From: a virus
IMG/VR virus record: IMGVR_UViG_3300031669_000178
Coordinates: 1 to 29,054 of that record
Length of the DNA stretch: 29,054 nucleotides
Reading direction: 5' to 3' (one strand)
Below, one piece after another: positions 1 through 29,054 of the stretch. How positions within the stretch are numbered: position 1 is the first letter of the stretch; each line of letters opens with the position of its first letter. Under the pieces are notes generated by a model, which did not search any database, had not been told where the DNA came from, and was given only the letters and a program-made list of their open reading frames with translations. The position numbers and the translations under genes were made by a program.

Positions 1-32
1 TGCGTCATAGATCCGCTACGAGTTAAAGGTTT

Positions 33-110
33 ACAGGCCCCTAGCCTTGTACTAAGGCTCACAAGGCTCCAGGCTTGTCAGATAGGGGTTCTACAAGGCT
101 CCAGCCTTGT
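33..110. repeat. Three 18-bp palindromic repeats
   Basis: Three related 18-bp elements lie at 33-50, 61-78 and 93-110. The third, acaaggctccagccttgt, is a perfect inverted repeat with 8-bp arms around CC. The second differs from it at one base. The first (acaggcccctagccttgt) is degenerate on the left arm. Spacing between starts is 28 and 32 bp, close to three helical turns. This fits binding by a dimeric protein, but that role is inferred. The array may continue to the left of the window. Confidence 0.6.
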
Positions 111-120
111 TCTAGGGCTA

Positions 121-351
121 ACTGTCACTACTGTCATGCTACTGTCATAGCGTTGTCGCAGGTCAGATACCCTAAATGACAGTAATGACAGTATGACAGT
201 AGATATGTAGGTCATAGGTTGTGATGTGTGTATGCGCTCTATAGGGGGGTGGAGTTGGAAACTTGCTGTCATGCCGTCATACTGTCATATCTGGTACCTG
301 ACCTGCGATGACGCGCTAAACCTACCGTCACGCCATCTGTCATATGACAGC
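121..351. repeat. Iteron-like array of ACTGTCAT motifs, putative replication origin
   Basis: The 8-mer ACTGTCAT, or a close variant, occurs in three triplets plus a palindrome. Plus-strand copies start at 121, 130 and 141. Minus-strand copies (ATGACAGT) start at 176, 185 and 193. Plus-strand copies start at 265, 273 and 281 and are exactly head to tail. A CTGTCATATGACAG palindrome occupies 337-350. The interval is visibly more AT-rich than the coding DNA around it, mostly between 170 and 240. It lies next to the 3' end of a primase/helicase gene. Iterons beside such genes are known from P4-like elements and many phages, so an origin is the leading reading. An operator array is the main alternative. 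Confidence 0.55.
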
Positions 352-353
352 AG

Positions 354-386
354 GAAGCCCCGCCGGTGGGTGGCCGACGGGGCTTC
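354..386 (-). terminator. Hairpin terminator of the primase operon
   Basis: An inverted repeat with 13-nt arms (354-366 and 374-386, one mismatch, GC-rich core GAAGCCCC/GGGGCTTC, 7-nt loop) starts 16 bp beyond the end of the primase gene. Read leftward it would end the HTH-primase transcript. There is no T tract, as is common for hairpin terminators of high-GC actinobacteria. Its right neighbour is coding, and its left neighbour is the repeat-rich origin-like region. Confidence 0.55.
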
Positions 387-402
387 TGGTGTCAACACGA
401 CA

Positions 403-2796
403 CTATTTACCGAAGAAGTTGTCCTGTGTCAACGCGTCACGAACCCTCAGGAGGTAGCCGCGAGCCGTGTTCGTGCGCGTCGCCTTCGCTCCGCGAGCAG
501 TCAACTCGCGGCCGAACGTCAGGATCCCCTTGGGGGTGATGTTGCCGGCCTCGCACCAGTTCTTGTAGCTCCGGTAGAGGTTGTCGACAGGTGTCATGAC
601 GTCACTCTCGACGACGCGTTCGGTCATCCACATGCCGAACTCGTCTTCCTCCTCGATGAAGCGCTCGGTGTCCATCGTCGCTTCGAGAGGCGCCTCGAGA
701 CCGCGGGTGCGCCACTCCTGGGTGCCGCGAACGGCCCAGGCGAGCACGCCGGGGAGCTCGTTCGCGATGATCCGAGCTGCGAGGTTGCGGTCGATCTCTT
801 CGTCAGGGATGCGGACAGGCCAGGAGATCAGGCGCAGTCGCCGCATGGTCGCCGGGTCGTGGTTGATGTGCGGGAGGTGGTTCGTCGTCATGTGGACCTT
901 GCCGACCATCTGGAATTCGCGGAAGTCCTGGCCCATCCCGCGCGCCACCATCGTCCCGCCGCCGCTGAGCCTCTTGATCGTCGCTTCGTCGAGTCTGGCG
1001 CCCTGTGTCGTCTCGTCAAGGGCGAGCCAGCGGCGGCCTTCCATCCGGGCGATGTCGGTCGGGTGCTGCTCCATCCTCTTCGCGAGCAGCGTGTTGCTCG
1101 GGACGGCTTGTGCGTAGTCGCCGAGCATCGCTGCGATCACCTTGAGGAAGACCGTCTTGCCGTTGTTGGTCTCGCCGTGGTGGAGAAAGAAGACCTGCTC
1201 GCCGACGTCGCCCGTGATCGAGTAGCCGACGATCCGCTGGAGATAGTCCCGCACGTCCTTGCTCGGGATGACGCGCTCGAGGAAGGCGACCCACTGCGGA
1301 CAGGTCGCTGCGGGGTCGTAGTTGACGGGGACCTGCTGGCGCATGAGCATCCCCGGCTGGGGGGCCATGAGCGCGCCGGAGACGAGGTCGAGCACGCCGT
1401 TCTTCACGTTCAGCAATCGGGGTTCTGCGTCGAACTCGAACGAGCACGCGTTGAGCACTCCCATGTACCGGATCATGGACGCCGCCGCTGAGATTCTCGC
1501 GGTGTAACGCTGGTCTGTATTCCACTTGAGGAACTCGATCCGCTCGCTCGTCGGCTCCTTCTTGCCGGGGCGCATCCCGAGGGTCTCGGAGTACAGCGGG
1601 GCCTCGAGAATCTTCGTCTGCTCGAGCATGTCGATCACGGCGCGCTCGCCTGCAGTGGCGGAGTCGATCCACCGGCCGTCGAGGAAGATGGCCCATATCT
1701 TGAGCTCGGGGATCCACCGGAGGCGGTCGTGGTAGAGCGCGACCGTGCGGTGCGCGTTGCCGAGGTCGTCCCAGGTGTACTTGCGCCAGGGCGTCACGCT
1801 CTGAGGCGGCTCTGTCACGCCATGGACCGTCGGCGTCCCGCCTGCGGCCATTGCTGCACCGATGATGTCCACCGGGGGCGCGGGGAACGGCGCCGGCTCG
1901 GCGCGGTGGAGTTGGGAGCGCCACTTCGCGGCGACGTCGTTCGGACCCCATTGCCCACCCGTCGGTGCGGCGTCGCGAAAATGCTCCCAGGCCTGCTCGA
2001 CGCTGAGCGGGTTCCAGTCCGCGAGCGCGATGGCCGCCATCCGGATCGCCTTGTCGGCCTGGAGCTTCTCCCAGCCGCGGCCGATCGAGTCGGTCTGGCC
2101 GATCGTCCACGACGCGCTCGCGCGCAGGTCCGACCGGATCCCCTCGATCGAGCTGGCGACGAAGGCGTCGATCCGCTGCTTCTCGGCCGGTGTCAGGGCG
2201 TCGTAGGCCACCGACGGCGTCGTCGTCTTGCGCATCTTCTCGGTCGGGGCCTGTGACTGCAGGTGCGCAACCCAGGAGGCCGGCAGCAGGGGCAGATCGG
2301 CGACCTTCGGGGCCTTGGTCGTCTCGGGGCCGTACCACCAGGCATAGGTGTGCCCGTCGGGGTGCAGGGAGGGAGAGACGATCGCGTAGCGGTGATTCCA
2401 GCGGATCGTCTCGATGCCCTCGCCGACGTCGCCGAAGCGGGACTCGACGCCCTCGGGCAGCCGGAAGAGATAGATCCCGCTGGTTCCGTCCGTCTTGGAG
2501 CTCGAGCGCCACGTGGGCGGCAGCGGGCCGAGGATCTCCTGCAGGCGGGCGTAGGTCGCCATGCCGGCGGCCTTGTAGGCGTCGATGTCGATGCCGACGA
2601 CGTCGTGCGGTAGGCGCAGGGCGATGTTCGAGTCGGGGTTGGTCTCCGACCAACTCTCCACGTCGGCATAGGACGGGTAGTAGTCGACGCCGCCCGTCGT
2701 GCCGTCGGGAGGCGGAGTCTTCTTGCCGTTGGGGAGCGGGAGAGGTGCCCATCCGGCCTGGTGGTAGTGCCGGGCGTACTCTCCGAATCCTGTCAC
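403..2796 (-). CDS. Primase-polymerase / SF3 helicase (D5-like)
   Basis: A 797-residue bifunctional replication protein that should prime and unwind phage DNA at the origin. Residues 1-180 resemble the archaeo-eukaryotic prim-pol domain: the metal-binding GIDID lies at 68-72 and the HRYAIVSPS segment at 135-143. The usual motif II histidine is not obvious in SGIYLF (106-111), which resembles the SGIR form I recall in actinophage homologues. The C-terminal half is an SF3/D5 helicase: Walker A GETNNGKT at 541-548, Walker B ending in LDE at 593-595, sensor-like TTNHLP at 637-642, and an arginine-finger region MRRLRL at 651-656. The last 80 residues look like a D5-type winged-helix tail. The GTG start overlaps the upstream HTH stop as GTGA, so the two are probably translationally coupled. 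The gene runs opposite to the structural genes. Confidence 0.9.
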   Translation of the reverse strand: MTGFGEYARHYHQAGWAPLPLPNGKKTPPPDGTTGGVDYYPSYADVESWSETNPDSNIALRLPHDVVGIDIDAYKAAGMATYARLQEILGPLPPTWRSSSKTDGTSGIYLFRLPEGVESRFGDVGEGIETIRWNHRYAIVSPSLHPDGHTYAWWYGPETTKAPKVADLPLLPASWVAHLQSQAPTEKMRKTTTPSVAYDALTPAEKQRIDAFVASSIEGIRSDLRASASWTIGQTDSIGRGWEKLQADKAIRMAAIALADWNPLSVEQAWEHFRDAAPTGGQWGPNDVAAKWRSQLHRAEPAPFPAPPVDIIGAAMAAGGTPTVHGVTEPPQSVTPWRKYTWDDLGNAHRTVALYHDRLRWIPELKIWAIFLDGRWIDSATAGERAVIDMLEQTKILEAPLYSETLGMRPGKKEPTSERIEFLKWNTDQRYTARISAAASMIRYMGVLNACSFEFDAEPRLLNVKNGVLDLVSGALMAPQPGMLMRQQVPVNYDPAATCPQWVAFLERVIPSKDVRDYLQRIVGYSITGDVGEQVFFLHHGETNNGKTVFLKVIAAMLGDYAQAVPSNTLLAKRMEQHPTDIARMEGRRWLALDETTQGARLDEATIKRLSGGGTMVARGMGQDFREFQMVGKVHMTTNHLPHINHDPATMRRLRLISWPVRIPDEEIDRNLAARIIANELPGVLAWAVRGTQEWRTRGLEAPLEATMDTERFIEEEDEFGMWMTERVVESDVMTPVDNLYRSYKNWCEAGNITPKGILTFGRELTARGAKATRTNTARGYLLRVRDALTQDNFFGK

Positions 2797-2978
2797 TTAG
2801 AACTAGCCACGACGACGCGGCTGGCGACATACGCTTCGAGGGCAGAGCGCTGATACCAGATGCGCCCCTCGATCTTCACGTAGTCGGGGCCTCGTCGCTG
2901 GTATCGCCAGGTCACCAGCGTGCGTCCCTCGACGTGGAGGATCGCGGCTACTTCCGCGGGCGAGAGCAGTTGGTCCAC
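2793..2978 (-). CDS. Small helix-turn-helix (AlpA/excisionase-type) protein
   Basis: A 61-residue DNA-binding protein of the HTH_17/AlpA/excisionase-like group. The N-terminal SPAEVAAILHVEGRTLVTW forms the helix-turn-helix. The wing follows with R-G-P-D-Y-V-K-I and W-Y-Q-R-S-A-L-E-A-Y, the standard pattern of this family. The GTG start at 2978 is preceded by a strong TAGGAGGA ribosome binding site. Its stop overlaps the primase GTG start by 4 bp, so it is the first gene of a two-gene leftward operon. A role as regulator or replication accessory factor acting at the nearby repeats is plausible. A recombination directionality factor is possible, but no integrase is seen. Confidence 0.8.
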   Translation of the reverse strand: MDQLLSPAEVAAILHVEGRTLVTWRYQRRGPDYVKIEGRIWYQRSALEAYVASRVVVASSK

Positions 2979-3077
2979 AGGTTCCTCCTAGGATGGGGCG
3001 ACTCGAAGGACTATACACGCGGGGTAGACATGAGTACAGTCGGCGTCCATAGCAATCTCAAGCAACCGGAGGCCTAG
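2979..3077. promoter_or_regulatory. Divergent intergenic promoter region
   Basis: This 99-bp gap separates the leftward HTH-primase operon from the rightward gene cluster and should hold both promoters. On the minus strand a TATAGT -10-like box (3010-3015) lies 31 nt before the HTH start, with no good -35. On the plus strand TAGACA (3025-3030) is a possible -10, again without a clear -35. The two candidates lie within 20 bp of each other, so one regulator could control both directions. Assignment is by eye only. Confidence 0.35.
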
Positions 3078-3350
3078 ATGACTGCCCTCTCGCCCGACAT
3101 CGACACCCTCGAGTCGCTCGACTTCGCCATCCCGTGCATCGGGGTCGACTGCTCGAACGCGGCCGAGTGGACCGGGGACACGTGGTGCTCGGTGGGTCAG
3201 CACAGGATCACCACGATGCTGTGCACCCCCTGTCGCGACGCATGGGTCGAGTTGGTCCAGAGATCTCGGGAAGCCATCGGGAACAAGGCTCCAGTCCGGT
3301 GCCTGGCCCACCTGTGCGCCGTTCCTGACCTCGTGTGGGTGCACCTGTGA
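3078..3350 (+). CDS. Small Cys-rich (zinc-binding-like) protein
   Basis: A 90-residue protein I do not recognise. It has C20-x4-C25, C37, H42, C49-x2-C52, C75 and C80, with C-x2-C arranged as in zinc ribbon or treble-clef folds, so metal binding is likely but unproven. The start at 3078 has a good CCGGAGG ribosome binding site. Its end overlaps the helicase gene (GTGA at 3347-3350), which implies coupled translation. Being first in the rightward cluster and coupled to a helicase, it may be a small replication or DNA-processing partner. That is inference from position alone. Confidence 0.7.
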   Translation: MTALSPDIDTLESLDFAIPCIGVDCSNAAEWTGDTWCSVGQHRITTMLCTPCRDAWVELVQRSREAIGNKAPVRCLAHLCAVPDLVWVHL

Positions 3351-5038
3351 GCACAGCGCTCGACGACGTCCTGGCCCACCTCGGCTACGCTCACCGGCCC
3401 CAGCAGGACGCGCTCTTCGCCCACCTCATGACCATCGACGGCGGCGGCGTCATCGCCCAGGCCGGCACGGGCACGGGCAAGAGCATCGCTGTGCTCGCCG
3501 CGGCGGCCGAGTTGGCCGAGGTCCACGGCCTGCCCTCGCTCGTGGTGTGTCCGACCAACATCTTGCTCGACCAGTACATCGAGACGGACGCTCCGGGCGT
3601 CGAGGCCTCTTTGGGGGTCCGTGTGCGCGCGCTCAAGGGGCGCAACCACTACCTCTGCGCGAGCGCCCCCGGCTGGCTGGTCGCCCGTGACCCTCGCGCG
3701 GCGCACGCGCTCGCAGAGCGGCTGAATGACCGCAGCAAGGTTCAGGAGACGCTCGACACCTACTATGGGTGCCCGGGGAGCGACGAGTGCGACCCGGATG
3801 GCGTCTGTCACTACCGGATGGCGAAGGAACGCTTGCAGGACGCCGACATCATCATCACGAACGCGCACCTGCTCATCATCGACGCCCAGCTCAAGGCGGC
3901 CAGCGAGGACGGGCCACGGATCTTCCCGGACCTCGGCGCCATCTTCGTTGACGAGGCGCACGCGCTCGAGGAGGTGGCCCGCGGCTTCACCGAGAGCTCG
4001 ATCAACCTCGCGACCGTCGACTCCATGGGGCACTACGGCGCGCCACTGGTGGCCCTCATGAGGACGTGGGAGCGCCAGGTGCGCGAGCCGCGCGAGATCG
4101 GCACCCACCTCATGCCGCACCTCGCTGCAGCGTTGCGCACCCTCAAGATGTGGAAGCCCGAGGAGAGCGAGCGGCCGAGCCAGCGCAAGTACGACGTCGC
4201 GCGCGCGGCGCAGAACATCCTGCTCGCCGGCGAGCGTGGGGTCTTCGCTGACGGTCACCGCGTGCTCTGGTTCGATCCGCCGAAGGACAAGAAGATGTCG
4301 CGCGTCGTCGGAACCGACATCAACCTCTCGGCGATGATGGGCCAGATCCTCCACGCCCAGCCGTTCGCCATGGTCTCGGCCACCATCCCCTCGACGCTCT
4401 CGCGGGCGCTCGGCGTGCCTGAGGCGCGCTTCATCGACGTCGGGCACCCGTTCGACTACGCCCGGCAGGCCGCCATCGGCTTCTCGGCCCTGCCAGGGGA
4501 CTATCGCTCGTCTCAGAGCCCCGCGAACATGGCCCAGCGCGCCGACGAGCTCGCCCAGAAGGTGCTCGACATCGGCGGCGGCGCCCTACTCCTGTTCAGC
4601 TCGTTCCGCGACCTGGACTTCGTCTACGCCCGGATCGCGCTGCGACTGAGGTCCGCGGGGATCACCGTGCTCATTCAGGAGCGCGACTCCGACAAGAATC
4701 GGCTCGCGGACATGTTCAAGAAGGATGGGAACGCCGTGCTGTTCGGCTCCGCGTCGTTCGCCACCGGCTTCGACTGCCCCGGTGACGCGTTGCGCATGGT
4801 CTCGCTCTGGAAGCTGCCCTATCCGGGGCTGGACCCTGTCACGCGGGCGATCAGCGCCGCCAGTCGCCAGCGCTACGAGGACATGATGCTCGTGGCGTCC
4901 GTGCAGGCGATCGGACGGCTGATCCGCACGTCGACGGACTACGGCACCGTGTGGGTGGCCGACTCGCGAGGCCGCGAGAAGTTGATCGCACGCAGCGATC
5001 CGATGACTGCCCACCTTCGGGAGTTCGCGCCGCTATGA
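3347..5038 (+). CDS. DinG/XPD-type superfamily 2 helicase with Fe-S cysteines
   Basis: A 563-residue ATP-dependent DNA helicase. From the GTG at 3347: Walker A AGTGTGKS at 39-46, motif Ia-like VVCPTN at about 66-71, four cysteines (C104, C142, C148, C154) matching the iron-sulphur domain of the XPD/DinG family, TNAHLL around 171-176, and the DEAH box in VDEAHALEE at about 201-209. The C-terminal domain has FATGFDCPG (motif V-like) and QAIGRLIRT (motif VI). I prefer 3347 over the in-frame GTG at 3335 because it gives the 4-bp GTGA overlap with the preceding gene. These helicases unwind 5' to 3' in repair and replication. Here it probably serves phage DNA replication or recombination before packaging. 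Confidence 0.88.
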   Translation: MSTALDDVLAHLGYAHRPQQDALFAHLMTIDGGGVIAQAGTGTGKSIAVLAAAAELAEVHGLPSLVVCPTNILLDQYIETDAPGVEASLGVRVRALKGRNHYLCASAPGWLVARDPRAAHALAERLNDRSKVQETLDTYYGCPGSDECDPDGVCHYRMAKERLQDADIIITNAHLLIIDAQLKAASEDGPRIFPDLGAIFVDEAHALEEVARGFTESSINLATVDSMGHYGAPLVALMRTWERQVREPREIGTHLMPHLAAALRTLKMWKPEESERPSQRKYDVARAAQNILLAGERGVFADGHRVLWFDPPKDKKMSRVVGTDINLSAMMGQILHAQPFAMVSATIPSTLSRALGVPEARFIDVGHPFDYARQAAIGFSALPGDYRSSQSPANMAQRADELAQKVLDIGGGALLLFSSFRDLDFVYARIALRLRSAGITVLIQERDSDKNRLADMFKKDGNAVLFGSASFATGFDCPGDALRMVSLWKLPYPGLDPVTRAISAASRQRYEDMMLVASVQAIGRLIRTSTDYGTVWVADSRGREKLIARSDPMTAHLREFAPL

Positions 5039-5067
5039 TGGCCTCACGGCGCTCAAAGTGGCGCCGT
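5034..5067 (+). promoter_or_regulatory. TATGAT box followed by TCAAA-loop hairpin
   Basis: The TATGAT hexamer at 5034-5039 overlaps the helicase stop. Six bases further on is a perfect 7-bp stem (ACGGCGC 5046-5052, GCGCCGT 5061-5067) around the 8-nt loop TCAAAGTG. It sits 45 bp before the small terminase gene. It could be a promoter with a structured 5' end, or a weak terminator after the helicase gene. A similar arrangement occurs at 12987-13018. Confidence 0.4.
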
Positions 5068-5112
5068 TGAACGACGTACAAGCGACGTTGTCGACGAGGA
5101 AGAGGAAGAGCT

Positions 5113-5613
5113 GTGTCTGCTTCTCGAGGTCCCATTCCTCACCGCACAGAAGAGCGCCGTCGCGAGAACGCCCCCTCGGACGGTCTTGAGGTCACGAAGG
5201 CCCCGGCCGCCGCGGAAGTCACCATCCCTGATCCGGACGAAGACTGGCACATCATCGCGAACGACTGGTACGTCTCCCTGACTGAGAGCGGCCAGTCCCG
5301 GTTCTACGAGCCGAGCGACTGGATGACCGCCTATCTGCTCGCTGAGCAGATCTCGCGCTTGCTCAAGCCGCGCTTCGTCGGGTTCCAGCAGTATGCGGAC
5401 GGTGGCACAGAGCCGGTCATTCGCAGCATCCCGATGGCTGGCGCTGACGTGACGGCCCTGCTGCGCGGCATGACGTCGCTCATGGTCACCGAGGGCGACC
5501 GTCGTCGTGCACGCCTCGAGCTGCAGCGCAGCGGCGAGGACGAAGGCCCTTCCGCGTCGGTCACCGCGATCACCGATGCTCGGAGCGCTCTGACGCTCGT
5601 GCCGACGCCATGA
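5113..5613 (+). CDS. terS: Terminase small subunit
   Basis: A 166-residue protein expected to recognise phage DNA and hand it to the large terminase. The core (about residues 44-130) has the pattern DWYVSLTESGQSRFYEPSDW, then helices ending in TEGDRRRARLELQR, which I recognise from actinophage small terminase subunits. The first 40 residues are charged and probably disordered. The GTG start is preceded by GAGGAAGAG. It overlaps the next gene by 4 bp (ATGA) and lies two genes upstream of the large subunit, which supports the call. A DNA recognition site (cos or pac) could lie in the preceding gap, but I cannot identify one. Confidence 0.72.
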   Translation: MSASRGPIPHRTEERRRENAPSDGLEVTKAPAAAEVTIPDPDEDWHIIANDWYVSLTESGQSRFYEPSDWMTAYLLAEQISRLLKPRFVGFQQYADGGTEPVIRSIPMAGADVTALLRGMTSLMVTEGDRRRARLELQRSGEDEGPSASVTAITDARSALTLVPTP

Positions 5614-5873
5614 TCTATGTACTCGCTCGAGACCTGAACGAGGCGCTCCAGTGGGCCTTGTTTCACGGGCTTGAGAGAATCGACTGGACGTACCTCGGTT
5701 CATCGAGAAGCACGGAAGGGCTTCGCTTCACAGAGGTCGACCGGATCGTGCACTGCGCGATGGCCGTGGAGCACCCCTCCTCGTTCGAGATCGTCGACGC
5801 CATCGAGCGCTCTCTCGTGAAGTCGAAGATGACCGAGACGCTGTATGGAAGTCTTGTCCGTCAGGAGGTGTGA
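5610..5873 (+). CDS. Hypothetical protein between the terminase subunits
   Basis: An 87-residue protein of unknown function. It starts by a 4-bp ATGA overlap with the small terminase gene and ends one base before the large terminase start, so it is embedded in the packaging operon. It has no signal peptide or membrane segment. The opening MIYVLARDLNEALQWA and the following W-x-Y-L and GLRFTEVDRIV segments resemble small unknown proteins often found next to terminases in actinophages. A packaging accessory role is only suggested by position. Confidence 0.72.
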   Translation: MIYVLARDLNEALQWALFHGLERIDWTYLGSSRSTEGLRFTEVDRIVHCAMAVEHPSSFEIVDAIERSLVKSKMTETLYGSLVRQEV

Positions 5874-5874
5874 G

Positions 5875-7755
5875 ATGTCCACTCTCTTGACCGCTCCTCT
5901 TCCTTCGGCTGAGCCCCACTGCCTCGGGCCGGTCTGGCAGAAGAACCCTGACGGCTCCTGGAAGCTCCCTGAGATCACCCTCGGCTGGGAGGTCATCGGG
6001 TGGATCGCAGAGAACCTCCTGCTCGACGGTGAGCCGATCCGGCTGACTCTTGAGCAGATGCGGTTCGTGCTGTGGATGTACGCGTTGCGCCCCGACGGGC
6101 GCTTCCTGTACACCGACATGGTCCTGCAGCGCATGAAGGGGTGGGGCAAGGACCCCTTGGCCGCCGTTCTCGCTGCGGTGGAGTTCGTCGGTCCCTGCCG
6201 GTTCTCGCACTGGGCCACCGAGGTCGACGTGCAGAAGGCGGCCAAGCGGGGCCGGGTCGTCAACGTCGGCGACCCGATCGCTCGCGACAACCCCTCGGCG
6301 TGGGTTCAGATTGTCGCCGTCAGTCAGGAGCAGACGAAGAACACCGCCGTACTGCTCGCCGGCATGTTCACGAAGGCGTGCATCGCGAAGCACGGCATCG
6401 ACGTCGGCAAGGAGAAGACTTACGCCTACCACGGCGCTCGACGCATCGAGATCGCCTCGAGTGCCTGGCGTTCGATGGAGGGAAACCGTCCTACCTTCGT
6501 GATCCGCAACGAGACCCACCACTGGCGCTCGGCCAACGAGGGCCACGAGTTGCAGGCCGTGACGCGACGCAACCTGGCGAAGGGCCAGGGCGGCCAGAAC
6601 CGTGGCCTGGCGATCACGAACGCCTACTCTCCCGGCGAGGACTCGGTCGCCCAACGTCAGCGCGAGGCGTACCTCGACGTCCTCGAAGGGCGCTCTGTCG
6701 ACACCGGGGTGCTCTACGACTCGCTCGAGGCGCCGCTCGGATCCACCCTGATCCCGCCGTACACGTACGTCAAGGACGGCATGGCCGTCACCGAGCTTCG
6801 CGACGCCGACAACTCTCCGGTCCCCCCGAGCTCGGAGGTGATCCGGGAGCATCTCCGCCGCATCCTGGAGGTCGTGCGCGGCGACGCCCTCTGGCTCGAC
6901 ATCGAGACGCTGACGAACGAGATCCTCAACGGCGAGACCAGCCAGGAGACGGCCAAGCGCTTCTACTTCAACTCGATCTCTCTCGGCGACGACGCCAGCT
7001 TCGACTCCGACGACATCACTGCCACGATCGACCCTGAGGTTCTCGAGAAGCGCCACGGCTGGGAAGGCGACCCGCTGCGGATTAGCTGGCTCAAGATCTC
7101 TCCGAGGGATCCCATCGTGATCTTCGGCGACGGGTCGAAGTCGAACGACTCGACGGGACTCGTCGGATGTCGGGTCTCGGACGGCTACCTGTTCACCATC
7201 GGCGTGTGGAAGAAGCCCCCCGGCGACCGGGGCCGCGCCTGGATGGCGCCGCGCGAGGAGATCGACATGCGGGTGCGCGAGACGTTCAGCAGGTTCAACG
7301 TCGTCGCATTCTGGTTCGATCCCTCACACACGAAGAACGATGAGGACTCCACGAGGTACTGGGATGGCCTGGTCGATGCGTGGCACCAGGAGTTCGGCAG
7401 CCGTCTCGTGGCATGGGCGCAGCAGTCTGGGGACCGGCGATCGGCCGTCGGGTGGGACATGACCTCGCCAGCACGTCAGGTAGCGTTCGTCGAGGCGGTG
7501 GAGCGCTTCACCGACGAGATGGAGAGCCACGCCCTGACTCATGACGGCCACCCTGACCTTGTCGATCACCTTCGTAACGCACGCAGGAACATGACCGCGG
7601 CCGGGCTCTCCGTGAGCAAGATCAGTCGCTCGAGCAAGAAGAAGATCGACCTCGCGGTGTGCGCCATTGGCGCACGGATGCTTCGTCGTGTCGTGATGAA
7701 CCTCGACACGGAGACGAAGACCCCCGCGAAGGTCTGGTGGGCACCAGTAGACTAA
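5875..7755 (+). CDS. terL: Terminase large subunit
   Basis: The 626-residue packaging motor: an ATPase that pumps DNA through the portal plus a nuclease that cuts the concatemer. The ATPase domain has an atypical Walker A, RMKGWGKDP (about 86-94), where D follows the lysine instead of the usual S/T. FVIRNETHHW at about 208-217 supplies the Walker B/catalytic E (E213). The RNase H-like nuclease domain offers D419 (FGDGS), D482 (WFDPS) and D592 (KIDLAV) as metal ligands. I chose ATG 5875 rather than the in-frame ATG at 5845 because AGGAGG lies 7 nt upstream and the start then follows the previous stop directly. The portal gene is next, as expected. Confidence 0.92.
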   Translation: MSTLLTAPLPSAEPHCLGPVWQKNPDGSWKLPEITLGWEVIGWIAENLLLDGEPIRLTLEQMRFVLWMYALRPDGRFLYTDMVLQRMKGWGKDPLAAVLAAVEFVGPCRFSHWATEVDVQKAAKRGRVVNVGDPIARDNPSAWVQIVAVSQEQTKNTAVLLAGMFTKACIAKHGIDVGKEKTYAYHGARRIEIASSAWRSMEGNRPTFVIRNETHHWRSANEGHELQAVTRRNLAKGQGGQNRGLAITNAYSPGEDSVAQRQREAYLDVLEGRSVDTGVLYDSLEAPLGSTLIPPYTYVKDGMAVTELRDADNSPVPPSSEVIREHLRRILEVVRGDALWLDIETLTNEILNGETSQETAKRFYFNSISLGDDASFDSDDITATIDPEVLEKRHGWEGDPLRISWLKISPRDPIVIFGDGSKSNDSTGLVGCRVSDGYLFTIGVWKKPPGDRGRAWMAPREEIDMRVRETFSRFNVVAFWFDPSHTKNDEDSTRYWDGLVDAWHQEFGSRLVAWAQQSGDRRSAVGWDMTSPARQVAFVEAVERFTDEMESHALTHDGHPDLVDHLRNARRNMTAAGLSVSKISRSSKKKIDLAVCAIGARMLRRVVMNLDTETKTPAKVWWAPVD

Positions 7756-7780
7756 CCTCACTCGACCAGGGAGAGCACAG

Positions 7781-9238
7781 ATGGTACAGCCGCGGACAAC
7801 CCGTGCTCTTGTCTCGACCCAGCGATCCGAGCTGAAGGTCACTCGTGCGTCCAGCGTTGTCGGGCAGGTCAGTGAGCTGTTCCCGCTCTGGCGCGCCTCG
7901 TGTGAAGAGGCGAAGGTTTACGAGCGGTGGTACAGGAACAACCTGACCCCGAGAGACCTTCCGAAGCTGCCCAACAAGGCAGGCAAGGACATCAAGGATC
8001 TTCGTGACGAGTCGCCGACGAGCTGGGCGAAGATGATCGCCGACTCGTTGAGCCAGGATTTCATCGCTGACGGAATCAGGATGACGGCGAGTGGGGACAT
8101 GTCTCCCGCCTATCAACTGTGGCAGCGGAATGGTCTTGATTCTCGCCAGAAGCCTGTGCATGATGGCGTCATCCGGCACGGCAAGGCGTTCAACCTCATC
8201 GGCTCCGCCGTCGGGCGTCTCGACGGAAAGCGCACTGCATTCATCCGGGGGAAGTCGGCGCTCAACTGCGACGCATTCTTCCGTGACGACTTCGACGAGT
8301 ATCCCGATGTCTTCATCGAGGGGCAGTTGCAGACCAACGTCGATGGCTCGAAGCAGTGGCGGATCGACTTCTGGGATGATGTCGCGCACCACTGGCTGTC
8401 ATGTGAGCAAGACGGCTCGAAGATGGAGTACATCACTTACGAGCCGCACGGGATGGGCCTGTGCCCCGTCGTGCGCGCGGCCGGGAACATCGACCTTACC
8501 GGCCGTACGATCGGCGAGATCGAGCCCTACATCACGCTCTTCCGACGTATCAACCAGTCGACCATGGACCGTCTCGTGGTGCAGCGATTCGGGGCCTTCG
8601 TCGTCCGGTGGATCGCCGGCATCGAAGAGCCCGAGACCGACGAGCTCAAGCGCGCCGCGGCCATCGCCCTGAGCATGACCGACCTGCTCGTCTCTGGCAG
8701 CGGGGACACGAAGTTCGGCTCCCTGCCGGCGACGCCGCTCGATGGCTACATCAAGAGCCGCGAGGCGGACATCCGGGACCTGTCGGCCGTCTCGCAGACC
8801 GCCTCCTTCCACATGCTTGGCCTGAGCGATAACGTCGGCGCCGAGGGTCTCGCCGCGGCGGAGGCCTCGCACGCGCGCAAGGGCGAGCTGTGGAAGATCA
8901 GCCTCGGGGAGTTCTGGGAGACCTCGCTGCGGCTCGCCGGGTTCGCCGCCGGCCTGCCGGAGGTGGCTTCCGACTTCGAGAGCCGGATGCACTGGAAGGA
9001 CACCCGGACGCAGTCGTTCCAGAGCCTCGCGCAGGGGCTCGGGACGCTCGCCACCCAGCTCGGGATCCCCGGCGAGGCCCTGTGGAGCCGTATCCCCGAT
9101 TGGGAGGCTCCAGACACGGTGAACGCGAAGCGCATCGCGACCGAGATGGCCGCGCAGGCCGCCGTCGAGGCCGCGCTCGCCGCCGCCGCAGCACCGAAGG
9201 GGGCGCCGGGTGCCAGCAACGCTCCTGCAGCTCAGTGA
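7781..9238 (+). CDS. Portal protein (SPP1 Gp6-like)
   Basis: A 485-residue protein forming the dodecameric channel at one capsid vertex through which DNA enters and leaves. The helical N-terminus (YERWYRNNL, residues about 47-55), the WAKMIADSLSQDF segment, the EPYITLFRRINQS region near 250 and the acid- and Ala-rich C-terminus match SPP1-Gp6-type portals of actinophages. A GGGAGAG ribosome binding site precedes the ATG. It follows the large terminase and overlaps the MuF-like gene by 29 bp, the standard arrangement. The final 30 residues are Ala-rich and low-complexity. Confidence 0.9.
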   Translation: MVQPRTTRALVSTQRSELKVTRASSVVGQVSELFPLWRASCEEAKVYERWYRNNLTPRDLPKLPNKAGKDIKDLRDESPTSWAKMIADSLSQDFIADGIRMTASGDMSPAYQLWQRNGLDSRQKPVHDGVIRHGKAFNLIGSAVGRLDGKRTAFIRGKSALNCDAFFRDDFDEYPDVFIEGQLQTNVDGSKQWRIDFWDDVAHHWLSCEQDGSKMEYITYEPHGMGLCPVVRAAGNIDLTGRTIGEIEPYITLFRRINQSTMDRLVVQRFGAFVVRWIAGIEEPETDELKRAAAIALSMTDLLVSGSGDTKFGSLPATPLDGYIKSREADIRDLSAVSQTASFHMLGLSDNVGAEGLAAAEASHARKGELWKISLGEFWETSLRLAGFAAGLPEVASDFESRMHWKDTRTQSFQSLAQGLGTLATQLGIPGEALWSRIPDWEAPDTVNAKRIATEMAAQAAVEAALAAAAAPKGAPGASNAPAAQ

Positions 9239-10010
9239 GGCTCAGCGCACTCTCCAAGGACAGATCGCCGACGCTCTCGGCCTTCTGATCGGCCCGAGAT
9301 ACCGCGCTGCGATCACCGGCAAGCAGACCGACGCCGCCTCGAGTGCGTGGGCGGCCAGCGTGCTTCCGCTCGTGCTGCAGTTCCGTCAGCGCTCGGCCGC
9401 TCTGTCGCAGGAGTTCTATCTCCGTTCGAGGCAACTCGAGGCGCCGGGGGCGCGCATCGCGCTGCCTCGCGTGTCTCCGGATCCCGCGATCGAAGAGGCC
9501 GTCATGACCTCTCTCCTGGTGACTGGGGTCATCGGCGTGTACGAGAAGATCGGCAAGGGAAAGCCTCTTGAGGTGGCGCTTGCCGAAGCTGAGGAGGCCG
9601 CCATCGGGGCCGCTTCTCGGCACGCTCTCGAGGGCGGACGCTCCTACACCCGCAACGCGGTCGCGATCGACGAGCTCGGTGTCGGGTACTTCCGTCAGAC
9701 GCGTGATGGGTGCTGTTCTTTCTGCGCCGTTCTTGCCAGCCGTGGCGCGGTCTACAAGGCCGACTCGTTCAAGTATTCTGACCTGCTGTTCAGGAACGAC
9801 CCCAACTTCCCGACCGAAGACAAGGTGCATGACAAGTGTCACTGCACGCTGCAGCCGACGTTCCGGACCACGAGTCCGATCCCTGATCGGAACAAGGAGT
9901 ACGAGCAACTCTGGAAGGACGCGACGGTCGGCAAGAGCGGGAAGGCCGCACTGAACGCGTTCCGAGTCGCCTACGAAGCGAAGTACCTTCCCGCTACACT
10001 GGCCGCATGA
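9210..10010 (+). CDS. MuF-like minor head protein (VG15-type)
   Basis: A 266-residue minor capsid protein expected to sit by the portal and help head morphogenesis. The helical N-terminus is followed by a conserved C-terminal module: DGCCSFCAVLASRG with C168, C169 and C172, and later HDKCHCTLQP with H207, C210, H211 and C212. This cysteine/histidine pattern is typical of MuF/VG15-like head proteins of actinophages, probably a metal site. The GTG start at 9210 lies inside the portal gene and is preceded by a G-rich stretch. In related phages this position sometimes holds a maturation protease, but no protease motif is evident. Confidence 0.78.
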   Translation: MPATLLQLSEAQRTLQGQIADALGLLIGPRYRAAITGKQTDAASSAWAASVLPLVLQFRQRSAALSQEFYLRSRQLEAPGARIALPRVSPDPAIEEAVMTSLLVTGVIGVYEKIGKGKPLEVALAEAEEAAIGAASRHALEGGRSYTRNAVAIDELGVGYFRQTRDGCCSFCAVLASRGAVYKADSFKYSDLLFRNDPNFPTEDKVHDKCHCTLQPTFRTTSPIPDRNKEYEQLWKDATVGKSGKAALNAFRVAYEAKYLPATLAA

Positions 10011-10105
10011 GCGAGCAGACCTTCGTCCTCAAGACCTGGGCAGAAGCCACGGTCATCCACCAGACCTCCGGCGACGAGCTCGCCGAGTCCGTCAAGGAGA
10101 AGTGA
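10007..10105 (+). CDS. Very small hypothetical protein
   Basis: A 32-residue reading frame starting by a 4-bp ATGA overlap with the MuF-like gene and ending one base before the next gene's ATG. The product begins MSEQTFVLKTW and ends ESVKEK, hydrophilic and without recognisable motif. The tight packing between two genes is the main reason to believe it is translated. It could be a small structural accessory, or simply a coupling peptide that passes ribosomes to the next gene. Confidence 0.5.
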   Translation: MSEQTFVLKTWAEATVIHQTSGDELAESVKEK

Positions 10106-10106
10106 C

Positions 10107-10493
10107 ATGACCGCAGGACTCGGCGCAACCACGCTGGCGAACAAGTGGCTCGACATGCTCCGTGGGGTGGCGTTCACCGCCCCCGCCGCGGCCTACGTGA
10201 AGCTTCATGTCGGGGACCCTGGCGCGTCTGGCACGGCGAACCCTTCGGCTGTCGTCACCCGGCTCGCAGCAACGATCACCGCGGCTGCTGCCGGGTCGAC
10301 CGGAGCTATCTCGAACGCCCCTGAGTTCACGATGACGGCGACCGAGACCATCTCGCACCTGTCGGTGTGGGACGCCTCGACGGCGGGCAACTTCCTCTGG
10401 TCCGTCGCTTTGACGGTCTCCAAGAGCGTCGTCGCGACCGACATCCTGCGACTCGACACCCTCGGCATGGCGCTCACTCCCATCGCAGCCTGA
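10107..10493 (+). CDS. Gp80-like phage structural protein
   Basis: A 128-residue protein resembling the small Gp80-type structural/tail-fibre domain of phages of Gram-positive hosts. The recognisable parts are LANKWLDMLRG (about 10-20), YVKLHVGDPGASGTANPS (about 30-47), ISHLSVWDASTAGNFLW and a C-terminal LTPIAA. The fold is probably a small beta sandwich. Its position between the MuF-like gene and the scaffold gene suggests a head- or neck-associated decoration rather than a distal fibre, but this is inference. It is followed, after a 19-bp gap, by the long repeat protein. Confidence 0.6.
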   Translation: MTAGLGATTLANKWLDMLRGVAFTAPAAAYVKLHVGDPGASGTANPSAVVTRLAATITAAAAGSTGAISNAPEFTMTATETISHLSVWDASTAGNFLWSVALTVSKSVVATDILRLDTLGMALTPIAA

Positions 10494-10512
10494 CCGGAAG
10501 GGCGGCTAGCCC

Positions 10513-12159
10513 ATGAGCGCCGCCGTTCGCGCTGTCGTCACCGCCTACAACACCGCGAGCACGACTTCGCGCTCGGTCGTCGTCCCGGCGGGGTCCGTCG
10601 TCGGGGACTACGCCCTCGTCTTCGCGTCCGCCGAGCGCACGATCATCCCGACCACGCCTGCCGGCTGGACCGAGATTCAGTCGCTCGCAAGCACGGGCTC
10701 GGCCTCGATGCTCGCGTGGAAGGTGCTCACTTCCGGCGATCTCGGCGCGACGGTCACCACGACCGTCTCCACTTCGAGGCGTCTGTCGATGGCTCTCGTC
10801 GTCATCTCCGGAGCAACAGGGACTCCGCAGTTCGTCACGCAGGCGTTCACGAACTCGAACCCCGGCGTCATGGTTGGACCGGCGTTGACGCCGACCAGCA
10901 ACGACTGCCTGCTCGTCGGCCTGCTCAACGCGATGAGCTACGCAACTCCGTACGAGCGCACTCACACGGTCGACTCTCCCTACACGGAGATCGTGGACGT
11001 TTCGTCGACCTATGCGACCGGCAACGATGCCCAGTGCGCTGCCGGTTCGCAGAGTGTCGTCGGCGGGTCCGGGGTCTCTCAGTCCGGTGCGACGATCAAC
11101 TCCTCGTCTGGTAGTACCAACTTCTTCGGGACGACCGTCGAGTTCACGAGCGCAGCGACGTCGACCACGTACGGCATTGATGGAGCTTCGAGCGTCACTG
11201 CGACTCAGGACGGCTCCGCCACTCGCGTCGCAGTCGGCGACTCGGCCTCGAGTGTCACTGCGACCGGCAATGCGACGTCGACCCGCACTACGCTCGCCGA
11301 TGCCGCCACGAGTGTCTCGGCCGCTCGTAGCGCGACGGCAGATCGTGTTGCGCTTGCCGACGCTGTCTCGAGCGTCTCGGCCGCTCGCAGCGCCTCCTCG
11401 ACTCGCACCACGCGTGCTGGCGTCTCCTTGGGGGCGTCGGCTGCTCGTAGCGCGACGTCGACCCGGATCGGACGCGCCGTCGCCTCTGCTGCCATCGTTG
11501 CGGCGCTGGCTTCGTCAGCGACGGTCGTTACTCCCGCCGGCGCCCAGGCCGTCGTCTCCGTCTCGAGGACCGCCTCTGCGACCGTCCTGCACCATGCGGG
11601 AGCCTCCGAGGTCGTCACTGCCAGCAGGTCGGCGACAGCAACCCGGAAGGTCGCCGGCGCTGCCGCGACGGCCGTGACCGCTACCCTCACGGCCAGCGCG
11701 AGCCTCGTCAGTATGAACGCCATGGACGCCCACCTGGCGGTCACGGAGACCTCTGCGGCCACGATGACCAAGAGGGTCCTGGGGCAGGGCGCTCTCGGGG
11801 CCGCGGCGACCGCGACGGCTCACGCCACGCGCATCATGACGCCCGACGCTTCCCTCTCGGTCTCCGCCGCTCCCACCGCGTCCGCCATCCTCACCGCCCC
11901 GGTCGGCGCTGACACCTCCGTGTTGGCGGAACTCTCCTCTGCAACTACCCGCACGACTCTTGCCGATTCGGCTACCTTGGTAGAGGTAGGCCTGTCTGCC
12001 TCCGCGACTGTGCTCACCCCCAATGCGCGACGAGACATTACCGTCGTCATCTCTGGCCCGGCTCGTCACAGGACTCCCACCTCTGCCCCCTCTCGCGTCT
12101 CCGTCGACGCCGTCGGCCCCCGCTCTGCTTCCGTTGTTGTCTCTGGTCCGAGGAGTTAG
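10513..12159 (+). CDS. 548-residue structural protein with 20-residue repeats
   Basis: Residues 1-214 form a Thr/Ser/Val-rich beta domain (for example WTEIQSLASTGSASMLAWKV) like jelly-roll modules of phage fibre and decoration proteins. From about residue 215 to the end the protein is a tandem repeat with a 20-residue (60-bp) period, roughly 16-17 copies. The best-conserved units (11281-11460) follow the pattern TRTTLADAATSVSAARSATS. Later copies are increasingly diverged and one is 22 residues long. Ala, Ser, Thr and Val dominate, and hydrophobics alternate, suggesting a beta-solenoid or stacked hairpins. A GGAAGG site precedes the ATG. It lies among head genes, so an exposed head or neck fibre is my best guess. 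No catalytic residues are apparent. Confidence 0.65.
   Translation: MSAAVRAVVTAYNTASTTSRSVVVPAGSVVGDYALVFASAERTIIPTTPAGWTEIQSLASTGSASMLAWKVLTSGDLGATVTTTVSTSRRLSMALVVISGATGTPQFVTQAFTNSNPGVMVGPALTPTSNDCLLVGLLNAMSYATPYERTHTVDSPYTEIVDVSSTYATGNDAQCAAGSQSVVGGSGVSQSGATINSSSGSTNFFGTTVEFTSAATSTTYGIDGASSVTATQDGSATRVAVGDSASSVTATGNATSTRTTLADAATSVSAARSATADRVALADAVSSVSAARSASSTRTTRAGVSLGASAARSATSTRIGRAVASAAIVAALASSATVVTPAGAQAVVSVSRTASATVLHHAGASEVVTASRSATATRKVAGAAATAVTATLTASASLVSMNAMDAHLAVTETSAATMTKRVLGQGALGAAATATAHATRIMTPDASLSVSAAPTASAILTAPVGADTSVLAELSSATTRTTLADSATLVEVGLSASATVLTPNARRDITVVISGPARHRTPTSAPSRVSVDAVGPRSASVVVSGPRS
11155..12156 (+). repeat. 60-bp tandem repeat inside the 548-residue gene
   Basis: The coding sequence repeats every 60 bp in frame. 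At DNA level the segment GTCTCGGCCGCTCG is exact at 11314 and 11374 and nearly repeated at 11434. GCGACGTCGACC recurs at about 11155, 11271 and 11451. The similarity is strongest between about 11215 and 11480 and fades downstream, as if the array grew by duplication and then diverged. Confidence 0.7.
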
Positions 12160-12161
12160 CC

Positions 12162-12467
12162 ATGCTCATTGATCGAGCCGAGCGGGTCTACGCGAAGTGG
12201 ACACCGACTCCGAACCTCCCGCTCGAGGTCAGCTTCGACGGTCGGACGACGTGGATCGCAGGCGCCCCCGGACTGGAGGATGCCGACGGCAACTGGTCTG
12301 CGGACCCCGCCGGCGGGGTCTACGCGATCCTCGTGGCCGGTCCTGACGCCGTCGGCAACCCTGTCGACACCGTCGTTCTCCAGCTCGGGACAACGAAGAC
12401 GATCGCTCGCATTGTCGATTCCCCGGAAGTGTTCATCGAAGTGACAGGAGAGATCGGCGTTGGATAG
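12162..12467 (+). CDS. Small beta-rich structural protein
   Basis: A 101-residue protein without a family I can name firmly. It begins MLIDRAERVYAKW, then has LPLEVSFDGRTTW and VVLQLGTTKT, all short beta-strand patterns. A compact beta sandwich is likely, similar to LtfC-like domains near phage fibre genes, but that link is weak. A GAGGAG site precedes the ATG and the gene starts two bases after the repeat protein ends, so the two are probably expressed together and may interact. Confidence 0.6.
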   Translation: MLIDRAERVYAKWTPTPNLPLEVSFDGRTTWIAGAPGLEDADGNWSADPAGGVYAILVAGPDAVGNPVDTVVLQLGTTKTIARIVDSPEVFIEVTGEIGVG

Positions 12468-12499
12468 CGTCGATCGTCCCCTCTCGGCCCGTGTCGCGA

Positions 12500-12508
12500 T
12501 GCTACGAT
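12500..12508 (+). promoter_or_regulatory. Possible -10 box (TGCTACGAT)
   Basis: TGCTACGAT fits an extended -10 element (TGn-TAnnnT) in the 106-bp gap before the 133-residue decoration-like gene, 66 nt from its start codon. A nearly identical CGCTACGAT lies 67 nt before the scaffold start. No convincing -35 is seen, so this is a weak call. Confidence 0.25.
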
Positions 12509-12573
12509 AACCGCGACAAGGGCCTCTGGCGGCGACCGGCCGTCTTGACCGAGCAGAACTCAAGGAGATCATC

Positions 12574-12975
12574 GTGACCGGACGCCAGACCTCTTCTGCG
12601 GACAACATCGTTGGCATGTCCGCCCCCCTCGTTCTCGTGAAGTCCGGCGCGCAGACCGTCGCCGCTCTTCCGGGGCGCTTCTACAACGACCACGGCGTGC
12701 CGATGGTCGTCAAGCGCGTGCACGCATCCGTCGGGACCGCTCCGACCGGAGCCGGGCTCACCGTCGACGTCAAGATCAACGGCACGACCGTCTTCACGGC
12801 GGCCGGCGACCGGGCGACCGTCGCCGCGACGACGTTCGCTGGCTCTGCCGTCCCAACCAAGAGCGGGGATGCCATCACCCTCCTCCCCGGCCAGTACCTC
12901 ACGGCCGAGGTCGCCCAGGTCGGCTCGACCATCGCCGGCTCGGATCTCGTCGTGCAGATCACGCTCGGCGTCTGA
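12574..12975 (+). CDS. Jelly-roll-type decoration/structural protein
   Basis: A 133-residue protein whose core ALPGRFYNDHG, VKRVHASVGTAPTGAGLTVDV and KINGTTVF, ending GSDLVVQITLGV, matches a small beta domain frequent in phage head and fibre proteins. GTG start with AAGGAG 8 nt upstream. Its position immediately before the scaffold and coat genes suggests a capsid decoration or head-fibre protein. A neck or fibre role is equally possible. The 17 bases ending in the start codon are identical to those of the 56-residue gene at 17178. Confidence 0.62.
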   Translation: MTGRQTSSADNIVGMSAPLVLVKSGAQTVAALPGRFYNDHGVPMVVKRVHASVGTAPTGAGLTVDVKINGTTVFTAAGDRATVAATTFAGSAVPTKSGDAITLLPGQYLTAEVAQVGSTIAGSDLVVQITLGV

Positions 12976-12986
12976 GCACATCGCGC

Positions 12987-13018
12987 TACGATTCACCTGA
13001 GTCGATCAAACGGTCGAC
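12987..13018 (+). promoter_or_regulatory. TACGAT box followed by TCAAA-loop hairpin
   Basis: TACGAT at 12987-12992 is followed eight bases later by a 5-bp stem (GTCGA 13001-13005, TCGAC 13014-13018) enclosing the 8-nt loop TCAAACGG. Both features lie in the leader of the scaffold gene. The layout copies that at 5034-5067 although the stem sequence is different. A second, weaker hairpin (GCCC/GGGC, 13021-13037) also has TCAAA in its loop. Confidence 0.38.
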
Positions 13019-13058
13019 CAGCCCGGCTCAAATGGGCCACCAGAATGAGGAGAACATC

Positions 13059-13658
13059 GTGGCAAAGCTCCCCGACAAGTTCGAGGAATGGACACCGCCG
13101 TGGACCGCCGAGGAGTTCGACGCGGATCGTGCAGCCAGACTCGTCTTCAACGCCGAGAAGGCCGCCGAGAAGGCGAAGGACCGCAACGCCACGCTCCTCA
13201 CAGAGAAGACCGCCGTGGAGACCGAGCTCGCAACGACGAAGGATGAACTCGTCGCGAAGGGCAACGCGTCGGACGCGGAGAAGGACAAGGCTCTCGTTGC
13301 GGCCAATGCCCGCATTCGAGACCTCGAGACGAACGGACGTCCGGAAGACTCGGCGCTCCTCGCACGCCTTCGGGTAGCGATGGATGCCGGACTGACGGCG
13401 GACGACGCTGAGCGGCTTCGGGGCACCACTCCGGAGGAGCTCGCCGAGGACGCCGCGGCTCTCGCGGAACGCTTCGGTATCACGAAGAACGACGATGCAG
13501 ACGGTGGCAAGCCTCCGGCGCGCGGAGTCATTTCGTCCAGTGCCCTCGGCAACGGACGGGACCGCACGGCAGACCAGGGAGTGCTCCTGACTCCTGAGCA
13601 GATCATCGCTCAGGACGCGAAGGACGCGAACAACGGTCTCAACCTGGCGTTCCGCTGA
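13059..13658 (+). CDS. Capsid scaffolding protein
   Basis: A 199-residue, highly charged, mostly helical protein directly before the coat gene, the usual place of the scaffold that shapes the procapsid and then leaves. Residues about 25-90 are rich in K, E and A with heptad-like spacing (AEKAAEKAKD, DAEKDKALVAANARI), predicting coiled coil. The C-terminal third is less ordered, then ends with a helix (TPEQIIAQDAKDANNGLNLAF) that may bind coat protein, as in other scaffolds. I chose GTG 13059 because AGGAG lies 8 nt upstream. The in-frame ATG at 13032 has no such site. Confidence 0.82.
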   Translation: MAKLPDKFEEWTPPWTAEEFDADRAARLVFNAEKAAEKAKDRNATLLTEKTAVETELATTKDELVAKGNASDAEKDKALVAANARIRDLETNGRPEDSALLARLRVAMDAGLTADDAERLRGTTPEELAEDAAALAERFGITKNDDADGGKPPARGVISSSALGNGRDRTADQGVLLTPEQIIAQDAKDANNGLNLAFR

Positions 13659-13718
13659 CAGATCGCGTGACGCGCACCCGAGCACGGGCCGCGCTCCAGT
13701 CAAGAAAGGAACAGGCTC

Positions 13719-14729
13719 GTGACCAACACATACCTGCTTCCGCAGCAGCGCATCAACCTTGTGCTCGCGGAGCTGTGGAAGAAGAGCAACCTCACCGGCC
13801 TCATCACGCCGTTCAGCGGTGACGAGTTCGTCGGCACCCAGAATGACACCCTGATCTACAAGACCAAGGGCATCACGAAGGCGCGCGACTACGAGTACCG
13901 CAACCGCTCGCGCGCGATCGTCTGGGACGAGATCTACCGCAACACGCTGCCCATCACCATCGGCGAGCACATGACGGTCGGCAACAAGTGGACCGACGAA
14001 GAGCGCAAGTTCGACATGACGAACTTCCGCACCGAGATCGCGGCCCCGATGGCCGAGGCGATGGTCGACCGCTTCGACTCGAAGGTTCTCGCCGCGATCC
14101 AGGCCGGCCACTGGGCCGTCACCGATCTCGACATCGCGGCCCCCGCGGCAGCCGACGAGAAGGACAACTCGGCCCTCAAGGCCGCGCTCGCCCTCAAGGG
14201 GAAGTGCGACGTCGAAGGGATGCCGGCTCGGGGTCGGCGTCTGGTGCTCGGTGCGAACGCGCACACCTTCATCGCGTCCTCGGCGTCGATGCTCAAGTAC
14301 GACCCCAGCCAGGCCCTCCAGGTCTTCCGCCAGGGTGTCTCGGGCACCATCGCGGGCTTCGAGGTCGTCGACGGCTCGCAGATCCTCGGCGAGAACGACA
14401 TCCTCGCGCTCCACCCCTCGTGGGCGGTTCTCGCGAACGCCGCGCCGGAGAACCCGGAGAGCCTCAAGTTCTCCGAGCGGGCGTCCTTCAACGGGTACTC
14501 GGCCCGTCTCGCCGCGCAGTACGACCTCGACTACGCGGCCGACCGTCTGCTCCTGAACACGTTCTGGGGCATCTCGGAGATCAAGGACCAGTACAGCCGT
14601 CACACGGCTGCCACGGCCCTCGCCGCGAACGATGGGTCCGAGGTTGGCGACGTGGTCATCGTCGACGGCCTGACGGTCTTCACGGGTCTCAACGCCCGCG
14701 GGGCGTCGGGGACCTTCTCCCAGCTCTGA
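13719..14729 (+). CDS. Major capsid protein (P22 coat-like)
   Basis: A 336-residue coat protein of the HK97 fold, closest by eye to the P22 coat-like group of actinophages. Typical parts are the N-terminal LVLAELWKKSNL, the E-loop region DTLIYKTKGITKARDYEYRNR (about 43-63), the RNTLPITIGEH strand and the SFNGYSARLAAQYDLDY stretch near 265-281. It begins with GTG after an AGAAAGGAA site, directly downstream of the scaffold gene. A strong hairpin follows the stop. No separate protease gene is seen, so assembly probably depends on the scaffold. Confidence 0.88.
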   Translation: MTNTYLLPQQRINLVLAELWKKSNLTGLITPFSGDEFVGTQNDTLIYKTKGITKARDYEYRNRSRAIVWDEIYRNTLPITIGEHMTVGNKWTDEERKFDMTNFRTEIAAPMAEAMVDRFDSKVLAAIQAGHWAVTDLDIAAPAAADEKDNSALKAALALKGKCDVEGMPARGRRLVLGANAHTFIASSASMLKYDPSQALQVFRQGVSGTIAGFEVVDGSQILGENDILALHPSWAVLANAAPENPESLKFSERASFNGYSARLAAQYDLDYAADRLLLNTFWGISEIKDQYSRHTAATALAANDGSEVGDVVIVDGLTVFTGLNARGASGTFSQL

Positions 14730-14743
14730 CCTGATCGACCAGG

Positions 14744-14776
14744 GGAGCCCCGCCCGGTAAGTGGGGGCGGGGCTCC
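14744..14776 (+). terminator. Strong hairpin after the major capsid gene
   Basis: A perfect 12-bp inverted repeat, GGAGCCCCGCCC (14744-14755) and GGGCGGGGCTCC (14765-14776), with a 9-nt loop, 15 bp after the coat gene stop. There is no T run, but the stem is almost all GC. It probably reduces transcription of connector genes relative to coat protein, or protects the coat mRNA end. Confidence 0.8.
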
Positions 14777-14794
14777 ACCTCGATAGGAGACAGC

Positions 14795-15286
14795 GTGTCC
14801 GCTCTGTCAAGCGTCAAGGCTCTCGCCACGCTGCTCAAGGTCACCATCGACGACGACGACCCCTACGCGCGACTGATCCTCGAGCAAGCCTCCACATCCG
14901 TCCGTGACGCCGCAGGGCAGCCCGGGTGGACGCTGTCTCCTGATCCCCTGGTGCTCTCGGAGTCCTTGCCCCCCCAGGCCGCCATCGACATCACCCTGTG
15001 GGTGGCCCAGCGGGCGTACACGAATCCGAGGAACCTCTCTCGTCGGGGGAGCGGCCCGATCTCCGAGGCGTTCGCCGACATCGGCGTCTACGGGGTCGAG
15101 CTCACCGACGGCGAGCTCGCTCGGATCAAGGGTGCCTCAGGGGCCAAGAAGGGCGGCCTGTGGGCGCTTCCGATCGCTACCGCGGGTGACACCACCCCGT
15201 ACCCCCTGACGGTGCCCGACATGATCGACGGGACGCCGTTCACGATCGCTGATTCAGACCAGTTCCCCTACGTGAACTATGTCTGA
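14795..15286 (+). CDS. Head-tail adaptor (connector)
   Basis: A 163-residue protein in the position of the head-tail connector gp15/gp6-type family, which forms a ring under the portal. The helical N-terminus (SVKALATLLKV, PYARLILEQASTSVRDAAGQPG) and AIDITLWVAQRAYTNPRNLSRRGSGPISEAF match the actinophage adaptor pattern. The C-terminal 40 residues are Pro- and Gly-rich. GTG start with ATAGGAGA upstream. It overlaps the next gene by 8 bp. Confidence 0.78.
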   Translation: MSALSSVKALATLLKVTIDDDDPYARLILEQASTSVRDAAGQPGWTLSPDPLVLSESLPPQAAIDITLWVAQRAYTNPRNLSRRGSGPISEAFADIGVYGVELTDGELARIKGASGAKKGGLWALPIATAGDTTPYPLTVPDMIDGTPFTIADSDQFPYVNYV

Positions 15287-15605
15287 TCGCGGGAACGAGA
15301 CGGTGACCCGGTATGCCGGAGCTGGCATCCGGGACAACTTCGGCGACTACCCGAACCTCGGAACCGGGGTTCCTGTGACTGGGTGCGCCGTCTACCCCCG
15401 CGGAACGACGGAGGAGAGCGGCGCCGCCTCCACCGTGATCGTCGGATACACCGTGCAGGCTCCTGGCGGTTCGGTGTTCGCCGCGGGGGATCGCGTCGGG
15501 TGGCGCGGCGACATCTTCGACATCGAGGGCAAGCCTGGCTTGTGGATGTTCCTCGACGGAGAAGAGGCGTCGGTGCAGTTCGCCATCAAGGAGGCGACGG
15601 GCTGA
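15279..15605 (+). CDS. Head-tail stopper
   Basis: A 108-residue beta-rich protein in the usual stopper position, after the adaptor. Segments such as GCAVYPRG (about 36-43), VIVGYTVQAPGG and GDRVGWRGDIFDIEGKPGLW fit SPP1 gp16-like stoppers, which close the channel after packaging. It starts inside the adaptor gene (8-bp overlap) with no good ribosome binding site, so it is likely coupled. The call is by size, composition and gene order. Confidence 0.7.
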   Translation: MSDRGNETVTRYAGAGIRDNFGDYPNLGTGVPVTGCAVYPRGTTEESGAASTVIVGYTVQAPGGSVFAAGDRVGWRGDIFDIEGKPGLWMFLDGEEASVQFAIKEATG

Positions 15606-15606
15606 C

Positions 15607-16017
15607 ATGGCGACCGTCGAGGTGCGTTACAAGCCGGCCAACACGTCCTTCGACCTTCGCCCCGGAACCGGGACCGAGGCTATGGATGCCTTCCTGCTGT
15701 CTCCTCGCATGGCCCGGGTCACGTTCCAGGCCGCCGAGGAGATCGCAGCCGGCGCGCGAGCACTCGCGCTTGCCGAGGCGTTCAAGACAGGGCGCTATCA
15801 CGACTCGATCCACGCCGTTCCCGGCGAGGTCATCGTCATCGCCGGCAACCCCCGCGTCTCGGCCGCCGTGGTTGCCAACGGCGGGTCCTACCGGAACGCA
15901 CGGAATCCTGAGACCTCGATCGCGGCAGTCGTCGAGTGGGGCAACGCAAACGCTCCCGCCCGGCACATTCTTCGTCGCGCCGGTGAGCCCTTCGACACCG
16001 AGAAGATGGTGTCATGA
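15607..16017 (+). CDS. Tail completion protein (HK97 gp10-like)
   Basis: A 136-residue protein in the third connector position. The helical FQAAEEIAAGARALALAEAFKTGRYHDSIHAV segment (about 40-70) and a C-terminal EWGNANAPARHILRRAGEPF resemble HK97 gp10-type neck/tail completion proteins, where the W-G-N/T-x-x-A-P-H/R-I/L-R pattern is common. It begins one base after the stopper ends and overlaps the tail terminator by 4 bp. Confidence 0.7.
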   Translation: MATVEVRYKPANTSFDLRPGTGTEAMDAFLLSPRMARVTFQAAEEIAAGARALALAEAFKTGRYHDSIHAVPGEVIVIAGNPRVSAAVVANGGSYRNARNPETSIAAVVEWGNANAPARHILRRAGEPFDTEKMVS

Positions 16018-16379
16018 GCTATCCGGATCTCGAGGTTGCACTCTCTTCCTGGCTCAAGAGTCAGGATCTCGCAACGGACGCAGGAACCGTCACTCCGAGC
16101 GTCATCCCGGACGGATTCGTTCGCGTGACCAAGGGCGGCGGGACAGACGACACCATCACCGACAGCTCCATCATCGACGTCGACGTCTTCCACTCCAGCA
16201 GGGGCAACGCTTTCGACATGTCGGAGGCCATCAGGGACGCGTTGACGCCTCGCACGCGCGTGGGGTCCGCTATCATCGACCGCGTAAGGACTGGTGCGTC
16301 CCCGCGTCAGATGCCGTGGGACAACACGAACATCAAGCGGTTCTCGGCAAGCTACACCATCTCGGTTCGCCGAGACTGA
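16014..16379 (+). CDS. Tail terminator
   Basis: A 121-residue protein just before the major tail protein, the place of the terminator that caps the tail tube. It has a helical start (YPDLEVALSSWLKS), a strand with DVDVFHSSRGNAFDMSEAIRDAL (about 59-81) and a final SASYTISVRR strand, matching the alpha/beta fold of lambda gpU and HK97 gp10-adjacent terminators. ATGA overlap with the preceding gene. Identification relies mainly on gene order. Confidence 0.7.
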   Translation: MSYPDLEVALSSWLKSQDLATDAGTVTPSVIPDGFVRVTKGGGTDDTITDSSIIDVDVFHSSRGNAFDMSEAIRDALTPRTRVGSAIIDRVRTGASPRQMPWDNTNIKRFSASYTISVRRD

Positions 16380-16397
16380 CCCAGAAGGGACGCTCTC

Positions 16398-17087
16398 GTG
16401 GCTACCTACGACAGCATGAAGTTGCAGGACTCCTCCAACATCCGGAAGTCTCTCGGAGGCGCGTTCTTCCTCGCTGACGGGGCTGCGGACGCGATCACCA
16501 CTCTGACGACCTACACGGCCGCCGTCACCGGCCCGCCGATCGTGCCCGAGAAGATCGAGCTCACCACGCTGCCGTCCGGCTACGAGGACATCGGCTACAC
16601 CACCGACGATGGCTTCGGGTTCGAGAACGACACGAGCCAGAGCGACGTCTCCTCGTTCCAGTCCACCCAGCCGACCCGCTCGGACATCCTGACGGACACC
16701 GACACGCTCACCGTCGTGGCCCAGGAGACCAAGATGCTGACGATCGGCCTCTACACGGGCGCCGACCTCTCGGCGGTCACGCTCGCGACGGCCAACCCCG
16801 AGCTCGCCATCGCGAAGCCCGACCGCCCGAGCGCTCGCTACTGGCGTGGCCTGGTCGTCGCAGTGGACGGCGAGGGCGACAACGAGTTCTTCATCGCCCG
16901 CTTCTACCCGAAGCTCAAGGTCACCGGCAAGGTCGGCCAGAAGTACGGCAAGGGCGACGACCCGATCTCCTACGGCGTGACGTTCACGGCGTTCACCGAC
17001 TCGACGCTCGGGTACTCCTGCAAGTACCTGTTCGGCGGGCTCGGCTGGAAGGCCCGCGCGACCGCCATGGGGTTCACGCTCGCCTGA
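16398..17087 (+). CDS. Major tail protein
   Basis: A 229-residue tube protein. It is largely beta, with segments like RKSLGGAFFLAD near the start, EDIGYTTDDGFGFEN, DTLTVVAQETKMLTIGLYTG and RYWRGLVVAVDG, as in the tube proteins of siphophages. GTG start after AGAAGGGA. It precedes the chaperone pair and tape measure and is followed by a strong hairpin, both usual for this gene. No extra Ig-like domain is seen at the end. Confidence 0.87.
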   Translation: MATYDSMKLQDSSNIRKSLGGAFFLADGAADAITTLTTYTAAVTGPPIVPEKIELTTLPSGYEDIGYTTDDGFGFENDTSQSDVSSFQSTQPTRSDILTDTDTLTVVAQETKMLTIGLYTGADLSAVTLATANPELAIAKPDRPSARYWRGLVVAVDGEGDNEFFIARFYPKLKVTGKVGQKYGKGDDPISYGVTFTAFTDSTLGYSCKYLFGGLGWKARATAMGFTLA

Positions 17088-17093
17088 CCATCG

Positions 17094-17138
17094 CCGGCTG
17101 GAGAGGGATGACCTCGGGCGGCAGCGCTCTCCAGCCGG
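17094..17138 (+). terminator. Hairpin after the major tail gene
   Basis: A perfect 12-bp inverted repeat: CCGGCTGGAGAG (17094-17105) and CTCTCCAGCCGG (17127-17138), with a 21-nt loop, 6 bp after the stop. A short pyrimidine-rich stretch follows. It likely lowers expression of the chaperone and tape measure genes relative to the tube protein, parallel to the hairpin after the coat gene. Confidence 0.75.
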
Positions 17139-17177
17139 TGACACCTTCTTCCGCCCGAGCAGATCAAGGAGATCATC

Positions 17178-17348
17178 GTGTCGATTCGTCTGGAGAAGAA
17201 GGGCGCTGTTCAGGTCGTCGAGACCGAGCTGCGCGCCGTTGCCCTCGAGTTCGACGGCTGGCGGCGTGCCCCGCACGCTCCCGTCGTCCAGCACGCTCCG
17301 GAGCCCGACAAGGCTCCCAAGAAGTCCACCGCCACCGAGAACGTCTGA
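17178..17348 (+). CDS. Small hypothetical protein (56 aa)
   Basis: A 56-residue frame beginning GTG with AAGGAG 8 nt upstream and ending 10 bp before the chaperone start. The product starts MSIRLEKKGAVQVVETELRAVALEFDGW and has a Pro/Lys-rich tail. No known motif. Small genes at this place, between tube protein and chaperones, occur in actinophages. Function is unknown. The translation start context is the same 17 bases as at 12560-12576. Confidence 0.62.
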   Translation: MSIRLEKKGAVQVVETELRAVALEFDGWRRAPHAPVVQHAPEPDKAPKKSTATENV

Positions 17349-17358
17349 GGAGATCCAC

Positions 17359-17688
17359 ATGACTGCCGCCCGCAGCCCCCGCTCCGCCACCGCCAGCAAG
17401 ATCGACCTCGACCTCGACACCCTCGAGCGTGAGACGGCGCCCGATCCCATCACGATCAAGGTCGCCGGTCGCAAGATCACCCTGGTCGACCCGTTCGAGA
17501 TCGACTGGCAGGTTCTCGCCATGATCGATACCGGGCAGGCTCCGATGACGACCATGCAAGAGATCATCCCTGCCGAGGACTTCGAGCACTTCCTCTCGGC
17601 CAAGCTCAAGGGCTGGCAGGTCAACGAGATCGTCACGCTGTGGCGCGAGCGCTACACGACGCTGACACCGGGAAACTCCGCAGGCTGA
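17359..17688 (+). CDS. Tail assembly chaperone, short form (gpG-like)
   Basis: A 109-residue chaperone that coats the tape measure during tail assembly. The N-terminal Ser/Ala tail is followed by IDLDLDTLERETAPDPITIKVAGRKITLVDPFEIDW and helices to the C-terminus (EDFEHFLSAKLKGWQVNEIVTLWRERY). I chose ATG 17359 because GAGGAG lies just upstream. The longer in-frame extension overlaps the 56-residue gene. The last codons contain the slip site that gives the longer form. Confidence 0.85.
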   Translation: MTAARSPRSATASKIDLDLDTLERETAPDPITIKVAGRKITLVDPFEIDWQVLAMIDTGQAPMTTMQEIIPAEDFEHFLSAKLKGWQVNEIVTLWRERYTTLTPGNSAG

Positions 17689-18140
17689 CGTACTACCTCT
17701 CTCGGTACGCCAGCCAGATCGAGGTCGACTTCTCGCGCGAGTACAACGGGATCGACCTGGGGGAGCTCTGGCGAAGCAGAAAGTGGCGCAAGCTGCTCAA
17801 TCACATCGACAGACTCCCCCGGGCGAGCCTGTTCTACTCGGCCGTGGCTGACGACGAAGAGCATGTCGCCATGATTCTCGAGGCCGAAGAGAGGAACCCC
17901 GACCTCAAGAAGGTGGGCTCCGCTCCGCACCTCTCCGACTACACGCCTGTCGTCGAGCGCCTCGACATCCTCATCGACCACGTCGACGGGGTCATGGGCG
18001 CCGTCGTGGCGGGCGCCGGCGGCAAGCCTCCGCGTCTGGTTCCTCGACCGCGTCCAGAGACGGCATACGAACGCGTCGCTCACCGTCGTCGCAGTGCTCA
18101 GCAGCAGCAGATCGCCTCGCGGATGCTCGGGAAACGATAG
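17359..18140 (+). CDS. Tail assembly chaperone, -1 frameshift form (gpGT-like)
   Basis: A -1 slip at G-GGA-AAC (17670-17676) would carry ribosomes from the short chaperone frame into the downstream frame ending at 18140. The fusion has 106 residues from the first frame, ending TPGN, joined to 154 residues starting LRRLTYYLSRYASQ, 260 in total. The second part is helical and charged, with a basic, Gln-rich end (RRRSAQQQQ). An independent start (GTG 17640) lacks a ribosome binding site, so frameshifting is the better explanation. The lambda G/GT precedent and the position before the tape measure support it. Confidence 0.82.
17670..17715 (+). promoter_or_regulatory. -1 frameshift signal: slippery heptamer plus stem-loop
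   Basis: GGGAAAC (17670-17676) is in the exact X-XXY-YYZ phase of the short chaperone frame. The zero-frame stop is at 17686-17688. Six bases after the heptamer begins a stem of two 11-nt arms (17683-17693 and 17705-17715) with one mismatch and an 11-nt loop, the standard distance for a stimulatory structure. Confidence 0.85.
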
Positions 18141-18181
18141 ACTCCGCATAGTTCGTCCGACGCCAGCAGAGGAGCGTGAAC

Positions 18182-21100
18182 GTGCCGTACTCCGCTGGCA
18201 CAGTCTTCCTCCAGGTCGTCGCCTCGTTCAATGACGTGCAGAAGTCGATCGCACGCGAGACGAAGATGATGGGACCTGCGATCGCGGCGCAGGTGCAGAA
18301 GGGCCTCAAGGACGGCAGTATCGGGTCTGAGAAGGCCGGCAAGGACGCTGGGGACAAGTACAGCGGCGCGTTTGTCACCACGGTCCAGACCAAGATTCGT
18401 GCGGCGCTCAAGAACATCGGTGACATCGAGCCCGGCATGGATACGTCCAAGGCCGAGTTCAAGCTGGCGAAGACGCTCGAGAAGATGAAGGCGCTCGCCG
18501 ATTTCAACATCGGCGTCGATATCACCCCCGAGGCAGCGCTCGCCGAGGCGCGGAAGCTCGAGACCGAGCTCCAGGCGATTCTTCGCAACCAGAACGTCGA
18601 GATCGACGTTCGGACGAACGCGAACCTCGCCGCTCGTGAACTCGCCGCGCTGCGCACCGCGATCGGTCAGTCGATCGGCCCGAGCGCCGCCGATGCCGCC
18701 GAGGCTCAGCGGATTCAGAAGTCGCTCGTCACGGCCGAGAAGGCCGCCATCGCCGAGAAGGCCGCAGCCGAGAAGAAGGCCGCGGCCGACTACGCGATCC
18801 TGCAGCGCAACGCGGCCCGCGAGAATGCCGACTACGACGCGAAGAAGGTCGTCTCGGCGCGCACCGCTGCGCAGCAGGCCAAGGACGCGAAGCTCCAGGA
18901 GGACCGGAACTACAACCGCGACGTCCTGAATCTCGATCGCGACCTGGCCCGAGCGCAGTCCGCCGTCTTCGCCGCTCGTGCGCTCGAGTCTGAGCGGACG
19001 AACAAGGTCTCCACGAAGGGCAGCGGCACCGAGGACTACGTCGCCGCCCAGGCGGCCATCGCAGCCCGCTACGCGGCCGAGGAGAAGGCCGCGTCGGCCG
19101 CTGCGAACAAGCGGATCCGCGAGGCGGCCAAGGGCGCCTCGGGCGAGATCGCTGCGTCCGAGATGGCTCAGCAGAAGATCGAGGAGCAGTACAAGGAAGA
19201 GACCCGCGCCGCCGCGGCGTCGTCGGCCGAGCGCATGGCGCTGGCCCGGCTCACGAGCGCGTTCGAGCGCCAGCAGGCCAAGAACGCCTCTGAGACCAAG
19301 ACGGGCGCGCTCGCCTACTCCACCGGCCAGGCGGCCAACTCCTTCCGTCTGTTCAACGGCTACCTGCTCGCCGCTGTTGCGCTCGGCCCGCTCCTGCTGC
19401 CGATCCTCGCCGGTATGGCCGCGGGCTTCATGGCCGTCGCGCTCGGTGCCACCCTTGCCGTGGCTGGCGTCGGTGCAGCCATCGCCGGCCTGGCCGGTAT
19501 CGGGTCGGCCGTCAGCGCGCTCTCCGCCTTCGACAAGGAGAAGCGCAAGCAGACCACCGGATCCGGGGCTGGGAACGCCGCGATTGACACTCGCGGGCTC
19601 CGTGATGCCCAGATTGCCCTTGCCCGTGCTCGTCAGGACTCCGGCGCGCGCATCATCTCCGCAGACAAGCAGCAGGAGCAGGCTGAGCGGTCGCTGACGC
19701 GTGCCGTCAAGGATGCGGCCACTGCTCAGCGCGACCTCATCCTCGCGCGTCAGCAGGCGGCCCAGGATCTCGAGGACATCAACAACCGGCTCGCCGATGG
19801 CGTTCTGCAGCAGCAGCAGGCGATGTATGACCTGCAGGCCGCGAGCTACACGCTCAACAACGTGCTCGAGGACCCTCAGGCGACCGCTCGCGAGAAGGCC
19901 ATCGCACAACTCTCCTACGACCAGCAGGTGCAGTCGCTCAAGGAGCTCGTGATCTCGAACGAGCGCCTCAAGGTGGAGGTCGCCGATCGCAACGCTGCTG
20001 GCATCGAGGGGGCTACGAACGTCCAGCAGGCCGAGCAGAACGTCGTCGACACGACACAGGCCGTTGCCGACGCACAGGACAACGTCGCGACTGCTGCAGA
20101 CGCTTCGGCCAAGGCTCGCATCGACGAGGCTCGCACGATCTCCGACGCAGAGCAGCGCGTCGCCGACGCGATGGTCGACCTGCAGGCGAAGTCGGTCGAC
20201 GCCGGCGTGGCGGGCTCGGCGGCCATGGACGCGCTCAACGAGGCGATGGGGAAGCTCTCGCCCGCTGGACAGACGTTCGCACGCTTCCTGTACGGGCTCA
20301 AGCCGCTCCTCGACGGCATCCGGGCAGCAGGGCAGAGCGCGTTCCTCCCCGGCCTGCAGGAGAGCATCCAACTCCTCGTCGATACCTACGGGCCGAGTCT
20401 GACCACGTTCATTGCCGACATCTCGAAGGTGCTCGGAGATCTTGCGACCCAGGGAGCCAAGGCGCTGACGTCGCCGTTCTGGCAGCAGTGGTTCTCGATG
20501 ATGGCTGAGTATGCGCCGATCTTCCTGCAGGCGTTCGGCCAGATCAGCGGCTCCCTGCTCGAGATGATCGCCGGTGTGCTGCAGGCGTTCGCACCGTTCT
20601 CCAAGGACATCGGTGATGCCTTCGTCTCCATCGCGCAGTCGATGGCCGGATGGGGTAAGAACCTCAAGGACAGCCAGGGGTTCGCCGACTTCCTCGGGTT
20701 CGTTCGGGATAGCGCGCCCAAGGTCAACGAGCTCATGAAGAACCTGGGGACGCTGCTCGTCAACCTGCTCATCGGGCTGGCGCCGTACTCCCAGATGCTT
20801 CTCGACCTCCTGGTCAACTTCACCGACTTCCTGGTGTCGATCCCACCCGACCAGCTCGGGAAGATCGCAATTGGCGTCATGGTGCTCGTAGGCGCCCTCC
20901 AGGCGCTCGCTGGCGTCGTCGCGATCATCTCTTCCGTGTCCGGCCTTATCACAGGCGTCTCGGGCGCCATCACAGCCCTCACGGGTGGCGCTGCGGCAAC
21001 CACGGGCGCAGCGGTTGTCGGAGGTGGGGCTGCTGCTGCAGGCGGTGGCGAAGCCGTTGCGGCAGGTGCCGCCTCCGGCCCGATCGGATGGATCATCCTC

Positions 21101-22894
21101 GGCGTCGCTGCCGCGGTCGCCGCGCTCGTGCTCCTGTATCAGAAGAACGAGTGGTTCCGCGCTCAGGTCGACGCCATCTGGGCGCAGATCGTCGCTGGGT
21201 TCAACACGGTCATCACCTTCCTGCAGACCTACGTCTTCCCCGTATTCAACGCTCTGTGGAACCTCGTCATCAAGCCAGTGTTCGACTTCATTGTCTGGGA
21301 GTTCACGCTCTTCCAGGATGTCGTCAGTACGGTGTTCGGGTTCGTCGTCGGGATCTTCAACGACCTCGTCTTCCCCGTGTTCAACGCACTGTGGACGAAG
21401 ATCGTCCAGCCGACGTTCTCCTTCATCGGTGGCGCCTTCAACATCCTGTGGCAGATCATCAGCACCGTCTTCAACATGATCTTCCAGATCCTCACCTACG
21501 TCATCTTCCCCGTCTTCCAGTTCCTCTACGACAACATCGTCAAGCCGATCTTCACGTCCATCGGTGACATCATCTCCGGCGTCTGGAACACCGTCATCAA
21601 GCCGGTCTTCGACCTGCTCGGTGGATTCATCCGGGACACCGTCGCCCCCGCCTTCCAGACCGGCATCGACGCCATTGCGCGCATCTGGAACACGCTCATC
21701 GACATCGCGAAGGTCCCGGTCCGGTTCGTCGTGGACACGATCATCAACCGTGGGATCATCGACACCTTCAACAAGCTCGTCGACATCTTCCCCGGCATGA
21801 GCAAGGTCGACCACGTCTCGCTCCCCGAGGGGTTTGCGAGCGGTGGCATCCTGCCCGGCTACACCCCGGGACGTGACGTGCACCGCTTCTACTCCCCGAC
21901 CGCAGGAATGCTCGACCTGTCGGGCGGCGAGGGTATTGCTCGTCCTGAGCTCGTCGCGCGGATCGGCAAGAAGCGCTGGGCCGCAGCGAACGCCGCGGCG
22001 CGCGCCGGTCGGCCCGACGACGGCGTCCGCTTCCTCGGCGGATTCAGCGACGGCGGCATCCTGGGGTGGATCCAACGGGCGGCCTCGAGCACGACCGACG
22101 TCATCTCTGGCGCGATCGGCTCTGTCGCCGGGTTCCTGTCTGACCCGGCCGGCACGCTGCGCAAGATCGTCGAGACCTTGATCGGCACCGACAACCACGG
22201 CTGGGCGGGACTCGTCGCGAGCGTCCCGCTCAAGATCGTCGACGGCATCGCCGAGTTCATGAAGAGCCTCTTTGGTGCCGGTGGCGGCCAGCCCCCTGCA
22301 GGCGGCGGCTTCACGGGCGGTTGGCAGTCGATGGAGGCCGTCCTGCGGGCAGCCTTCCCGGGGATCGGCTTCTCCTCGGCCTTCCGGCCCGGCTCGATCT
22401 CGCTCAGCGGCAACCAGAGCTACCACGCGATCGGTCGCGCCGTGGACATCGCTCCGCCGGCCATGTCGATCTTCAACTGGCTCTCTGCGAACTACCCGAA
22501 CAGCCGCGAGCTCCTCTACACGCCCGCCGGCGCCAGCCGTCAGATCCTCGGCGGCTTCCTCGGCGCGCCCGTCTCTCCGGCCCTGGCCGCCCAGCACGAG
22601 AATCACATCCACTGGGCCTTCGAGCAGGGTGGCATCATGCCGAACCTCTACGACAACGGCGGCTACCTGCCCCCGGGCCTGTCGATGGTGGCGAACCAGA
22701 CCGGCAAGCCGGAGCCGGTCTTCACCCCCGACCAACTCAAGGGCCTGTCGAAGTCGGGCGGTAACGTCTACTTCACCGGGGACGTCAACGGTGGGAACGA
22801 ACTTGCTCGGCGCATCGCCGAGGAGATCGCGAAGCGCCGGCGTGACGTTGACAGCCTGTTCGGGATCAGCCAGTTGGAGGCGACCATCTCATGA
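18182..22894 (+). CDS. Tape measure protein with M15-type peptidase domain
   Basis: A 1570-residue protein that sets tail length and travels through the tail on DNA ejection. The N-terminal part is a long Ala/Lys/Glu-rich coiled coil (about 1-380). Hydrophobic stretches at about 393-450 and 895-985 may cross the host membrane. A 45-residue repeat (FPVFNALW...) follows from about 1019. The SGGILPGYTPGRDVHRFYSP segment is typical of actinophage tape measures. Near the end SYHAIGRAVD (H1415, D1422) and HENHIHW (H1475, H1477) form an M15-type zinc peptidase site, probably cutting peptidoglycan on entry. GTG 18182 is preferred because AGAGGAG lies 8 nt upstream, while the GTG at 18176 is too close to it. 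Residue numbers are from that start. Confidence 0.92.
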   Translation: MPYSAGTVFLQVVASFNDVQKSIARETKMMGPAIAAQVQKGLKDGSIGSEKAGKDAGDKYSGAFVTTVQTKIRAALKNIGDIEPGMDTSKAEFKLAKTLEKMKALADFNIGVDITPEAALAEARKLETELQAILRNQNVEIDVRTNANLAARELAALRTAIGQSIGPSAADAAEAQRIQKSLVTAEKAAIAEKAAAEKKAAADYAILQRNAARENADYDAKKVVSARTAAQQAKDAKLQEDRNYNRDVLNLDRDLARAQSAVFAARALESERTNKVSTKGSGTEDYVAAQAAIAARYAAEEKAASAAANKRIREAAKGASGEIAASEMAQQKIEEQYKEETRAAAASSAERMALARLTSAFERQQAKNASETKTGALAYSTGQAANSFRLFNGYLLAAVALGPLLLPILAGMAAGFMAVALGATLAVAGVGAAIAGLAGIGSAVSALSAFDKEKRKQTTGSGAGNAAIDTRGLRDAQIALARARQDSGARIISADKQQEQAERSLTRAVKDAATAQRDLILARQQAAQDLEDINNRLADGVLQQQQAMYDLQAASYTLNNVLEDPQATAREKAIAQLSYDQQVQSLKELVISNERLKVEVADRNAAGIEGATNVQQAEQNVVDTTQAVADAQDNVATAADASAKARIDEARTISDAEQRVADAMVDLQAKSVDAGVAGSAAMDALNEAMGKLSPAGQTFARFLYGLKPLLDGIRAAGQSAFLPGLQESIQLLVDTYGPSLTTFIADISKVLGDLATQGAKALTSPFWQQWFSMMAEYAPIFLQAFGQISGSLLEMIAGVLQAFAPFSKDIGDAFVSIAQSMAGWGKNLKDSQGFADFLGFVRDSAPKVNELMKNLGTLLVNLLIGLAPYSQMLLDLLVNFTDFLVSIPPDQLGKIAIGVMVLVGALQALAGVVAIISSVSGLITGVSGAITALTGGAAATTGAAVVGGGAAAAGGGEAVAAGAASGPIGWIILGVAAAVAALVLLYQKNEWFRAQVDAIWAQIVAGFNTVITFLQTYVFPVFNALWNLVIKPVFDFIVWEFTLFQDVVSTVFGFVVGIFNDLVFPVFNALWTKIVQPTFSFIGGAFNILWQIISTVFNMIFQILTYVIFPVFQFLYDNIVKPIFTSIGDIISGVWNTVIKPVFDLLGGFIRDTVAPAFQTGIDAIARIWNTLIDIAKVPVRFVVDTIINRGIIDTFNKLVDIFPGMSKVDHVSLPEGFASGGILPGYTPGRDVHRFYSPTAGMLDLSGGEGIARPELVARIGKKRWAAANAAARAGRPDDGVRFLGGFSDGGILGWIQRAASSTTDVISGAIGSVAGFLSDPAGTLRKIVETLIGTDNHGWAGLVASVPLKIVDGIAEFMKSLFGAGGGQPPAGGGFTGGWQSMEAVLRAAFPGIGFSSAFRPGSISLSGNQSYHAIGRAVDIAPPAMSIFNWLSANYPNSRELLYTPAGASRQILGGFLGAPVSPALAAQHENHIHWAFEQGGIMPNLYDNGGYLPPGLSMVANQTGKPEPVFTPDQLKGLSKSGGNVYFTGDVNGGNELARRIAEEIAKRRRDVDSLFGISQLEATIS
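21236..21700 (+). repeat. 135-bp repeats in the tape measure gene
   Basis: Units beginning with the FPVF codons start at 21236, 21371 and 21506, exactly 135 bp apart, and a degenerate one starts at 21644. Each codes about 45 residues with FPVF near the start and I/V-K/Q-P-x-F about 13 residues later. Such Phe-rich periodic repeats are known in tape measures, where copy number can alter tail length. Confidence 0.75.
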
Positions 22895-23835
22895 GCTCCG
22901 TCGTTCTCCTCCAGTCGCCCTACATTCCACCGCCACCCGTCTACGGCACTCCCGGCTGGGAGCGCATGATCCTCACCTGGACCGGATGGGACGGGTCCGT
23001 GTGGGACCTGACCCACCCGGACGGCGGGGTGTTCCTGACCCGTGGCGGCGTGCGCGGGCTCGGGATGCCCGACAAGATCAACCACTACCGCGACGAGAAC
23101 GCCACCATTGACGGGGCCTACTGGCGCGGACTCAAGTACGGGCCGCGCGAGGTGTACTGGCCGACCCATCTGTTCAACGACGCCTCGACGCGCGAGTGGA
23201 CCGACTTCGACCGGGCCTTCTGGAAGTCGCTGCACCCGCGCCGTGAGGGCGTCTGGTCCGTGACAGTTCCTGGTGTGAGCACTCGTACGCTTCGGCTTCG
23301 GCTGACGAGCGATGGGAGCTGGGCGCCCGAGGTCGACCCGACCTTCTTCGGCTGGACGGACTACCCGATCACGCTGCAGGCCGATCAGCCGTTGTGGGTC
23401 GGCGGGACGATCGCACGTGAGTTCGAGGGCGTCGGCGGGACTCCCTTCTTCGGAGGGACGACCGCCGGCGACCCGATCATTGTCATCGGTAGCGGCCGGA
23501 CATTGTCGACTGCGTCGATCACGAACCCCGGCGACGAGGACGCGTGGCCCCGCTGGAAGGTGACCGGCCCTAGCACCATGGCAACGGTCGCCGTCGCCGG
23601 GCACACCGTCGAGATCCCCGTGACGCTCGCTGACGCGACGAAGTGGATCTCTATTGATTCCGACCCCACCGTGCAGTCGATCGTCGACCAGGACGGCAAC
23701 GACGTCTTCGAGAGCATGGGCGCGATCGATTTCGGTGCGATCCCCGCCGGCGAGACGGTGAACCTGTCGCTGTCGATGACGGGCACAGGGAAGATCAGGG
23801 TCGAGTTCGATCCTCTCTACCTTCGGGCGTGGTGA
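22891..23835 (+). CDS. Distal tail protein (Dit-like)
   Basis: A 314-residue protein directly after the tape measure (ATGA overlap), the standard place of the distal tail protein that caps the tube and anchors the baseplate. The N-terminal GWDGSVWDLTHPDGGVFLTRGGVRGLG (about 32-58) and the following DFDRAFWKSLHPRREGVWSV match minor tail proteins at this position in actinophages. The C-terminal half is a beta domain (about 185-314) ending in GTGKIRVEFDPLYLRAW. Confidence 0.75.
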   Translation: MSSVVLLQSPYIPPPPVYGTPGWERMILTWTGWDGSVWDLTHPDGGVFLTRGGVRGLGMPDKINHYRDENATIDGAYWRGLKYGPREVYWPTHLFNDASTREWTDFDRAFWKSLHPRREGVWSVTVPGVSTRTLRLRLTSDGSWAPEVDPTFFGWTDYPITLQADQPLWVGGTIAREFEGVGGTPFFGGTTAGDPIIVIGSGRTLSTASITNPGDEDAWPRWKVTGPSTMATVAVAGHTVEIPVTLADATKWISIDSDPTVQSIVDQDGNDVFESMGAIDFGAIPAGETVNLSLSMTGTGKIRVEFDPLYLRAW

Positions 23836-23836
23836 G

Positions 23837-24976
23837 ATGGCGCCGAAGATCGTCGTCTACAACAAGGCGTATGTCCGCAAGACGATGATCGGCGACCCCG
23901 TCTCCGCCACGATCATCCCGCGTCACAACGCTGTCGGAGCAGCAACGGTGGTCGTGCGTGCGAACCATCGAGCCGTTCCTCATCTGCTCCAGCCCGGCGC
24001 TCGCATGGTTATCACTGACGACGAGACCAACGTGTTCCTCCTCAGCGGTCGCGTGGTGAAGCGCAGTGGGTCGGGCGGCCTCGACAGCACGATGACGTTC
24101 GAGATCGAGGACGACTTCGCGATCCTCGGGCACGTCCTGGGATGGGTCCTGCCGGCCAACACGATCGACAACCAAGGCGCGGCCGGAAGCAACTGGGAGA
24201 TGACGGGGCCGGCCGAGAGCGTGCTCAAGGCCGCGGTGTCGCAGAACGCGGTCACCCGCCTGGGCGGCATGGGAGTGAATCTCAGCGTGGCGGCAGACCT
24301 CGCGCGCGGGGCCACGATCTCCGCCAGTCTGCGATTCCACCCTCTGTTCGACCGCCTGTTCCCTGTCGTTGACGGCTCAGGCCTGGAAGCGGCCGGAATC
24401 GGCGTCACCGTGCGCCAGCAGAACGCCGGGCTCGTGCTGGACGTCTACGTGCCCAAGGTCTACCCTCGGCCCCTCACGGAGGCCGGAGGGGCCATCGCTG
24501 AGTGGTCCTGGAGCAACAGCGAACCGACCGCAACGCGAGTCGTTGTCGGAGGGCAGGGCGCCGCCCAGCTTCGGGTCTTCCGCCACATCGAGGACACGAC
24601 TCGAGAGGCGGACATCGGTCGCATCATCGAGCGCTGGCGCGATGACAGCGGAGAGAGTGACGTCACTCGGCTCTACCTCGCCGGCCAGGAGACGATCGAC
24701 GACGGGGCCGCGAAGAGCGGGCTGTCCCTCACACTGTCACAGACGGCCAACTTCCGCTACGGAAAGTCCCTCTCGGTCGGCGATCAGGCCACGATCGAGC
24801 TCGCCTCCGGGGTCCAGATCACCGACGTTCTCAAAGAGGCAACGCTATCCTGGAGCGGTGAGGACGGCTGGAAGGCGACGCCGAAGATCGGCGAGCGCAC
24901 CGATGACCCGGACCTGACGTTCGGGAGAGTTCTGAGTCGCATCGTTCGAGCCATCTCCAACCAGACAAGGACATGA
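23837..24976 (+). CDS. Gp37-like tail/baseplate hub protein
   Basis: A 379-residue protein resembling the Siphovirus ReqiPepy6 Gp37-like family, a baseplate hub component. Supporting parts are the early SATIIPRHNAVGAATVVVRANH (about 23-44), PGARMVITDD (about 53-62), the FEIEDDFAILGHVLGWVLP region and, later, the LYLAGQETIDDGAAKSGLSLTLSQTANFRYGKS region and GDQATIEL. These are conserved around the hub fold. It starts one base after the Dit-like gene, and the next gene starts 4 bp after it. Confidence 0.78.
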   Translation: MAPKIVVYNKAYVRKTMIGDPVSATIIPRHNAVGAATVVVRANHRAVPHLLQPGARMVITDDETNVFLLSGRVVKRSGSGGLDSTMTFEIEDDFAILGHVLGWVLPANTIDNQGAAGSNWEMTGPAESVLKAAVSQNAVTRLGGMGVNLSVAADLARGATISASLRFHPLFDRLFPVVDGSGLEAAGIGVTVRQQNAGLVLDVYVPKVYPRPLTEAGGAIAEWSWSNSEPTATRVVVGGQGAAQLRVFRHIEDTTREADIGRIIERWRDDSGESDVTRLYLAGQETIDDGAAKSGLSLTLSQTANFRYGKSLSVGDQATIELASGVQITDVLKEATLSWSGEDGWKATPKIGERTDDPDLTFGRVLSRIVRAISNQTRT

Positions 24977-24980
24977 GGCC

Positions 24981-25940
24981 ATGATCTCCATTGGCTACGA
25001 CGGCACGGTGGACGAGACTCCATGGTCGAAGCTCGCCCCACGGCTCGGAAGCCGTTACGGCGTTGTGGCACTGAACGACTTCCACGTCACGGTAAAGCCC
25101 GCGGCGGACCGTACGGTCATCGTCGCCCCAGGAACCGCCTACGGCATGGGTATTGTCGACACCGAGACGGTCAACACCGAGGTGGCCCTGCCGCTGGTCT
25201 CGAGCGGAACCCAGTGGTTCTTGATCGTGCTCCGGCGTAACTGGTCCGGTGCCGGCGGCGCCACGACGGTCACGTACGTCGCGGGCGGGGCGACCGCGGC
25301 CGTCCCGTCCCGGAACGTCACACCAGGTACGCTGGACGACCAGCCGATCGCCCTGGTGCCCATCACCGCTGGCGTCCAGCTCGCGGGTACGCCCATCGAC
25401 CTGCGGGTCTGGAACGGTGCCGGCGGAGCGTTCGCTCGAGACCCCCTGGTGATGCAGTACGTCAACGAGATCGGCACCCAACTCCGCATCGGCACCGACG
25501 ACTGGACGGCAACGATCAATGGATCGTATGTGTTCGAGTGGAAGAAGAAGGTGACCATCGGCACTCGCGCATGGTCCTTCCCGCGCGGCGTGAACCCATC
25601 CTCGGATCACGATTCCTACTCCGCAGGTAGTGACGTCGGTCTCGTCGGGGGAACGATCGCAAACGCTCCTGTCGGATGGTATGTCATCACCCCCGTACTC
25701 CAGCTCGCCTGCGTCTCAGGGAACTCCCCGGGGGTCATCATTCTCAAGGCGAACTCGACAGTTCTCTCCTGTCGGGGCGACGTCACCACGACGACCCGAA
25801 CTTTCTCTCCGCCGTTCACGTACTATCACGCCGGTGGGGCGCTGACGCTCATGGCCTACCATCACCTCAACGTCGGCACGGGGCTCCTCGCGAACGGCGG
25901 GTCCGCAATAGTGGTGGCGTTCCTCGGCGGTGAGGGATGA
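24981..25940 (+). CDS. Minor tail/baseplate protein
   Basis: A 319-residue protein following the hub gene. The N-terminal part (about 1-150) has FHVTVKPAADRTVIVAPGTAYGMGIVDTE and a WFLIVLRRNW strand, a pattern of phage baseplate upper proteins. The C-terminal half (about 170-319) is a separate beta domain with YVFEWKKKVTIGTRAW and Gly-rich strands, likely a receptor- or sugar-binding jelly roll. No enzymatic motif. It overlaps the membrane protein gene by 4 bp. Confidence 0.68.
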   Translation: MISIGYDGTVDETPWSKLAPRLGSRYGVVALNDFHVTVKPAADRTVIVAPGTAYGMGIVDTETVNTEVALPLVSSGTQWFLIVLRRNWSGAGGATTVTYVAGGATAAVPSRNVTPGTLDDQPIALVPITAGVQLAGTPIDLRVWNGAGGAFARDPLVMQYVNEIGTQLRIGTDDWTATINGSYVFEWKKKVTIGTRAWSFPRGVNPSSDHDSYSAGSDVGLVGGTIANAPVGWYVITPVLQLACVSGNSPGVIILKANSTVLSCRGDVTTTTRTFSPPFTYYHAGGALTLMAYHHLNVGTGLLANGGSAIVVAFLGGEG

Positions 25941-26410
25941 AGATCCCTCAGGTCGTCATGACACATCCATTCGAGATGGCTATTGCCGCAGGAATGCTTC
26001 TCGTCGGAGGACAGTCGCTACTGACGTCTGACCCGATGAATGCGCTGGCGGAACGCGATCTCGGTTCCGTGATGTCGGTCCTGTGGCAGGTGGGGGTCAT
26101 CCTCGGAGGACTGTCGGTCCTCGTCTCGCTCATTGCCAAGCCGGCCCTGACTCGTCAGGGTCAGGGCCTTGCCTCATGGGGGCGGACGGTCGAAAGGGTA
26201 GGTTTGATCCTGATTTCGACGTCTTGCATGGTGTGGGCCTCCGTACTGCTCTTCGGAAACGACGGCGACAACTACTTCTCGATCGTTATGGTGTTGTCAG
26301 TAGGCGTAGGGAGCGCTCTCCGATCCCTCGCCATCCGACAAGCAGACATGCAAGTCCTCGAGAGTCTCAAGGTCATCAACGAGGTCGCCCGAAACATAGA
26401 AGCCGAATAG
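25937..26410 (+). CDS. Four-helix membrane protein (possible holin)
   Basis: A 157-residue membrane protein with four hydrophobic segments at about 11-29, 47-66, 86-106 and 113-129 and a charged C-terminal helix. Small proteins of this shape occur between baseplate and fibre genes in actinophages and are sometimes called holins, but the family is not secure. It begins by ATGA overlap with the baseplate gene and is followed by another membrane-anchored protein. A lysin is not visible in this window, so a lysis role is unproven. Confidence 0.62.
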   Translation: MKIPQVVMTHPFEMAIAAGMLLVGGQSLLTSDPMNALAERDLGSVMSVLWQVGVILGGLSVLVSLIAKPALTRQGQGLASWGRTVERVGLILISTSCMVWASVLLFGNDGDNYFSIVMVLSVGVGSALRSLAIRQADMQVLESLKVINEVARNIEAE

Positions 26411-26428
26411 AAGCCCGGGGGTATCGCG

Positions 26429-26854
26429 GTGGATTGGGCGCTGGCGTTGGCTGGCCTCGTGTTCGGGGCTGGAGGCGGAGCTGTTGTCAAGACGGTCATC
26501 ACAGGTCGAGCGTCGGCCAAGAAGATCGGCGCAGAGGCCGCAGCGGTCACGGGAAAGATTCCATTCGAGAATGATTCCCTGGCCGTTCAGAACGCTGAGC
26601 AGAGCTTGAACATCATGCAAGGACTGAATGTGACACTCGTAACAGAGAACGCGCGCCTCATCAAAGAGAACGACCGGCTCAACGGCATGATCTCAGAGAA
26701 GGACGCCGCTCTCGAGCGGTTGTCTCTCCAGCTCGAGAGTTATCGAGAGCGCGTTGAGATCGCAGAGTCAGCCCTTCGAGTGGCGAACTCGAAGTACACT
26801 GAACTTCGTCGGGATCTCGACGCGCTTCGCGATCACCCAGGGAGCCAAGCATGA
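26429..26854 (+). CDS. Membrane-anchored coiled-coil protein
   Basis: A 141-residue protein: an N-terminal hydrophobic segment (about 3-23, Gly/Ala-rich) followed by a long hydrophilic helix with heptad-like leucines (about 58-135, ENARLIKENDRLNG and ALERLSLQLESYRERVEI). This one-span plus coiled-coil build resembles XhlA-like or Rz-like lysis accessory proteins. A tail-associated role is possible. GTG start with a GGGGG stretch upstream. It overlaps the following fibre gene by ATGA. Confidence 0.6.
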   Translation: MDWALALAGLVFGAGGGAVVKTVITGRASAKKIGAEAAAVTGKIPFENDSLAVQNAEQSLNIMQGLNVTLVTENARLIKENDRLNGMISEKDAALERLSLQLESYRERVEIAESALRVANSKYTELRRDLDALRDHPGSQA

Positions 26855-27429
26855 CCTCCTACCTCTACCCGCCATACGTCGCGATCTCTCAGGACGGGAC
26901 CTTCGTCCCCAGCGGCTCCGGGACGATCTATGCGGAGACGGACACCTCCTTCGTCACGCCGCTGACCATCACGGATGCCAGCGGCAACGCGAAGACCTCC
27001 GTGGCAGTCGTCGGTGGGCTGACCGAGGCGTTCTACTGCGACTACCCCGAGGCTGTGTGGGTATCGGGCAACGTCATCGTCCCGATCTCCTCGCCGAAGG
27101 GGCTCCGGGCTGCCGCTGAGGCCGCCCAGTCGAGCGCCTACGGGTCTGCGAACAGCGCCGCCGCCGCGGCGAGCCAGGCCGCTGCCGCCGCCCAGGCCGC
27201 GGCGGATGCCGTCGCGCTGGCCGGTTCGAGCGGAGTCTCGTACTCGGCAGACTTCATGCCGTACCCCCGCGTCAAGTACGACGGCACCGCCTGGCCTACT
27301 ACGCGCGTCGCGCCCGACGGCTACGTCGGCCCGCTCGAGTTCTGGTCCGGCTTGCATCCGTCAGCTCCAGAGCCCGCTGTCGCGGCCAACAGCGACATCT
27401 GGACCCGCGTCAAGCCAGTGGTGGCGTAG
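26851..27429 (+). CDS. Ala-rich fibre/adaptor protein
   Basis: A 192-residue fibre-type protein in three parts: an N-terminal beta region (1-80, with GTIYAETDTSFVTPLTI), an Ala/Ser-rich helical stretch (about 86-128) typical of trimeric coiled coils in phage fibres, and a C-terminal beta region with VKYDGTAWPTTRVAP. It probably links the baseplate to the next protein, whose gene starts 4 bp later. Function is inferred from architecture and place. Confidence 0.65.
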   Translation: MTSYLYPPYVAISQDGTFVPSGSGTIYAETDTSFVTPLTITDASGNAKTSVAVVGGLTEAFYCDYPEAVWVSGNVIVPISSPKGLRAAAEAAQSSAYGSANSAAAAASQAAAAAQAAADAVALAGSSGVSYSADFMPYPRVKYDGTAWPTTRVAPDGYVGPLEFWSGLHPSAPEPAVAANSDIWTRVKPVVA

Positions 27430-27433
27430 GGCC

Positions 27434-28519
27434 ATGGCTCTGCAGTCATGCGCCCTTGACGGCGCGCTCTGGAACCCGTTCTACGGTGGCGGCTATCCGT
27501 TCTCCGCGGCACATGGGGTCTTCATCTATGGCGTGACCGAGCCGAGCACTGAGAATGCCGGAGTGCTTCTCGGCGTCGATCGCGACCTCTACGCGGGACC
27601 GTCGCAGATCGTCGGGTGGGCCACGCAGGCCGAAGCCTTCGCGAACATGGTGATGAACAAGAATGTCACCAGCCTCATCACCGTCAAGAGCGGTTACGTC
27701 TACTTCTACAACTGCTTCTTCTCGGGCGGTCCGGGTACGTTCGACACCGGTCAGGTGGACTGTCGCGCCGGGGCCGTAGCGCGGGTGACGTTCCTGCGTT
27801 GCACATTCAATCCGACGGCGCCGAGTTACTTCCTCGACGCAGTCATCGGCCATCACATGACCCTCGACCGCTGCCACATCTCGCACGCCGTGGACGGCGT
27901 CGGGTCCTACAACCAGTATGGGACCAGAACCGACAACATTGTCATGGGTTGCTACTTCGAGCACAGCGTGCGTTACGAAGTCGACCTCTCGCACACGGAC
28001 GGTACGCACAACGACGCCGTCCAGCACCAGGGCGGTCTCGGGCTGACGGTGCTGGGTAACTCGTTCCACGGCTACGCCTTCCACGAAGACGGATCCGTTC
28101 CGGACGATCCGTGGTGGCGCACGGCGCAGTGTGTTCTTACGCAGGAGAACGTCGCAATCAACGGCGTCTACTACTGCGGCGACATCAATGTGCAGAACAA
28201 CTGGATTTACGGATTCATGCACCCGCTCGTCTTCAAGACCCGGTCGTCCGGTGGCGAGACCGCATACGACACCATCGCAAAGAACAACCGCTGGATGAAC
28301 AACGACCAGCGGATTTACGGGATCACGACCCCGCGGCCATACAACATCCGGCTCGACATGGCGACGACAATCAATGGGATCAGTTACCCGTTGAGTGACG
28401 TTGCCCCGGGCGGGACGCTCGACACGAATGGCAACGGATACGCCGACGTGGCTGACGTTGACCCGGTTCTTCGCGGACAGCCCGTGTACGTCCGCCGCGA
28501 CAACTTCCTGGGAGGCTGA
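27434..28519 (+). CDS. Right-handed beta-helix tailspike-like protein
   Basis: A 361-residue protein with the short repeated strands of a right-handed parallel beta helix, the pectin-lyase-like fold of many tailspikes that bind or cut surface polysaccharide. Examples are SLITVKSGYVYFYNCFFSGG, VARVTFLRCTFNP, HMTLDRCHIS, NIVMGCYFEHS and INVQNNWIYGF, with Cys/Asn/Phe at strand turns. Asp, Glu and His residues are frequent but a catalytic set cannot be assigned. I chose ATG 27434; the longer open frame upstream overlaps the previous gene and is not typical in composition. Confidence 0.75.
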   Translation: MALQSCALDGALWNPFYGGGYPFSAAHGVFIYGVTEPSTENAGVLLGVDRDLYAGPSQIVGWATQAEAFANMVMNKNVTSLITVKSGYVYFYNCFFSGGPGTFDTGQVDCRAGAVARVTFLRCTFNPTAPSYFLDAVIGHHMTLDRCHISHAVDGVGSYNQYGTRTDNIVMGCYFEHSVRYEVDLSHTDGTHNDAVQHQGGLGLTVLGNSFHGYAFHEDGSVPDDPWWRTAQCVLTQENVAINGVYYCGDINVQNNWIYGFMHPLVFKTRSSGGETAYDTIAKNNRWMNNDQRIYGITTPRPYNIRLDMATTINGISYPLSDVAPGGTLDTNGNGYADVADVDPVLRGQPVYVRRDNFLGG

Positions 28520-28520
28520 C

Positions 28521-29054
28521 ATGCCGCTGACCGTCCCGAAGCAGCACACGAACACCGGCAAGACTGTCGGCGCTGCGGTGCTCGCCGGAGAGTACGACGC
28601 CCTTCTGGGGACGAACCCTCCCCTGTACGGTGATGACGCCGGCAATGTCGTCGTCACCGTGGAGTCTCTCGTCGCGACGACGAGCGCCATGCTCATCGAC
28701 AACACGGCAAACGACACCATGCGGATGCAGATGACGTTCGACTTCAAGCTCACCGGGCTGCCGTCCCAGGCCTCCGTCATCTGCGAGATGCGCAACTCGA
28801 CGGCGAAGATCGGCACCGTCCTGATCAACCTCTCCGCCGGCAACGCAACGGTGCTGGTGCGCAACCGGCTCGACACCGGGCTGGTGGGATGGACGTCGGG
28901 CGTCGCGATCGCGCTGAACACCTGGTATCGCGTCCAGGTCGCGCTCGAGGTCGGCACGACGACGACCGGCAAGATGAAGGGCCGCCTGATCCGCCTGTTC
29001 GACGCCGTCACGATGGCGACCGGCGAGTCGACGAACCTCGATCTCGGGACGACC
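28521..29054 (+). CDS. Fibre protein with lectin-like domain (cut by window end)
   Basis: The frame opens at ATG 28521 with GGAGG 6 nt upstream and runs in frame to the window end with no stop (178 codons seen). The N-terminus MPLTVPKQHTNTGKTVGAAVLAGEYDALL is followed by a beta domain with MRMQMTFDFKLTG, ICEMRNSTAKIG and NTWYRVQVALEVGT, the strand pattern of concanavalin/LamG-like jelly rolls seen in phage fibres. It likely contributes to host adsorption together with the beta-helix protein. True length is unknown. Confidence 0.65.
   Translation, partial: MPLTVPKQHTNTGKTVGAAVLAGEYDALLGTNPPLYGDDAGNVVVTVESLVATTSAMLIDNTANDTMRMQMTFDFKLTGLPSQASVICEMRNSTAKIGTVLINLSAGNATVLVRNRLDTGLVGWTSGVAIALNTWYRVQVALEVGTTTTGKMKGRLIRLFDAVTMATGESTNLDLGTT

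Follow-up and report, generated by a model that had tools for sequence, protein, structure and literature searches.

For most tailed phages, the site at which replication starts has yet to be mapped. In phage P4 (X51522), the alpha gene (minus strand) is followed by a terminator (4604-4628) and then by crr, in which 8-bp type 1 repeats, mostly reading CTGTTCACC, are ordered ++--+ twice; a second, distant iteron region forms ori. In PICIs, the origin directly follows the 3' end of the initiator gene and has an AT-rich region between two iteron sets, a layout said to be common to no other known bacterial replicon (PMC6092414). The pRN1 origin requires 166 bp 3' of the gene for a Prim-Pol/SF3/winged-helix protein, with a stem-loop, and its authors found no iterons there, nor at the origin of the related Bordetella phage BIP-1 (PMC4234260). 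In SCCmec, the C-terminal domain of Cch2 binds repeats downstream of its gene (PMC7581432), and it is through their own C-terminal domains that the initiators of P4, SaPI and SCCmec bind iterons (PMC4234260, PMC7581432). Here, we describe a repeat array at positions 121 to 350 of an uncultivated phage contig that, judged from sequence comparisons, is probably (about 80%) an iteron origin of the P4/PICI type, or else a crr-like cis element, and is recognised by the P4-family primase that the phage itself encodes.

Iteron array and presumed initiator gene

The window (the whole stretch of DNA that was analysed, 29,054 bp) is a linear IMG/VR fragment from a siphovirus-like genome and carries genes for the large terminase, portal, protease, major capsid, major tail and tape measure proteins. 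A 548-aa protein encoded amid the head-protein genes (10513-12159) was without a PHROG match. Features of the primase region are listed in Table 1.

Table 1. Features at the left end of the window, ordered by position
Feature	Position	Strand	Description
Three 18-bp palindrome-like repeats	33-50, 61-78, 93-110		ACAAGGCTCCAGCCTTGT type; left of the array
Iteron set A	121-148	+	ACTGTCAC at 121 (one mismatch); exact ACTGTCAT at 130 and 141
Inverted repeat, left arm	150-184		35 nt, imperfect; 83% complementary to 280-314
Iteron set B	176-200	-	Exact ACTGTCAT at 176, 185 and 193
B-C spacer	201-264		64 bp; GC about 0.42-0.53 (window, 0.65)
Iteron set C	265-288	+	Head to tail; GCTGTCAT at 265 (one mismatch), GCCGTCAT at 273 (two mismatches), exact ACTGTCAT at 281
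Inverted repeat, right arm	280-314		35 nt, imperfect; partner of 150-184
Palindromic iteron pair	337-350		CTGTCATATGACAG; perfect 14-bp palindrome
GC-rich hairpin	354-386		Between primase stop and array, where P4 has its alpha terminator; lacks a T run
Primase-helicase	403-2796	-	797 aa; Prim-Pol, D5_N and DUF5906 (SF3); presumed initiator
HTH_17/excisionase-like protein	2793-2978	-	61 aa; ahead of the primase in the same operon

The primase scored 241.2 bits against TIGR01613 ('phage/plasmid primase, P4 family'; curated cut-off, 108.7), and both D5_N and DUF5906 were above cut-off, giving an SF3/D5 helicase core. Its predicted model was confident for the helicase part only, which matched the SaPI5 primase-helicase (7ola) and poxvirus D5 structurally. 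The last 108 residues were modelled with a helix-helix-strand-strand order, like that of a winged helix (pLDDT, 66.5), and their best Foldseek matches were mostly winged helices, including Orc1/Cdc6 (all E > 0.05; best, 0.077), which is suggestive only of a winged-helix fold at the C terminus. The 61-aa HTH_17 protein is a possible regulator or co-factor. A single-protein search of viral contigs found no close relatives of the primase; the closest relative found overall (contig L438) was about 33% identical. The nearest named phages by DNA (Microbacterium and Curtobacterium phages) differed in gene order and had no CTGTCA array near the primase.

Exact copies of ACTGTCAT numbered six in the window, every one inside 130-288 (expected, 0.42), and none of 100 shuffles reached six. 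Three triplets ordered +++, --- and +++, followed by the palindromic pair, place iteron sets in opposite orientations, as at P4/PICI-type origins. The geometry and positions of the three 8-bp triplets are as given in the first-pass annotation, as is the perfect palindrome; the copies are less uniform than it implied, since three of the nine carry one or two mismatches (Table 1). Its further claim that the arrangement is far from random was upheld without reference to a chosen motif: the top 7-mer of positions 1-402 was ATGACAG (9 copies, both strands), the highest copy number of any 7-mer in 2,000 dinucleotide shuffles was 5, and the top 7-mer of the other 400-bp tiles of the window reached at most 6. 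The shorter form CTGTCAT occurred 11 times in the window, with 9 of the 11 at 131-350, and the 3' flank of the primase held 131 repeated 7-mer pairs versus 10.5 expected.

Going from the primase, the order of parts is stop codon, hairpin, palindromic pair, +++ triplet (265-288), spacer, --- triplet (176-200) and +++ triplet (121-148). The array begins 53 bp from the primase stop, beyond the hairpin and directly 3' of the presumed initiator gene, which is where P4/PICI-type origins lie. The AT-richer centre described earlier is present in moderate form: GC across 161-260 was 0.35-0.53 versus 0.65 for the whole window, a mild AT-richness with no strong AT tract, and the B-C spacer is a possible melting region. 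The 35-nt inverted repeat spans this spacer and reaches past the iterons, and 22 nt stay paired when the iteron cores are masked. Folding of the array strand was stronger than that of shuffles (z = -6.6, partly due to the hairpin and the inverted iterons).

The inverted repeat, the hairpin and the 18-bp repeats are additions to the first-pass annotation. The hairpin at 354-386 was not scored as an intrinsic terminator. The 18-bp repeats on the left (33-110) had matches in viral contigs at about chance level only and are possibly sites of another protein. The neighbourhood of the array is incomplete because the contig ends 33 bp left of the first of these repeats.

Comparison with described origins

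The likeness to P4 lies in the order of parts: a P4-family primase-helicase gene, a terminator or hairpin, and 8-bp iterons in two orientations directly 3' (crr). The iteron-origin reading beside an SF3 primase, as first proposed by analogy with P4, therefore agrees with both the TIGR01613 match and the alpha-crr gene order, although by position the region matches crr and not ori, to which it had been likened. P4 has its second iteron region at a distance, whereas the window contig is cut at its left end. The motif had been noted as unfamiliar from described phages, yet it lacks only a single base of P4's type 1 repeat. In a set of 24 arrays, CTGTCA was most often followed by C (frequency 0.51) or T (0.29); the commonest array form, CTGTCACC, is one base shorter than, and one base apart from, P4 CTGTTCACC. 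The window iteron itself is ACTGTCAT; the P4 type 1 iteron TGTTCACC has no exact copy in the array, CTGTCAT being one base shorter. P4 alpha has been described with a bacterial Toprim primase, whereas the window protein has an archaeo-eukaryotic Prim-Pol, and the window phage, unlike P4, encodes terminase, portal, capsid and tail proteins of its own. Literature searches found no described origin bearing the CTGTCA word.

Compared by layout, the PICI/SaPI systems share the position directly 3' of the initiator gene and iteron sets around what in the window is a possible melting region, but the window belongs to a full tailed phage and not a satellite (PICIs are without structural genes of their own, and here genes run from terminase to tape measure), and its AT-richness is mild. 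The likeness to pRN1 consists of an initiator with Prim-Pol, SF3 and (putatively, in the window) winged-helix parts, an origin (probable, in the window) in 3' non-coding DNA beyond a small hairpin, a terminator in pRN1, and a long inverted repeat, the 35-nt arms occupying the place of the long stem-loop 3' of the Prim-Pol/SF3 gene; iterons, absent from pRN1, are the main feature in the window. SCCmec Cch2 is likewise a D5-type helicase with repeats just downstream of its gene, but there the repeats are three copies of AAGTG, the polymerase-primase is separate and no phage is involved.

Related arrays in other viruses

Viral contigs were scanned for CTGTCA triplets spaced 2 to 3 bp apart (at least 120 matches), and an array was called two-orientation when both orientations fell inside 400 bp. 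Among the matches listed, loci ranged in GC from 0.34 to 0.72, and 34 of the 119 CTGTCA triplet loci were two-orientation arrays. A recognisable SF3/VapE primase was present at 13 of these 34 listed loci, and at all 13 the array was on its 3' side (at most 1 kb away at 12), an adjacency in unrelated phages that supports the iteron-origin reading. The count of 13 is inflated, since the phmmer seeds included some of the CTGTCA primases; for the same reason, a test with independent Pfam profiles is the fairer one, and it found DUF5906 or VapE in 11/22 two-orientation versus 2/28 single-orientation records (Fisher p = 0.0009). PF08706 alone was rejected as a poor marker (1/28 and 2/50 records).

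The gap between primase stop and array was 2 bp in two contigs (L061 and L070), 3 bp in L018, 6 bp in L105 and 31 bp in L146. Related arrays were found 14 bp 3' of an SF3 gene in the Desulfoprunum benzoelyticum genome and 1.3-1.4 kb 3' of one in a marine-type contig group. The initiators varied in their front ends (RepB_primase in L018, Prim-Pol in L094, Toprim with VapE in L092, none found in some) and in their helicase profiles (VapE in L061, L065 and L067; DUF5906 in L087 and L105). Identity among primases with CTGTCA arrays was mostly 20-40%; two pairs were more alike (56% and 66%).

Several other two-orientation arrays were seen in different settings. Two on short contigs (L021:3299-3634 and L069:4781-4982) adjoin terminase genes, and the replication gene may be off the contig. 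One (L258:6634-6968) is on a contig assigned by binning to an archaeon of the Nitrososphaerales, with no primase recognised in the stretch. ACTGTCA arrays ordered ---+++ in Bacteroidales genomes (L185, L195, L226, L233 and L235), also with no primase recognised in the stretch, are perhaps a different repeat element. On a plasmid of Pseudarthrobacter sp. Fe7 (L052:4970-5027), a ParA operon has, at its 3' end, six GCTGTCATT/ACTGTCATT copies that occur in both orientations and could be a centromere.

Two scrambled words were run as controls. TCCTGA gave at least 120 triplet matches, with a two-orientation array at 1/120 among the matches listed and none with a primase. GTCTAC, meant as a scramble, gave 102 triplet loci, 33 of them two-orientation and 12 beside a primase; it was rejected as a negative control, as it marks a separate iteron family, the second of the same initiator kind. 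The raw count of CTGTCA triplets (at least 120) was rejected as evidence, given at least 120 for TCCTGA and 102 for GTCTAC. Two-orientation GTCTAC (TGTCTAC) arrays beside P4/VapE-type primases were seen in L429, L438, L450, L452, L481, L499, L501 and L509; several GTCTAC arrays are directly 3' of the primase (L452, L499 and L501), and in one lineage (L438 and L484) they are 5' of it. Because GTCTAC also marks primase-side iterons, arrays that share an exact word cannot on that ground alone be taken to share ancestry. In L438, which encodes the closest relative found for the window primase, the HTH-primase pair is retained and a two-orientation GTCTAC array stands upstream of the operon, just before the HTH gene; iteron sequence and position therefore change during evolution, and the shared word CTGTCA should not be read as strict conservation.

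In a motif-independent sample, 15 phages were picked by primase similarity alone and the 400 bp 3' of the primase scored. This flank was enriched in short repeats (p ≤ 0.005) in Streptococcus phage 858, Listeria phage PSA, Mycobacterium phage Findley, Paenibacillus phage Wanderer and satellite Javan313, each with its own iterons (e.g., ACTATCCACC in PSA and ATCTGTCCA in Findley). Enrichment was less clear in Microbacterium phage Caron, where both primase flanks score, and was not significant on the 3' side in about 9 of the 15, several of which have an adjoining DNA polymerase I gene. Such a site is therefore not found behind every primase of this kind, and from these sequences the architecture appears common, not universal. 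In Bordetella phages BPP-1 and BIP-1, two plus two inverted 9-bp repeats (GTTTGCCTC) lie about 465-570 bp 3' of the primase and flank an AT-rich stretch (L302/L303, 1107-1212; record, about 26606-26715); these iterons were not reported in the paper proposing a stem-loop origin there.

Alternative explanations and proposed mechanism

The array might instead serve only as operators, without any role as an origin, for a regulator of transcription such as the HTH_17 protein or an activator of late genes. The HTH_17 protein is indeed encoded in the primase operon; in L021 and L069/L097, same-word arrays adjoin terminase genes, and in Staphylococcus phages SAP3/PMBT9 a few copies stand ahead of the terminase. 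We consider this unlikely, as no sigma-70-like promoter was found in positions 1-3200, the array is behind the 3' end of the operon and not ahead of its start, three alternating triplets over 230 bp exceed usual operator needs, and operators do not predict an association with SF3/VapE primases across unrelated phages. That the array is of origin type but bound by the HTH_17/excisionase-like protein, which would recruit the primase, would suit L438, where the HTH-primase pair recurs with the array just before the HTH gene; it is nonetheless quite improbable, since the P4, SaPI and SCCmec initiators use their own C-terminal domain (PMC4234260, PMC7581432), and the L018 array starts right behind the primase stop, at 3 bp.

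A centromere-like partition site of a phage-plasmid is brought to mind by the six related repeats beside the ParA operon of the Pseudarthrobacter sp. Fe7 plasmid; however, the scanned proteins of the window (a subset of the open reading frames) included none recognised as a partition protein, and adjacency to a primase recurs while ParA was met at one place only, which makes this very improbable. A chance cluster or a by-product of base composition is barely credible: GC in the array region is below that elsewhere in the window, which shifts word frequencies, but local dinucleotide shuffles never gave more than 5 copies of any 7-mer (0/2,000, versus 9 observed), and repeated 7-mer pairs in the 3' flank exceeded expectation more than tenfold.

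In an iteron origin recognised by the primase, the iterons would be bound by the putative C-terminal winged helix of the primase, and because the sets face opposite ways, two SF3 hexamers would come to lie head to head. The hexamers would melt the lower-GC DNA between the sets, perhaps with help from the 35-nt inverted repeat; bidirectional replication would then be primed by the Prim-Pol domain. Counting against this reading are the upstream array of L438 with its different iteron, the lack of significant enrichment behind about nine of the 15 sampled primases, the mild AT-richness of the centre, and the CTGTCA arrays seen next to packaging genes or a ParA operon. A site right behind the initiator gene would keep initiator and origin together through module exchange.

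Significance

We tentatively suggest, as a possibility short of an even chance, that a single origin architecture is in wide use among the P4/D5/VapE-type primases of tailed phages, with iterons that keep to a narrow theme, TGT, one or two bases, then AC (CTGTCAC, TGTCTAC, TGTTCAC and TGTCCAC), and that switch between its variants across primase subfamilies. What is worth pursuing is the wider pattern in full-size phages, whose initiators exchange a handful of related iteron words; the breadth of the arrays in such phages and the iterons earlier missed in BPP-1 add to the interest. Should such arrays prove to be origins, they can be located in sequence data next to any initiator that is recognisable, and the pairs of initiator and iteron offer a natural data set on the choice of DNA by SF3 winged-helix domains. 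Were the wider suggestion true, the origins of many uncultured phages would be predictable, and a protein-DNA recognition code might be read from the C termini of their initiators.
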